Part shown: piece by piece, positions 1 to 64,000 of the stretch
Numbering within the stretch: position 1 is the first letter of the stretch
Layout: each line of letters begins with the position of its first letter
From: Roseibacillus sp.
Lineage (GTDB): Bacteria; Verrucomicrobiota; Verrucomicrobiia; Verrucomicrobiales; Akkermansiaceae
Assembly: GCA_002686085.1 (NCBI GenBank)
Contig: NZAC01000049.1
Location: 1 to 64,000 of the forward strand
Direction of reading: 5' to 3'
DNA: 64,000 nt
Made by a program: the position numbers and the translations under genes
Notes under the pieces: model-generated
What the model was told of the DNA's origin: nothing
Databases searched by the model: none
Seen by the model: the letters and a program-made list of their open reading frames with translations, nothing else

Positions 1-1320
1 CTTGGGCAGGTCGGAGGAGTGGATCTTCGGATCGCCCGTTCCGAGGTTGTGAAGGAGGAGACAGGAGCAGTCTCACTGATGCCTCCCGGTCTGCATTCCC
101 AGCTTAGTCCTGCGGAATTCCGGGACTTGGTTGCCTATCTTGAAAGTCTCAGGCAACCGGAGACAAAGGTGGTTCAGGAGGCGGGTACGCCACTGGAAAT
201 TCCGGTCCTTAGCCAGCAGATTGCCTTCGATCCCGTATTCGGGATGAAGGAGCAATTTCATAAACCGGTGTGGTTCGGGGGGCATCCGACGGTGCAGGGT
301 GGCTATCTGATTGCCGAGAAGAGCAAGGGGACCATTTCCCTGCTGGAGAGGGTGGACGGGGAAGAGGTGATCTCACCTTTTGTGAACATCCTCGACGAGA
401 TCTACGTGGCGAATGATGAGGGCCTTCTGGGGGTGGCTCTGCATCCTGGATTCGCGGAAAATGGACGCTACTTCATGATGCATGAAACCATGACCGGGCA
501 GCAACGGGGTATGGCGGTGGTGGAGCGAGTAGCCAGTGCGGATCGCCGGAAAGATTCAGGAAATCCCACCCGGAGTATCCTGCGGTGGAATATCGATACT
601 CTCTTTCATCACGGAGGCGGTCTGGAATTCGGACCGGATGGCTTCCTCTATATCGGGATGGGAGATGGGGGGCCACAGGAGGACCCAGAAGGAAAGGCCC
701 AGGACCTGAGCCGTTTTGAGGGGAGCCTCCTTCGTATTGATGTGGACCGGGAGGAAGAAGGCCGGGCGTATGGGATTCCCGGTGACAATCCCTTTGTGAC
801 TGGGGATTCAAAGGAGAGACGTCCGGAGATCTTTGCCTATGGATTGCGTCAGCCGTGGCGCTTCAGCTTCGACCCTGCCAATGGAGATCTCTGGGTTGGC
901 GACGTAGGGCAGAACCGGTTTGAGGAGGTGTGCATCGTACGGTCCGGGGAAAACCACGGGTGGAATATTCAGGAGGGATTTTCGTTATTCTCGACGCAGT
1001 ATCGGACCGAGACCGCCAAATACATTCCCCCGGTTGTCGCCTTCCTTCGTAAGCACGGGGTCTCGGTCACTGGTGGCTACGTGATGCGCACGGATCCGCA
1101 GTCGAGCTTTCATGGAGTCTACATCTGTGCGGACTACCAGAGTAAAAAGGTCTGGGGTATCACCCAGAGGGATCGAAAGCTGAAGGTCATCCGGCAGATT
1201 GGAACGTCTCCAGACCGGATCGTCTCCTTCGGGAGGGATGCAGCCGGTGAGCTTTATGCGGTCGGATACACCAAGGGAGTGGTCTACCGTGTTGATCTGG
1301 ATGAGGGGAAGTTCGAGTAG
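1..1320 (+). CDS. PQQ/glucose-sorbosone dehydrogenase-type beta-propeller preceded by the C-terminal end of a cytochrome c-like domain; truncated at the window's left edge
   Basis: Frame is open from base 1 (LGQVGGVDLRIARSEV...). SLMPPGLHSQLSPAEFRDLVAYLESL resembles the end of a PVC-type cytochrome c domain; LLGVALHPGFAENGRYF, HHGGGLEFGPDGFLYIGMGDGG and AYGLRQPWRFSFDP are GSDH motifs. Confidence 0.85.
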   Translation, partial: LGQVGGVDLRIARSEVVKEETGAVSLMPPGLHSQLSPAEFRDLVAYLESLRQPETKVVQEAGTPLEIPVLSQQIAFDPVFGMKEQFHKPVWFGGHPTVQGGYLIAEKSKGTISLLERVDGEEVISPFVNILDEIYVANDEGLLGVALHPGFAENGRYFMMHETMTGQQRGMAVVERVASADRRKDSGNPTRSILRWNIDTLFHHGGGLEFGPDGFLYIGMGDGGPQEDPEGKAQDLSRFEGSLLRIDVDREEEGRAYGIPGDNPFVTGDSKERRPEIFAYGLRQPWRFSFDPANGDLWVGDVGQNRFEEVCIVRSGENHGWNIQEGFSLFSTQYRTETAKYIPPVVAFLRKHGVSVTGGYVMRTDPQSSFHGVYICADYQSKKVWGITQRDRKLKVIRQIGTSPDRIVSFGRDAAGELYAVGYTKGVVYRVDLDEGKFE

Positions 1321-1428
1321 CCGTGTATCGAAACGAGAGAGTTTCTTCGAAATGCGTCAACCATCCTCTCGTAGTTGTACAAGGCACTCCGAGTTCGACA
1401 TTGCAGGGTTCAGGAAGTAGGATGCAGT

Positions 1429-2400
1429 GTGCGGAAAGGTTTATTTCTGGTTCTGGTTGTGGTGTTGGCTTCCTTGGGTGACGCAGAGGAAAGCTCCCCG
1501 ATTCCGGAGGTCTCGGTGACCGGATTTCTGGTGAGGGTCTCATGGAGAGGGGACTCTCGTTGGGTTCTTCAGAGAGCAGATTCGGAGGCCTTCCAGACTC
1601 TGGGCGACAGGGCGTTTCATGATGTGAACCAAGCATGGGTGCGGCCGGTGGATGCCGGCTATGAGTATACCGAAAGGGCAGATGAAGGCGTTCTCTTTCG
1701 TCTGGTAGACTACGGGAGCATTCTGCCGGAAGGGCGACCGGCCAACATTCTGGTCCTGCACGGCAAGGGCATGTTTGCCGGATGGATGGAGCGCAGCCCC
1801 CTCTGTGAAGAGTTGGAAGAAGCCCTTGGCGATCGGGCTCGGTTTTTCTACGCGCAGGCTCCTCACAGTAACCCCTTCCTCAATATCGTCGGGAGAGAAT
1901 GGTGGAACTGTCTCTCTGCCGATTATGGGGATCTGGAGGAGTCGGTTGACCATGTGATCGACTACGCCACCAACAGGATTCCCGGGGATGTGGATCTGGT
2001 GATCGGGTATTCACAGGGAGGAGCACTCGCCTCCTACCTTTTCAATCTCCTCGATTCGGAGCGGGACCTTGGGAGCTTGGCGAAGTTAAGGAAAGCGATC
2101 TTCATCAATAGTGCAGCGATAGAAGACCTCACTCCTCAGTATGATCGGGAGGGTTTGGAAAACATTCCGGATATCTACAGCGCATCAAATATCAACACCC
2201 TGCACCTGATTGCCGAGAGCGATACCATCGTGAAGCCCAGGTGGTCAGCGAGCTTGGCGGAGGCTTATCAGAAATCACTTACCGTTACCTACGCGGGGGA
2301 CCATTTCATGGCGGCTGGTGGGATGAATCCGCTCCTTCTGTTCGACTTCTTCCCGGAAGCGGTTAAGCAGAGGATAGAACAATGGGTCCGGGAGAATTAG
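1429..2400 (+). CDS. Exported alpha/beta hydrolase (serine hydrolase FSH/phospholipase-like)
   Basis: ORF 1375..2400; GTG at 1429 gives a signal peptide VRKGLFLVLVVVLASLGDAEE. ILVLHGKGMFAGWM, nucleophile elbow GYSQGGALASYLF, C-terminal GDHF. Confidence 0.7.
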   Translation: MRKGLFLVLVVVLASLGDAEESSPIPEVSVTGFLVRVSWRGDSRWVLQRADSEAFQTLGDRAFHDVNQAWVRPVDAGYEYTERADEGVLFRLVDYGSILPEGRPANILVLHGKGMFAGWMERSPLCEELEEALGDRARFFYAQAPHSNPFLNIVGREWWNCLSADYGDLEESVDHVIDYATNRIPGDVDLVIGYSQGGALASYLFNLLDSERDLGSLAKLRKAIFINSAAIEDLTPQYDREGLENIPDIYSASNINTLHLIAESDTIVKPRWSASLAEAYQKSLTVTYAGDHFMAAGGMNPLLLFDFFPEAVKQRIEQWVREN

Positions 2401-2434
2401 GGTTACTTAGGTGGGGAAGGTTTCACCCCGGCAT

Positions 2435-3802
2435 TTACTCCTCACCTTTTTTCTTCAGCTCTTCGCGCCACTGATCCGCGAATGACATTTTCAATCCTGG
2501 AATTTCAGGGGCTTGTTTCGGTGTTTTGATGGCCAGAATGACAAAGGTCATCACGCCAAGGTGGAACAGACCAGTGGAAAAGTAGACCGCTGGCACGGAG
2601 GAAAGAGCAGATTCTAAAGGGCCTGCAACCTTGTTTCCGAGAAAGATGGAGAGGTTGAGTAGAGCCATGTAGGCGGTAAACTGGGAAGCGGCCACTCGAC
2701 GTTCTGAGACGTTCATGAAAAGGGTGAAGAGTGAAACGCTGAAGAGTCCCAGAAGGCTTGCTAGCACCCACATGTTGGACCTGATAAGCCACTCTTCAGT
2801 CCAAAAAGACTCGAGCTGGCTGAAGGTGATCCAGACGAGGGCAATCAGGGTGCCAGCAATGACAACAGAGCGCTTGGCTCCGATTTTACTGGCAACGAAT
2901 CCACCAATGAAGGCTCCTCCAAGTGAGAACCAGGTTCCAAAGCTCTCAAGATAGGTGTACGCTTTCTTGTCCCATCCTACCTCGGTAATAAAGTGTTTGG
3001 ATGCGATGATATTGAGAGCGGAATTGCCCACATGGCATCCTACTGCAAGCAGGGCTGCAGTCAGGGCGACTCGGCGGCTGAAGGCCTGTTTAATCTGACG
3101 GAAGAGGATTGCTGTCGAGCGAGCATGCTGCTCGTCTTTCTTGAGCTGGGAGGAACCGATAGTCCAGGGAAGGAGTTTCTCGCCCGAGCGTTCCCGGATG
3201 AAAAGAGGAAGGAGCATGATGACAAAGACGCAGGCGCCCAGGGCGACGAGAGCGAGTTGCACGCTGCCGCCCTCCATGAAGAGAAAGTGGCCGATGAGCG
3301 TGCCGCCGAGGAAGCTCCCGAGGTAGGAACAGCCATACATGAAACCATTGAGGATACCGCGTTGCTTCTCCGGCACAAGATCGACCGCAAGGCTGTCGGT
3401 GCAGACATCCTGCAGGGAAGTCCAGATATTCACGCTGAGGATCCCAAGTCCAAGAAAACGCAGGTTAGAATCGAGGTCCGGCACGGTCGCAAGGATCAGA
3501 AGAACCACTACCGTCAGAGCCTGCGACAGGATGATCCAAGGGCGGCGTTTGCCCATGGAGGCAATTCCGAAGCGGTCAACAATCGGTCCCCAGAGAAATT
3601 TGACGGTCCAGGGGAGGCTGATCATGGCGATGACTCCTCCAATATCGGCAGTGGTAAATCCCTGATCGGCGAGATGGTTTTTCAGAGCATAGTGGATGAA
3701 GCCCTGGGGAAGGCCCTGCGAAATATAGAGGGAGCAGAGAGTGACAATACGCAGGAAGGCGCTGCTGCTCAAGTTGGGCTGGGAGGGTTCTCGGAGAGGC
3801 AT
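2435..3802 (-). CDS. MFS permease, AmpG/PAT-like
   Basis: 455 aa, many TM segments; SLYISQGLPQGFIHYALKNHLADQGFTTADIGGVIAMISLPWTVKFLWGPIVDRFG resembles AmpG/PAT-family N-termini. Confidence 0.8.
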   Translation of the reverse strand: MPLREPSQPNLSSSAFLRIVTLCSLYISQGLPQGFIHYALKNHLADQGFTTADIGGVIAMISLPWTVKFLWGPIVDRFGIASMGKRRPWIILSQALTVVVLLILATVPDLDSNLRFLGLGILSVNIWTSLQDVCTDSLAVDLVPEKQRGILNGFMYGCSYLGSFLGGTLIGHFLFMEGGSVQLALVALGACVFVIMLLPLFIRERSGEKLLPWTIGSSQLKKDEQHARSTAILFRQIKQAFSRRVALTAALLAVGCHVGNSALNIIASKHFITEVGWDKKAYTYLESFGTWFSLGGAFIGGFVASKIGAKRSVVIAGTLIALVWITFSQLESFWTEEWLIRSNMWVLASLLGLFSVSLFTLFMNVSERRVAASQFTAYMALLNLSIFLGNKVAGPLESALSSVPAVYFSTGLFHLGVMTFVILAIKTPKQAPEIPGLKMSFADQWREELKKKGEE

Positions 3803-3849
3803 TCCTTCGGGACATTGGAGATGTATCTCAATAAGTCTGCTGGGTGATC

Positions 3850-6417
3850 CTATTTGTCCCAGACCTCAATTTCGGTCAGGCCGCTTCGAGTATGACCTTT
3901 ACCAATATGAGTGAAAACTACCCGAAGCTTCTCTGATTCAACAGGTGGGAAGATGACGGTGTTAGCTGCACTTCCCTTGGGTTTCGTGGGGGTCTTCTGC
4001 TGTCCCGGGATCTCCATCCATTCCTGTCCAGTCCAGTGCTGGAGGGTGTATCTTTTCGGAGCCTGCACTCCTCCACGGTCATCGTAGAGATGAAGGATGG
4101 CGCGGGAGAAGGTCTTCTTCTCTCCAAAATCAAGAGCAAACCAGTCGGTGTTCTGGTCGGGTGAGCCATAGCAGGTCCAGCGATTGGTAGGAGTGGCCCT
4201 GTAAATAATGATCCCATCGTGAGCGCTCGAGGGGACTCCACCGTATCGATCGTGAAACGATGCGCTCGCCTTGGGGAATCCGCCGCCTTTTGGATCTGGA
4301 TTGAAGGCGATATTACCGGCCGGGGCGGGAGCTGGAAGATAGGAGCCCTCCAGTGGACCCCAGGCCTCAAGCTCGGTCAGGCCCGAGCGTTGGTCTGCGC
4401 GGTTGGTGAGAGTGACCCGGATGCGCTGGGCTTTGAATCCCGGGTGTTGCACGATGAAGGGCTTTCCGCCCGAGATGGTCCTCGACGCTCCGGGAGCGGA
4501 GGGAACCGGTTGCCAGGGTCCGTCCCCATTGACGGAATACTCGAACTGAATAGCTGTTGGGATGGTGACGGGTTGATCGTTTCCATCGTCCAAGAGATAG
4601 GCCTTCAGGGTAGTGATGGGACGAAGGGTTCCGAAGTCAACCTCGACCCAGTCCTTGTCGTTTGGAGATTCCTCACAGGTCCAGCGGAGTGGTGGGTGGA
4701 GGTCATACCATGCGGTATTTCCATCGTGGACGAAGGAAAGCGACGACTTCGGTCCGGTGTGTGAGGCCCGGTAGCGAGGAAACCAGGTTCCGTCGTTATT
4801 AACGGCATAGTTAACCTCTCTACGTGGGTGAAGAGCAACTTCCCGGGCAGCGGGTAATGGTGCGGATAGTTTTCCGAGAGTGGGGGCAGATGCGATTTTT
4901 TTGCCATTCGCAAAGAGATGGAGACCGGCTCCCTTGTCGTAGCGTGAGCCGTCCCGGTCCCACATCAGTGAGACGAGGTGACCCCGGTAGGGAACTTCAT
5001 CGAGGGCAAAGTAGTCCCAGCTCTCTGGAATGAGGGGATCGACAGTGAGGGTGTCCTTGTCCTCAAGAATGAGACCGCACAACCCGGTAATGATCAGGTC
5101 GACAAATCCAGAGTGAAAGTAGTGTTCGCTCCGATTGTAAAAGTCGTGATGATCCCAGCTTCCTGTATCAGGGTGAAGAGCTTCGGCAATGTAAGGCTTA
5201 CCATTCTTGCGATGGGAGCGAGCGTAAATATGGAGCAGTTTGTAGTAATCCTTCCGGGAAACATGATCCTGACTGTAGTTATGAAGAAGATTGGCGAGAC
5301 CTTTGAGGGTCTGGGTGGTGGCAAAGGGCCAGCTCTGTCCGCTCCACCAGCAGCAGCTATTCTTGAGGAGAAACAGGGGGTCGTTCCGCTCCACGGTAAC
5401 GGGACCGAATTCTGCAAAAAAATACGCCGGGTCCATGAGAAATTTCCAGGCTTCCTCGTATCCCGGGTCCGGGAGGTTAAAGGACCAGGGGACATACCCG
5501 GCTTCTTCTCGCCCGTGGGGACTTCCGGCAAATTTACCGGTTTCGTAGATCCGGGTATTTTTTTTGATTCGGTTACCTTCTCCGTCTTCCTCATCGTCCC
5601 GGAACATCGCGAGAAAGAATTTGCGCCGGGGGTCCCAGAGTTGCTTCTGCATGGTGTCCTTCAAGGCTCCGGCCTGCTTCTCATAGCTGGTGGCAGCGCC
5701 ATGGTCACCGAGGAGGTGGGATATCCTCGCCAGAGCCTTGAGGTCAGCCCACATGTAGCTGTTGAAACTGGGGCGGTAACTTGGAGCCCCCGAGAGAATG
5801 TTTTTTGTCTGGCGGCTGGCAATATTGAATTCCATGCCGTCGTCATGGCCAACCTGCCAGAACATGCCGGCCTCCTTTACCCATGATCTGCTGGTCCAAG
5901 TATCGAGATTTTTTCTGAGGTCAGGAAGAAGGTCAGCGAGAAAATTTTTGTTGGGATGCACCAGATGAGTGGCCCATGCCGAGTCTGCCATCCATGCGGA
6001 GTAACGATGAGGTTGAGCTCCTGGGGTGCGGAACCAGTAGCGAGCGTAATCCCGGACGTAGCGGGGGTTGCGTAACCAGCGAGCCTCGTAGAACTGGTGG
6101 CCACTCGGGCAGGCAATCGCCCCATAAGCGCCCGACCAGAAAGGACGGTTGATAAATTCTGTCCACAGGTAGCCGGTGGTGGGTGAGCCATAGGTGAGGT
6201 GCTTGCTGACCAGTTCCCATCGGTAGTAGTAGGTGGTGTTGATTTCCTCGTCAGGGGTATCCAGGAAGGGAATGTTGTCCTCGAACCAATCAAAGTCGCG
6301 GTTGTCCCAGAAGTTCTGGGTCTCGAGCAGTTGTCGCTGGTTAAGAATGGGCGCCCCTCCTGCAGAGAAGAAGGAGGTGAGAAGGGTCAATAGCAGGGGC
6401 AGGAGCAGGCGTGGCAT
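3850..6417 (-). CDS. Exported MGH1/trehalase-like glycoside hydrolase with two C-terminal F5/8-type (discoidin) domains
   Basis: Signal peptide; (alpha/alpha)6-type motifs SRSWVKEAGMFWQVGHDDGMEFN, SYMWADLKALARI, CCWWSGQSWPFATTQTLKGLANLL; two similar modules ending RSGLTELEAWG and RSGLTEIEVWDK. Confidence 0.8.
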   Translation of the reverse strand: MPRLLLPLLLTLLTSFFSAGGAPILNQRQLLETQNFWDNRDFDWFEDNIPFLDTPDEEINTTYYYRWELVSKHLTYGSPTTGYLWTEFINRPFWSGAYGAIACPSGHQFYEARWLRNPRYVRDYARYWFRTPGAQPHRYSAWMADSAWATHLVHPNKNFLADLLPDLRKNLDTWTSRSWVKEAGMFWQVGHDDGMEFNIASRQTKNILSGAPSYRPSFNSYMWADLKALARISHLLGDHGAATSYEKQAGALKDTMQKQLWDPRRKFFLAMFRDDEEDGEGNRIKKNTRIYETGKFAGSPHGREEAGYVPWSFNLPDPGYEEAWKFLMDPAYFFAEFGPVTVERNDPLFLLKNSCCWWSGQSWPFATTQTLKGLANLLHNYSQDHVSRKDYYKLLHIYARSHRKNGKPYIAEALHPDTGSWDHHDFYNRSEHYFHSGFVDLIITGLCGLILEDKDTLTVDPLIPESWDYFALDEVPYRGHLVSLMWDRDGSRYDKGAGLHLFANGKKIASAPTLGKLSAPLPAAREVALHPRREVNYAVNNDGTWFPRYRASHTGPKSSLSFVHDGNTAWYDLHPPLRWTCEESPNDKDWVEVDFGTLRPITTLKAYLLDDGNDQPVTIPTAIQFEYSVNGDGPWQPVPSAPGASRTISGGKPFIVQHPGFKAQRIRVTLTNRADQRSGLTELEAWGPLEGSYLPAPAPAGNIAFNPDPKGGGFPKASASFHDRYGGVPSSAHDGIIIYRATPTNRWTCYGSPDQNTDWFALDFGEKKTFSRAILHLYDDRGGVQAPKRYTLQHWTGQEWMEIPGQQKTPTKPKGSAANTVIFPPVESEKLRVVFTHIGKGHTRSGLTEIEVWDK

Positions 6418-6503
6418 CTCCCACGACTAATCAGAGGAAAAGCCACCATCAATCCCAATTTACGCTCCGAAGCTTAGTTCACCATGATCAGATGATGATC
6501 CTC

Positions 6504-6523
6504 TCATTGCCATGGGGCAATGA
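6504..6523. promoter_or_regulatory. Perfect 8-bp inverted repeat with 4-nt loop (TCATTGCC-ATGG-GGCAATGA) in a divergent intergenic region
   Basis: Read directly; 21 bp upstream of the ATG at 6545 and between divergent genes. Confidence 0.45.
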
Positions 6524-6544
6524 TCCTGAATTAATCAGGGGTCG

Positions 6545-8812
6545 ATGAGGCTGTTTACATGTGTAGTGATCTTTCTCGGCGGTTTGCTGACCGCTGGAGG
6601 GAAGGTGGAGTACAACAGAGAGGTTCTGCCGATTCTAACTGCGAAGTGCTTTGCCTGCCATGGCCCGGACGCATCGCAACAGAAGGCGGACTTGCGACTC
6701 GATGATCCCGGAGAGGCCTACAGGGAGCGTGACGGATTGCGCGTAATCGTTCCGGGAGATCCGGATGAGAGTGAGCTCATTCATCGGATTTTTTCAAAGG
6801 ATAAGGACGAGGTTATGCCTCCGCCGGGGGAGGGAGCGGCATTGACTAATGCCGAGAAAGAGATTCTTCAGAAGTGGATCAGTGAGGGGGCTGAGTACGA
6901 GCGTCACTGGGCCTTCCGGTCACCGGTTAAGAGCAGGCTCTCGGATCTGAAGGAGGGCAAGGAAAAGGTTATCGATGTTTTCGTGCAGGAGAGGCTTTCC
7001 CAGGCTGGATTTCAACTGCAGGAGGAAGCCACGAGGGAGGAACTTATCCGGCGCGTATCGATCGATCTCACAGGACTTCCGCCCAGTATCGAGGAGGTGG
7101 ACGCCTTTGTTGCTGACCAGTCGCAGGAAGCATACAGCAAGGTTGTAGACCGTCTTCTGGGTTCTTCCCGTTATGGGGAGCGCATGGCAGCCTGGTGGTT
7201 GGATGGTGCGCGGTATGGGGACAGCCACGGCTATGATAATGATCTCGAGAATGCTCAGTGGCCGTGGCGGAACTGGATTATCGAATCCTTCAACGCTAAC
7301 CAGCCCTACGACCAGTTTGTAACCTGGCAGCTGGCGGGAGATCTTATTCCAGATGCCAGCGATGACCAGATCGTGGCCACTGGATTCAACCGGAACCATC
7401 GGATCCAGACCGAGGGCGGAGCGATCGAAGAGGAGTGGCGCACGGAATACGTCATGGATCGGGTGGAAACCATGGGGTCGGTATTCCTTGGGTTGACGCT
7501 GAGTTGTGCTCGCTGCCATGACCACAAATATGACCCCATCAGCCAGAAGGAGTTCTATCAGCTTTTTGCGATGTTCGATGGGCTGAATGAAAAAGGATTT
7601 ATCAATAATCTAAGAGGCAGTGCCGAACCTCGTCACCGTTACCGGAAGAGCGATTTTGAAGCAGCGGTGAAGAAGCTTGAAACGGATATCCCGGACGCGA
7701 AGGTCCGGAGTGGCAGGGTCAAGGAGCTGGAAGCGGCGCATCCGCACGTCATGGTGATGCGCGATGAAGTGGATCGGAAGGCGTTTATTCTCAAGAGGGG
7801 GCAGTATGATGACAAGGGGGAGGAAGTGGACCCTGGGTTGCCGGAGGCGTTCTCTCCGGTCCCGGAGGGAGAGATCCTGACCCGTCTCGATCTGGCGAGG
7901 TGGCTGGTTGATGGAGAGCACCCCTTGACATCACGGGTCTTTGTGAATCGCATCTGGGAGCAGTTCTTTGGGACTGGTATCGTGAAAAGTTCCGAAAATC
8001 TGGGACGACAAAGTGACTGGCCGAGTCACCCTGAACTCCTTGACTGGATTGCGGTGGACTTTGTGGAGTCCGGCTGGGACGTCAAGGAGCTCATCCGAGC
8101 AATAGTCATGAGTCGCTCCTATCGCCAAAGTTCTATCATTGATGAAGAGAGGCTTCAGCGTGATCCGGAGAACCGCTTGCTGAGTCGGGGGCCGAGAACA
8201 AGGTTGCAGGCTGAGATGTTGCGCGATCAGGCTCTCTTTCTTTCAGGGCTGCTAGTAGAGCGGGTCGGAGGTCCGAGTTGGTGGGTGTATCAGCCGGCTG
8301 GACTCTGGCTGGAAGTAGAGAAACGAGGAACCTTCGTGCAGGATCATGGGGAGAAGCTCTATCGGCGTAGTCTCTACTCTCGTATTCGGAGGACAGTGGC
8401 CCCGCCCAGTATGCTTCTCTTTGACATGCCCAGTCGGGAGATGTGTTCCGTAAAGAGAACCTTGACTAATACTCCCTTGCAAGCTCTCGCCCTCTTGAAC
8501 GAGGTGACCTATGTTGAGGCAGCGAAGAAATTTGCGGAGCGTATGATGACCAAGGGAGGCACGCCGGGGGAGAGAATCGCATGGGGGTTTCGCTGTGCCA
8601 CTTCTCGCGTGGCTGAGAAAGAGGAGCTGGAGATTCTGGTGAAGGGATATGAGCGGCGGGTGGAGCGGTATCGCAGGGACGCCAAGGCTGCCGAGGATTT
8701 ATTGGGGCAGGGAGAATCCAAGGTCGCGGATTACCTTCCCAAGCCGGAGATGGCGGCTCTGACAACGGTGGCTAATGTGATCCTGAACCTCGATGAAGTG
8801 ATTAACAGATGA
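6545..8812 (+). CDS. PSD1 / DUF1549-DUF1553 protein with N-terminal cytochrome c domain
   Basis: EYNREVLPILTAKCFACHGPDASQQKADLRLD (CxxCH 6647..6661), CARCHDHKYDPISQKEFYQLFAMFDG, TRVFVNRIWEQFFGTGIV, TNTPLQALALLNE. Confidence 0.93.
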   Translation: MRLFTCVVIFLGGLLTAGGKVEYNREVLPILTAKCFACHGPDASQQKADLRLDDPGEAYRERDGLRVIVPGDPDESELIHRIFSKDKDEVMPPPGEGAALTNAEKEILQKWISEGAEYERHWAFRSPVKSRLSDLKEGKEKVIDVFVQERLSQAGFQLQEEATREELIRRVSIDLTGLPPSIEEVDAFVADQSQEAYSKVVDRLLGSSRYGERMAAWWLDGARYGDSHGYDNDLENAQWPWRNWIIESFNANQPYDQFVTWQLAGDLIPDASDDQIVATGFNRNHRIQTEGGAIEEEWRTEYVMDRVETMGSVFLGLTLSCARCHDHKYDPISQKEFYQLFAMFDGLNEKGFINNLRGSAEPRHRYRKSDFEAAVKKLETDIPDAKVRSGRVKELEAAHPHVMVMRDEVDRKAFILKRGQYDDKGEEVDPGLPEAFSPVPEGEILTRLDLARWLVDGEHPLTSRVFVNRIWEQFFGTGIVKSSENLGRQSDWPSHPELLDWIAVDFVESGWDVKELIRAIVMSRSYRQSSIIDEERLQRDPENRLLSRGPRTRLQAEMLRDQALFLSGLLVERVGGPSWWVYQPAGLWLEVEKRGTFVQDHGEKLYRRSLYSRIRRTVAPPSMLLFDMPSREMCSVKRTLTNTPLQALALLNEVTYVEAAKKFAERMMTKGGTPGERIAWGFRCATSRVAEKEELEILVKGYERRVERYRRDAKAAEDLLGQGESKVADYLPKPEMAALTTVANVILNLDEVINR

Positions 8813-10272
8813 AATCGAGAGCTGAAGATAGGGACCCCTGCGGGGCAAAGGGAGGCGAGCGAGGTGGGAGTTCGAGGCTTCTGGGACGACGCTCCTTCCT
8901 CCAGAACTCAGGGCATGGATTAGGGACGCTGGCTCTGGGGTCCCTCCTTTTTGACAAGGAAGGAAGGGCTGCCACGGTGATGCCGGAAAATGCCAAGGTG
9001 CGGCGGGTAATCTCTCTTTTCATGTCAGGAGGGCCTTCCCAGATGGACCTGCTTGATCCTAAGCCAGGACTGGAAAAAGAGAGAGGTAAGGAATTGCCCC
9101 CATCGGTGCGTGGAGAACAGAGAATCACCACCATGACCTCGGGTCAGAAGGAACTGCCGGTCCTACCCAGTCCCTTCAAGTTCTCCACTCATGGACAATC
9201 GGGTCTGGAATTGAGCGAGTTGCTCCCGCATTGGGGCGATGTAGCGGATGATCTGTGCGTGATTCGCTCCATGAAAACAGAGGCTATCAACCATGATCCC
9301 GCCATCACCTTTTTCCAGACCGGATTCCAGCTAGCCGGTCGACCGAGTATCGGGTCTTGGATTTCTTATGGGCTCGGCGCCTTGAACAGAGATCTCCCCG
9401 CATATCTTGTTCTCACCTCCCGGTCGACGTCTGGAGGAGCTCAACCCCTTTACAGCCGCTTGTGGAATTCCGGGTTTCTGCCCGCTGAGCATTCCGGAGT
9501 GAAGCTGCGGAATACCGGAGACCCGGTATATTTCCTCGAGAACCCTCCGGGTATAGATCGTGGACTCCGACGGGATACCCTTGATGATCTCCAGAGACTC
9601 AATCGGAAGCGGCATGCGGTCATTGGAGATCCTGCGATTGAGTCACGGATCGCTCAGTATGAGATGGCTTTTCGCATGCAGGCAAGTGTTCCGGAATTAG
9701 CGGACATCTCGAAAGAGCCGGAACACGTGCTGAAACTCTATGGACCCAACGTGGGAAAACAGGGGAGTTTTGCGAGGAATTGTCTGGTAGCCCGCCGTCT
9801 GGCCGAGCGAGACGTTCGCTTCATCCAGCTCTTTCACATGGGCTGGGACCAGCATGATAAGTTAAAAGAGACCCTCTCCCGCCAGTGTCGGGATACTGAG
9901 CAGCCAGTGGCCGGGTTGATTAAGGATCTTAAACAGAGAGGCCTCCTGAAGGATACTCTTGTTGTATGGGGTGGAGAGTTTGGGCGGACCACCTACGCGC
10001 AGAAACCCGGTAACGCCGCTGGCCGTGACCATCATCCCGGCTGTTTTACTCAGATGCTAGCAGGGGCGGGTGTGAGGGGCGGTCATGTTCATGGTGCGAC
10101 CGATGATTACTGCTACAATGTGACTCAGGACCTTGTGCATGTCCACGACCTGAATGCCACTCTGATGCATCTCCTCGGAGTGGACCACAAGCGACTCACC
10201 TTTAAATTCCAGGGGCGGGATTATCGTCTCACTGATGTCCATGGTCAGGTCGTAAAGAAAATCCTCACCTGA
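8809..10272 (+). CDS. DUF1501 protein, Tat-exported
   Basis: GRRSFLQNSGHGLGTLALGSLL (Tat-like); SLFMSGGPSQMDLLDPKPG; WGGEFGRTTYAQ; RDHHPGCFTQMLAGAGV. Overlaps the upstream PSD1 gene by 4 bp. Confidence 0.93.
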   Translation: MKSRAEDRDPCGAKGGERGGSSRLLGRRSFLQNSGHGLGTLALGSLLFDKEGRAATVMPENAKVRRVISLFMSGGPSQMDLLDPKPGLEKERGKELPPSVRGEQRITTMTSGQKELPVLPSPFKFSTHGQSGLELSELLPHWGDVADDLCVIRSMKTEAINHDPAITFFQTGFQLAGRPSIGSWISYGLGALNRDLPAYLVLTSRSTSGGAQPLYSRLWNSGFLPAEHSGVKLRNTGDPVYFLENPPGIDRGLRRDTLDDLQRLNRKRHAVIGDPAIESRIAQYEMAFRMQASVPELADISKEPEHVLKLYGPNVGKQGSFARNCLVARRLAERDVRFIQLFHMGWDQHDKLKETLSRQCRDTEQPVAGLIKDLKQRGLLKDTLVVWGGEFGRTTYAQKPGNAAGRDHHPGCFTQMLAGAGVRGGHVHGATDDYCYNVTQDLVHVHDLNATLMHLLGVDHKRLTFKFQGRDYRLTDVHGQVVKKILT

Positions 10273-10281
10273 GAAGATTCC

Positions 10282-13200
10282 ATGCCGAAGATTATCTGTT
10301 TTGTTGTGCTGGCGCTTGCCAGTCTGGGGGCTCGCTCCGAACTCCCTGTTGAGAAGAATGGAAGAGTATTGCTCTACGGGAACTCCTTTGTTGGACGTTT
10401 GCAGGAGCATGGTTTGTTTGAAGCTGCGGTTCAGATGGCTTATCCGGAGAAGCAGCTTGAGTTCCGCAGCCTGGCATGGACGGGGGATGAGGTAGGTTAC
10501 CGTCTGCGGCCCGAGCGTTACAGTAATCACCTCACAAAACTCCTCGACCGCTGGCCTGCCAATGTGGTCATTCTCGGTTTTGGACTCAATGAGTCCTTTG
10601 CGGGGGAGGCGGGAGTCGGCGCTTTCCGGCAGGACCTTCAGAGTTATCTGCGGGAAATGAAACGCCGCCACCCCGGGGCTTCCCTGATCGTTCTCTCGCC
10701 GATTGCGACCGAGGACCTCAAGCATCCATATTATCCTGAGGCAGGCCGGAGAAATTCAGAGATCCGGACTTACGTGCGGATCATGAGTGAAGTCAGTTCG
10801 GAAAGCGGTGCTCGCTTTGTTGACCTCTTTACGCCGAGTCTGGCAGCGTACTCGAAAGGGGAAGTCCCGCTTACCACCAACGGAATTCATCTGAACGATC
10901 AAGGCTACGCCATGATCGCGAGGGTTCTTAGTCGCGAGCTTCTTGGAGAAGAGACGTATGCGAAACTGGATTTTGCGCGTGTGGAGGTCGTGGCCCAAGA
11001 GGTCCGGAGAAAGGCGCAACATGTGGCCTCAGTTGTGCGGCCAGTAAACACCGTTCTTTATTTCGGGGTTCGGGGGAGGGCTCATGAGTATGATGCTGAG
11101 ATTCCTCGCTTCCATGAACTGATTTCTCGATCCGATGCGTTGATTCACGCCATGATCGCGGATCGCTCGATGGCGTTCAATCCAGCTCCGCTGACTCTTC
11201 CTCCCCTCGTTGAGAGAACCCCGACCAAGCTGCCGTCACCGGATGAGATGCTCAAATCGTTCCGTATTGCAGACGGTTATGAAGTGAACCTTTTTGCCTC
11301 TGAGAAGGAATTTCCTGAGTTACGGAACCCGGAGCAGATCGCCTTTGACTCAAGAGGGCGCCTCTGGGTTGTGACGATGCCGTCTTTCCCCGGCACTATT
11401 CCAGGTGATGTTCCCCATGATAAGATTCTTATCCTGGAGGATACGGATCGTGATGGGAGAGCGGACAAGTCGACGGTCTTCGCAGATCGTCTCACTGTTC
11501 CTGACGGGTTGGCCTTTTATGAGGATGGGGTGATTATCTCTCATCAGCCGCGACTTGTCTTCATGAGGGACCGGGACGGGGATGGAAAGGCTGACGAAAA
11601 GAGGGAGATCCTGCGGGGTATCGATGTGACTGATGCACACCACGGGGGGATGATCGCAATGGGACCGATGGGGCATGTCATTTTTTGTGATGGAGTGTTT
11701 CACCGCTCGCAACTGGAAACGCCCCATGGAGTAACCCGGGGTGTCGATGCCACCACCTACCGGCTTGACCTGCGCAGAGGCACTGTGGAGCGCGAATACC
11801 AGACCCTGACGCCCAATCCATGGAAGGTGACCTGGGATCGCTGGGGAAATCTTTTTCAGATGTATGGAGATGGGTTTGTTCAGGATAGCCATGCTATCCC
11901 GTGGAGTCCGTTCGGGGTCTACCATCCGTTCCGTCGGGCGATTTCCATTGCCTATGGAAAGGGTTCGGCTGCCTGTGTCATTTCGAGTCCTCATTTTCCT
12001 GATGAGTATCAGCAGGGGATGGCCTCTGCGGTTCTTTTGAGAAAGTGCTTCGTCTCGATTTCAAAGCACAGGGCAGATGGAGCCTATTATAAGGCGAGTG
12101 ACCGGCTCGATCTTCTGTCTTCGCCCAGTGACCTTTTCCGGCCGGTTGATATCGCCTTCGGCTTTGATGGAGCGATGTATGTTTCGGACTTCTGTACTCG
12201 GATTATCGGTCATGCTCAGAACTCGATGCGGGATCCCCGCTGGGACCCTCATACCGGGCGGATCTGGCGAATCACTCACACCGGAAAACCATTGGTCAGG
12301 AACTGGCCACGTCTTGAGGGGGCGTCCTCCCGGCAGCTTCTGTCTCTTCTTGAACATCCCCAGGATCTGATCCGGGATCATGCCAGGCGGAAGCTGCGGC
12401 ATACCCCGGGAGCGGTGAAGATCGTTGATGCGTGGCTGCAGGAGCAGGAGAGCGACGAGATGATCCTCGAGGGACTCTGGATCCTGCACGATCATGGGGA
12501 GGTGCGGCAAGCCCTCCTCGAAAGGCTGATGAGCTCTCCCGATTATCGAATCCGGGCAGCGGCAACTCATCTGATACGCTTTCAGGAAGGACAGCTGGAA
12601 AAGGCTCACGGCCTGTTACTGCGAATGTCCCGCGATGCTCACCCCAGAGTTCGTGTTGAGGTGATTCACGTGGTTTCCCACCTTCAACAGAAAGATCAGT
12701 CCTATGCAGCCCTCCTCGGGGAGGTAGATGTCTCCGAAAGCAAGGACCTTCAGACCATTCTGGAGGATGCCAGTCATGGTGTCAGCTCGGGTATGGGACC
12801 CGAGATTCCCGTCCTGCAGAAGCCTGAGGAGAGTAAACTGGGTCTCTGGCTACTCAAGGAGAATGGGCAGAAGGAACGGTTCTTTTCCTTCGGAACCAAG
12901 GCCGGATCTTTCGGAACGATGCGGACCTTTGTCCGCTCTCCCGAAAGAAGGAAGGCGCTTCTGTCGATCAGGCATAGTTACGTGAAAGTCTTTCTGAATG
13001 GAACCCCGGTTATCTCCTCGGCTAACTGGTGGAGTTCTGATTGGAATGTTCAGGTTGAACTGCAGGAGGGCATCAACCAGATAGAGGTAAAATACGTGAA
13101 GGGGCGAGGCGCCGGGGGATATGCTCCCCTGTATCTTTATGATCCGCTAGGAGCCCCGGTAGACGGGTTGGTGATGGCGGAGACGGAGGAGCAACTGCGA

Positions 13201-13614
13201 GCGATGTTTGCCGCACATGACCAGCTTCACGGGCTGAAGGGTTCTGTGATGCGCGTCAGCGCAGTAGCGAATCAGTTGGCCTTTTTTCCAAAAGAGTTCC
13301 GTCTTAAAGCGGGGGCTACTGTTCGAATTTTGTTCCAGAACCCGGATCTTCAGATTCACAACATGGTGGTCGTCAGGCCCGGAGCGGAAGAGGAAATCGG
13401 TCTGCTGGCGGACCAGATGGCTCAAGATCCAGACGCGATGGAAAGAGGATTCGTTCCGGACTCCGATAAGGTGATCTGGGCGACTCCTCTGGTGAATGGA
13501 AAGGGGCAGGTAGAACAAGAGTTCACCGCACCGGAGCGACGTGGGCGCTACCCGTTCCTATGCACCTTTCCGGGACACTGGAGGGTGATGAAGGGTGTGT
13601 TGGTTGTGGAGTGA
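10282..13614 (+). CDS. SGNH-like hydrolase / PVC-type membrane-bound dehydrogenase propeller / HEAT repeats / C-terminal azurin-like blue copper domain
   Basis: Signal peptide; GNSF and GFGLNES and NGIH (SGNH blocks); GYEVNLFASEKEFPELRNPEQIAFDSRGRLWV; helical repeats; C-terminus IHNMVV...FLCTFPGHWRVMKGVLVVE matches the azurin Cu loop. Confidence 0.85.
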   Translation: MPKIICFVVLALASLGARSELPVEKNGRVLLYGNSFVGRLQEHGLFEAAVQMAYPEKQLEFRSLAWTGDEVGYRLRPERYSNHLTKLLDRWPANVVILGFGLNESFAGEAGVGAFRQDLQSYLREMKRRHPGASLIVLSPIATEDLKHPYYPEAGRRNSEIRTYVRIMSEVSSESGARFVDLFTPSLAAYSKGEVPLTTNGIHLNDQGYAMIARVLSRELLGEETYAKLDFARVEVVAQEVRRKAQHVASVVRPVNTVLYFGVRGRAHEYDAEIPRFHELISRSDALIHAMIADRSMAFNPAPLTLPPLVERTPTKLPSPDEMLKSFRIADGYEVNLFASEKEFPELRNPEQIAFDSRGRLWVVTMPSFPGTIPGDVPHDKILILEDTDRDGRADKSTVFADRLTVPDGLAFYEDGVIISHQPRLVFMRDRDGDGKADEKREILRGIDVTDAHHGGMIAMGPMGHVIFCDGVFHRSQLETPHGVTRGVDATTYRLDLRRGTVEREYQTLTPNPWKVTWDRWGNLFQMYGDGFVQDSHAIPWSPFGVYHPFRRAISIAYGKGSAACVISSPHFPDEYQQGMASAVLLRKCFVSISKHRADGAYYKASDRLDLLSSPSDLFRPVDIAFGFDGAMYVSDFCTRIIGHAQNSMRDPRWDPHTGRIWRITHTGKPLVRNWPRLEGASSRQLLSLLEHPQDLIRDHARRKLRHTPGAVKIVDAWLQEQESDEMILEGLWILHDHGEVRQALLERLMSSPDYRIRAAATHLIRFQEGQLEKAHGLLLRMSRDAHPRVRVEVIHVVSHLQQKDQSYAALLGEVDVSESKDLQTILEDASHGVSSGMGPEIPVLQKPEESKLGLWLLKENGQKERFFSFGTKAGSFGTMRTFVRSPERRKALLSIRHSYVKVFLNGTPVISSANWWSSDWNVQVELQEGINQIEVKYVKGRGAGGYAPLYLYDPLGAPVDGLVMAETEEQLRAMFAAHDQLHGLKGSVMRVSAVANQLAFFPKEFRLKAGATVRILFQNPDLQIHNMVVVRPGAEEEIGLLADQMAQDPDAMERGFVPDSDKVIWATPLVNGKGQVEQEFTAPERRGRYPFLCTFPGHWRVMKGVLVVE

Positions 13615-13619
13615 GAGAA

Positions 13620-13654
13620 GCCCTGAAGAACTTCTGTTAGAAGTGATGAAGGGC
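13620..13654. terminator. Hairpin between convergent genes
   Basis: GCCCT...ACTTCT-gtt-AGAAGT...AGGGC nested inverted repeats; no clear T-tract. Confidence 0.35.
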
Positions 13655-13671
13655 AGTAGCTGGAAGGCCTC

Positions 13672-14190
13672 TCAGTGGTCAAATGAAGCGTCTGTCGGAA
13701 GGAATCCTTCTTTGGTGGCCAGATGCTCGGATAGGGCAAGAGCCCAGTCGGTCCACGATTCTCCATGATCTTCTTCAAGAAGTTCCCGAAGTTCCGCAAG
13801 GGCCGTCGTGCGGAGCCCAGTCGCTCCGTTGTCTCTGCGTGCCAACTCGAGGAGGATGGGCAACCGGATGAAGGGAGGGCGAAGTTCAATCGCATCGTAA
13901 ATAGACGTCAGGAGCCTTTCGCCATGCTCGTGATCGTCTTGTTCCAGAAGATCCCTAACTGCGAGCGCGAGTTTTTCGTCAGGGAGGAGGTGAAGTTCCT
14001 CGCCGTGTTTCTCCAGCGGAGGCTCCTTTCGCGCCGAGGTAGCACTATGGCCACGGTGGGAGGCGAAAAAAGATACCTGTTTGCGGTCAGACTTTTGCTG
14101 GATCTCAGATCCCTCAGGGGCTGGTTCGTCCTTTCCACACGCTGAGAGCAGAAGTGCGGAAAGGACGTAAAGTGACCAGCGCTGGTTCAT
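13672..14190 (-). CDS. Putative lipoprotein of unknown function
   Basis: MNQRWSLYVLSALLLSACGKDEPAPEGS: signal peptide with lipobox LSAC; 172 aa; helical C-terminal region. Confidence 0.6.
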   Translation of the reverse strand: MNQRWSLYVLSALLLSACGKDEPAPEGSEIQQKSDRKQVSFFASHRGHSATSARKEPPLEKHGEELHLLPDEKLALAVRDLLEQDDHEHGERLLTSIYDAIELRPPFIRLPILLELARRDNGATGLRTTALAELRELLEEDHGESWTDWALALSEHLATKEGFLPTDASFDH

Positions 14191-14244
14191 GGTGTCATGG
14201 GCTGCCCCGGATTGCCCACAGGGCAGATGAAATGCTGGAAGGCT

Positions 14245-16185
14245 TCAATTTTTTGTGCCTGGGCTTTCGGCGGGGCCTTCCTCGGGGGTCTCCTCTTCCG
14301 AGATGTCGCTTTCCTCGCCCTTGGTTGTTTCGTTGTCAGACGGAGCTCCGCTGTCCCTTCCAGTATCGGCATCTCCGGGATTGTCGCCCTCTGCCTCGTT
14401 GTCTCCTTCTTCTGGCAGGAGAACCGCATGGATGAGGTGAACGAGTCCGTTGTCCGCTTCGAGGTTTGTGGCGAGAACCCGGGTGCCGTTCACCCTGATA
14501 ACCCGATAAGGGGTCCGCCACCACCAGAAGCGGATCCGCCGGGAGGTGATCTCGAGATCGGTCCCAAGCAGAGTTGTTGCGCTCCCATCCTCGACGAGGT
14601 CGCCTGCGGTTTGGCTCCCGGAAATGACATGGTTCAGGAGGATGTCTCGCAGTGTTCCTTCCGGGGTCTCAAGTAGTGCTTCGAGAGTTCCCTCCGGGAG
14701 GGAGTTGAAGGCTCGGTTGACAGGAGCGAGGACAGTCAGATCTGAGCTCGTATCAGCGAGGGCCGTGGCAAGGCCGGCGGCATCAGCAGCCACGAGGAGA
14801 GTGCTCAGGTAAGGTTTGCTGGCCACCAAATCTGCGACTGTGAAGGACTCCCGGGCAATGACGCTTCCAACGATATGGAGAACGCCGTTCCGAGCCTTGA
14901 GGTCTGTTTCAACCACTGGGGCTCCGTTAATAGTGACCTCGCCATCCGCGATACGGACCGTGAGCCGATCTCCGGAGAGGCTTTCGAGCACCTGTCCGTC
15001 GCTGAGCCGATCGGCTTCAAGGCGACCAGCTACTACGTGCAGACTCAGGATGTCGGTCAGGACGCCGGTCGGATCGGTGAGAAGGGCGTCAAGAGTACCC
15101 TCCGGAAGTGAGGCGAAGGCCGCATTGTCGGGGGCAAAGATGGTGAAGGACGGCCACCTCTGGGTGGTGTCAAAGCTTGAAGCAAGTTCCGCGGCATTCA
15201 GGGCGGTTACCAGAGTTGAAAGTTCCTCGCGGGAGCTTGCGATGTCGACAAGGGACTGGGGTGTGGGAGGAACGAGGACGCCTCCAACCACGTGAATAAT
15301 GCCATTGCTCGCGACAATATCGACTGCCTCGAGAGGCTCGCCTGCAATGCTGAATCCTGTTGGAGCATCGGGGTCTTCCGCTAAAGGAAGACTTAATCCA
15401 AGGACAGTTTGGGCTGAGCCGTCCTCGACCAGTGAGCTGCTATCTCGAGCTCCCCGAACGATATGATTCTTGAGGATCTTACGAAGAAGCCGGGGGTCAG
15501 CCTGCACAGCCTCGAGAGTCTCTTCGCCGAGGGCTTCGAAGGCGGCGTTGGTTGGAGCAAAAACGGTGAGGTTGTAATGCTCGCTGTCGAGCGCACGGGC
15601 GATACCTGCCTGCTGCACTAGGGAGGCAAGAATCGAAAAGTCTGGATTGCCAGCTGCAATTTCCAGAATAGTTGGGACCTGCTGGTAGCCGGGATCCAGA
15701 ACCTCGTTAATCGTGTGAATGATCCCGTTGTCGGCGCGGAGGTTTGCCCGGGTAATGACTGCATCATCTATGGTGACTGTGCGATAGAAACCCCAGAAAA
15801 AGCTCTGGACGCTGACATCGATCCCGTTGCCGGTTAAGAGCGTATCGATGGCTCCCGACTCAAATTCTCGAAACGAAATGCGCTCCGGAACGACGTGGTA
15901 AGTCAGGACGTTTGTGAGGGCGTCCCTGTCGGCAAGCAGGGCCGCAAGATCATCTTCAGGAATCTTGGCAAAGGCTTCATTGGTCGGGGCGAGGATGGTG
16001 ATGTCTTCAGCGGATGCGAGTGCGTCCGCTAGACCTGCTTCGGTCACTGCGGTAACCAGGGTGGAGAACTCTGGTCTTTCGGCCAGTTTCTCTACGATAT
16101 TGTCGGCATGCGCAGACAGTGCGAGACCTGCTACGAATGCCCCGCCAAGCAGAGATCTGAGGTGGAGGCTGTTTGGGTATTTCAT
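14245..16185 (-). CDS. Exported protein with four fasciclin (FAS1) domains and an acidic low-complexity C-terminal tail
   Basis: ORF 14245..16209; internal ATG (MKYPNSLHLRSLLGG) at 16185 fits the signal peptide. Four repeats of (xFSTLVTAxxxAGLAxAL...TILAPTNxAFxxLPE...NGIIHxIxxVLxP). Confidence 0.92.
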   Translation of the reverse strand: MKYPNSLHLRSLLGGAFVAGLALSAHADNIVEKLAERPEFSTLVTAVTEAGLADALASAEDITILAPTNEAFAKIPEDDLAALLADRDALTNVLTYHVVPERISFREFESGAIDTLLTGNGIDVSVQSFFWGFYRTVTIDDAVITRANLRADNGIIHTINEVLDPGYQQVPTILEIAAGNPDFSILASLVQQAGIARALDSEHYNLTVFAPTNAAFEALGEETLEAVQADPRLLRKILKNHIVRGARDSSSLVEDGSAQTVLGLSLPLAEDPDAPTGFSIAGEPLEAVDIVASNGIIHVVGGVLVPPTPQSLVDIASSREELSTLVTALNAAELASSFDTTQRWPSFTIFAPDNAAFASLPEGTLDALLTDPTGVLTDILSLHVVAGRLEADRLSDGQVLESLSGDRLTVRIADGEVTINGAPVVETDLKARNGVLHIVGSVIARESFTVADLVASKPYLSTLLVAADAAGLATALADTSSDLTVLAPVNRAFNSLPEGTLEALLETPEGTLRDILLNHVISGSQTAGDLVEDGSATTLLGTDLEITSRRIRFWWWRTPYRVIRVNGTRVLATNLEADNGLVHLIHAVLLPEEGDNEAEGDNPGDADTGRDSGAPSDNETTKGEESDISEEETPEEGPAESPGTKN

Positions 16186-16738
16186 TGGATTGTAGGAGTT
16201 TCGGGCCACGGAGGATCAAGAGAATCTGTGAAGGATTCCGAGCCCAGATCTTAGGAAGCTACGAGGCGCTTTTTGGAAATCAAATTTGGTGAAAGGGAAA
16301 TATCGAGGTGCCTGAGAGGATCGATCCATCGGCAAGCCGGATGGGTAAAATTAGCGTCTTTCCGGGCGATTTTAGAGGGATGCTTGGTATCGGGAGAGAG
16401 TTGGACGGCGAGAGACTCTGGGTCTCGTAAAAAGAAAACCTACCGGGTTGGAGTATTTCTGGAGGTGGGCTCACGCAGTTGGTCGGTATATCCGGGTGAG
16501 AAATCTCGACCCCTACTGTCTTTTCGTGAGGATTGCGGACCCCTTTTGGTGCAGCGGATGGATACCCGGGCAATTCTCAAGCAGGTGAACGGAGCCGGAA
16601 CGGTATCTGCCCGCCGGGGAGGAAAGCGATACGGCAAGGATACTGATTGAGTAGTCTCTATCAGAGGATCGTGTGAGTATTCCCCTAAGCTTGGCACTTG
16701 AAAAATGATCTTTCGGAGTCTCCAATGAGGAGTCCACT

Positions 16739-19700
16739 ATGAGGCTACCCATTACCGTCTTAGTGCTCCTGATTCAGGGGGCCGCTCTCTCTCTGGTGCA
16801 GGCCGAAGAATTGACGTCTGAACAGACAGAATTTTTCGAGAAGAAAATTCGCCCCGTTCTGGCAGAGACTTGCTACGAGTGCCACAACAGTATCGATAAG
16901 AAGAAGGGGGATCTGGCCTTGGACTGGAGGGAGCCTCTGACTGAGTCCGGAGTGATTGTCCCGGGAAAACCGGAGGAAAGTGCCCTCATCAAGGCAATCA
17001 GGCATGAGGGCGACTATGACCCGATGCCGTCCAAGGGACCCAAGCTGGCCAAGCTGATCATCAAGAACTTTGAGGACTGGGTTCGGATGGGAGCTCCGGA
17101 CCCCCGGGTGACAAAGCCGACCAAGGAGGAGTTGGCAAGTCAGGTGGACTGGGACGCAGTCCGCGACAAGAGGTCTGAGTGGTGGTCGTTTCAGCCTATC
17201 GTGAAGAAAGATCCTCCGCAGGCGGATGCCGCCGAGTGGAATAAGACCGAGATTGACCGGTTCATTCATGCTGGCCTGCGGGAGAGCGGTCTTGAGCCGC
17301 AAGATGTTGCTGAACCAGGAACGTTGGTGCGGCGTCTTCACCTGATCCTTACAGGACTTCCTCCTAAGCCAGAAGAGGTAGAGGCCTTTGTGAGGAACCC
17401 CACTGAGGAGGCCTACGAGGCACTAGTCGACCGACTGTTGTCCTCGAGGGCCTATGGAGAACGCTGGGGGCGCTACTGGCTTGACTGGTTCCGTTATGCG
17501 GAGTCATACGGAAGTGAGGGAGATCCGAATGTGCCCTATGCGAGCCGTTACCGGGATTATGTAATCCGATCTTTTAATGAGGACGTGCCCTATAATCAGA
17601 TGCTGCGCGAAGCGGTGGCAGGTGACCTGCTGGAGAAGCCCAGAGTCAACGAGAAAGAGGGGCTCAATGAGAGCGCAATTGGACCTGCTCATTTCCGGAT
17701 GGTTCCGCACGGATTTGGAGTCACCGATGCTTACGATGAGCAGATTACTTTTACGGATAACGCTGTAGACGTGCTGACAAAGGCCACCATGGGACTGACC
17801 GTATCTTGTGCGCGTTGCCACAACCACAAGTTCGACCCGATCAGCCAGAAGGATTACTACAAGTTCTATGGGATGGTCGTGAGTAGCCGGCCAGCAATCG
17901 TCAACGTAGATTCCCCTAAATTAAGGGATCTGCACCGGAAGGAGCTTCTCGAACTCAAGGAGCAGATCCGTGCTTCTCTTGCTTCATACTGGATGGAGCA
18001 GGTGGATTCTGCCCTCGAAAAACTGTGGGGCGACAAGCTGGACAAGATTCCGGATACCGATCCCCTTGCTGGGTGGGCGAAGTTACGGGACAGGAATCCT
18101 GAGGAACTGGTCCGGGAGTTGGAAGGCATGAGTAAGCGGCACGAAGAGGGAATGGCTCATAATGAAAAGGTAAAGAGTAATGCTACTTTCTACGCAGATC
18201 TCCGGGAGCAGGCTGGCTATGATCGGTGGTTCAAGAGTGGCAATGGTCTTGGCGATTCGGTCAGCCCAGCAGGTTCATTCGTGGTGGCTCCGGAAGGGGG
18301 ACGTGCCTTGAAGGGAATCTACCCTGCTGGGGTCTATTCCCATATGCTTTCAGACAAGCACAGTGCTACCCTGAGTTCGGTTTTTCATCTTGCCAAGGGA
18401 GGTCGCAATTCTATCCGGGCAATGGGGGAGGGATCGATAGCGCGATTTACCCTCCGAAGCTACCCTCTCTCCCATGGGGGACTTCACCCGACTCCAGGAC
18501 TAAGGCCTCAGATGAGTTGGGTGAACTTGAACAAATACAGGTATTGGAACGGGGAAAAGGGCTATTACCAGATCAATACCTCTTCGGATTCTACTTTCAG
18601 AAATGGAGGGAACGCACGCTCGTGGTTCGGGGTCTTCGAAGTTTATGCGGGAGACGAGGCGATGCGGGAGCTTGGTGCGCCAATTGTGGCGTTGCCCGGA
18701 GACCTGAGCTCGATCAGGGACCGTAAGTCGCTTGAAGGTTTTTACCGTCGTTCGCTGGTAGATGGGTTGAATAGTTGGAGGGATCTGAAGATGAGCGATG
18801 CTCAGGCCCTTCTTCTGAACTCGATGGTGAGTAGGGGTTTTCTGCCCAGCGAAGTGGCCGGGCTTCCCGGAAACTTAAAAACTCTCGTAGAGAAATATCG
18901 CAGGCTGGAAGCAGAGATCCGGAATCCAGCTCGGGTGCCCGGGGTCATGAATGGGGAGCCGTGGGACCAGCCTCTGCTGGATCGGGGTGATTATAAGAAA
19001 GAAGGAGAGGCGGTAGAGCGAGGATTTCTGGAAGTGTTCGGGGGTCGAACTTATACCAAGACCGGGAGCGGACGCCGGGAGTTGGCCGAGGACATTGTGG
19101 GGAAGGGAAATACTCTCACGACCCGGGTCATAGTGAACCGGCTATGGCACCATGTCTTTGGGCGGGGCCTCGTTGCCTCAGCAGACAATTTCGGACGGTT
19201 GGGGAGCAAGCCATCTCATCCGGGACTCCTCGACTATCTTGCGATGGATTTTCGTGAGAATGGATGGTTAATGAAGCGTACGGTCCGTCAGCTGGTCATG
19301 AGCAGGACTTTCCGGTCCGCCAGCGCGGTGCCGGCTGCAAACAGGGGTAAGGATGATGCTAATCTTCATTTAGCCTATTACACCCCGCGGCGTCTCGACG
19401 CGGAAGCGGTTCTGGATACTATCCGTTTTGTAGCCGCTAACGAGGCTGGTCAGCGCGCAGTCTACACCAACCAGAAACGTAACGGGCTCAACCGGTTTCT
19501 CACGGCCTTTAACTATCCGATTCCTACGAGCACAGTGGGAGTTCGCAATGTAACCAATGTTCCTGCGCAGGCTCTTATGCTGATGAATGGGGAGACTACC
19601 AAAAGAGCTGCCCAGCAATGGAGTCACCGGGTGAAAACTGATCCTTCCCTGAAGTCGGACCGGGAGAGAATACAGAGATTTTTCATGCAGGCCTACGCGC

Positions 19701-20761
19701 GTCCGGCAAGTGAAGAAGAGGTTACGGCCTGTCTTGATTATCTCTCCGGGAAAGTGAGTGATAAACTACCGAAGCTCGTCAAAGAGCAGGAAGATCTCAA
19801 GAAGAAGCTTGTGGCTCTACGGCGTGGTCGGGAGCAGAAAATTGCTCCCGTGCAGTCCCGGGTGCAAACAGAGGTTGATGCAAGGAATGCAGCCCAGAAG
19901 GAACAGGGAGAAGTCCAGATTGATCTCAAGCCGTTCGCACGCTGGGACTTTGAAGGGGACACCAAGGACTCGACCGGAGGAATGCACGGGGAAGCCAAGG
20001 GAGCGGCCAAGGTGATCGATGGATCCATGTTCCTGAGAGGGGGAGGTGTCTGGACGAGCCCGATCTCGAAGGATCTCCGAGAATTCAGCCTCGAAGTTCA
20101 GCTACAGTTGGATAATGGAAACCAGGCTGGAGGGGGAGCGATGAGCCTGCAGAGATCCGACGGCAAGGTATTTGATGGTATCGTCTATGCGGAGGTATCT
20201 CCCAGGACCTGGCTCACTGGAAGCGACAAACATGCTCGGACGGCACCGTTTGGGGGAAGCGAGGACATGGAAGCCGACAAGCGGCCCGTCCGTATAATCA
20301 TGGTCTACAAGGCAGACGGAACAACTATCGCCTACCGCGACGGTAAACCGTACGGGAAATCGATCAACAAGGGCAGGGTGGAGTATCAGAAGGGTAAAGC
20401 GCAGGTTGTCTTCGGCTCCCGGCACGGTCTTTCCCCGGGTGAGCGTGGCAGGTCTCTCACGGGCCGCATCTTCGAGGCGAGGCTTTATGACCGGGCACTC
20501 ACGCCGCAGGAAGCAGCGGCAGCTTCTTCCGGAACCCTGCTGGAAGTGGTAACAGAAAGCTTGCTGGCAGAGGCCATGACTCCTGAGCAGAAAAAGGCTG
20601 TTGAGCGTTTAGATGGAGAGATTACCCTTCTCGAGCAGCGGCTCGCAGAGGTTGACCAAGAAATTGAAAGCACCCGTGAGGCTCTCAATGTGGGCGGAGA
20701 CCCTTATTTCAAGATTGCGCATGCGATTCTCAATTCCAAGGAACTGATTTATGTCTATTGA
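16739..20761 (+). CDS. PSD1 / DUF1549-DUF1553 protein with cytochrome c domain and a C-terminal-half LamG-like module
   Basis: [23 protein letters not shown] (16871..16885), [54 protein letters not shown]; LamG-like [22 protein letters not shown]...[17 protein letters not shown]. Confidence 0.93.
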
Positions 20762-22208
20762 GCCCAATATTCACCCTGATGATCCGGTCCGGTCTATGCT
20801 GGCTGGTGACCGCCGAGAATTTCTCAAGCTGACTTCGAGTGGGGTCAGCGCTCTCGCGCTCTCAAGTCTCCTCAACAAGGGATCCGCAGCCACAATTGAT
20901 ACCGCGGCGCCTAAGTTACACCACCAGCAGAAGGCCAAGTCAGTTATCCTGTGCTACATGTCTGGTGGTTTTTCCCACGTGGATTCGTTTGACCCGAAGC
21001 CGAAGCTCAAAGAGATGCACGGCAAGCCACTGCCAATGACTATCGAACGTACGCAGTTTGACGCGAACGGCAATATCATGGCTTCGCCCTGGGAGGCGAA
21101 AAAGTGGGGGCAATCGGGGTTGGAGATGACGGACATGTTTCCCAAGATAGCGGAACGTGCGGATGACCTCGCTATTGTGCGCTCGATGACGGCCAAGTTC
21201 AGTGAGCACTCTCAGGGAAATTTCTTCATGCATACCGGCTTCCCCTTCCTGGGCTATCCCAGTGCCGGTTCATGGGTGACTTACGGATGTGGAACAGAGA
21301 ACCCAAACCTGCCGGGGTATGTTGTTCTTCGCTCCAACAAGGCCTCTATTCCGCATGGTGGAGTGAGTATCTTTGGTAATGCCTTTTTGCCTGCCACCAC
21401 TCAGGGATCCATTTTCAACATCACGGACAAGCAGGCAGTTCCCAACATCAATCCAGCCATGCTCAAAGCGGAGCAGCGCCGGGCGCTGGACCTCATAGGA
21501 ACACTGGATCGGCGCTTTTCGGAGCGGACGGCGGCAAAGGATGCGGTCATCTCATCAATCCGGAATGCGGAGACGGCCTTCCTTATGCAGCAGGCGGTTC
21601 CTGAATTAACAGATATCAGTAAGGAAAGTGAGGCTACTCGTGAGATGTATGGGATTGATAGCAAGGACGCCAACAAGGCTCAATATGCACGGCAATGTCT
21701 TATGGCCCGACGCTTGGTAGAGCGGGGCGTGCGCTTTGTGGAGCTTTCATGTGCCAGCTACGGAATCGGAGCGGGAGGCGGAGGAAACCCGTGGGACCAG
21801 CATGGGGACTTGAAGCGTGGCCATGGTGCGATGGCAGGTCAAGTCGATGGCCCAATTGCGGCTCTCCTCAAGGACCTTGGTGAGCGCGGGATGCTGGAGG
21901 AAACTTTGGTAGTGTTTACCGGAGAGTTTGGACGCACTCCCTTCTCACAGGGGTCGAGCGGGCGCGATCATGACCCATTCGGATTCAGCGTCTGGTTGGC
22001 TGGTGGTGGCATGAAGGGAGGGACCGCGCACGGTGCGACCGATGAGTTTGGCTACAAGGCGGCAAAGGACATTTCGACAGTTTACGACCTTTGGGCGACC
22101 GTATTACACCAGCTGGGAATCGATCATGAGAAGCTGACCTTTCGGTGGAGTGGACGGGATCTCAGGCTCACAGACGTCCACGGTCACGTCTGGAAGAATC
22201 TGGTGTGA
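20751..22208 (+). CDS. DUF1501 protein, Tat-exported
   Basis: [62 protein letters not shown]. Overlaps the upstream PSD1 gene by 11 bp. Confidence 0.93.
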
Positions 22209-22315
22209 CCAAAAGCTCTCTATGGAGCGAGTCTGAATCTCCTGTGTGGTTCCGGGGCCCTAGCGGCAGTATTTGACAGGTGGAAAAGCCGCTCCGTCCC
22301 GTTTCGAACCAATGG

Positions 22316-23656
22316 CTAGAAGCTGTATCCGAGGCCCAGTCCCGCGCTGAATCCACTGAGGTCCACATCGAATACGCTGCCTCCAACACTACCATTCAGG
22401 TCTTCCGTGTGGTCGTGACGCAGGTTGACTTCAAGGGACCAGCTTTCGTTGAGCTGATATCCGGCAGAGGCTTGGAGGTAAAAGCCCCAGAGAATGGAAC
22501 TGCCGATATTGTCAGCGGAAGAGCTGTCGATAACCACAGGCGCACCATTGTTGATCTGCTGGAGGAGTTGACTGCTGCGCATTGCTTTCCACGATGCAAC
22601 ATTGAGCGCAATGCCAGCTCCCAATGAGGCATGAAATCGGTTGTCGAACCGGTAAGAGGCCTCTGCGCCGAACGCCAGACTCCATGTATCAAGATCGAGT
22701 GATTCGTCGATGGTATCGTTCCACAGCGCAATGTCTGAGGTTCGCAGAGTGGGTGTGAAGAGTCGACTGCCGGCGACCGGTTGGTTGGGGACCAGTGGGG
22801 CGACGATGTTCGGAGCTCCGGTGTAGGGGACCTCCCGAGGAAGATCGAGTCCACTGATATCGTAGACATCCGTTGCTGTAATATCGAAGGTGTCCATCTG
22901 CTCACGGGCAGACATCGTATTGAGGCCCCGGCGGGAGCCGTTGATTTCGGCAAAGGAGACATGAATGGAGGGTCCCGCACTCCACCCGTTGCCGAGATCG
23001 CTCTGGTAGCGTAATTTCAGATAGGGCGCAGATACGTGATCTGCTTCCTCACTCCACCCTGTTGCTGCAGCAGTGGATGATTGGCTCACCTCCCGGCGCT
23101 CTCCCCCCGATGCAGTGAAAGAGAGGGTATTGCCCTGAATTTGTGCGAGCTCAGTATAACCGTAGTCGGTGGTCCGTGTTGACCGGGCGTCGGGGCGGAT
23201 AAAGCCATTATCGTAGATACGCGCAGCGGGTCCCTCTGCAGGACCGATGCCAGGCACGGGACTGCTACTCGCTTGGAAAAGGCTGGGGACGGTAAAGCCG
23301 CTGATTCCTGTGCGGAAACCGATTTCTCCGGTATTACGCCACGATATCCCCGCACCCAGAGTCCATTGACCTTGATGGGATTGCGGTGAAACAGGGATGA
23401 TGCCTTTGCCTGATTTAGGTGAGGGCTGAATAACTTCCTTGGCAGATGGGATCGTACCCTTGGCAGACGGGATCGCGCCCTTGGCAGACGGGATCGCGCC
23501 CTTGGCAGACGGGATCGTGCCCTTGGCAGACGGGATCGTTCCCTTCGCAGACGGCGAGAGAGGGCCCTTAGCCGCCGAAACTCCATCTCCTGCCGTGATG
23601 ATCGAGAGAGGAGCCAGAAGGGAAGTGAGGAATGCGAGTCCGATTCTTGTGTTCAT
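22316..23656 (-). CDS. Outer-membrane beta-barrel-like protein with N-terminal (IPSAKG[T/A])n repeat linker
   Basis: Signal peptide MNTRIGLAFLTSLLAPLSIITAG; Ser/Pro/Lys repeat; alternating-strand C-terminal region ending DVDLSGFSAGLGLGYSF (terminal Phe typical of OM barrels). Confidence 0.7.
   Translation of the reverse strand: MNTRIGLAFLTSLLAPLSIITAGDGVSAAKGPLSPSAKGTIPSAKGTIPSAKGAIPSAKGAIPSAKGTIPSAKEVIQPSPKSGKGIIPVSPQSHQGQWTLGAGISWRNTGEIGFRTGISGFTVPSLFQASSSPVPGIGPAEGPAARIYDNGFIRPDARSTRTTDYGYTELAQIQGNTLSFTASGGERREVSQSSTAAATGWSEEADHVSAPYLKLRYQSDLGNGWSAGPSIHVSFAEINGSRRGLNTMSAREQMDTFDITATDVYDISGLDLPREVPYTGAPNIVAPLVPNQPVAGSRLFTPTLRTSDIALWNDTIDESLDLDTWSLAFGAEASYRFDNRFHASLGAGIALNVASWKAMRSSQLLQQINNGAPVVIDSSSADNIGSSILWGFYLQASAGYQLNESWSLEVNLRHDHTEDLNGSVGGSVFDVDLSGFSAGLGLGYSF
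23441..23554. repeat. In-frame tandem repeat, 21-bp unit, about 5 copies plus a partial
   Basis: ggcagaYgggatcgNNccctt at 23441, 23462, 23483, 23504, 23525, then partial cgcagacgg; encodes IPSAKGT/A on the minus strand. Confidence 0.9.
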
Positions 23657-23690
23657 GGTGAAGAGGTAAAAGACAGTTCAAGGTTCTGGA

Positions 23691-26600
23691 TTACGGTGCC
23701 TTGCGGATGACCCTGTAGAAACGGTTTCCAGTTGTACTTGGGTGACTCGAAGTTTTAGGGGGGCCATTGTCTACCCACTGGGTCACATTTGCTCCAGCAA
23801 TGACATCGGGAACAACATTGATCCAGTTTTCTCCGTCCCGGCTGTATTGGATGGTGTAGACCTCTCCTACGACGGAGACAAACTCCAGCAACTTGTCTTC
23901 ATTCGGGAGGGAGGTTACCCGATTTAACTCGATTCCGGCAACAGAGAAGGCCTCTCCGGCAGAGTCGACGAGCTCAATCTGGAATTCTGGTTGGAATCCA
24001 CCGCTCGCAGTGATTTGAAAGTATTCAACGACAAGATCGATGCTTTCGCCTGCCGCAAGAGGCTGGTTGTAGAGAAGAAAGGGCACGCCCCCGGATGCCC
24101 CCTGGGCATTGTGCACCGTAACGTCTCCGGGGAGCCCATTGACCAGGATGCGAAATGCTGGAATATCGAGAGGATTATTGTTGGTGACAGTAATGGTCTG
24201 CTTCAGCAGAGCGGTCTGAAGGTCAAGAGTGATACTGCCCTCGCCGATTTCCATGCTTCCTGGACTGATCACACTTGTTGCCACGGAGTCAGAGTCATCT
24301 TCCGGGTTGATGATTTCCCCTTCGAAGGATACGAGCTCTGCAGAGCTCACAATCGTGTCTAGTCCAGCTGGAGCGATGGAGGAGACGTCGTAGAGAATTC
24401 CGTAAGTTCTGGTCTCCCCTCTCGGAAGGTCGGCAATGGAGAGGACAGGTGGCAGGGTTGTTTCCCCAGGGCCAAAACTGACAACCGTGGTGCCAGGAGG
24501 AGAGATTGATTCGAGGCGAATCGCAAGGTTGCTGGCATCACTTGGACCACTATTGCTTACAGAGATGACATGAGAGAGATTGCCCGGGCTGCCACTCTCT
24601 GAGTATCCGGCGAGAACCGGGTCTCTTGACTCAGCTACCTCAATGGTGATGTCGGCCTCTCTTTCAACAGAAGTGCTGGATGAAACCGTATTATTCTGTG
24701 GGTTGACATCCGTCTGTTGGACAGAAACTACCGAGGCGACATTCGTGATGACGTCAGCTCCGGCCACTGTCGATGGTCCTGCGGTAAACCGCAGGCGCAC
24801 TAATGAGGTGCTACCCACCGAAAGATCTCCTACCGTCCAGATGACGGATTCGCCGGTGCTCTCGGTGTTCGTTCCGGCTAATGGCTCAGTCTCCTCCAGA
24901 GTGACGCCGGGGGGTAAGGTCAGGCTGTTCTCAAGGGATACATCGCTGGCAAAGGAAGGACCAAGGTTGGTTACGGTCACCATGTATTCAAGATTCAGGG
25001 GGCCTGATCCAGCGACCACTGGATTATTCAGTCCCATATTGGTTACCTGAAGGTCGGCTCTCGTGATGATGGATGTCGCATCGGAGACTGATGTTGCTGT
25101 TGCGATATTGGTCTGAGTGACTCCTGTCAGAGCCGCGGTGCTGGTGATTACTTCCACACCCTCGTTGGCTGCAGGATCTACAGCAAGGTTCACCGTCAAG
25201 CTGGCGGTAGTTCCCGCAGGAAGAGAGGGGAGCGTCCAGACGCCTTCGTTGTAGACTCCCTGATCCGGGGTGATGCTGGCGATCGATACTCCACTAGTTA
25301 AAATATCGAGATCCTCGCTGATGGTGAGTTCGGTTGCAGTCGAAGGACCCTGATTGGTTACCAGCACCGTGTAGGTAAGCCCTCCTGTTCCCGCAATGAT
25401 GGGATCAGACGATTCACTCTGGCTGAGGCTGACGTTGACGATTGGACTCACAATCAGGGTATCCTCTGAGGTTCCGCTGTTGCCGAGTGAGCTGGTAAGT
25501 TCCCCGGTAGTGTTGACGAAGGTTCCACCCTCAAGACTGGTGACTTCGACCTGAAGAGTACACCGTCCACCGGCGGGAACAGTGCCATTGGAGTAGGAGA
25601 GCAGTGAGCCCCCAGGGCCGGCACTTGCAGTGCCTCCTATGCAGGTGCTGGAAAAATTCACGGGGTTCGAGAGGATGAGGCCGTCCGGTAAGGTGTTGGT
25701 GAATGACAGATTTGTGGCGTCGAGCGGTGAGGTGCTGTTATCGATGGTGAAGGTAAGGATTCCGACCTGACCGGCGTTAAAGTCAGGCGAAAACTCCTGA
25801 GTGAACAACGGGGGAGCCACGAGTGTCAGATCGGCACTGGCTCCGGGGCTGACTCCCAGCGATGACGTCAGCTCGCTGGTAGTGCTCCCATAGGTCCCGG
25901 CCGATGCATTGCTGGTGGCTACCTCGAAACTGATGGTGCAGATGGCACCGGCGGGAACGACTGCATTTCCACTGAGAGTAAAGGTGTTCGTGCTGGATGA
26001 GAGAGAAAAAATACCTCCCTCTCCACAATTGAAGGTTTCGACGGGCAGTGCTATTCCGGGGGCTACGTCCCCTCCCGCCATGCGGAGGCCCTCGGGAAAG
26101 ACATCGGAGAAAGCGAGGTCTCGAGCGTCAATTGCACTGGCGGTGTTATCAATTGTGTAGGTCACCCTGCTCTGCCCTCCTGCGGAGATTGCGTTGGGAG
26201 TGAAAGCCTTGCTGATTGTGGGAGCGACTGGCTCCACCACGAGAGTATCAGTCGCAGGAAGGCCAATCTTGGGCTCTCCGTTGACATCAGCGCTCAGACG
26301 GCTTGTTACGTTAAGGTGGGGGCCAAACGCGGCATTGACTGGGACCGTGACTTCTACCGGAAAGGAGCAGGTTTGACCAGGTGCCAAGCTCCCGCCCTCT
26401 ATCAAAAGAAGATTTGTGCCAGATATGCTGGAGCCAGGGCCGCACGGCTCAATATTGATCTCTGGAACCTCGATAGAAAAGTTGTCAAACCACGCCTGAG
26501 CAACCTCAGTCTCAGATGTCGTGCGGTTCGCATAGGCGCCGATAACAAGAGTGTGCGTTCCTGCGTTCAGGGGAATTTCGATAGAGGCCTCCCGCCATCC

Positions 26601-28661
26601 AGAATCAGATTCAGCTTGGTTGTCGCTACTCCCATTAAATCGAAGGAGAGAGTTATCGGGGCCATTTCCATAGCGAATGCCGTCAACAGTGAGAACCGCC
26701 TCTCCATACTCATTGTTATCAAAGTCTCCGGCAACATTCAGACGGTATCGAAAATTGATAGTGGTAAGAGCAGTTTCCTCGAGCGTGAACTCCCGGCTCC
26801 AACCGCCGGAGCTCTCAGGAGAGAAGAAATTAGCAAAGAAATTCTGGCCGCCTGTCTGAACCCGCAAGGCTCCGCCCTGAAAGCCGCCGGTCGGGTCCAC
26901 CTCTCCCGATGAGAAGTCCGGATCGGGAGTACCCTGAAAAGGGTCATCTACATATGTAAATCCACCCGCGACGGCCTGAGACCCGGGCAGGAGTTGAACT
27001 TGAAAACCTACGTCGCTGCTCTCGAGAGTGTTTTGATGGACTTCAACCGCAATTGAATTCGTTCCCTCAACCAGAACCCCGCTCAGATTCAAATTGCCCG
27101 TTGAAAATCCACTCTCGTCTCCAAGACCCGAGAGGGTGGTGGTTTCAATCGCTCCGGCCGGCATGCTCGGTGTTCGAAAGACTTCAGTGCCGTTGATGTA
27201 GATCACCCCGCCGTCGTCCAGGAGATAATTGGCAAGCCACTCCGTTTCCGTCAGCTGATCTGCTGAAATCTCAAAGGTATTTCGAAAAAGATAGGTGGTG
27301 ATCAAGTTCTGGCCATTGGCCGCGGCTCCAATTCCAAAAAGGAGGTCTGGCGCTCCGGGAAACCCGTCAATACCTCCGACCTGAATGGGGACATCCTCCG
27401 ACTCCCAAGGGCCGATAGTGGAGGTGGCAACGTCAAATCCTACCGAATTCCATGCATTTCCGTTCTGATCAACAGGGTAGCCATCGTTATTGCCATTTTC
27501 GTTCTCAATCCGGTCAAGGTAATCCCAGGCTTCTGTAATCACGGGGCCTCCGCCCCCTGCATCCCCGTCGAACCCTGTTTGCACAATGGTTCCCCCGCTT
27601 GTGGGGATTTCGGTGGCCACCAGCCCGGAAAGCGTGGCTTCCAGATCATCCGTAAACTGGAGGTTGGTGATGGTGTCAGTGGCACTGTTGTTCGTGATCG
27701 AAAAAAGCAGGGTGCCCGATTCTCCCGGGGCGATCGGGTTATCCAGGAACTCTTTTTCAAAGGATACGTTGAGAATAGAGGAAGGATCGATGACCTCGAG
27801 TTCAGCTACCGCTAATCCTCCTGAAACCGGGTCGCCTCCAATGGCTCTTACGGCAGTCAGATTACTGGAAACGCTAAGATGAAGTCCCGGAGCGACGCCA
27901 ACCACCTCAAGAGTGAGGGTGCATGTTTCTCCTGCCGGAAGAGGGATAGGGTCCTCGGGGGAGACCTCGATCGCCTGAGTGCCATTGATTGCAGTGATGC
28001 TAATGCCAGGACAGTTGGTTGAGACCGATGGTGGCGTGGCAATAGCAATGCCTGGAGGGAAAAAGTCGCTGAAGGATAAGTTGTAGGCGTCTACTGTGCC
28101 CTGGTTTTCTATGGTATAGATCAAAGTCGATCTGCCTCCAAGTGGGACAAGATCCGGGACGAAGCGCTTGCTGAATCCCAGAACCAATTCTGACGAGGTG
28201 AACAAGGTGGTGAATGCAGGTGCGCTGGGTCCGACTTCAGAAGTGAAGTCATCAATCGTGAGATCATGGGGACCCCTGATATTCTGAGTAACCAGTGCCT
28301 TAATTTCACACGTTGAGCTGGTTTCGACCGCCCCGCCGGAAAACCTGAGCAGGCTTCCATTATTCTCGGTTGTTAAGGTGCCGCCGCATTCCGAGGAAAG
28401 AGCCCTGACCGTAACGCCTGCGGGCATAGGCAGAGTGAAGGCTAGTTGGCTGATCGGGCCGGGATTGACCGTGTTGTCTACTGTGATAGTCAGTTCAGTA
28501 TTACCACCAATACCCACAGTATCGGGAGAGAGTGCCATTTCAACAACTGGAGGCGAGGCAACACCAGCGAAGGACATGGATGAAGCAAGGAGGAATCCCA
28601 AGGACCAGGTAAAAAAACGGGACAGGGTGAGTCTACTGGGGGATTCTGTGTGTGAGTTCAT
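23691..28661 (-). CDS. 1656-aa secreted/surface protein with multiple DUF11-type repeats and an inserted lectin-like block
   Basis: Repeated (T/S)NLSFTNTLPDGL...CTLQVEVTS..GxxxNTTGELTSSLG and VTNQGPSTATELTISEDL; C-terminal YTIQYSRDGENWINVV...RFYRVIRKAP typical of verrucomicrobial secreted proteins. Confidence 0.85.
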   Translation of the reverse strand: MNSHTESPSRLTLSRFFTWSLGFLLASSMSFAGVASPPVVEMALSPDTVGIGGNTELTITVDNTVNPGPISQLAFTLPMPAGVTVRALSSECGGTLTTENNGSLLRFSGGAVETSSTCEIKALVTQNIRGPHDLTIDDFTSEVGPSAPAFTTLFTSSELVLGFSKRFVPDLVPLGGRSTLIYTIENQGTVDAYNLSFSDFFPPGIAIATPPSVSTNCPGISITAINGTQAIEVSPEDPIPLPAGETCTLTLEVVGVAPGLHLSVSSNLTAVRAIGGDPVSGGLAVAELEVIDPSSILNVSFEKEFLDNPIAPGESGTLLFSITNNSATDTITNLQFTDDLEATLSGLVATEIPTSGGTIVQTGFDGDAGGGGPVITEAWDYLDRIENENGNNDGYPVDQNGNAWNSVGFDVATSTIGPWESEDVPIQVGGIDGFPGAPDLLFGIGAAANGQNLITTYLFRNTFEISADQLTETEWLANYLLDDGGVIYINGTEVFRTPSMPAGAIETTTLSGLGDESGFSTGNLNLSGVLVEGTNSIAVEVHQNTLESSDVGFQVQLLPGSQAVAGGFTYVDDPFQGTPDPDFSSGEVDPTGGFQGGALRVQTGGQNFFANFFSPESSGGWSREFTLEETALTTINFRYRLNVAGDFDNNEYGEAVLTVDGIRYGNGPDNSLLRFNGSSDNQAESDSGWREASIEIPLNAGTHTLVIGAYANRTTSETEVAQAWFDNFSIEVPEINIEPCGPGSSISGTNLLLIEGGSLAPGQTCSFPVEVTVPVNAAFGPHLNVTSRLSADVNGEPKIGLPATDTLVVEPVAPTISKAFTPNAISAGGQSRVTYTIDNTASAIDARDLAFSDVFPEGLRMAGGDVAPGIALPVETFNCGEGGIFSLSSSTNTFTLSGNAVVPAGAICTISFEVATSNASAGTYGSTTSELTSSLGVSPGASADLTLVAPPLFTQEFSPDFNAGQVGILTFTIDNSTSPLDATNLSFTNTLPDGLILSNPVNFSSTCIGGTASAGPGGSLLSYSNGTVPAGGRCTLQVEVTSLEGGTFVNTTGELTSSLGNSGTSEDTLIVSPIVNVSLSQSESSDPIIAGTGGLTYTVLVTNQGPSTATELTISEDLDILTSGVSIASITPDQGVYNEGVWTLPSLPAGTTASLTVNLAVDPAANEGVEVITSTAALTGVTQTNIATATSVSDATSIITRADLQVTNMGLNNPVVAGSGPLNLEYMVTVTNLGPSFASDVSLENSLTLPPGVTLEETEPLAGTNTESTGESVIWTVGDLSVGSTSLVRLRFTAGPSTVAGADVITNVASVVSVQQTDVNPQNNTVSSSTSVEREADITIEVAESRDPVLAGYSESGSPGNLSHVISVSNSGPSDASNLAIRLESISPPGTTVVSFGPGETTLPPVLSIADLPRGETRTYGILYDVSSIAPAGLDTIVSSAELVSFEGEIINPEDDSDSVATSVISPGSMEIGEGSITLDLQTALLKQTITVTNNNPLDIPAFRILVNGLPGDVTVHNAQGASGGVPFLLYNQPLAAGESIDLVVEYFQITASGGFQPEFQIELVDSAGEAFSVAGIELNRVTSLPNEDKLLEFVSVVGEVYTIQYSRDGENWINVVPDVIAGANVTQWVDNGPPKTSSHPSTTGNRFYRVIRKAP

Positions 28662-28691
28662 CGAAGACAGGCGCAGCGTCTGAAAGGATGG

Positions 28692-28706
28692 AAAACACTG
28701 TGTTTT
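28692..28706. promoter_or_regulatory. Near-perfect palindrome AAAACAC-t-GTGTTTT (candidate operator) in a divergent promoter region
   Basis: 7-bp arms with 1-nt centre, about 30 bp upstream of the start at 28661 (minus strand). Confidence 0.4.
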
Positions 28707-28955
28707 GCATATGGTTTGCCAACAAGCCTAATTCCTCGCAGTTAGGCGGATTCAAGTGACCAAATAACAGGGGATTTGCGGGTAATTACCTTTTTCGGGT
28801 AGGGCTGTGGCCGGGAACACCATGATTTACAGGACTAAGGGGAAACGTATGCAGTCAAAGCCGGCTTGCCTAACAGGGTAAATTCAGACAAACTTCCGTC
28901 CTGCCACCTTTCCCCCATGACGCACTCCGGTGGAAGTGCGCATTGACCGAAATCC

Positions 28956-29753
28956 ATGAAAACAACGAGCCGATTGGCGACTCGCGCTTCCCATCTGTCC
29001 GGGTTTACGGCGATGGAATTGTTGGTGGCGATCTCGGTTGTTATGGTTCTTGCCGGGCTCACCATGCAGGTGATGAAAAATGGGCGTGAGAAAGCTCAGC
29101 AGGTGAGAGCGACTCAGAAAATCAAGGACTTGGGTGCTGCCTTCGTCGCCTACACGGGCGAAAATGGAGGGTTGCTGCCTCGGGAAAATCACTCTGGATC
29201 GGGCGATACGTGGCAGGCTGCGTCGGAAGAGGCAGCGAGTGAGGTGTGGTACAATGCCCTCACTTTGAATATGTCGCGAAAGTCTGTGGGTGAGATTGGG
29301 GAGTCGGGGAAGCCTCAACTCTTTTATGAGGACGGCTATCCGCTTTTTGTTCCCGGCGCACCCTATCCGAAGAGTGAAAAGAAGCTGGAGAATCCGATGT
29401 TTGCAATCGGGATGAATAGTCGTCTGCAGCGCAGGGATAATGATACGGGGGAGAAGCCTCAGGGCACGTTGGCCTCGATTCAGGCTCCAACGAGTACTGT
29501 CATTTTTCTGGAGCGGGGAATGCCGAAAGACGAAAAGGTCATACGCTCACAGGCCAACTTTTCAGCCTCTCCAAAAGCGGGACCAAAGGCGTTCGCCGGG
29601 AGGCACAACCAGAAAGGTCTTCTTCTGTTCGCGGATGGACACGTTGAGGTAAAGTCTCCGAGGGACATCCTGACTGGAAGTGGGCAGGTGAAAACTCTCG
29701 AGGAAGGGAGTAGTGTGGTGTGGACAAGGGATCCAGATGATGATCCCAACTGA
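28956..29753 (+). CDS. Type II secretion/type IV pilin-like pseudopilin (prepilin N-terminal methylation motif; DUF1559-like)
   Basis: GFTAMELLVAISVVMVLAGLTMQVM; C-terminal GRHNQKGLLLFADGHVEV. Confidence 0.85.
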   Translation: MKTTSRLATRASHLSGFTAMELLVAISVVMVLAGLTMQVMKNGREKAQQVRATQKIKDLGAAFVAYTGENGGLLPRENHSGSGDTWQAASEEAASEVWYNALTLNMSRKSVGEIGESGKPQLFYEDGYPLFVPGAPYPKSEKKLENPMFAIGMNSRLQRRDNDTGEKPQGTLASIQAPTSTVIFLERGMPKDEKVIRSQANFSASPKAGPKAFAGRHNQKGLLLFADGHVEVKSPRDILTGSGQVKTLEEGSSVVWTRDPDDDPN

Positions 29754-29782
29754 GGGAGCCTTCTCCTCGCTGCGTTGGCCTG

Positions 29783-32515
29783 TTAGCCGGTCGTCCGTAA
29801 CCCAGCTGCGATGGCGTTGATGGAAAGGAGCATGCGCGGAAGCAACCCTTCTGCCTCCGCTTCCCCGCCAGACTGGATTTGTTGGCGCCATTCTCTGAGA
29901 AGCGAGACCTGTTGCTGATGAAGAACTTTTAGTGGAGCTTCACGGATCTCGAGTGTTTTTGCCATCCGGGGCCTTCGCTTAAGGATGTCCCCGTCGTAGA
30001 GTTCAGTCAGTAGTTCACGGGTGCGATTGAATTCGGCAACAATGATTTTCATGAAGCGGTCTCTCAGGGACTCGTCTTCAACCAGCGAAGAATACTGGGT
30101 CATCACCTCTAGGTTTGCAGAAGCCAGATTGGTTTCGACGTTGGTTAAGGTATAGCCGAGAAAGGAGGACTCGCGGAATTTCTCCTTGAGGCGGAGGAAA
30201 CGTTCCGGTTGCTGCGTCTTTAGAGACTCAAGGGCTGTGCCGACTCCGAACCATCCGGGTAGATAGAAACGGGCCTGTGTCCATGAGAAGACCCATGGGA
30301 TCGCTCTGAGATCATCGATGGAGTGACCCTTTTTGCCTGTTCTCCTGGTCGGGCGGGAACCAATGCAGGAGTTCTCCAGCGCATCGATGGGAGTGACCTG
30401 TCGATAGAAATCGATAAATCCGTCGGAGCGGAGCAGTGTCTGGTAGGCTTCCTGGCTCGCCTTGGATAAGTCAGGAAGGAAATCTTCTGCCGGATCCTTG
30501 TGGCTCTCCGGTCTGCTGTGAATTGCGGTCGTAATAGCGGTGCCGGCGAGAAGGAGTTCGAGATGATAGGTAGCGTTAGCAAGGTTAGCATATTTCTGTG
30601 CAATTGTTTCGCCTTGCTCGGTCATTCGAAACCCGCCACTCAATGAACCATGAGGGAGAGAGGCCATGAACCAGTGTGTTGGTCCAGCACCACGAGAGAT
30701 CGTTCCGCCGCGTCCGTGAAAATATCGTAGTTTTATGTCATGCCGGCGCGCTACTTCTGAAAGATTTTTCTGTCCCTGGTTGAGGGCCCAGGCAGCGGCT
30801 AGGATGCCACAGTCCTTATTGGAGTCCGAGTAGCCGAGCATGACCTGCTGTTCTCCCGAGCGCCGTCTCTTAACGATCGGATGGCTGAGAAATTGATCGA
30901 GAATTCCTGGTGCCCGATGGAGATCGTCGATGGTTTCGAATAATGGGACGACTTCAAGAGGGCAGATGAGTCCCTCTGACGCAGGAGTCATCAGTCCAGC
31001 TTCCCGGGCCAGAAGAAAGACACCAAGAAGGTCGGATACCTGGCGAGTCATTGAAACAATCAGGCCTCCAATTCCTGCTGGACCATTTTGTTCGAGGTGC
31101 GCTGCGATGACACGGTAGGAGTCGAGTACGAGAGTTGCCTCCTTGCCTGCATCGAGGCTGTCGTGAAGAAACGGTCGGGTAGATTGTAGTTCTTCGTTAA
31201 GAAACGCTACCCGTCTGTCTTCAGGCCATTCCGCATAGTGTGCGCCGTCCTCAACCCCTGCAGCTGCGAGTAATTGCGAAATCGCGCGATCATGGAAATC
31301 GGAGTTTTGCCTGATTTCAAGGGCGGCAAGGTGGAAGCCGAAAATTTCAAGTTTGTGCCGAAGCGGGCGGATGTGCTGCTCCTCAATAAGCGCACACCCA
31401 TTCGCAATGATACTTTCAGAAATTAATTCGAGATCATCGGCAAGGGCCTCGGGATTTGAGTAGCCGGGTGCGCCATCGATCTGGGCTTTCAGTTGGGCAG
31501 CCATGAGGCACGCCAGATGACGCCAGGGCTCCTGGCCGACCTGATGCTGGAGCTTGTTGACGACGTCCTCATCATGAAGAGAGAGACCAAGTTCTATAAT
31601 GCGATTCTGTAATTCCCCGGGGACTTCATTGTGATGAATGGAGAGTGTCAGGATTGAGGCGAGATTGGTGATCTCCCGGTGGAGCAGTTCGAGTGCCGCA
31701 TCGCCGAGAAGCTCAAGAGAGCGTTCTGTTACCTCAGGCGTCACGAGAGGATGGCCGTCGCGGTCCCCACCAATCCAGGTTCCGAAAGAAAGCCTTGGGA
31801 TATTTCCTGCCTCACGAAGTTTCTCCAGGGGAAATCCCGCATCGCGCCACGCTTCCGTAAAGTGAAGGTCAAGGCGGTTCAGAGATGCGGGAAATAGATC
31901 GCGCAAGTAGTGAATAGCCTCATTGAGTTCATGGTAAATGTCAGGGCGAACAAGGTGGATTTCTCCCGTACGCCACAAGCTCTCCAGCGCGGTAACCATT
32001 CGCTCCCGGATTCGTCGGCGCTCCCGTTCCGTGTATTTGGGATACTCGCTTCGCACCAGCTGGTTGTAGAGAGCGCGGAGGCGCTCACGGATGGAACTTC
32101 GCTTGGCCTCAGTCGGGTGGGCGGTCAGGACAGGTTGGACGCTCACATCTCCGAGTACCTTGATAATATCATCGGGGGAGAGTCCAGCCGCGGTCATATC
32201 CTTCAGAGCGTGGGGCCAGAGACCGCGAATTGAATCGGCCCCCAGTTCTTTTTCTCGCTCTCGCCTGATGGCGGAGGCCACTCGCTCTTCGACCATGTTG
32301 AGAAGCTGGAAACCCACCGAATACAACTGCTGTGTGCCCTTGGGTAATTCGCCCTCGGGGATCTGTCCGCTCCATGGAATATAGGGGATAAGCTCATCTT
32401 CACCGAGCGACTTCAATGCATCGGATAGGCAGGAAATCAGGTAGGACAGGGTCTCGTCGATCAGGTCGAAGCCTTGAACTCGCAGTTCATCCCGGGTGGT
32501 GTTCGAGGAGGTCAT
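29783..32515 (-). CDS. ppc: Phosphoenolpyruvate carboxylase
   Basis: 910 aa; VLTAHPTEAKRSSIRERLRALYNQL, GGDRDGHPLVTPEVT, MLGYSDSNKDCGILAAAWAL, YFHGRGGTISRGAGPTHWF, C-terminal AIAAGLRTTG. Confidence 0.97.
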   Translation of the reverse strand: MTSSNTTRDELRVQGFDLIDETLSYLISCLSDALKSLGEDELIPYIPWSGQIPEGELPKGTQQLYSVGFQLLNMVEERVASAIRREREKELGADSIRGLWPHALKDMTAAGLSPDDIIKVLGDVSVQPVLTAHPTEAKRSSIRERLRALYNQLVRSEYPKYTERERRRIRERMVTALESLWRTGEIHLVRPDIYHELNEAIHYLRDLFPASLNRLDLHFTEAWRDAGFPLEKLREAGNIPRLSFGTWIGGDRDGHPLVTPEVTERSLELLGDAALELLHREITNLASILTLSIHHNEVPGELQNRIIELGLSLHDEDVVNKLQHQVGQEPWRHLACLMAAQLKAQIDGAPGYSNPEALADDLELISESIIANGCALIEEQHIRPLRHKLEIFGFHLAALEIRQNSDFHDRAISQLLAAAGVEDGAHYAEWPEDRRVAFLNEELQSTRPFLHDSLDAGKEATLVLDSYRVIAAHLEQNGPAGIGGLIVSMTRQVSDLLGVFLLAREAGLMTPASEGLICPLEVVPLFETIDDLHRAPGILDQFLSHPIVKRRRSGEQQVMLGYSDSNKDCGILAAAWALNQGQKNLSEVARRHDIKLRYFHGRGGTISRGAGPTHWFMASLPHGSLSGGFRMTEQGETIAQKYANLANATYHLELLLAGTAITTAIHSRPESHKDPAEDFLPDLSKASQEAYQTLLRSDGFIDFYRQVTPIDALENSCIGSRPTRRTGKKGHSIDDLRAIPWVFSWTQARFYLPGWFGVGTALESLKTQQPERFLRLKEKFRESSFLGYTLTNVETNLASANLEVMTQYSSLVEDESLRDRFMKIIVAEFNRTRELLTELYDGDILKRRPRMAKTLEIREAPLKVLHQQQVSLLREWRQQIQSGGEAEAEGLLPRMLLSINAIAAGLRTTG

Positions 32516-32654
32516 GGGCAGGGAATTGAAGCCCTCTTCTGCCTGTAAGTGAAGTGTTCTCTTTCAAACGAGGTGATTTGACCCCTGATGAGTTGAGTAT
32601 GAAAATGCTCGCGTCGGGCTACTGCATCTGGAAAATCGCCAGACACATCGAAAA

Positions 32655-33305
32655 ATGAAACACATAGTCGCCCTCGCAATTTCTCTCACTCTTCCGTTCA
32701 GCTCTCTTTTTGCAGAGCACCACGAACTACCCAAGCCCGATAAGGACGGATGGATTACTCTTTTCAACGGAAAGGACCTCACGGGGTGGAGCGGTAGCCC
32801 TGATGTATGGCGAGTAAAAGATGGATATATCTCGGGGCAGATTGATAAGCTTAAGGGAGGAAATACGTTTCTCATCTATCAGCATCCATTCGCTGATTTC
32901 GAATTGGAGGCAGAATGGGTCCTTGTGGATGGAAAGGGAAATAGCGGTATCCAAGTTCGTTCCAAACAGTCTGAGAGTGGGGCCAATAAATGGGTGGTCA
33001 GTGGATACCAGGCGGATATCGGAAACGGTTGGTATGGAAAGCTTTACGAGGAGAGGGGGCGTGGCGTGCTTGCGGGTAATTATAAGAACAAGCCCACGAT
33101 AAAGAAGGACAACGGTTGGAATAAGTATTTGATCACAGCGAAAGGGTCAAAATTGACGCAGGAGCTTAATGGAGTTGTTACCATCGAGTTCGATGACAAG
33201 GATCCGAAGAAGAGCGCTTCAAGCGGGGTCATTGGATTACAGTACCACTCCCCCGGGGGGTTTGAGGTTCGGTTCCGCAAGATCAGAATCAGGCCTTCTA
33301 AATAA
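32655..33305 (+). CDS. DUF1080 (3-keto-disaccharide hydrolase-like) protein, single domain
   Basis: DKDGWITLFNGKDLTGWSGSPDVWRVKDGYISGQ; NSGIQVRSK; GFEVRFRKIRIRP. Confidence 0.88.
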   Translation: MKHIVALAISLTLPFSSLFAEHHELPKPDKDGWITLFNGKDLTGWSGSPDVWRVKDGYISGQIDKLKGGNTFLIYQHPFADFELEAEWVLVDGKGNSGIQVRSKQSESGANKWVVSGYQADIGNGWYGKLYEERGRGVLAGNYKNKPTIKKDNGWNKYLITAKGSKLTQELNGVVTIEFDDKDPKKSASSGVIGLQYHSPGGFEVRFRKIRIRPSK

Positions 33306-33333
33306 TCTGACGTTGGCAGTTGCCGTTGGCATG

Positions 33334-33356
33334 CTTTGGGGCCACAGGCCCCGAAG
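33334..33356. terminator. Strong hairpin between convergent genes (candidate bidirectional terminator)
   Basis: CTTTGGGGCC-ACA-GGCCCCGAAG: 10-bp stem with one G.T wobble and 3-nt loop. Confidence 0.55.
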
Positions 33357-33388
33357 ATCGTTGTTATCCGATCGACGGATGGATGCTG

Positions 33389-36004
33389 TTAGCGAACATC
33401 GATGGCGACATTGTCAATCGACCATCCACTGAAAGAGTCGCCGCTAGCGTCACTGGTGAACCAGAATTCGAGAATAATTTCTTCTCCCAGAGCCACAGAG
33501 GAGAGATCTTCGCTCAGGGGTACCCAATCGGTATCAAATACCGAAGGGCCAGGGTCGATGTTGGCAAGAACACTGCCATCACGGGCTCTCAGGACTCGTA
33601 CTCCGAAGAGGTCGCCAAGGCCGTCTGCATCACGATAGTGATCCATCATGAAAGTGGCTCGGGTAAAATTTCTGCGAGTTAAATCAATTGCCGGAGATCG
33701 GAGAAAAATATCGGCGTTGTCTCCATAGTTGCCGAGGTTAGTCGTAAATGCGCGGGTCGATCTGTCGGCTCCAGTGGATGGGCCGGTGCCGGCCGCCGGT
33801 ATCCCAAGCTGCCACACGGTTTCCTGATTGGCGTTGTTGGAGCCAACGGTCCAGCCGTTCGTTCCTGACTCGAAGTCCTCCCAGAAGAACGGGGGAGCAT
33901 CCCTTTCCACGATAACCATGAAGAGGTTTTCCTCGGTGGGCCGGGGGAAGGTCTCGACGTTGAGGGGGGCGGTAGCAGCAATGTTTTCCTGCCAGATGCG
34001 CCAGCTAGCGGGGTTTCCTTCCTCGGCGGGGTTGGAGCTTGCATGAATGTCGTATACCTTGCCCTCGTGGCTCTCGAAGGAGAGCTCAAGATTCCGACCC
34101 AAGCTCCGAATACTAAATTGTCTCTCCGCAGACATGGTGCTCGAGATCTCGATGTTATCAATGAGAACGGTTTGGGTAGCATCGCCCACTCGTGCTGAAA
34201 TAACGAAAGAGTAAGAATCGTCAGGGGTGAAAGAGCCGGTACTAATATCGATCAGCTCCGCATTAGTATCGAAGCCGGTGGTAATAAAAGTGGCGCCGTC
34301 AACGGGGTCCCAGATGACGGAAATAGCTCCCGAGACAGTGGCTCCATCCCGGAGGATGGGGCCGTTCACGAAGGCGAAGTTTCCGGCCTCTGCTCCCCTC
34401 GTCTTACCCGAGATACTCAACCCCTGTTCGGTGTCAAAGTTTCTCCAGGTATCGACCTCAAAAGATAGATTTTCAGTGACTCGATCCTCGTTTTGCATGC
34501 CCTCCTCGCCGGATCCAAGGATTCCGAGCGGTGCATTGCCGTAGTTCAGAGAAAATCCGTCTGCCGGGACATCTTGGAGCGGTCCATCAGCGATCGTGAC
34601 ATCGAAGTTTGCGGTCCAGCCCCCGGATGATCCTCCGAGGGCGGGAATCGAGAAGCTCGACCGACCCAGCCTCTGGCCGTCAACCGTGAGCCGGAGTTGA
34701 CCATTCTCCACGCTGGCGGCGGCTCCAGCCATGACGGTGCCGTCACCAAGGTCAGTTGTGCCATTCGGATAGCTGTCAAAATCCTGATAGTAACTGGTGG
34801 GAGGAGCGGTGTAGACGGTGGGGTTTCGGCCCCCAGCAATTTCTACGCTATCTCCCATAGTGTCACCGTCCGTATCAGGGTTGTTCGGATCTGTTCCTGG
34901 TTGCTGGTGATTAATGAAAGGCACGGTTGGGTTCTCGACGGCATCAGACAGTCCATCACCGTCACTATCAGCATTCAGAGGGCTTGTGCCTGTGCGCGAA
35001 GGGCTGAGAAAGATTCCAGTATTGTCCTCAGCGCTATCGATAAGTCCGTCCCCGTCGGTATCTTCATCTTGCGGGTTTGTCCGGAGGTCGCGTTCCCGAG
35101 AGTTGCTCAAACCATCCCCATCGGGATCTCCGAGAGAGCCGTGGGGGCCGTCCTTTGCTCCTGGAGAGGTTTCCCCAATGGTTCCGTCATCGTCGGGATC
35201 AAGGCCGTTCGCTATTTCATAGGAATCAGATAGCCCGTCGTTGTCCCGGTCACCGGGAGCCCCAGTATCTATTATCAGATTGTCTATGAAGAGGTCCTGA
35301 TTGGCTCCTCCCACCCGGGCTGAAATAATAAAAGTGTAGGAATCGTCACCCGTGAATTCTGCAGTATCGATAGCGGAGAATTCCGCATTAGTTTGCAAGC
35401 CGGTCGTCCTGAACGAGGCGCCACTTGCGGGGTCCCATTCGACTTCTATGGTTCCACTCACCCGCTGGCCATCGTTAAGGATGATGCCATTGGTGAAAGC
35501 GAGTTGGCCCACGTCCAAACCATTACTTAACCCGGATATATTCACCCCTTGCTCGGGATCTCCATTCATCCATGTATCCACCTCAAAAGAGAGGTTCTCA
35601 GTTACTGCCGGTCGGGTTCTCATTCCTTCCTCTGCAGCACCACGATCACCCATTGGGGCGTTACCATAGTTAAAAGAGAATCCATCAGCTGGAGGGTTGA
35701 AGTTGATGCTGTCATTGAGCTCGATATCAAAGGAAGCCCTGAAGCCAAGAGAAGAGCCTTCGAGAGCGGGAATTGAAAAGCTGGCAAATCCACTGATTCC
35801 CCGGTCCCGCGTAAGTTGCAGTCGCCCATTTTGGACGCTGGCGCTTGATCCTACAATCATTGTGCCATCTCCAAGATCAGTGGTGCCATTTGGATAGGAA
35901 TTAAAATCCTGCTCGTAGGTGGCGGCGGGCACTAACTCCGGCATTAACAGGATGAAAAATACCATCAGGCACATTTGTGCGAGAGGGATTCTTAGTGCAT
36001 TCAT
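33389..36004 (-). CDS. Secreted multi-domain protein: two duplicated lectin-like modules flanking thrombospondin type-3 calcium repeats, C-terminal MAM-like module
   Basis: Signal peptide; QDFNSYPNGTTDLGDGT and QDFDSYPNGTTDLGDGT duplicated; GDRDNDGLSDSYEIANGLDPDDDG, DPDGDGLSNSRE, DTDGDGLIDSAED; C-terminal WEDFESGTNGW...WSIDNVAIDVR. Confidence 0.8.
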   Translation of the reverse strand: MNALRIPLAQMCLMVFFILLMPELVPAATYEQDFNSYPNGTTDLGDGTMIVGSSASVQNGRLQLTRDRGISGFASFSIPALEGSSLGFRASFDIELNDSINFNPPADGFSFNYGNAPMGDRGAAEEGMRTRPAVTENLSFEVDTWMNGDPEQGVNISGLSNGLDVGQLAFTNGIILNDGQRVSGTIEVEWDPASGASFRTTGLQTNAEFSAIDTAEFTGDDSYTFIISARVGGANQDLFIDNLIIDTGAPGDRDNDGLSDSYEIANGLDPDDDGTIGETSPGAKDGPHGSLGDPDGDGLSNSRERDLRTNPQDEDTDGDGLIDSAEDNTGIFLSPSRTGTSPLNADSDGDGLSDAVENPTVPFINHQQPGTDPNNPDTDGDTMGDSVEIAGGRNPTVYTAPPTSYYQDFDSYPNGTTDLGDGTVMAGAAASVENGQLRLTVDGQRLGRSSFSIPALGGSSGGWTANFDVTIADGPLQDVPADGFSLNYGNAPLGILGSGEEGMQNEDRVTENLSFEVDTWRNFDTEQGLSISGKTRGAEAGNFAFVNGPILRDGATVSGAISVIWDPVDGATFITTGFDTNAELIDISTGSFTPDDSYSFVISARVGDATQTVLIDNIEISSTMSAERQFSIRSLGRNLELSFESHEGKVYDIHASSNPAEEGNPASWRIWQENIAATAPLNVETFPRPTEENLFMVIVERDAPPFFWEDFESGTNGWTVGSNNANQETVWQLGIPAAGTGPSTGADRSTRAFTTNLGNYGDNADIFLRSPAIDLTRRNFTRATFMMDHYRDADGLGDLFGVRVLRARDGSVLANIDPGPSVFDTDWVPLSEDLSSVALGEEIILEFWFTSDASGDSFSGWSIDNVAIDVR

Positions 36005-36165
36005 GCGGTGAAGTCCAGGGGCTCGTTCCGGCGAGACTTATAGACGTCCGGTCTGCTTGGCAAAGTAAAATGGCCTACCACAAGCGGGTATGGGTTGATT
36101 GCAATAAGGTAGAACTTCTGGCGATCATGAATCCATTTACCAAGGCACCCTTTATCACATGGACT

Positions 36166-36187
36166 AAGCTCTGAGAAAGAAGAGCTT
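36166..36187. terminator. Hairpin downstream of the minus-strand PSD1/DUF1501 pair
   Basis: AAGCTC-TGAGAAAGAA-GAGCTT, 18 bp beyond the end of the 36205..37614 gene. Confidence 0.3.
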
Positions 36188-36204
36188 CATCGACCCGGTC
36201 CTGA

Positions 36205-37614
36205 TTAGGCCAGGATTTCTGTGACGACCTTACCGTGAACGTCTGTGAGCCGGAAGTCGCGGCCCTTGAATCGGAAGGTCAGAGCTTCGTGGTCGATACC
36301 GAGAAGATGCAGAATCGTGGCTTGCAGGTCGTGGACGTGAACGGCTTTGTCCGTCACATTGTAACTGAATTCATCGGTCTGACCATGGACCATCCCTGGT
36401 TGTATTCCTCCCCCTGCCATCCACATCGAGAAACAGGCAGGATGATGATCCCTGCCAAAGTTCTTGTTGCGAGTCTGAGCGTAGGTAGTACGACCGAATT
36501 CTCCACCCCAGATGACGAGGGTCTCCTCGAGCATGCCGCGTTCCTTGAGATCTTTCAGAAGAGCCGTGGTAGGTCGATCTACGGAGGCGATCTTTCCCTT
36601 GATAGCGTTGGTTATCCCATCGTGGTGATCCCATCCCCGGTCATAGAGCTGAATAAAGCGAACACCCGCTTCAGCGAGGCGGCGAGCCAGAAGGCAGTTG
36701 GAGGCGAAAGAGGCCTTGCCTGGTTGCGCTCCGTAGCTTTCCAGAACTTCTTTCGGCTCCTGCGAGAGATCCATCAGCCCGGGCACTGAGCTTTGCATGC
36801 GGTATGCCAGTTGGAAGGCGTCAATGCGGGCTTCGATTTCGGAGTCGCCAGACTGTTCATATTTGAGCTGGTTGAAAGCATTGATTCGATCGATCGTTTG
36901 TTTGCGATTCAGATCCGATATCCCCTTGGGATTGGAGAGGAAGAGGACCGGATCTCCAGACGACTGAAATTTTACGCCCTGATGTCTGCTGGGCAGGAAT
37001 CCATTATGCCAGTAGCGGGAAGGAACGGGTTGACCTCCACCCGAGAGGAGGACGATAAAAGCGGGTAGGTTTTCGTTGGCACTACCCAAGCCGTAACTGA
37101 GCCAGGAGCCCATGCTGGGCCTCCCAGACAAGGGGCTTCCGGTCTGCAGGAAGGTGACAGCTGGATCGTGGTTTATTGGATCGGTAGTGGCGCTTCTGAT
37201 CAGGCAGATATCATCCGCAATCTCGGGCATGTGCTTGAAGAGCACGTTCATATCCATCCCCGCCTGTCCGCACTTGGCGAACTCATGCTTTGAGGCCATC
37301 ACGTTGAGGGCTCCCTGTCCGCTGGTCATGGTTGTCAGCCGTTGGTTCCCAATGACCCCGGAAGGGAGAGGCTTCCCATCCCAACGGGAGAGTCCGGGTT
37401 TGGGATCAAAAGTTTCTAGCTGAGAGGGGCCTCCCGACATGTGGAGATAGATCACCCGTTTGGCTTTCGCCGGGTGACTGGTCTGGACCGCGCCTTCGGC
37501 GGCCAGAGCTGCCGGAGAAGAGGCGAAAAGGTCAGAGAGGGCGGCAGCGCCGAGCCCGCATGAGGTGCGGCCAAGGAACGTGCGTCGCGTGAGATAGTTC
37601 TGGATTTCGCTCAT
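36205..37614 (-). CDS. DUF1501 protein, Tat-exported
   Basis: LTRRTFLGRTSCGLGAAALSDLF; YLHMSGGPSQLETFDPKPGL; WGGEFGRTTYAQTRNKNFGRDHHPACF. Starts 3 bp after the PSD1 gene. Confidence 0.93.
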   Translation of the reverse strand: MSEIQNYLTRRTFLGRTSCGLGAAALSDLFASSPAALAAEGAVQTSHPAKAKRVIYLHMSGGPSQLETFDPKPGLSRWDGKPLPSGVIGNQRLTTMTSGQGALNVMASKHEFAKCGQAGMDMNVLFKHMPEIADDICLIRSATTDPINHDPAVTFLQTGSPLSGRPSMGSWLSYGLGSANENLPAFIVLLSGGGQPVPSRYWHNGFLPSRHQGVKFQSSGDPVLFLSNPKGISDLNRKQTIDRINAFNQLKYEQSGDSEIEARIDAFQLAYRMQSSVPGLMDLSQEPKEVLESYGAQPGKASFASNCLLARRLAEAGVRFIQLYDRGWDHHDGITNAIKGKIASVDRPTTALLKDLKERGMLEETLVIWGGEFGRTTYAQTRNKNFGRDHHPACFSMWMAGGGIQPGMVHGQTDEFSYNVTDKAVHVHDLQATILHLLGIDHEALTFRFKGRDFRLTDVHGKVVTEILA

Positions 37615-37617
37615 AGG

Positions 37618-40600
37618 CTACTCACGAGAGATGGTTTCATCAAGATTGAGAAGGATACTTCCAAGAGAGGTCCAAGCGGCCAGTTCGACAGGTTCGTAAT
37701 CAGAGGATGGGAGAGATTTCCCGTTTGCGATGAACTCGCTGGCGCGTTCGGGATGAGCATTAAACTCTTTCCTCTGTTCGGACAGGGTATCGGTGAGAAT
37801 ACGTATTTCGCTGCCATTAGGGGCGCGGGAAGTCGCCATGATGAAAGCAAGACGGAGGCGCTGCTGGTCGCTGTCCTCCTTCAGTGAGAGAACGCGCTGG
37901 GCAAAGACCCGGGCAGCTTCCACGAATGCTGGGTCATTGAGAGTGACGAGGGCCTGAAGTGGGGTGTTAGTACGAGGCCGGTTGACGGAGCAGAACTCAC
38001 GGCTGGGAGCGTCAAAGATCTGGAAGCTGGGATAGAGCATGGTCCGACGCCAGAAGGTGTAAAGTCCCCTGCGATAGAGAGATTGACCCTCGCTCTCTTT
38101 CCACCCCTTTCCGATGCTGCTGAGATAGTTTGCGGGTTGGTAAGGAAAGACGGAGGGGCCGCCAATACTGGGATTGAGTAGTCCGCTGATCGATAGAGCG
38201 GAGTCCCGGATTTCCTCAGCGGAAAGTCGGAAACGGGGAGCACGATAGAGAAAGCGGTTATCGGGATCCTGATCCTCGTATCGTCTCCTGTTTACCGATG
38301 ACTGCCTGTAGGTAGAAGAGCTAATAATGAGTTTCTGCAGCCTCTTGATGTTCCACCCATGCTCAACGAAATCAGCGGCTAGCCAGTCAAGAAGCTCCGG
38401 GTGGCTGGGGCGCTCTCCCTGGGTGCCGAAGTCGCCGAGAGTTTTGACCAGACCAGTGCCAAAAAGCTGTTTCCAAAGGCGATTAACGATCACCCGGGAG
38501 ACAAGAGGGTGGCTGGGGTCGGTGAGCCAGTAGGCCAGCCCCAGGCGGTTGCGGGGTTGGTTAGTGGGCAGGCGGGGAAAGATCGCGGGCACGTCCGGTT
38601 CAACTTCCTCGCCCGGTTGACGGAAGTCGCCGCGCATGAGGACGTGGGCAGGTTTGCGGTCCTTCATTTCGACCATTACCATCGTGGTAGGAAAAGATTT
38701 ATCGACCTGCTCGAGTTCTTTCCGAGTGCTTGCTACTTCAGACTCCAGCATACGAAAGAGGTCACGTGATTCAGCGTACACGTAGTTGATGAAGTAGGTG
38801 AAGAGCTTCTTCTGTTCGCTGTCAGTGCGCTCCCTCCCGGGCTTGGCAGCGAGGGCCATGATATCGGCAGGAGCTGGGTTCCATTCTCCCTCGATCTTGT
38901 ATTTGGTGCCGAGATAGAATCCCACTGCGGCCTGCTCGTTGGGATCAAGAGCACGGTCGTAGACGAGAATCTCGGCGAAGTCTGCGGCAGCCTTCTCTGC
39001 ACCCGCGTTATTGGCACCGATGGTGATGGCCTTGTTCTGGAAACCGGAAAGACTTACTGCTCCGCCCCCTCCGTCCTTGCCATTGAGGCGAAAACGAGTG
39101 TCGTTATTGGCACCTTGCTGGGTGATAATGGCTACTGCGGGAACCGCTCGCTTGAGATCCGCATTTCCGATCATGTCGGCCCCATAGCCGTTGAAGCTCA
39201 GCTTGCTCATGTCATTCTGGTTACTGCCCCCGGTTTTCCAGAATGCGCGGCGTTTCCCCTGAGACTCGTCGCCCCACATGAGGGCCATCTGGTGCCGGGC
39301 GAGGTCGTTGAACTGAAGGACAAGCACCATGGTAAAGTCTCCGTCGAGATGCTCGGCCCCCGATGTGGTGCGAAGAAAGTCCTTCTTGCCATCGAGGCGG
39401 ATGGCGGGATGTCCGTTCAGAGCCCTGCCAAACTGCTTGGGCTCACCGGTAGCCACGGCAGTGCGCTTGTTTCCAGAAAGATCCGGCCATTCCCTTACAA
39501 ATCCGCCCGGTGCGTCGAAGGATCCCGCATCCAGGTGAAGCTGCAAACCGTTCTTCACGGGTAGAACCCCGGTCTTGGGCAAGGCGAGGGAAGTGACCCA
39601 TTCGCTGAGGGCCGGGGCCAAGTCACCCGCGGGGTTTGTAAACTCCGGCCGTTCTCGAGCGGCCTTCAGTTTTGCCGTTGTGGAGTCCAGTCGAGATTGA
39701 AGTTCGTTCCGCTTCTGCTGGTGAGGGCCCGTGCGAACCTTAAGAAGCGGCGGAAGTGGCTTGTTGTGGTAGCCGCTCCGTCCTCCGGCTCCGATTTCTC
39801 CCTCTACGCTGTTGAAGAATGCGTAGAGCTGATAATACTCCTTCTGGGAAATCGGATCGTATTTGTGATCGTGGCACTGTGCACAACCAACAGTGAGGCC
39901 GAGAAATACCTGTCCGGTCGTATTTGCGCGGTCCACCGCGTAGGTAACATAAAATTCATCGGGGTCAGCTCCTCCCTCTTCATTGAACGTAACGCAACGA
40001 TTGAAGCCGGATGCCACCCGTGTGGTATCGCTGGCCTCGGGGAGGAGGTCCCCTGCCATGTTTTCCACAATGAACCGGTCATAGGGTTTGTTGCTGTTAA
40101 AGGAGTCGATGACGTAGTCCCGGTAGAGCCACATGGCGCGCGCAGAGTCATTGTGATAGCCGTTCGTGTCTCCGTAGCGTGCGAGATCGAGCCAGTCCTG
40201 GGCCATGCGCTCTCCGTAATGGGAAGAGTTGATCATCGTGTCGACGAGATCGGAATACTCTTCCGGTGAGAAGGCGGCACCCGTGGTTTCTCTTTCTGCC
40301 AGGGGCACTTCGAGAGAGCGCACAAAATGTCGCAATTCATTGAGGCTTGGTGGCAGACCGCGAAGGTCGAGAGAGATGCGTCGTATGAGAGTCTCGGGGC
40401 TAGCCTCGGGAGAGGGTTCCATTTTCTCGCTCTCGAGCCGTGAAAGGATAAAATGATCTATGGGATTTCTTGCCCAGTCCTCTCTATTCACGGCGGGCAC
40501 TTTAGGTTTTTCCACGGTGCGGAAAGACCAGTGTTGTTCGTATTCCGCCCCATCTCTAACCCAGTTTCTGAGCTTTATTCTGTCTTCGTTACTAAGGCTC

Positions 40601-40911
40601 TTCCTGAACTCGGGTGGCGGCATCATTTCATCGGGATCTTCAGAAAAGATCCGATGCATCATCTCACTCTCGTCGAGGTCCCCCGGAACAATCGCACGCG
40701 ATCCCGATTTCAATTCGCGTATTGCTCCTTCGCGCAGGTCGAAGCGTAGTCCGCTTTTTCGAGTCTGGGCATCCGGGCCGTGGCAGGCGTAGCAGTGCTC
40801 GGCGAGGAGGGGCTGGATGTCCCGGCTGAAGTCGCCAACAGCAGGAGTGGCCGACAGGATCAGACAGGCGGATGCGATATTCCGTAGGAAGCGCGTCCGG
40901 AGAGAAGACAT
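37618..40911 (-). CDS. PSD1 / DUF1549-DUF1553 protein with cytochrome c domain and a central LamG-like insertion
   Basis: DIQPLLAEHCYACHGPDAQTRKSGLRFD (40780..40794 minus); [55 protein letters not shown]; central LQLHLDAGSFDAPGG...AEILVYDRALDPNEQAAVGFYLGTKYKI. Confidence 0.93.
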   Translation of the reverse strand: MSSLRTRFLRNIASACLILSATPAVGDFSRDIQPLLAEHCYACHGPDAQTRKSGLRFDLREGAIRELKSGSRAIVPGDLDESEMMHRIFSEDPDEMMPPPEFRKSLSNEDRIKLRNWVRDGAEYEQHWSFRTVEKPKVPAVNREDWARNPIDHFILSRLESEKMEPSPEASPETLIRRISLDLRGLPPSLNELRHFVRSLEVPLAERETTGAAFSPEEYSDLVDTMINSSHYGERMAQDWLDLARYGDTNGYHNDSARAMWLYRDYVIDSFNSNKPYDRFIVENMAGDLLPEASDTTRVASGFNRCVTFNEEGGADPDEFYVTYAVDRANTTGQVFLGLTVGCAQCHDHKYDPISQKEYYQLYAFFNSVEGEIGAGGRSGYHNKPLPPLLKVRTGPHQQKRNELQSRLDSTTAKLKAARERPEFTNPAGDLAPALSEWVTSLALPKTGVLPVKNGLQLHLDAGSFDAPGGFVREWPDLSGNKRTAVATGEPKQFGRALNGHPAIRLDGKKDFLRTTSGAEHLDGDFTMVLVLQFNDLARHQMALMWGDESQGKRRAFWKTGGSNQNDMSKLSFNGYGADMIGNADLKRAVPAVAIITQQGANNDTRFRLNGKDGGGGAVSLSGFQNKAITIGANNAGAEKAAADFAEILVYDRALDPNEQAAVGFYLGTKYKIEGEWNPAPADIMALAAKPGRERTDSEQKKLFTYFINYVYAESRDLFRMLESEVASTRKELEQVDKSFPTTMVMVEMKDRKPAHVLMRGDFRQPGEEVEPDVPAIFPRLPTNQPRNRLGLAYWLTDPSHPLVSRVIVNRLWKQLFGTGLVKTLGDFGTQGERPSHPELLDWLAADFVEHGWNIKRLQKLIISSSTYRQSSVNRRRYEDQDPDNRFLYRAPRFRLSAEEIRDSALSISGLLNPSIGGPSVFPYQPANYLSSIGKGWKESEGQSLYRRGLYTFWRRTMLYPSFQIFDAPSREFCSVNRPRTNTPLQALVTLNDPAFVEAARVFAQRVLSLKEDSDQQRLRLAFIMATSRAPNGSEIRILTDTLSEQRKEFNAHPERASEFIANGKSLPSSDYEPVELAAWTSLGSILLNLDETISRE

Positions 40912-41003
40912 GGGGTGATGCTACCGTCGAGCTCCGGCTGTGGAAGGGAAAATCTGCATTGGATCGGGTGACCCAGGGAGATTAGCCTCAAGAAATATTC
41001 GTA

Positions 41004-41810
41004 TTACTTCTGGTTCTCGGTCTTGTGCTTGTTGAACCACTGATAGAGCTCCGGCGTTGCGTAGGCGGCAGACCAGCTGTTGTGCCCGACATGTTGGAGG
41101 GTCGTGAATCGCACCTTTTTGCCTCCAGCCTTGCGGATGGCTTTGACCATCTCATCAGAGTGACGATAGAGAACCGCCGTATCTTCAGTGCCATGAAACA
41201 CCCAGATAGGCACGTCGACTAGTTTGGCGGCATCTGCTGGGTTGCCACGCCCGCAGATGGGGGAAACTGCAGCAAAGCGATCTGGATTTTCCGCCGCCAT
41301 TTTCCATGTTCCATATCCTCCCATGCTGAGCCCGGTCAGGTAGATCCGGGTGGTGTCGGCCGGAAATGTGGTGGTAATATGATCCAAAAGCTTGAGAACG
41401 CCGGCTTGCTGATCGTCATCGGTCCACCTGCTCTCGGCAGGGCATTGAGGCGCAATGAGGATGTAGGGAAGGTTGTCGCCGCGCTGGGCCATCCGGGGAG
41501 GTCCCCACTTGGCAACGATGCTCAGGGGCCCCCGGCTTTCCCCGCGCCCGTGGAGAAAGAGCATGACGGGCCATTTTTTTTTGGAGGAAGGGTCGTATTC
41601 CTTTGGGAGAGAGAAAAGGTATGGAATCGTTTGCTTGGCAGAGACCTTGAATGACTGCTCGCTGACTTTGCCGGGAGCTGGTTGTTCAGCCTTAAGGCTG
41701 CTACATGCGAGGAGTGCTAGTAGGCATTTCAGGAGAGGATTGTTTCGCATCGTTTCTGAGATTGGGTAGATCCGGATACGATCCTTTAAAAGGGCGGTTG
41801 TCAGTTCCAA
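41004..41810 (-). CDS. Exported alpha/beta hydrolase (prolyl oligopeptidase/carboxylesterase-like)
   Basis: WPVMLFLHGRGESRG; YLTGLSMGGYGTWKMAAENPDRFAAVSPICG; VFHGTEDTAVLYRHSDEMVKAIRKAGGKKVRFT. Start probably at the internal MRNNPLLKCLLALLACSS. Confidence 0.88.
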   Translation of the reverse strand: MELTTALLKDRIRIYPISETMRNNPLLKCLLALLACSSLKAEQPAPGKVSEQSFKVSAKQTIPYLFSLPKEYDPSSKKKWPVMLFLHGRGESRGPLSIVAKWGPPRMAQRGDNLPYILIAPQCPAESRWTDDDQQAGVLKLLDHITTTFPADTTRIYLTGLSMGGYGTWKMAAENPDRFAAVSPICGRGNPADAAKLVDVPIWVFHGTEDTAVLYRHSDEMVKAIRKAGGKKVRFTTLQHVGHNSWSAAYATPELYQWFNKHKTENQK

Positions 41811-42007
41811 AAGAACAATGCTCTTGCTTATGCAATGGGGTAACGTAAACTGTGCCTTACGGATTTTTCATCCCCTTAATCAAAATTGAGGTCATTGAAC
41901 AGGCTTCCCCCGTCCGGCCTGCGTGAGTGGGACATTTACCGACTCGGCTTTGCTCGTAGTGCGACTTTGCCGGCTACCCCTGTCCCGGAGCCCGGAATTA
42001 GATTATA

Positions 42008-43297
42008 ATGAACCCAACTTCGTTTGAGGCGCTGCAATTTCCAGCGCCGATCCAACGTGCTCTCAGTGAGCGTAATTATACCTCACTCACGCCGATTCAG
42101 GCCCAAGCTCTGCCTCCTCTTCTCGAGGGGCGGGACCTTCTGGGCTGTGCCCAGACAGGCACGGGAAAGACGGCTGCGTTTTCACTCCCAATTCTGGATG
42201 TCCTCTATGATGACCCACAGAATATCCAGCCGCGAACGGCACGGGCGCTTGTGCTGACTCCCACCCGGGAGCTTGCAAATCAGGTAGGTGAGAGTCTGCG
42301 GACCTACGGCAAATACATGGATATTTACCATGCCCTTGTCTACGGGGGAGTGGGGCAGGGACCTCAAGTCAGTGCCATGAGACGAGGGGTCGATATTCTG
42401 GTAGCCTGCCCGGGACGCCTACTGGACCTCGTGGAGCAGGGGCATATTGATCTCTCTGAAGTTGAATTTTTTGTGCTCGATGAGGTGGATAGAATGCTGG
42501 ATATGGGCTTTCAGAAGGATGTCACCAGAATTGTGGATATGCTCCCCCGGGAACGACAGTCGCTGTTCTTTTCGGCGACAATGTCGAAGCAAATAATGAG
42601 CCTCGCTCAGACAATCTTGCGTGACCCGGTAACCATCTCGATTGAGCCTGAAAAAACCACGGCTGAGGATGTTCGCCAGGAACTGTGCTTCCTTGAAAGA
42701 TCGAATAAGCGTTCCCTTCTCGTGCAGCGTTTGAAGCAACAGGGTGGGGAGGAGCTTTCAATCGTCTTTGCTCGGACAAAGTATGGGGCCGACAAGTTGG
42801 CTCGTTTCTTGAATCAGAGAGGTATTAAGGCTGAGGCGATCCATGGCAACCGCTCCCAAGCTCAGCGAGACCGCACCCTGAAAAGGTTCCGCGATGGTGC
42901 CCTTCCTGTTCTGGTAGCGACCGACGTCGCTGCACGGGGTGTAGATGTCAAGGATGTCACTCTCGTTGTGAATTTTGATTTGCCTAACGAACCGGAGGCC
43001 TACATACACCGAATTGGACGGACTGGTCGGGCAGGAGAAAAGGGTTCAGCTGTTTCATTCTGCTCTGACGAGGAATTAGAGTTTCTCCGGGCGATTGAAA
43101 AATTGATCCAGCAAACCATTCCTGTCTCTGCTGATCACGAATGGCACCATGCGGGTCTTGCCGATCGTCATGCAAGGAAACTCACGGGAGGAGGAAATCG
43201 TGGAGCAAAGAAGAAGTCCGGACGTGGGAATCGTCGGCCACAGGGGAGGTATGGTCGTCGTCGGCAAGGTCGCTCGAAGTCGTCAGTGAAACGCTGA
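42008..43297 (+). CDS. DEAD-box ATP-dependent RNA helicase (RhlE-like)
   Basis: Q motif, AQTGTGKT, PTRELANQ, VLDEVDRMLDMGF (DEVD variant of DEAD), SAT, HRIGRTGR; basic C-terminal tail. Confidence 0.95.
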   Translation: MNPTSFEALQFPAPIQRALSERNYTSLTPIQAQALPPLLEGRDLLGCAQTGTGKTAAFSLPILDVLYDDPQNIQPRTARALVLTPTRELANQVGESLRTYGKYMDIYHALVYGGVGQGPQVSAMRRGVDILVACPGRLLDLVEQGHIDLSEVEFFVLDEVDRMLDMGFQKDVTRIVDMLPRERQSLFFSATMSKQIMSLAQTILRDPVTISIEPEKTTAEDVRQELCFLERSNKRSLLVQRLKQQGGEELSIVFARTKYGADKLARFLNQRGIKAEAIHGNRSQAQRDRTLKRFRDGALPVLVATDVAARGVDVKDVTLVVNFDLPNEPEAYIHRIGRTGRAGEKGSAVSFCSDEELEFLRAIEKLIQQTIPVSADHEWHHAGLADRHARKLTGGGNRGAKKKSGRGNRRPQGRYGRRRQGRSKSSVKR

Positions 43298-43341
43298 TTC
43301 CTCCAGATTGCAGCAGTGGCACGGCATGCCCCTGAAGAGGC

Positions 43342-44565
43342 CTATTCATTGAACTTCAGGCGATGGCGGCCCTCGGAGTCGAATTCGAGGGTGATGGCGT
43401 TGGCGCTGACCTCACAGTTTTCAGTGTCAGCGAGCTCTCTGGCGAGGTCTGAACTGACGAACAGGGTCTCCAGATGAAGGGTGTTGGGAATAAACATCCA
43501 TCTCTGTTCCCCGTAGCGCTCACTCATACGCCGGACAACCTCCTCTTCGTCATTCAAGGTACATGGAATCGCCATTCGGCGCATATCTCCGGTTGTGAAG
43601 ACGTTGGTAAAGGTCTTTTTCTCGTCGATGGAGTCTCTTAAACGGCGGGTAATGAAGTCCGATAGACCCACCCCGATGGCATTGCCTTGGCTTGCCTCGG
43701 AGAGGGCGAGAGCGGCAATCGCCTGAATCCTTGGGCGGATCAGATCCTCGTAACCATTGACTCCTCGATATCCGATAACGTTGGTATCCATTCCGGTTCC
43801 ACTGAAGGTTTTTCCAATTTCATTCACGATTAGAACATTAAGTTCATCGACGGGTAGAGAAGGAAAATAAGAGCGATGTTTTTCAAGAAGGGCAGGCTCA
43901 CGATCCAGAATCTCCTCAGGGCGTATCGCATGCACCTCGGCAGTCCTGTCGAATCCATCTTCAAGCAGCGCTAGTCCACCATAGATTTTTCCAGAATTAA
44001 TCACACATTCTCCCATTTCGAGCAGCATGTCCTTCATTTTGGGAGTGGGTGCAGAGTGAAAGGTTTCCGCCGATTGGATCTTGCCCATGCCCACGACCAT
44101 CATCTTGGTAAGTCCACTCTGAACCGGTCCCGAGAAGCAGGTGTGAAGTTTGATGCGATTGAGAACGAGAACACCGGAGGCCTCGAAGCAATGTCGATCC
44201 ATCCAGACCTTTCCTGTTTCCACTTCCCCGATCTGGACCACCTCCATGCTCGATCTGATTTCCATTCCAGTGGCTTCCTCGGTTAGTCCGAGCGAGCGAA
44301 CCATGGCGAGTTGCCCTTCCGCGGTAGCTCCATTATGCGAGCCCATGCATGGTGTGAGAAATGGGACTGCGCCGTTTTTGCGGAGCCAGTCTCCCGCGGC
44401 CCGGGTGATGGCAACGATATTGTCGATGCCACGACTTCCTGCCGTAATGGCTACTTCTCCCCCGGAGGGCGGTAATCCGAGGGAATCCAGTTCCCTGTGA
44501 ACCCGCGACTCCAGATCGGTCAGCGGGCTCGAAATGAGTTTCTGGTGAACTTGATGGACCTCCAT
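43342..44565 (-). CDS. LarA-like (DUF2088, lactate racemase N-terminal-like) family protein
   Basis: ORF 43342..44649; likely start MEVHQVHQKL at 44565. ITAGSRGIDNI, CMGSHNGATAEGQLAMVRSLGLTEEATG, RIKLHTCFSGPVQSGLTKMMVVGMGK. Confidence 0.65.
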   Translation of the reverse strand: MEVHQVHQKLISSPLTDLESRVHRELDSLGLPPSGGEVAITAGSRGIDNIVAITRAAGDWLRKNGAVPFLTPCMGSHNGATAEGQLAMVRSLGLTEEATGMEIRSSMEVVQIGEVETGKVWMDRHCFEASGVLVLNRIKLHTCFSGPVQSGLTKMMVVGMGKIQSAETFHSAPTPKMKDMLLEMGECVINSGKIYGGLALLEDGFDRTAEVHAIRPEEILDREPALLEKHRSYFPSLPVDELNVLIVNEIGKTFSGTGMDTNVIGYRGVNGYEDLIRPRIQAIAALALSEASQGNAIGVGLSDFITRRLRDSIDEKKTFTNVFTTGDMRRMAIPCTLNDEEEVVRRMSERYGEQRWMFIPNTLHLETLFVSSDLARELADTENCEVSANAITLEFDSEGRHRLKFNE

Positions 44566-44664
44566 TTTTTGTTCCTCCGGGGGCAGAGAATGGCAGGGCA
44601 CTGGTGAAGGGTGAAGGATTGATTTTCTCGCCAAGCCACGAAATGGCATTCAACTTCTTTAGAC

Positions 44665-46077
44665 GTGCGCTTGATACATATCGTAATGGCAATTGGGCTG
44701 CTTTCTTCCGTTTCCGGTGCGGGAGGGAAGCCGAATGTGCTTTTCATTGCGGTTGATGACCTGAATGACTGGGTTGGGTGTCTTGGAGGGCATCCGCAGG
44801 CCAAGACCCCACACATTGACGCTCTTGCGGAGCGGGGAACTCTATTTGAGCAGGCCCACTGTGCTGCCCCATTGTGTAGTCCATCGAGGACCTCAGTCAT
44901 GATGGGCCTGAGGCCGTCCACGACAGGTATTTATGGAAACTTGAACTGGTTTCGCGACATGCCGCCTTATCGGGATTGGGTAACGCTTCCCCAGTATTTT
45001 CGTGCGCATGGTTACGTGGCGTGGGGCGGAGGGAAATTATATCATCAGCCACACGGAAAATTTTCTGATCCGGCGTCCTGGGACCACCAATACAGTACCA
45101 GGATGGGGACTCCGCATCCGCCTGCGGATCTGCGGTATCGGCACGGTTTGAAAAAGGAATTCTCCAACGTCATTCTCGGCCGTCTGATCGACTGGGCTCC
45201 AATAGAGCAACCTCTTCAGCAAACAGCAGACTGGAAGACCGCTGAGGGTGCGGCTCGTTTTCTGAAGGAAGATCACGAGAAGCCATTTTTCCTCGGATGC
45301 GGTATCTACCTGCCGCACCTACCCTGGTATCTGCCTCGGGAATATTTTGACATGCACCCGCTCGATGCGATCCAGTTGCCTTCCTATCGGCCCGACGATT
45401 TTGAGGATATCCCGGAAGCTGGGCGGCGCATGGCGGCGAAAGACGGGGCAATCATTCGGGGCAGTGGCAAATGGAAAGAGGCAGTGCAGGGGTGTCTCGC
45501 GGCTGGCTCCTTTGCCGATGCCTGCGTCGGTCATGTTCTCCGGGCTCTGGAGAAAAGCCGTTATGCCGACAACACCATCGTGGTCCTCTGGGGAGATCAT
45601 GGGTATGATGTTGGGGAGAAGAAATTCGCTAAATCTGCGCTCTGGGAGCAGAATACGCGCACGCCTTTGATTATACATCTTCCCGAGGCACTAGGAGGGA
45701 ACCGAGAGGCCAGCTCCTGCAGGCGCCCGGTAAGTCTTCTCGATCTTTATCCAACGCTCATTGATCTTTGTGGCCTGCCCCCCAATGGCAGGGTCGAGGG
45801 GCGAACGATAGCCCCTCTCGTACGTGACCCCAAAAGGCAGTGGCCTTACCCGGCAGTAATCACTCATTCGCCCCACTGGCATGGCCCCAATCACGCGGTG
45901 CGTTCTGAGTCGTTTCATTATATCCATTATGGGAGGGGCGGGGAGGAACTATACGACGTGTCCAAAGATCCAAACCAGTGGCGTAATCTTGCAGGGGATT
46001 CAAAATACGGGGTAATTAAGAAGGGTTTGAGGAAATGGCTTCCAGAAACAAACGCGCCGCACTTTCGCCCAAATTAA
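44665..46077 (+). CDS. Sulfatase (iduronate-2-sulfatase-like)
   Basis: KPNVLFIAVDDLNDWVGCLGGHPQAKTPHIDALAERGTLF; formylglycine motif CSPSR at 44875..44889; LWGDHGYDVGEKKFAKSALWEQNTRTPLI. Confidence 0.95.
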   Translation: MRLIHIVMAIGLLSSVSGAGGKPNVLFIAVDDLNDWVGCLGGHPQAKTPHIDALAERGTLFEQAHCAAPLCSPSRTSVMMGLRPSTTGIYGNLNWFRDMPPYRDWVTLPQYFRAHGYVAWGGGKLYHQPHGKFSDPASWDHQYSTRMGTPHPPADLRYRHGLKKEFSNVILGRLIDWAPIEQPLQQTADWKTAEGAARFLKEDHEKPFFLGCGIYLPHLPWYLPREYFDMHPLDAIQLPSYRPDDFEDIPEAGRRMAAKDGAIIRGSGKWKEAVQGCLAAGSFADACVGHVLRALEKSRYADNTIVVLWGDHGYDVGEKKFAKSALWEQNTRTPLIIHLPEALGGNREASSCRRPVSLLDLYPTLIDLCGLPPNGRVEGRTIAPLVRDPKRQWPYPAVITHSPHWHGPNHAVRSESFHYIHYGRGGEELYDVSKDPNQWRNLAGDSKYGVIKKGLRKWLPETNAPHFRPN

Positions 46078-46132
46078 TATGAACGCCAAGGATGCCGTTT
46101 GACTGGTAGAGCCTTTCCCATAAGAGTCAATC

Positions 46133-47719
46133 ATGGCGCCGTTAGAGTGGCCCGGACGACTGGGTATCTTTTTGCTTCTGGCAATGATGGCTGTCGGGAA
46201 TTCGTCCGCCCAGACAGGTCTCGACACTTTGGAAGATAGAGCAAGACAATCCAAGGTTCGTCTTAAGACGGGGCCAGCGCGGTGGGCGGTCAGGGCCACT
46301 CTTCAAACTGGTGCAAGGTTCGGCATGAGGGTTGTCAGTGCTCCGCCCGATTTTGAAATTCGTATTGTCGTGAAGCCAGATGCAGACAAGCCGGAGCCCT
46401 TTGCAAGGGTCGTAGCGCGGGCGGGAAAGTGGGCGGTGGAAGAGATTGGCGGACTTAAGGGAATCTATCAGCCGTGGGAGGCTCCTTTCTCGTACGAGGT
46501 TGTTGCCCAACTTCTCAGTGAGGCGTGGCCGCCATCTTATGCGCGGGGTGCTGAGCATACCCTGAGCAGGCGGGTGGGAGAGACGATTGTGGTGAGGGCG
46601 CCCCTTTCGCCTTCGCAGAAAATGAAGGCAGAGTCGTTTCTCCTTAAATTGAGGGGAGCTCAGGCGAAACCAGGGAGTGAGCTCGCGCAGAACCTTGCAG
46701 AAATACGCCGTCGGCTTTCGGAAGGGAATCAGTTGAGAGTGGACGAGGTAACAGGTTTCATGGAGCGAGTTGCGGCTGGACCGCTTGACCTTGAGTATAG
46801 CCGGGTAGAGTGGCTAGAAGAGCCGCCGGAGATACCTCTCATCCAGGAATACCCAGATTACAGTGCGCCTCTTCCCACGGACCGGGATGGCATCGTGATG
46901 ATTGGCCGGTCCGGTTCTTGGCGTCCCGGCTATCCAGAACTCGACCCCGGGGGGCACCTCCTGAATCTTGATACGGGAAAGATTCTCCGCATTCCCTTCG
47001 CCGGAGGACCCTGTGTTCCCGGTTGCTTTACGGATCAACGGAGCAAGGTTGTGGTGAGCGCGGCTGCAAAGGATGGGACGGGAGTAGACCTGTTCCTGGT
47101 GGATTTATTGCAGGGAACACAGATGAAACTGGGGGGTGATACCCTGACAGGAGGGATATGTCGAAGCCCGGCGCTATCTCCTGATGGCCAGACGCTGGCA
47201 GTAGTCTTTTCAACGGAGCCAGGGAGAGATCAGGTCTATCTTCTGTCCTCGAACGAAGCTGAGCCTCAGCCCCTTGGAGACCCATTGGATATTCGGAGCC
47301 TTTCTTGGTTAGGTGATGGAACCGGCCTTGTGCTTCTTGTTGGTGAAGGGGTTCAGAAGATAGACAATAGGTCTGGAATGCGCATTGTACAGCTGGGTCT
47401 TGATGGTGGTGTATCCGGGATACGGAGCGATACCGGGTCTTTTGCGACGGTGGCAGGAAAAGATTCTCAGCGCATCCTTTTCCGGGGCCGCGACCAGCTC
47501 TGGTATACCTGCGGCCCAAAGGGCAAGAGTGTATCAAAAGTTGGGAACGGTCTGAAGGACCTTGCTGATCCGGCGGTCAATCCCGAGGGCACCCACGCCG
47601 TGATGATTGGACGAGATGCAGAGGGCCGAACCTGGCCGATTGTGGTGGATCTGGTCAGCGGGGAAAGGTTTCCCGTCAAAGTAGAGCGGGGGCGCTGGCT
47701 TCATCCGGCGTGGCGGTAA
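46133..47719 (+). CDS. Exported protein of unknown function with TolB/PD40-like beta-propeller C-terminal region
   Basis: ICRSPALSPDGQTLAVVFSTEPGRDQVYLLSSNE and repeated beta-propeller-like blades; N-terminal half without recognised domain. Confidence 0.6.
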   Translation: MAPLEWPGRLGIFLLLAMMAVGNSSAQTGLDTLEDRARQSKVRLKTGPARWAVRATLQTGARFGMRVVSAPPDFEIRIVVKPDADKPEPFARVVARAGKWAVEEIGGLKGIYQPWEAPFSYEVVAQLLSEAWPPSYARGAEHTLSRRVGETIVVRAPLSPSQKMKAESFLLKLRGAQAKPGSELAQNLAEIRRRLSEGNQLRVDEVTGFMERVAAGPLDLEYSRVEWLEEPPEIPLIQEYPDYSAPLPTDRDGIVMIGRSGSWRPGYPELDPGGHLLNLDTGKILRIPFAGGPCVPGCFTDQRSKVVVSAAAKDGTGVDLFLVDLLQGTQMKLGGDTLTGGICRSPALSPDGQTLAVVFSTEPGRDQVYLLSSNEAEPQPLGDPLDIRSLSWLGDGTGLVLLVGEGVQKIDNRSGMRIVQLGLDGGVSGIRSDTGSFATVAGKDSQRILFRGRDQLWYTCGPKGKSVSKVGNGLKDLADPAVNPEGTHAVMIGRDAEGRTWPIVVDLVSGERFPVKVERGRWLHPAWR

Positions 47720-47720
47720 C

Positions 47721-49070
47721 TCAGGAAATCACATCCCAGACCGGTCTGCCACTTGAGATCGGAACGGGGCGATTCTGAAGGTCGTGGATCATGGTTTCAG
47801 GGTCAATGCCGAGTAGCTGGTAGATGGTTGCGGTCAGGTCTTCCGGAGTCACAGGGTTCTCTTCCGGGGCGCTGGCGGTTTTGTCGGATTTTCCGTAGAC
47901 GAATCCTTTTTTCACTCCCCCGCCGGCAAGGAGAACGGAGTAGCATTGAGGCCAGTGATCACGGCTTACGTTTTTATTGATTTTAGGCGTGCGTCCGAAC
48001 TCGCCCATCCAAACCACAAGAGTCTCATCGAGCATTCCCCGTTGATCAAGGTCCTCCAGCAGGGTAGGGAGAGTCTGATCAGTAATTGGAAGGTGGTATC
48101 CTTCAACGATGGGATACATCCGGGTGTTGTCGAAGCCATGAGTATCCCATCCCCCATCGTTGATCCTGCGACCTCCAATACTGCTTGCGAAATAGACGGT
48201 GGTAAACTTGACCCCGCTTTCGGCAAGACGCCTGGCGAGGAGGCAGCCTTGACCGTAGGTGGTGCGTCCGTAGCGGTCACGAAGCCACTCTGGTTCCTTG
48301 CTCAGGTCGAACGCATTGCGGGCGCGCTCTGAGTTAAGCATACGCAGGGCCCGGTCGTAGTACTGATCCATTCCACGTGCTTCAGCGGAGCGATCCATCA
48401 GGCGCGATTGCCGGTCAATGAGTTTCTGGAGTCCGCGATGGTGATGGAGGCGGTCAATGTCGAGACCATGTGGCAGGCTGAGCTCCGGGAGGCGAAAGTC
48501 CTTGGAGTTCGGATCCCGGGGAATAAAGAGGGGGTCATGTTTCTTTCCGAGGAAACTGGCATGTTGACCCGGAGTCCGGGATCCATCCGCTACCACGTGA
48601 GGGTAGCTTACAAAGGTGGGCAGTTCGGCTACTGTTCCCGGAGCAAGGCGGTCCACAACCGATCCGTAGGCGGGATAAAGGTCCGGCAGGTCCCGCAGGC
48701 GCTGGTCGTCACTCGGCGGCTGCTGCCCGGTCAGGGCATAATAGCCGGCCGAATTGTGATTTTTCATGGTGTGATGAAGAGTGCGGATCACTGTGCAGCG
48801 ATCCATCCATTTTGAGAGTCTGGGGAGATGCTCGCAGATTTCGATGTCGGGGTTGCTGGTGCGGATCTGCTTGTGTGGACTACGGTATTCTTTCGGCGCG
48901 TCCGGCTTCATATCGAGGATGTCGATCTGGCTTGGTCCACCCCACTGGAAAAGGAAGATGACCGATTTTGCCTTTGGCGCGATCGGGATCTCGAGTGGTT
49001 CTTTCTCAGCCCCCTCGAGAATTCTCGGCACGGTGAGTCCAAGAAGCCCCATGCCGCCTGCCTTGATCAT
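47721..49070 (-). CDS. DUF1501 protein; true start probably upstream of the ORF-track ATG
   Basis: FLFQWGGPSQIDILDMKPDAPKEYRSP; VWMGEFGRTPKINKNVSRDHWPQCYSVLLAGGGV. In-frame sequence just upstream reads ...SPEPSRRT-MIKAGGMGLLGL, a Tat-like motif. Confidence 0.9.
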   Translation of the reverse strand: MIKAGGMGLLGLTVPRILEGAEKEPLEIPIAPKAKSVIFLFQWGGPSQIDILDMKPDAPKEYRSPHKQIRTSNPDIEICEHLPRLSKWMDRCTVIRTLHHTMKNHNSAGYYALTGQQPPSDDQRLRDLPDLYPAYGSVVDRLAPGTVAELPTFVSYPHVVADGSRTPGQHASFLGKKHDPLFIPRDPNSKDFRLPELSLPHGLDIDRLHHHRGLQKLIDRQSRLMDRSAEARGMDQYYDRALRMLNSERARNAFDLSKEPEWLRDRYGRTTYGQGCLLARRLAESGVKFTTVYFASSIGGRRINDGGWDTHGFDNTRMYPIVEGYHLPITDQTLPTLLEDLDQRGMLDETLVVWMGEFGRTPKINKNVSRDHWPQCYSVLLAGGGVKKGFVYGKSDKTASAPEENPVTPEDLTATIYQLLGIDPETMIHDLQNRPVPISSGRPVWDVIS

Positions 49071-49172
49071 AGTGCGACGGGAAGGCTCGGGGGAGAGAGC
49101 GCGGAAGCTGGAGCAGGAGGGATTAATAGGTCTGGAGAGTTTTTAGGGTTACTTGTAGCAGGGAAAAAACGG

Positions 49173-51476
49173 TCAGTGTCTGAAGAGAAACTCTTTTGAG
49201 TTGAGAAGGGCCCATGAAATGTCCTCGAGGGCCCCTCGTCTTTCGTTGCCGGGACGATCCGCGATGTGTTGCAGCAGTACTTCCTGTTCCTCAGTAGTCG
49301 GAGGCCTGTTTATTGCCGTCCAGTAGAGCTCAGCCAGAATCTCCTCGGCGCTCAATTTACCGGACAGGAGTTGGTCAAGGCGGTTGCCCTTCGCCTTGAG
49401 AAGAGTGGAGAGGGTCTCTCCACTTGTCATTTCAAAGGCTTGAGCCAGTGAGATTTCATTCAGGCGTTCAGCGTCTGAGTTCAGCAGTCGTGGGGGTTTG
49501 CCAAACAGGTGCAGAAAACGGTCATCATGATGAGGGTTCTTCTCAAGGAACGCGCCCTTGATTCCCGGAAGGGCAAGCGCCCGCTTGATGTTCTCGTATT
49601 GTTTGAATTTTCCAGGTTGGCCGAGTGCAGAGTGAGCGGCATCGAGGAGGACTTCGGCAGGTAGCCTTGTCATGGATGCCCGGGCATAGTTTTCGGAATC
49701 TTCATTATTGGTGCCATCAGCTTCGGTAGAGAGTTGATAGGTGCGAGAGGTTGTGATTCGCAGGATAAGATGTCGCAGGTCGTAGCTGTGGTCAGCGAAA
49801 TCCTTTGCGAGTGCTTCCAGTAACCCGGGGTGGCTGGCCGGGTTGGTGGGGCGGAAGTCATCAACCGGGTTTACCAGACCACGCCCCATCAAGTTGTACC
49901 AGATCCGATTTGCCTGGACCATGGCAAAGAGGGAATTGCTTGGGCCGGTTATCCAATCGGCAAGTTGCTCGAAACGGTCTTGCTCCGCATTCAAGGCAAC
50001 TGCTTCAGATCCCAGAAGTCCCGGCTCAGGTGGTTTTTTACTTCTTGGATCCTTAAACTTCCGCTCTGGGACCAGTTGGACTTCTTGTTCTCCAACGAAG
50101 GTATTCTTGTCGAACTTGTCGCGGCGCTTGTTCTCGATAACCTTGTAGTCAATGCCGTCAAAGAGAGCTGCGAACTTGTAGTATTCATCTTGGGTCCATC
50201 GGTCGAAGGGGTGGTTGTGGCACTTGGCACAACGCAAGCGGGCACCGAGAAAGAGTTGGGCGGTAGCTTCGGAGCGATCGGTTGGATTGCGGAGTGCCCG
50301 ATAGTAGTTAGCTGGAGGATTCTTATAGGTGCTTCCCCGAGCGGTAAGAAGTTCGCGGACGAACTGGTCAATTCCCTTGCCCTGATCAAAGCTTTCGCGC
50401 ATCCAGCCGTGGAAGGCCTCAACCCCGGTGCTGTCGAGGACCTTTTCCTCGTTGCGCAGGAGATCAGACCACTTGAGAGCCCAGAACTGAGAATACTCCG
50501 GTCTTTGGAGGAGTTGCTTAACGAGTGTTTCCCTTTTGTCTTTCGCGGGGTCGGCAACGAAGGAACGAGCTTCTGCAGCCGTAGGTAAGGTCCCAATGAT
50601 ATCAAGGAAGGCGCGTCTGACAAAGGTGGCGTCGTCACACAATCCCGATGGGTTCATGCGGAGACGACGCAGCTTGGTGAAAATGTGCTCGTCGATATAA
50701 TTGAAAGGCACCGGATCATTCCAAGCAAACTCGGGACGCTCAGGGAGAAGGGTGATGCGAGTTGAAACGTGCTTGTTCAAATAACGGGTGAGAACCGTTG
50801 TCTCTCCCGGTTTGAGGAAGGTGACTTTCCCCTTCGGATCTATTTCGGCCAGCAGGTTCGAGAGGCTGTAGGTCGCCCAATAAGTTACGTCGCGTTGCTC
50901 TCCATCTTCGAAGGTCGCCCAAACCCTGAGCTGAAGACTGCGTTGCGGTTCGCTGAAAATGGCAGAATCGGGGGTAACCTCCAGAGAGATCAAGTTGGCT
51001 GCTCCGCCGCTATCATCTTCTGCGCCCTGTGCGATCCAGCGGAGCAAAAGGGAGTATTCCTGCGAATCGACGGCGAAGCGCTCGTTGCCCTTGTGCTCCA
51101 TTTGGAGAGTTGGCTTGCGAAGAATCCAGCTGGCTGCGGGGCTGCTCTTTTTCACCCTTCTTGCGCCTTTCAGAAGAGCCTTATGGTCTTCTGCCGGATT
51201 TTCGCCCCAGAGCGACAGTTTGAGTTCGCCTTTTCCATCCCGATGGCCATGGCAGCCTCCGGTATTGCAGCCGCCCCGGGAAAGGATGGGCATGATGTCG
51301 TTCCGAAAAGAGACGGGCGTTTCTTGCGCAGAGGTGAGATCAATCGGAGACAGGAAAATTCCAAGACACAAATAGACCCGGAAGTGACTCACCATCCCCC
51401 CCAAAGATCGTCTCTGGCAGGCTCGGTTCCAAGTGTAAAGTTTGTGGATGGACCAGTCGTGGTGTGAGACGTGCAT
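49173..51476 (-). CDS. PSD1 / DUF1549-DUF1553 protein with Ig-like (BIG2-type) domain and noncanonical CX4CH motif
   Basis: RNDIMPILSRGGCNTGGCHGHRDGKGELKLSLWGENP; LISLEVTPDSAIFSEPQRSLQLRVWATFEDGEQRDVTYWATYS; CAKCHNHPFDRWTQDEYYKFAALFDG; ILAELYWTAINRPPTTEE. Start may be at the internal MVSHFRVYLCLGIFLS. Confidence 0.9.
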   Translation of the reverse strand: MHVSHHDWSIHKLYTWNRACQRRSLGGMVSHFRVYLCLGIFLSPIDLTSAQETPVSFRNDIMPILSRGGCNTGGCHGHRDGKGELKLSLWGENPAEDHKALLKGARRVKKSSPAASWILRKPTLQMEHKGNERFAVDSQEYSLLLRWIAQGAEDDSGGAANLISLEVTPDSAIFSEPQRSLQLRVWATFEDGEQRDVTYWATYSLSNLLAEIDPKGKVTFLKPGETTVLTRYLNKHVSTRITLLPERPEFAWNDPVPFNYIDEHIFTKLRRLRMNPSGLCDDATFVRRAFLDIIGTLPTAAEARSFVADPAKDKRETLVKQLLQRPEYSQFWALKWSDLLRNEEKVLDSTGVEAFHGWMRESFDQGKGIDQFVRELLTARGSTYKNPPANYYRALRNPTDRSEATAQLFLGARLRCAKCHNHPFDRWTQDEYYKFAALFDGIDYKVIENKRRDKFDKNTFVGEQEVQLVPERKFKDPRSKKPPEPGLLGSEAVALNAEQDRFEQLADWITGPSNSLFAMVQANRIWYNLMGRGLVNPVDDFRPTNPASHPGLLEALAKDFADHSYDLRHLILRITTSRTYQLSTEADGTNNEDSENYARASMTRLPAEVLLDAAHSALGQPGKFKQYENIKRALALPGIKGAFLEKNPHHDDRFLHLFGKPPRLLNSDAERLNEISLAQAFEMTSGETLSTLLKAKGNRLDQLLSGKLSAEEILAELYWTAINRPPTTEEQEVLLQHIADRPGNERRGALEDISWALLNSKEFLFRH

Positions 51477-51576
51477 GCGGGAGGTGGAAGGCAGAGTGAC
51501 TTAAAATAAAGACCGATGACAAAGTTCTGATTGAAACATTCGATCTGATGGATTCGTATGACGGCAACCTATCGCC

Positions 51577-52623
51577 ATGCTTTTAACCTCCTCTTTCAGA
51601 ATAACATTGGTCGCTGCCTGTTTGGCAGGAAACTCCTTCGGGCAACTGTGGACCGATGCGGCGGATAAAACACTTCCCCTGGACTTCCAGATTCAGGGAG
51701 AATATGCAGGTAAGAAAATGGGAGCTCAGGTCATCGCTCTAGGCAAAGGAAGGTTTCATGCGGTGATGTATCCCGGGGGATTGCCAGGTGCTGGTTGGGA
51801 TGGGCAGAACAAGTCTCTTTTGGATGGGAAGCTGGAAGGGGATAAGGCGTTATTTACCGCTGCAGCAGGCTCAAGAAGTTACATGGCTCGTGAGGCAGAT
51901 AAGTTCAGTGCTACCCGCAACTTTCCTCCGAAGGGTCATAAACCATACAGTGGATCGATTTCGAAGGGCGTGTTTTCTGGGTCTTCCTCAACGGGAGCTC
52001 AATTCTCTCTTAAGCGGATAGTCCGGAAGTCTCCCTCCCTCGGAGCAAAGCCTCCTCGTGATGCCGTCGTTCTCTTTGACGGGACCAAAGAGAGTATGAA
52101 GAACTGGCAGGGAGGTCGCTTTGATGAAAAGACGGGCTTACTCAACACCGATGGGAATGACATCCGGACCAAGCAAAAGTTTCTCAATTATATCATGCAT
52201 GTGGAATTCATGCTTCCATTCAAGCCCGATGCTCGGAGTCAGGGGCGTGGAAACAGTGGGTTCTATCAGGTGGATATGTATGAGATGCAAATCCTCGACT
52301 CCTTCGGCCTCATGGGTTTGAACAACGAGTGCGGGGGAATTTATCAGAAGGCTGATTCAAAGGTGAATATGTGCCTTCCTCCTCTTCAATGGCAGGTCTA
52401 CGATGTCGATTTTAATTCGGCGGTTATGAAGGATGCGAAGAAAGTAAGTAATGCCGTTCTTACTGCCCGGCTCAATGGAGTAACGATTCATGAAAAGCTT
52501 CAGATTAACGGTAAAACGGGTGGTGCTCGTGGAGAGCCTGAGGGCACTCCTGGCGTGATCAAGCTACAGGGCCACGGGAACCCCCTGCAGTTTCGCAACG
52601 TGTGGCTTCTTCCAAAAAAATAG
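51577..52623 (+). CDS. DUF1080 protein with an extra N-terminal domain
   Basis: GAQVIALGKGRFHAVMYPGGLPGAGWDGQNKSLLDGKLEG then DAVVLFDGTKESMKNWQGG; NSGFYQVDMYEMQILDSFG; NPLQFRNVWLLPKK. Confidence 0.88.
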   Translation: MLLTSSFRITLVAACLAGNSFGQLWTDAADKTLPLDFQIQGEYAGKKMGAQVIALGKGRFHAVMYPGGLPGAGWDGQNKSLLDGKLEGDKALFTAAAGSRSYMAREADKFSATRNFPPKGHKPYSGSISKGVFSGSSSTGAQFSLKRIVRKSPSLGAKPPRDAVVLFDGTKESMKNWQGGRFDEKTGLLNTDGNDIRTKQKFLNYIMHVEFMLPFKPDARSQGRGNSGFYQVDMYEMQILDSFGLMGLNNECGGIYQKADSKVNMCLPPLQWQVYDVDFNSAVMKDAKKVSNAVLTARLNGVTIHEKLQINGKTGGARGEPEGTPGVIKLQGHGNPLQFRNVWLLPKK

Positions 52624-52718
52624 GGAAGAATTCGTTTTCGATAAGTGCGCGATCATCTCGACAGTGTCTCGAGGCGTATTAATTTTGACCCGTTGCTACG
52701 TATCTGTCACCTGAGACA

Positions 52719-54110
52719 ATGGCTCGCAAAGAACAGAGGTCGCCGAGGACTACAGGAATGCTGATATCAGCATTGCTCGCTCTGCTAGCTCTGGAATGCG
52801 CTGCTGCGGCTAAGCCGAATATTCTGTTTATCCTTATCGACGATATGGGGTGGATGGACTTGGGCTGTCAGGGAAACCCTCACCTGAAAACCCCGAATAT
52901 CGACAGGTTTGCGACGGAGGGAATCCGGTTTACGGATGCTTATGCGCCGGCGCCCGTATGCTCCCCGACAAGGGCGGCGCTCATGACCGGGCATTCCCCG
53001 GCGCGCCTGCACCTCACCAATCATCTACCTCATCAGGATCGGTTTACCCCGCCGGAGTCGAAGCTTTTACCGGCGGAAATGAGAGACCATCTCCCGCTTG
53101 AGTATACCACGATCGCAGAGCGTCTCCGGGATGAAGCAGGATACGCCACCGCCTTCATTGGGAAATGGCATCTCTACAAGGGCCGGGAGGAAAAGTTCGC
53201 GGCTCAGTTTCAGGGTTTTGATATTAACATCGGGGGTTGCTCCTACGGGGGGCCGCCCACCTTTTTCGATCCCTACCGGATTCCGTTTCTCACAGATCGC
53301 AAGGAGGGGGAATATCTTCCAGATCGGCTGGCAGACGAAACGATCAGCTTCATGCGGAAGCAGGTGCAGGCAAAGAAACCATTCTATGTCGCCCTATGGA
53401 ATTATACCGTACACTGGCCGATGGAGGCTCCTGCGGAGTTTGTCACAAAGTGGGCTGACAAGCCAAAGGTGGGCTACAATCACAAGATTTACCCGGCAAT
53501 GTTGGAAACGATGGACCTTGCCATTGCGCGTGTTCTCGGAGAGCTCGAGCGGTTGAAAATCGAGGAGGAAACGTTCGTGGTCTTCACCTCGGACAATGGG
53601 CCGTTCGGGGGGGTGGGTGATGCGCGTCCGCTCCGGGGAGATAAAGGGCATCTTTACGAGGGAGGGATCCGGGTGCCACTGATTGTGCGGTGGCCGGGAA
53701 AGGTGGCGGCGGGGAAGGTCCGTGAGGACCCCGTCATTCTTACGGATTTTTATCCGACCCTGCTCGAGGTGGCGGGCCTGAAGACGAGGAAGCACTACCC
53801 CGGGGATGGCGAAAGCCTCCTGCCCCTCCTGACAGACAAGGGGGATCTGGAGCGGGATGCTCTCTTCTGGCATTATCCTAATTTTGCCTTTCACCGGGAC
53901 AATCGGCTGGGAAGTGCCATTCGGATGGGAGACTACAAGCTCATTGAGTTTTTTGATCGCAACGAGGTGGAACTCTATAATCTCAGGGTAGATCTCGGGG
54001 AAAAAAAGAATCTCGCGGGGGTTGAAGCAGGGCGCGTGCAGGAGATGCGAAAGCGCCTGAGCCGCTGGAGGGAGGAGAGTAGTGCTCGCATGCCTCGGCC
54101 GAGGGAGTGA
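52719..54110 (+). CDS. Sulfatase (arylsulfatase A-like)
   Basis: KPNILFILIDDMGWMDLGCQGNPHLKTPNIDRFATEGIRFTDAYAPAPVCSPTRAALMTG; CSPTR at 52959..52973; FTSDNGPFGGVGDARPLRGDKGHLYEGGIRVPLIVRWPG. Confidence 0.96.
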   Translation: MARKEQRSPRTTGMLISALLALLALECAAAAKPNILFILIDDMGWMDLGCQGNPHLKTPNIDRFATEGIRFTDAYAPAPVCSPTRAALMTGHSPARLHLTNHLPHQDRFTPPESKLLPAEMRDHLPLEYTTIAERLRDEAGYATAFIGKWHLYKGREEKFAAQFQGFDINIGGCSYGGPPTFFDPYRIPFLTDRKEGEYLPDRLADETISFMRKQVQAKKPFYVALWNYTVHWPMEAPAEFVTKWADKPKVGYNHKIYPAMLETMDLAIARVLGELERLKIEEETFVVFTSDNGPFGGVGDARPLRGDKGHLYEGGIRVPLIVRWPGKVAAGKVREDPVILTDFYPTLLEVAGLKTRKHYPGDGESLLPLLTDKGDLERDALFWHYPNFAFHRDNRLGSAIRMGDYKLIEFFDRNEVELYNLRVDLGEKKNLAGVEAGRVQEMRKRLSRWREESSARMPRPRE

Positions 54111-54179
54111 GCCAGCGTCTTCAAGTCCGAAGGGGCAGTGAATCCGATCGGGATGCTTTTACTTGGAGCTCTCGATGAG

Positions 54180-55841
54180 TCAGGCCCCGGGAGAGGGCGG
54201 GGGAACCTGAGGAGACGCTTTGGAAGGGTGTGTCTTTTTGCCATTCAGCATCGTTCCGATCAGGGTATAGCGCACAAGGTATCGATAGGTAAGAAGCAGG
54301 AAGGCAAAGGTGACCAGACAGAGCAGGGTCAGCTTGAGGGAGCTGGGAAGGTTCCAGCGTGAGATCAGGGCCTGGAGCATCATGATAAGAGGGAGGTGTG
54401 CGAGATACATCCAGTAGGAGGCATCCGAGACGAAACGTACTCCCTTGTTCTCGCGCGAGAAGAAGCTTCGAAACAGGCCGATGAAGGCGAGGATCATGAC
54501 CCATGCGAAGAGGGCTGCGCAGAGGCTGTAGACGACACGCTGCTCTCCCACGGGAACCTGCTGAAAAAGATGAATCCCATAGATCCCTAGTGGAACAGCA
54601 GCAACCAGCAGTAACGGCCACCACCGGCCGGCCTGACCTTCGAATTCGGGGCGGCCGAAGCATACTGCGCCGTAGCCAAAGAAGATGGCATAATAGAACA
54701 ACTTGGGTGGCCACGGGAGAATCCCCATCGCGGTATCAGGTCCAAAGGACTGAGTCATGAAGTACTGCGCGCAGGCCGTCAAGGGGACTAAAGCAAGGAG
54801 CGCGACCGGAGGCCGGAGGAGCCAACCCGGAAGTGAGGGAGTTCCGAGGGCCTTGAGGGTCAGGGTGGCTAAGGCGAATCCCGCAACCAGCATGAGAAGA
54901 TAGTAGAGAAACCAAAGGTGGGCAGTGAGGGGGAACATGGTGAGAAACATGTACAGGCCCTTGAGTTCATTTAGCGCGGCGGTGGATTCTTTGCCGGTGG
55001 CGCCACTTGCGATCAGGATTGGTTCAAGCTGTTCTCTTCCGGCCAGCACTTCCCTGCGGTCGACGGTGACATTGAGCATTCCGGAGATGATTTCGACTGT
55101 ATCCCAACTCTCCCGCAAGCTGTCGAGGGGGGTCTTTCCCTCCCAGGAACGGACATTCACTTGTGCGCCCTCGTCGAGGAGGAGTTTGGCAATTGCGGTT
55201 CGACCAAGAAAGGCAGCGCCATGCAGCGCAGTATGGCCCCCCTCGTCGGTTTGATCCGGGGTGGCGCCAAATTCAAGGAGGGTCTTGGCGCACTCACTCT
55301 GGTTATGCCAGACGGCGACCATCAGGGCGCTCTGGTCTGCCCGATCGGTCTGATTAGGGTCTGCACCCTGCTCCAGCTCGTGAGTTAGTTGTGCAATATT
55401 TCCCTCGTGCAGAGCGGTCCAAAAGGTGGTCTCTCCGGCAGTCCTCTGAGGCCCGACTTGAAAGCTTTTGCCCAGCTCGTCGGCGACCCATACCAGAGGA
55501 ATGATAATGATTCCACCGACAACGAGCGGCAGGAGAATGCGCTGGACGCGGTGGAGAAGCAGGGAGCCAAGACCTTTCCGCCTCCACAGCATGGTGGTGA
55601 AGTATCCGCTGATGAGGAAAAATAGGGGCATGCGGAACCCGTGGATGGCCTGGTTGGCCCATTCGTAGGCCTCATGCTGGTAGAGGTCCTGGGCGGGCCA
55701 GTAAGGATTGGCGAAAAACGAGAGAAGACCGTGCATGACGATCCCGAGCAGCATGGCGGTGGCCCGCAGGGCATCGAGGTGGTGGTGGCGGGGGGATCCG
55801 ATCACGGCGGCATCTTTTGCCGGTGTTACGAGGGAGGACAA
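54180..55841 (-). CDS. Acyltransferase-3 family (OpgC/MdoC-like) membrane protein with ankyrin repeats inserted between TM segments
   Basis: HHHLDALRATAMLLGIVMHGLLSFF, FRMPLFFLISGYFTTMLWRRKG, AHLWFLYYLLMLVAG, YWMYLAHLPLIMMLQ; ankyrin block about 54987..55430. Confidence 0.85.
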   Translation of the reverse strand: MSSLVTPAKDAAVIGSPRHHHLDALRATAMLLGIVMHGLLSFFANPYWPAQDLYQHEAYEWANQAIHGFRMPLFFLISGYFTTMLWRRKGLGSLLLHRVQRILLPLVVGGIIIIPLVWVADELGKSFQVGPQRTAGETTFWTALHEGNIAQLTHELEQGADPNQTDRADQSALMVAVWHNQSECAKTLLEFGATPDQTDEGGHTALHGAAFLGRTAIAKLLLDEGAQVNVRSWEGKTPLDSLRESWDTVEIISGMLNVTVDRREVLAGREQLEPILIASGATGKESTAALNELKGLYMFLTMFPLTAHLWFLYYLLMLVAGFALATLTLKALGTPSLPGWLLRPPVALLALVPLTACAQYFMTQSFGPDTAMGILPWPPKLFYYAIFFGYGAVCFGRPEFEGQAGRWWPLLLVAAVPLGIYGIHLFQQVPVGEQRVVYSLCAALFAWVMILAFIGLFRSFFSRENKGVRFVSDASYWMYLAHLPLIMMLQALISRWNLPSSLKLTLLCLVTFAFLLLTYRYLVRYTLIGTMLNGKKTHPSKASPQVPPPSPGA

Positions 55842-55903
55842 GAAGGGAGTAGAGAATCTTCCCTTGATCTCACGTTGCGGGTGCCCGGAAGGTAAGGTAG
55901 GAG

Positions 55904-56731
55904 ATGCGAATGCTACGGTTTTTACTGATTCTTGTGATGGGTTTGTCAGCGAGTCTTCGGCTTGTAAGCGCGGAGGTTGCGGAGGATGGATACATTCGTG
56001 AGAACAATATTGCCTATCGCGACAAGAATTCTCCCGGGTGGGATGAGTATATGAAGGAACGCTGTGTGCTGGATCTGTATCGGCCGGCGGGGAAACAAGG
56101 ATATTCCACGGTAGTATGGTTTCACGGTGGAGGGTTGCGTGGGGGAAACAAGGCGGTACCGTGGCAGTTGCAGAAAAAGGGTATTGCGGTGGTGGCGGTG
56201 AATTACCGGCTGTTTCCGCAGGTAGAGTGCCCAGCCTATATCGAGGATGCGGCTGCTGCAGTCGCGTGGACCTTCAAGAATATTCAGCGTTATGGAGGAG
56301 ACCCCGGAGCCATTCATGTTTCCGGCCACTCAGCAGGGGGCTACCTCACCAGCATGGTAGGACTGGATAAGAGCTACCTGGCGGATCACGGAATTGATGC
56401 AGACCGAATCGCTTCTCTCGTTCCCTTCAGTGGGCACACTATTACCCACTTCACTCCCCGGGAGGAGAGGGGTATCAGTGACAGGCGGGCGATTGTCGAC
56501 AAGTTCGCGCCTTTGTTTCATGTCCGGGAGGATTCACCGCCGCTAGTGCTGATCACCGGAGACCGGGAGCTTGAGCTACTAGGGCGTTACGAGGAAAATG
56601 CGTATTTCTGGCGAATGATGCAGGTGGCGGGACACAAGCGAACCCAACTCCATGAGCTGGGAGGATTTGATCATGGAGGGATGGCTGCGCCAGCGTTCGG
56701 AATTCTTTTGAAAGTCCTACGAAGGAAGTAA
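55904..56731 (+). CDS. Exported alpha/beta hydrolase (lipase/esterase, HGGG type)
   Basis: VVWFHGGGLRGGNKAVPWQLQKKGIAVVAVNYRLFPQ; IHVSGHSAGGYLTSMVGLD; GGFDHGGM. Confidence 0.9.
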   Translation: MRMLRFLLILVMGLSASLRLVSAEVAEDGYIRENNIAYRDKNSPGWDEYMKERCVLDLYRPAGKQGYSTVVWFHGGGLRGGNKAVPWQLQKKGIAVVAVNYRLFPQVECPAYIEDAAAAVAWTFKNIQRYGGDPGAIHVSGHSAGGYLTSMVGLDKSYLADHGIDADRIASLVPFSGHTITHFTPREERGISDRRAIVDKFAPLFHVREDSPPLVLITGDRELELLGRYEENAYFWRMMQVAGHKRTQLHELGGFDHGGMAAPAFGILLKVLRRK

Positions 56732-56799
56732 ACGGAGGGGCGCAGGGTGCAGGATAATGCAGTTTTTTGAGGTGGTAGATCCAATCCACAGGCAATTCC

Positions 56800-59700
56800 T
56801 TGTGGGTAAGGATCGAGGTGCTTAGCATTTCAACTGTGAAAGTTGTGAGTCACGTAGGCGCCATCATGGCCTGGATGTCTGTTTTGCTTCCAGCGGGAGC
56901 GGCTGAGGTGCTCGAACTCAGGAAGGGCGATGTTGTTGCCTTCGTGGGTGGAACGGACCTTATTGATATCCAGAAGGAGGGCCGACTGGAGTCTGCCCTT
57001 ACGATGAAGTGGAAAGAGAATGCCCCGCTCTTCCGTGATTTTGCGTGGGACGGGGACACCGTCTACCATCAGAGCGCGGAGCGGGAGAGGTGGAGGGAGG
57101 AAGCCTTCGGTAACTGGGATGACCAGCTGAAGCGTGCCGGGGCGACGGTAGTGATTGCTCAGTTCGGGAAGATGGAGTCCTTTGATGGGGAGAAACGTGT
57201 CGATGACTTTGTCGAGGCCTATGGCAACTTTCTGGACCGCGTGGGGAAAGGAAGAAGACTTGTTCTGCTCGAACCTGCTCCCATGCAGTGGAAGGGTGCT
57301 GCCGAACGTGCCGCGTTGCCAGCCTATGTTGCTGCCATCGTGAAGCTCGCGAAGGAGCGAAAGATTCCTTTCGTCTCTGGAAGTGGAAAGGATATGGTGG
57401 CGTCGTTCATTGAGCAGCTTTGTGGGAATCCTGAGCCCGGTGGCAAGGCCTATGAGTTAATGTGCGCTACAGTTGCGGAAAAGCATCGGCTCTGGTGTGA
57501 ATACTGGCGCCCTGCCAACTGGAAGTGCATCTTTGGTGATGACAGCCGGAGAATTTTCGCCAAGGCCGCTTATGGTCTGCCATCGATTCAGGAGGAGTGG
57601 GCCAGCTATCCCGCATTGATTGCAGAGGTCGAGAAAGCCATCTTTTCCGGCAAGCCATGGACTGCGCCGGCAGCGCCAGAGTTAACGGGTTCCGGGGAGG
57701 CTGAGATAAAAAAAGAATTGGATAGTTTTGAAGTTCTCGAGGGTTTTGAAGTCAACCTCTTTGCCGACGAGTCCCTGGGCGTAAGAAATCCCCTTTCGGT
57801 GCGGTGGGACGCTAGTGGCCGAATGTATGTGGCTTGCTCGGATGTCTATCCTCAGATTGAAGCTGGGGTGAAAGGGTATGATCGTGTGATCGCTCTGCGT
57901 GACACTGATCACGATGGAAAGGCAGATGAGTCGGTGGTATTTGCAGAGGATTTGTTGATTCCCACGGGAATGGAGGTCGGGCCGGACCGGCTGTATATTG
58001 GTCAGGGGCCCGATTTGCTTACCCTGAGAGATACAGATGGAGATGGTATTTCGGACGAAAGGGTAACGCTTCTGACTGGGTTTGGAAATGGGGACTCTCA
58101 TCAGACCAGCAATTCCTTTGTCTGGAGTCCTGGGGGAGAACTCTGGTGGTGTCAGGGAGATGGGATCGAGTCCCGGGTAGAGACCCCTTTTGGAGTGTCC
58201 TCCCTGTTTCAGGCTGGAGCTTACCGGATGCGGCCGCGGGAGTTGCGGCTTGATCCACTGCTGGATGATTTCATGGGGCCAGGGAATCCATGGGGAATCG
58301 CTTTCGACGACTTTGGACAATCCTTCATTATAGATGGAGCAGGCGGGGTATCGTTCCTTACGCCAGCATCGATCCCTGCGAAGCGCCGCCTGCGACTTCC
58401 GAGAATTGGTAATCCCGGAGGCTACTGCGGCATCGATTGTCTCGGGGCTGGGAACCTGCCCAGCGAGATGCAGGGGCAGTTTGTTATCGGGGACTATAAG
58501 AAGAATCAGGTTAGTCGTTTTGAGACCAAGGAGGATGGAGCCGGTTTCAAACTGGAGTGGAAGAGTCCGTTGTTACGATCGAAGCATCGAAACTTCCGGC
58601 CTATCGATGTCAAAGTGGGTCCTGATGGAGCGATTTATATTGTGGACTGGTATAATCCGATCACCTGTCATCAGGACGATTTTTATCGTCATCCCGAGCG
58701 GGATAAGACTCATGGGCGAATCTGGCGAGTAACACCCATCAAAGGGCCAGTGAAGCCACCGGTTCTTCTGGATGCCAGTCTCACTCATTTGCTTGAGGCT
58801 CTGAAGGCTCCAGAGCGTTGGACACGACTGAAAGCGAAGCAGGTGCTTGCAACCCGTAAACCGGAGGAAGTTCAGGAAGCGGTGCGGGAATGGAGTCGTT
58901 CGCCGGACCTCGCGGGTCGGGATTTGCTTGAGGCGGTGAGTGTGCTGGAGTGGGTTGGGCGACCGGATGAGGCCGTCCTTGGCCTTCTTCTGGCCTCCCC
59001 GGACCACCGTGCGCGGGCTTACGGAGTCAGGATCCTTGGCAGGTGGAGCCAGAAGCTTGGAAATCTTCATGAGCTTCTCGTGAAGACGGCGAGGGACTCT
59101 CATCCTTTGGTGCGAATGGAGGCCGTGCTTGCCGCAGGACAATCCTCCAGTGCCGAGTCGGTTCTTGTTTCTGCAGCCGCAGCAGAGTCAAAACGCGATC
59201 GGTGGATCGAGTATGCCTTTTCGCAGGCGGTTCACCACAGCAAACGGTTCTGGTTGCCAGCTCTGCGAGCTGGGCAACTCAATTTTGCCGGCGTCCGTGG
59301 AGGCTTAGCAGCGGTTCTTGGGGCCTCTGACTCACGAGGTGTTCTAGAGGAAATCCGCAAGATTCTTAACGGGGACAGGATTGAGAAAGAGGCTTGGGAT
59401 GGTCTTGCGCTGACTTTGGCTGCTCTTGGAGAGGAGGATGACCTGCGGGTAATCTTGAACTCAGATCAGATCAGCCTGGCCCTTCTGCAGGCGATGAGGG
59501 AGCGGGACCGCCCGGAATTTGATGTCATGCCTCCTCTTGGGCGAGCCCTGTATCATGCCGATCCTGAGAGGCGGATTGCGGCCGTGGAGCTCGCGGCCCA
59601 CTGGAAAGTGAAGGAATTGTATAAACCAGTTCGGAAATTCGCTGAAGGTATAGGTGTTGATTCTGGCTTACGGGACGTCGCATTGAGGTCTTTAGGTGCT

Positions 59701-60522
59701 TTGGGTGAAAAAAATACGGTAGAGTTTCTCAAATCTCAGGTGGGCTCCGCCGGCGAAGTGCATCCTTCCGCGTTGTTCTCGATTTTGCAGCTTGCTCCGC
59801 AGGAGGGGACGCGGATCGCGGTAAGGGCCCTTGGCGAACTAGAAGACAGCGAAACGATCACGACTATTTTCAAGGACTTTACCAGTCGAGAGGGCGCGCC
59901 TGCGTTACTCGCGAGGGAGTTAGAGTCAGCTGATATCAAGGTCCAACAGGCAAAGAGGCTCCGTGAAGTCTGGGTCTCCACTGGGCTGGTTGCGAGAGAT
60001 TTAGAGTCTGTTCTTGATGATCTGACGGGAGCGGGATCAGAACAGAAATATGATGAGAGTATTATCAAGCGAATGGTTGCCGTGGCGAAAAAAGGAAGCG
60101 TTGAGCAGGGAAGAAAGATCTTTCATTCCTCGCAGGCAAGTTGCTCTGCTTGCCACAAGGCTGACCGAGGAGGAGAATCGTTGATCGGGCCGAATCTCAG
60201 TGCCGTGGGAAGTGGCCTCTTGCCGGATCGTATTGTCACTGAGGTTCTCTGGCCGCGCCGACAGGTCAAGGAGGGCTATGCCCTGAGCCGGATCATTACC
60301 CGGGATGGAAACGTTCAGCAGGGGTATATCCAGGCAAACCGTGATGAAAATCTGTTGTTACTCCGTGATTTTGCGACCAGTGCATTGTTTGAGATTCCGC
60401 GGGAAAGTATCCTGAGAGAGGAGCAGGTTGGGAGTCTTATGCCCCCCACAGCCGCAGGCTTGAAGGAAGAAGAGCTGGCGGATCTTTTCGCCTATCTCTT
60501 CTCGTTGGATGGAGAGGAGTAG
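56800..60522 (+). CDS. PVC-type dehydrogenase: degenerate SGNH-like domain / beta-propeller / HEAT repeats / C-terminal cytochrome c
   Basis: GFEVNLFADESLGVRNPLSVRWDASGRMYVACSDVYPQ; DGAIYIVDWYNPITCHQDDFYRHPERDKTHGRIWRV; CSACH at 60142..60156; GEEVLWPRRQVKEGY-type C-terminus. Track start is a TTG; exact start uncertain. Confidence 0.88.
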   Translation: MWVRIEVLSISTVKVVSHVGAIMAWMSVLLPAGAAEVLELRKGDVVAFVGGTDLIDIQKEGRLESALTMKWKENAPLFRDFAWDGDTVYHQSAERERWREEAFGNWDDQLKRAGATVVIAQFGKMESFDGEKRVDDFVEAYGNFLDRVGKGRRLVLLEPAPMQWKGAAERAALPAYVAAIVKLAKERKIPFVSGSGKDMVASFIEQLCGNPEPGGKAYELMCATVAEKHRLWCEYWRPANWKCIFGDDSRRIFAKAAYGLPSIQEEWASYPALIAEVEKAIFSGKPWTAPAAPELTGSGEAEIKKELDSFEVLEGFEVNLFADESLGVRNPLSVRWDASGRMYVACSDVYPQIEAGVKGYDRVIALRDTDHDGKADESVVFAEDLLIPTGMEVGPDRLYIGQGPDLLTLRDTDGDGISDERVTLLTGFGNGDSHQTSNSFVWSPGGELWWCQGDGIESRVETPFGVSSLFQAGAYRMRPRELRLDPLLDDFMGPGNPWGIAFDDFGQSFIIDGAGGVSFLTPASIPAKRRLRLPRIGNPGGYCGIDCLGAGNLPSEMQGQFVIGDYKKNQVSRFETKEDGAGFKLEWKSPLLRSKHRNFRPIDVKVGPDGAIYIVDWYNPITCHQDDFYRHPERDKTHGRIWRVTPIKGPVKPPVLLDASLTHLLEALKAPERWTRLKAKQVLATRKPEEVQEAVREWSRSPDLAGRDLLEAVSVLEWVGRPDEAVLGLLLASPDHRARAYGVRILGRWSQKLGNLHELLVKTARDSHPLVRMEAVLAAGQSSSAESVLVSAAAAESKRDRWIEYAFSQAVHHSKRFWLPALRAGQLNFAGVRGGLAAVLGASDSRGVLEEIRKILNGDRIEKEAWDGLALTLAALGEEDDLRVILNSDQISLALLQAMRERDRPEFDVMPPLGRALYHADPERRIAAVELAAHWKVKELYKPVRKFAEGIGVDSGLRDVALRSLGALGEKNTVEFLKSQVGSAGEVHPSALFSILQLAPQEGTRIAVRALGELEDSETITTIFKDFTSREGAPALLARELESADIKVQQAKRLREVWVSTGLVARDLESVLDDLTGAGSEQKYDESIIKRMVAVAKKGSVEQGRKIFHSSQASCSACHKADRGGESLIGPNLSAVGSGLLPDRIVTEVLWPRRQVKEGYALSRIITRDGNVQQGYIQANRDENLLLLRDFATSALFEIPRESILREEQVGSLMPPTAAGLKEEELADLFAYLFSLDGEE

Positions 60523-60761
60523 CTTACAGGGACAGTTCGGGGAGGGAGATGGAAGAAATAAATCGGGGTTTCCCAGATGAAAGCCTTTGGCGCGGCAAGG
60601 GCGCTTTTAGTCCTTAAATCACTAATAATGAGGGGATTGCGACTTCATTTTTGTCATAATGTGACTCCCAGGATACCGCCAGAGACGCACTTGGCGTAAT
60701 TTAAGAGAACAAATGATCCGTTCCGCCCGTCATATCTGATAGGAAATAGGACACAGAGAAC

Positions 60762-61451
60762 ATGAAGCCAATAAGAAGAATGATGATGGGGTTGGCCGCG
60801 GGCGCCCTGATGATAAGCGCGCAAGCAGCCGACAAGGTCGAACTTGAAGGAGCCTCAGTTGGAGTCTGGACCATGGATTTCGATGCTGCGGTAAAGCTGG
60901 CAGGAGAAAAGAAACTGCCTCTTATCTTGAATTTTACCGGTTCCGATTGGTGCGGATGGTGCAAATTGATGGATAAAAACGTTTTCGCGGAGGAGGCGTG
61001 GAAAACTTACGCGAAGGAGAAAGTGCTCCTGGTTACCCTTGATTTCCCGCAGGATAAGTCAGTTGTACCTGAAAAATACGTAGCCCGGAACAAGGCGCTG
61101 CAGGAAAAGTTTGGCGTAAGAGGTTACCCTACTTATGTCGTCCTTGATAACGACGGTGATACCAAGCTCGGGCAGCTTGGTGCGGGCCGGGAGAAGACAC
61201 CTTCCTCGTTTATTGAGGAATTCGAGGGTGTTGTCCGTATGAGTGCGGGGGCGATCGAGGCCTACGCCAAGGCTAATCCTGATAAAGCGGACGCTTACAA
61301 AGCGGCTATCGCGGAGTTCCAGACTGCCAATAAGGAACTCATGGACTGGATTGAGACAAAACCGAAGAGAACAGAAGAGAATACGAAGTTGTTTGAAGGT
61401 TTCAATAAGCGCATTTCGGAGGCCGAGGCCGCGCTCAAGGCCTTTAATTGA
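60762..61451 (+). CDS. Exported thioredoxin-family protein
   Basis: PLILNFTGSDWCGWCKLMDKNVFAEEAWKTYAKEKVLLVTLDFPQ; KFGVRGYPTYVVLDNDG. Confidence 0.92.
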   Translation: MKPIRRMMMGLAAGALMISAQAADKVELEGASVGVWTMDFDAAVKLAGEKKLPLILNFTGSDWCGWCKLMDKNVFAEEAWKTYAKEKVLLVTLDFPQDKSVVPEKYVARNKALQEKFGVRGYPTYVVLDNDGDTKLGQLGAGREKTPSSFIEEFEGVVRMSAGAIEAYAKANPDKADAYKAAIAEFQTANKELMDWIETKPKRTEENTKLFEGFNKRISEAEAALKAFN

Positions 61452-61477
61452 TCTCTTTCAAGGAAAGATAATCTTTG

Positions 61478-61528
61478 CGGGGAAGGCTCTACCGGATCAA
61501 TCCGGGTTCTGAGTCCTTCCCCGTTTTT
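61478..61528 (+). terminator. Rho-independent terminator after the thioredoxin-family gene
   Basis: CGGGGAAGG...CCTTCCCCG 9-bp stem with an internal CCGGAT-CA-ATCCGG stem, followed by TTTTT (61524..61528). Confidence 0.85.
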
Positions 61529-61681
61529 GTGTCCTCCGGGTGGGAAAATAGAGTCTCGTCTGTCCGCTCCGGTGTCTCTGGCGGGTAGCATGGAGGGGTG
61601 ATCTTATGAGGGGGAAGTGTGAAATAAGGGCTTTCCGGGGATGGTCAGATACTGCTTGATCCCCTCTGCAAACAGACACAC

Positions 61682-62749
61682 ATGAAAACGAACGTCTCAT
61701 TCCTCCCCGCCATTGTTACCTCGATCGCTCTGCTCGTTCCGGTTGCCGCGCAAGCAGCGGACAATAATAAAGTTTGGACTGATCCTGCAATTGCTGCAGA
61801 TGAGGATCCTGATTTCAGTATCCAGGGAGAATATGCCACCGAGGGTGCTGGTGCGCAGGTCATCGCTTTGGGGAATGGTCACTTTCAGGCCGTTCTTTAT
61901 CCGGGTGGTCTCCCTGGGGCAGGTTGGGACGGCAAGGGAAAGAGTCTGCTGGATGGTAAACTTGAGGGAGGAAAGGCGACCTTCGCCGCAGCATCTGGGA
62001 AGAAGCGCTACATGGCCGGTGGCGGAACGGAGTTCAGTGCCACGCGCAAGTTTCCGCCGGAAGGACACAAGGAGTATGACGGATCGATTGCTAACGGTTC
62101 TTTCCATCTCACTGCCAAGAGCGGCGAGAAAATGGCGCTGAAGAAGGTAGAACGTAAAAGTCCCACCCTAGGCGCCAAGGCTCCCAAAGGTGCAGTAGTG
62201 CTCTTTGATGGGAGTAATGTCGACCACTGGAAGAATGGCAAGATCACCGACGGCCTTCTGGGGGCGACGAATGCGATCAGTACAAAACTGTTCAGGGACT
62301 GCAAGATCCACGTTGAGTTCCGGACGCCTTATCGGCCGCATTCACGGTCACAGGGGCGGGGAAACAGCGGAGTTTACTACCAGGGGCGCTGGGAGACTCA
62401 GGTGCTCGATTCCTTTGGGCTCGAGGGACTGATGAATGAGTGTGGTGGAATCTATTCGATAGCCGCTTCCAAGCTTAACATGTGCCTGCCGCCTCTGACG
62501 TGGCAGACCTATGACGTCGAATATACTCACGCCAAGTTCGATAAGGACGGCAAGCGCACAGCATGGCCGCGTATGACAGTCAAGCTGAACGGGGTAACCG
62601 TTCACGATGACCAGGAGATGGGTAAAACCCATACCACGGCGGCTCCAGTAAGTGGTCCGCTCAAGCCGGAACTTGGGGGGCCAATCTTCCTGCAAAATCA
62701 CGGCAATCCTGTATTTTACCGGAACATCTGGGTCCTTGCAAAGGACTAG
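61682..62749 (+). CDS. DUF1080 protein with an extra N-terminal domain (paralogue of 51577..52623)
   Basis: GAQVIALGNGHFQAVLYPGGLPGAGWDGKGKSLLDGKLEG; GAVVLFDGSNVDHWKNGKI; NSGVYYQGRWETQVLDSFGLEG; NPVFYRNIWVLAKD. Confidence 0.9.
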   Translation: MKTNVSFLPAIVTSIALLVPVAAQAADNNKVWTDPAIAADEDPDFSIQGEYATEGAGAQVIALGNGHFQAVLYPGGLPGAGWDGKGKSLLDGKLEGGKATFAAASGKKRYMAGGGTEFSATRKFPPEGHKEYDGSIANGSFHLTAKSGEKMALKKVERKSPTLGAKAPKGAVVLFDGSNVDHWKNGKITDGLLGATNAISTKLFRDCKIHVEFRTPYRPHSRSQGRGNSGVYYQGRWETQVLDSFGLEGLMNECGGIYSIAASKLNMCLPPLTWQTYDVEYTHAKFDKDGKRTAWPRMTVKLNGVTVHDDQEMGKTHTTAAPVSGPLKPELGGPIFLQNHGNPVFYRNIWVLAKD

Positions 62750-62785
62750 ACCTCTCTGAGCAGGTAGATTTTCTGCTGTCGGTTG

Positions 62786-63379
62786 CTAGCGTTCGATCAG
62801 GATCTGGCAACCCACAGCCTCGGTCACCGCCGTGGCGGGCCTGCGTCCTGCCACGGCAGCCTGTAGGGCGTCTCTCAGTTCATGGCTGGTCGCCTCGGGT
62901 CTGCGTTTTCCGTAGGTCGCGTAGGTGTTGTCGATACGTCCGCGGTAGATTCGGCTTCCATCGGGAAGGTAGACGTGAGCCTCAGGAGTCACTTTGGCAG
63001 TGTGCTTTTCTGCAAGAGCCTGCTTTGAGTCGAGGATCACAGGGCTCACGACCTCATATTCTTTCGCGTGAGTCACGAGGGCACTTGGTTCTCCATCTGG
63101 GTCCGGATGGATCTGGTAGAACCGGATTCCCTTGGGTTCGTAGGTCTTGGCCAGACGCCTTAGCAAGGGTTGATAAAAGTTGGCGATCGGGCACGTGATA
63201 TCGACGTAGATAAATACGACAGCAACCGTCTTCTGTGACTTCGAGGGCTCGTGGACAATTCCATGAATATCCGTCATCTTCCCGATACCAGCATCCTGTC
63301 CAGGTTGAGCCCGGGTTAGATGAACTGAGAGCAGGAAGGAGAACAGAACGACCGGGAAAACTCCTCGTTGATTTCGCAT
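62786..63379 (-). CDS. Exported redoxin/thioredoxin-like protein
   Basis: VAVVFIYVDITCPIANFYQPLLRRLAKTYEPKGIRFYQIHPDPD; C-terminal EAVGCQILIER with a second Cys. Confidence 0.8.
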   Translation of the reverse strand: MRNQRGVFPVVLFSFLLSVHLTRAQPGQDAGIGKMTDIHGIVHEPSKSQKTVAVVFIYVDITCPIANFYQPLLRRLAKTYEPKGIRFYQIHPDPDGEPSALVTHAKEYEVVSPVILDSKQALAEKHTAKVTPEAHVYLPDGSRIYRGRIDNTYATYGKRRPEATSHELRDALQAAVAGRRPATAVTEAVGCQILIER

Positions 63380-63390
63380 GGGAAAAGATT

Positions 63391-64000
63391 CTATCGCCTG
63401 CGGAACCCTCTGAGCATGGAGTCGAGATACTTCTGAACCTCGGGCTGTTCGATCTTGTCCAGCGTTTTGTCGCCATCCTTGTCAAAGCGGTCGAAGATTC
63501 GGGAGCGCATCCGGCCCGGGACCTCGTCATATTGAATCAGTCCATCTCCGTTCTCATCATAGTTTTTCACATTGAGAAACGATCTTGAGGCCTTCTGGAT
63601 CGCATCTGCAGCGCTAGTGATGAGCTGAGCCCTCTGCGCGTCCTTGATTGCCTGAATCTTCTCATTGTTCTCGGGCACGACTATCAGGGTGACACTGCCC
63701 ATTTCGTCGTCAGACTCCTGCCCCCACGTGATACGCCGGGGAGGACTGTTGGGGTTTTCAGGGTTACTAGCTGAGTTGTCATAGACGAGGCGTGTCTTCA
63801 GGACGGTCCCCGCAGGTAGATCGAGAGGTTTCTCGAACTGATAACGGTCCTGCCAATCAAGATCCCAGTCATTGATATTCATCAGAGTGATCATCTTACC
63901 GTCTGGTAGGGTTGCGGTCATGATCATCGACTTACAGATGTAATGGGCATGGCCTCCAACCGAGACTGCTTTCACAGGGACTGGCAGGGTAATGCTGTCC
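63391..64000 (-). CDS. C-terminal part of an ascorbate-dependent copper type II monooxygenase-like protein fused to EF-hands; truncated at the right edge
   Basis: Frame open to base 64000 (...SITLPVPVKAVSVGGHAHYICKSM); HAH and DDEM match PHM CuM-site ligand motifs; DENGDGLIQYDE and DKDGDKTLDKIE are EF-hand loops. Confidence 0.8.
   Translation of the reverse strand, partial: DSITLPVPVKAVSVGGHAHYICKSMIMTATLPDGKMITLMNINDWDLDWQDRYQFEKPLDLPAGTVLKTRLVYDNSASNPENPNSPPRRITWGQESDDEMGSVTLIVVPENNEKIQAIKDAQRAQLITSAADAIQKASRSFLNVKNYDENGDGLIQYDEVPGRMRSRIFDRFDKDGDKTLDKIEQPEVQKYLDSMLRGFRRR

Follow-up and report, generated by a model that had tools for sequence, protein, structure and literature searches.

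An ankyrin module inserted between TMH3 and TMH4 of a conserved family of AT3 membrane acyltransferases

We analyzed a 64,000-nucleotide stretch of DNA from Roseibacillus sp. (contig NZAC01000049.1, positions 1 to 64,000), referred to here as the window. Its minus strand carries an acyltransferase gene (Table 1) whose reading frame is unbroken from 55841 down to 54183, with a stop codon at 54180-54182 and an uncertain start codon, TTG at 55841. A first-pass annotation had reported ankyrin repeats within an acyltransferase-3 membrane protein over positions 54987-55430, and the peptides that it quoted all share this single frame of 553 aa; the minus strand, the uncertain start and the extracytoplasmic position of the loop are details that it lacked. 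The reported span corresponds to approximately residues 138-285, comprising the ankyrin repeats and most of a C-terminal cap. Overall, the inserted segment extends over about residues 128-302, with a short linker followed by the repeats and then the cap.

Table 1. Coordinates of the acyltransferase gene, its parts and the divergent neighbor in the window.
Feature	Position	Strand	Residues or size	Evidence or landmarks
AT3-Ank acyltransferase gene	54183..55841	-	553 aa	ORF; Pfam Acyl_transf_3 and Ank; full-length relatives
AT3 N-terminal part, TMH1-3	55467..55841	-	1-125	motifs D23xxR26-x10-H37, F74xxxxG79, R98xxR101
Three ankyrin repeats	55149..55427	-	139-231	Ank_2; AF2 helix pairs; Foldseek
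C-terminal cap	54966..55148	-	232-292	helices 238-242, 246-255 and 262-278 in the AF2 model
AT3 C-terminal part, TMH4-10 and tail	54183..54935	-	303-553	second Acyl_transf_3 stretch; model TM helices; conservation
BD-FAE / alpha-beta hydrolase, carbohydrate esterase type	55904..56728	+		Pfam BD-FAE, 2.6e-24

The BD-FAE gene is divergent and lies 62 bp from the acyltransferase gene, and members of its family also occur in six related loci (L001-L006) and in L010. Elsewhere in the window, positions 49176-54107 hold genes for a PSCyt2/PSD1 protein, a 3-keto-disaccharide hydrolase and an SGSH-type sulfatase, a glycan degradation neighborhood in the style of Planctomycetes and Verrucomicrobia. Only esterase, sulfatase and PVC-type cytochrome genes recur among the close Verrucomicrobia loci, and at the loci compared we found no neighboring genes shared between phyla. 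With no gene neighborhood conserved across phyla, context does not suggest a partner, and we dropped operon-based prediction of the substrate. For this lineage alone, the BD-FAE neighbor hints that carbohydrate acyl groups are turned over, and the esterase is a possible functional partner.

The window protein is a member of the AT3 family (TmAT superfamily). Acyl_transf_3 (PF01757) matches it at 2.2e-32 with a score of 112.8 bits, compared to a gathering score of 31, in two stretches of which the best spans residues 22-125; the C-terminal part of the enzyme begins with HLWFL. The DxxR-x10-H motif is located in TMH1, FxxxxG in TMH2 and RxxR in TMH3, and we take the functional meaning of these motifs from published work (PMC9833829, PMC12423673). 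In an alignment of 40 Ank-bearing relatives D23, R26, H37, F74, G79, R98 and R101 are invariant, and because these signature residues are retained the AT3 domain is probably catalytically competent. The protein is not an AT3-SGNH fusion, as Pfam found no SGNH/GDSL match in it and only a short tail follows the last TM helix. A sequence search found no solved relative of either AT3 half.

The first-pass annotation had considered the protein against an OpgC/MdoC background; on that reading, it would succinylate osmoregulated periplasmic glucans and carry an additional domain. Of the NCBIfam models, MdoC does give the best match, but its 124 bits fall far below the equivalog cut-off of 338 (NF003014). 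Pfam found no OpgC_C match in the protein, and a search of the 96% complete genome gave no MdoG/OpgG (PF04349), with an E. coli control positive. The AT3-Ank protein is also present in Acidimicrobiia and Chloroflexota, from which the classical periplasmic glucan system is, to our knowledge, absent. We rejected OpgC/MdoC membership on the sub-threshold MdoC score and the undetected OpgG, and consider such an identity very improbable; for the same two reasons, succinylation of periplasmic glucans by the window protein is unlikely.

Between the two Acyl_transf_3 stretches, Pfam matches Ank_2 at residues 146-231 (5.8e-14), and Ank, Ank_5 and Ank_4 also score above their cut-offs. With both families above curated cut-offs, the earlier description of an AT3 membrane protein with an ankyrin module in a soluble loop stands. 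Foldseek searches against the PDB matched the ankyrin stack to DARPins with TMt values up to 0.89; the best 50 matches were mostly ankyrins, with no AT3/TmAT protein among them. We read the cap as a modified fourth repeat that holds an extra, inserted helix (TPLDS...W...GR...). Its residues W246 and G268 are conserved, R269 (module R131) is invariant in the set A2, and the cap recurs in exported proteins. Mean conservation is 0.48 for the repeats and 0.31 for the cap versus 0.58-0.67 for the AT3 core, repeat number and cap vary between clades, and most of the conserved module positions look, in the alignment, like ankyrin framework rather than a binding site.

We modeled the window protein using AlphaFold2 (AF2) with a 40-row alignment, yielding a mean pLDDT of 86.6 and a pTM of 0.75. 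The model helices are compatible with the ten TMHs of the AT3 fold and place the ankyrin stack between TMH3 (H91-127) and TMH4 (H307-332), flanked by two long helical stems (H91-127 and H288-302). The linker at residues 130-136 has a pLDDT below 50, and the model thus does not fix how the module is posed over the channel. Based on the AF2 helices and positive-inside counts, we predict ten TMHs with both termini inside.

Bacterial ankyrin proteins described so far mostly act in a cytosol, which would favor a cytoplasmic loop coupling the enzyme to a cytosolic regulator. The charge distribution argues against this arrangement: the TMH2-3 loop carries 3.5 K+R per 10 aa (inside) and the ankyrin loop 0.84, with a mean net charge of -10.5, and the positive-inside rule therefore puts the latter outside. 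Since RxxR marks the cytosolic end of TMH3 and the TMH3-4 loop follows directly, that loop should likewise be outside, and the topology of OafB and Oac, experimentally supported as cited in PMC9833829, agrees. As an independent line of evidence, relatives of the module are exported (see below), and we give the cytoplasmic arrangement scarcely any credence. Together, charge bias, predicted fold and exported relatives strongly support a module outside the cytoplasmic membrane, beside the channel mouth. Topology prediction thus upholds the soluble loop of the first-pass annotation and makes it an extracytoplasmic TMH3-4 loop, and we regard architecture and topology as well supported.

A search of a genome collection with the window protein yielded 78 loci, and the proteins were aligned. 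The insert lies between TMH3 and TMH4 in all 48 Ank-bearing proteins aligned, which come from Verrucomicrobiota, Planctomycetota, Actinomycetota (mostly Acidimicrobiia), one Chloroflexota and one Armatimonadota MAG, so that conservation in related genomes, a check proposed at first pass, extends across five phyla. All 40 full-length relatives scanned match both Acyl_transf_3 and Ank (E <= 0.001), and the combination is therefore not due to chance. One planctomycete carrier (L021), from the cultivated strain SV_7m_r, is a complete single-contig chromosome record (CP036272), and the others include MAGs assembled in many independent studies, along with several same-genus genomes; these independent contigs rule out a chimeric gene from misassembly, the refutation envisaged at the outset, for which no supporting point was found and whose probability we consider negligible.

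Among 58 genomes near that of the window, 20 gave some family-profile match at E <= 1e-20; about 13 of the 58 carry a full-length or nearly full-length copy, the rest of the 20 being accounted for by a longer paralog, fragments and ankyrin-only matches. At least 2 of 289 Verrucomicrobiota genomes were positive in a single-sequence search that scored few candidates per genome and so undercounts. Judging from this search, the acyltransferase is patchy at the level of the phylum.

We built a tree from the AT3 core only, excluding the insert columns, for a sample drawn by similarity to the window protein. A single branch (SH-aLRT 94) sets all 48 Ank rows apart from the others, and the ankyrin state requires one change on this tree versus a shuffled mean of 23, with no loss of the insert seen among the 48 members. 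Because sampling was by similarity and branch support is moderate, the tree favors rather than proves a single origin of the architecture. The TMH3-4 loop measures 128-196 residues in most Ank forms, about 25-59 residues in the nearest Ank-less sisters and about 9-34 in more distant ones. A Pirellulaceae protein (L044:3367-5307) has two similar ankyrin+cap blocks in tandem within a loop of about 300 residues, probably an internal duplication. The window's own genome also encodes a second AT3-Ank paralog (C59, L087:2389-4854; 821 aa ORF; orthologs L107-L110) that combines the same TMH3-4 module with an extra insert of about 150 residues, without a Pfam match and apparently in the TMH5-6 loop, which is the other loop lining the AT3 cavity.

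We searched the window's own genome and close relatives with a profile of the Ank+cap module. Among the hits are YNCE-propeller proteins carrying CxxCH haem motifs (L103-L106) and signal-peptide-bearing CotH proteins. The former include a 1706-aa exported fusion of a YNCE propeller, cytochrome c motifs, ankyrin repeats and a sulfatase (own genome, C13; L106:2253-7370). The CotH-type proteins, from genomes of the same genus (L100-L102), have a lamin-tail domain and two tandem C-terminal Ank+cap copies, and the N-terminus of L102 is a clear signal peptide. A putative lipoprotein with a lipobox (own genome, C1; L089:3917-4906) joins a small N-terminal domain to the module. Haem attachment, lipobox and signal peptides imply export, and hence that the lineage of this module lives outside the cytoplasm. 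In the module tree, exported non-AT3 modules are interspersed among AT3 modules, with weak deep branches, a pattern that suggests domain traffic among exported proteins. Reuse of the module in exported proteins joins the single frame, the intact AT3 motifs, the fixed insertion point and the occurrence in five phyla as features read directly from the sequences.

According to a model of OafB, a re-entrant segment formed by the TMH3-4 loop closes off the acyl-CoA cavity at its top, and the channel opens when this segment moves (PMC9833829); this plug comes from RaptorX modeling and molecular dynamics rather than a solved structure. As the loop modeled as a plug in OafB here holds a folded module on two stems, we propose docking-coupled acyl transfer, a mechanism that our analysis leaves at roughly even chances. 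The folded module, three repeats with a modified fourth as cap, would take the place of the channel-plug loop, and a partner protein, or else the acceptor, would dock on the ankyrin groove at the channel mouth. Because proteins are the usual ligands of ankyrin repeats, the partner is most likely a protein. On docking, the two helical stems that link the module to TMH3 and TMH4 would shift, and this movement would open the channel or position the acceptor, restricting acyl transfer to the right target. The docking and gating role, along with acyl group and acceptor, is what we infer; by default, AT3 proteins are expected to acetylate a surface glycan. The first-pass suggestion that the module tethers or regulates acylation is likewise conjectural.

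Alternatively, the module might itself bind the glycan or lipid-linked acceptor, providing fixed substrate capture at the channel mouth without a protein partner and doing the job of the fused SGNH domain of OafB. An extracytoplasmic module beside the channel (AF2, charge counts), the lack of an SGNH match in Pfam, recurrence in secreted proteins, including a sulfatase fusion, and a carbohydrate-type esterase as divergent neighbor would all fit, but ankyrin repeats are mostly protein binders, we identified no conserved aromatic or charged binding patch and the module has no known catalytic residues; we see direct capture as a serious if unlikely contender. A ligand-operated gate, in which the acyl-CoA channel is opened through the TMH3-4 plug by a signal or partner from outside the cytoplasm, would make this a regulated transmembrane acyl-transfer system with a single origin and a spread over five phyla; we find it rather doubtful. 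We are more skeptical still of a spacer or stability domain, that is, an insertion tolerated in a variable loop, hard to lose and of little effect on catalysis. Conservation below that of the AT3 core, sister loops ranging from about 9 to 59 residues and differences in repeat number and cap by clade, with two blocks in L044, would be expected of such a domain, but the insert is kept in all 48 members and five phyla without loss on the tree, its ankyrin framework is intact and the TMH3-4 loop is modeled as a functional plug in AT3 proteins.

The AT3-Ank family shares features with several known systems. AT3-SGNH enzymes (OafB/OafA of Salmonella, OatA of S. aureus) likewise have an AT3 core with DxxR-x10-H and RxxR and an extra extracytoplasmic domain near the channel exit. 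Their addition, however, is a catalytic SGNH domain that is C-terminal, after TMH11, whereas the window protein, in which no SGNH was found, has a non-catalytic ankyrin module in the TMH3-4 loop. Stand-alone AT3 proteins (Oac of S. flexneri, MdoC/OpgC) also have the core without SGNH, and the periplasmic TMH3-4 loop of Oac is also longer, but no folded domain has been reported for that loop and the window protein falls short of the MdoC cut-off. VanT (AT3-alanine racemase) and HGSNAT (extra luminal domain) similarly add a soluble domain to the TmAT fold, although these additions have other folds and lie outside the ten-TMH core. Exported bacterial ankyrin proteins also place the repeats outside the cytoplasm; AnkB of Pseudomonas is reportedly periplasmic, but not inserted in a polytopic enzyme.

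We found no description of an AT3 and ankyrin architecture in the open-access literature, an absence that is not proof, and papers on AT3 architecture, including PMC9833829, name SGNH and alanine-racemase fusions and leave ankyrin unmentioned. The first-pass view of the architecture as unusual holds against the same literature, where no characterized protein with this insert was found. The sequences are public and any Pfam annotation shows both domains; what is new is the recognition of a conserved family and of the position of its insert.

How stand-alone AT3 proteins recognize acceptors and open their channel is the field's question, and in the leading model the TMH3-4 loop acts as a plug. 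In the plug loop, the AT3-Ank family has a discrete, foldable and removable domain of a protein-binding type. If the proposed mechanism is true, the plug and missing-partner hypotheses would become addressable by a single domain swap and the module usable as partner bait, and the family would be an example of extracytoplasmic ankyrin repeats at work as part of an integral membrane enzyme.
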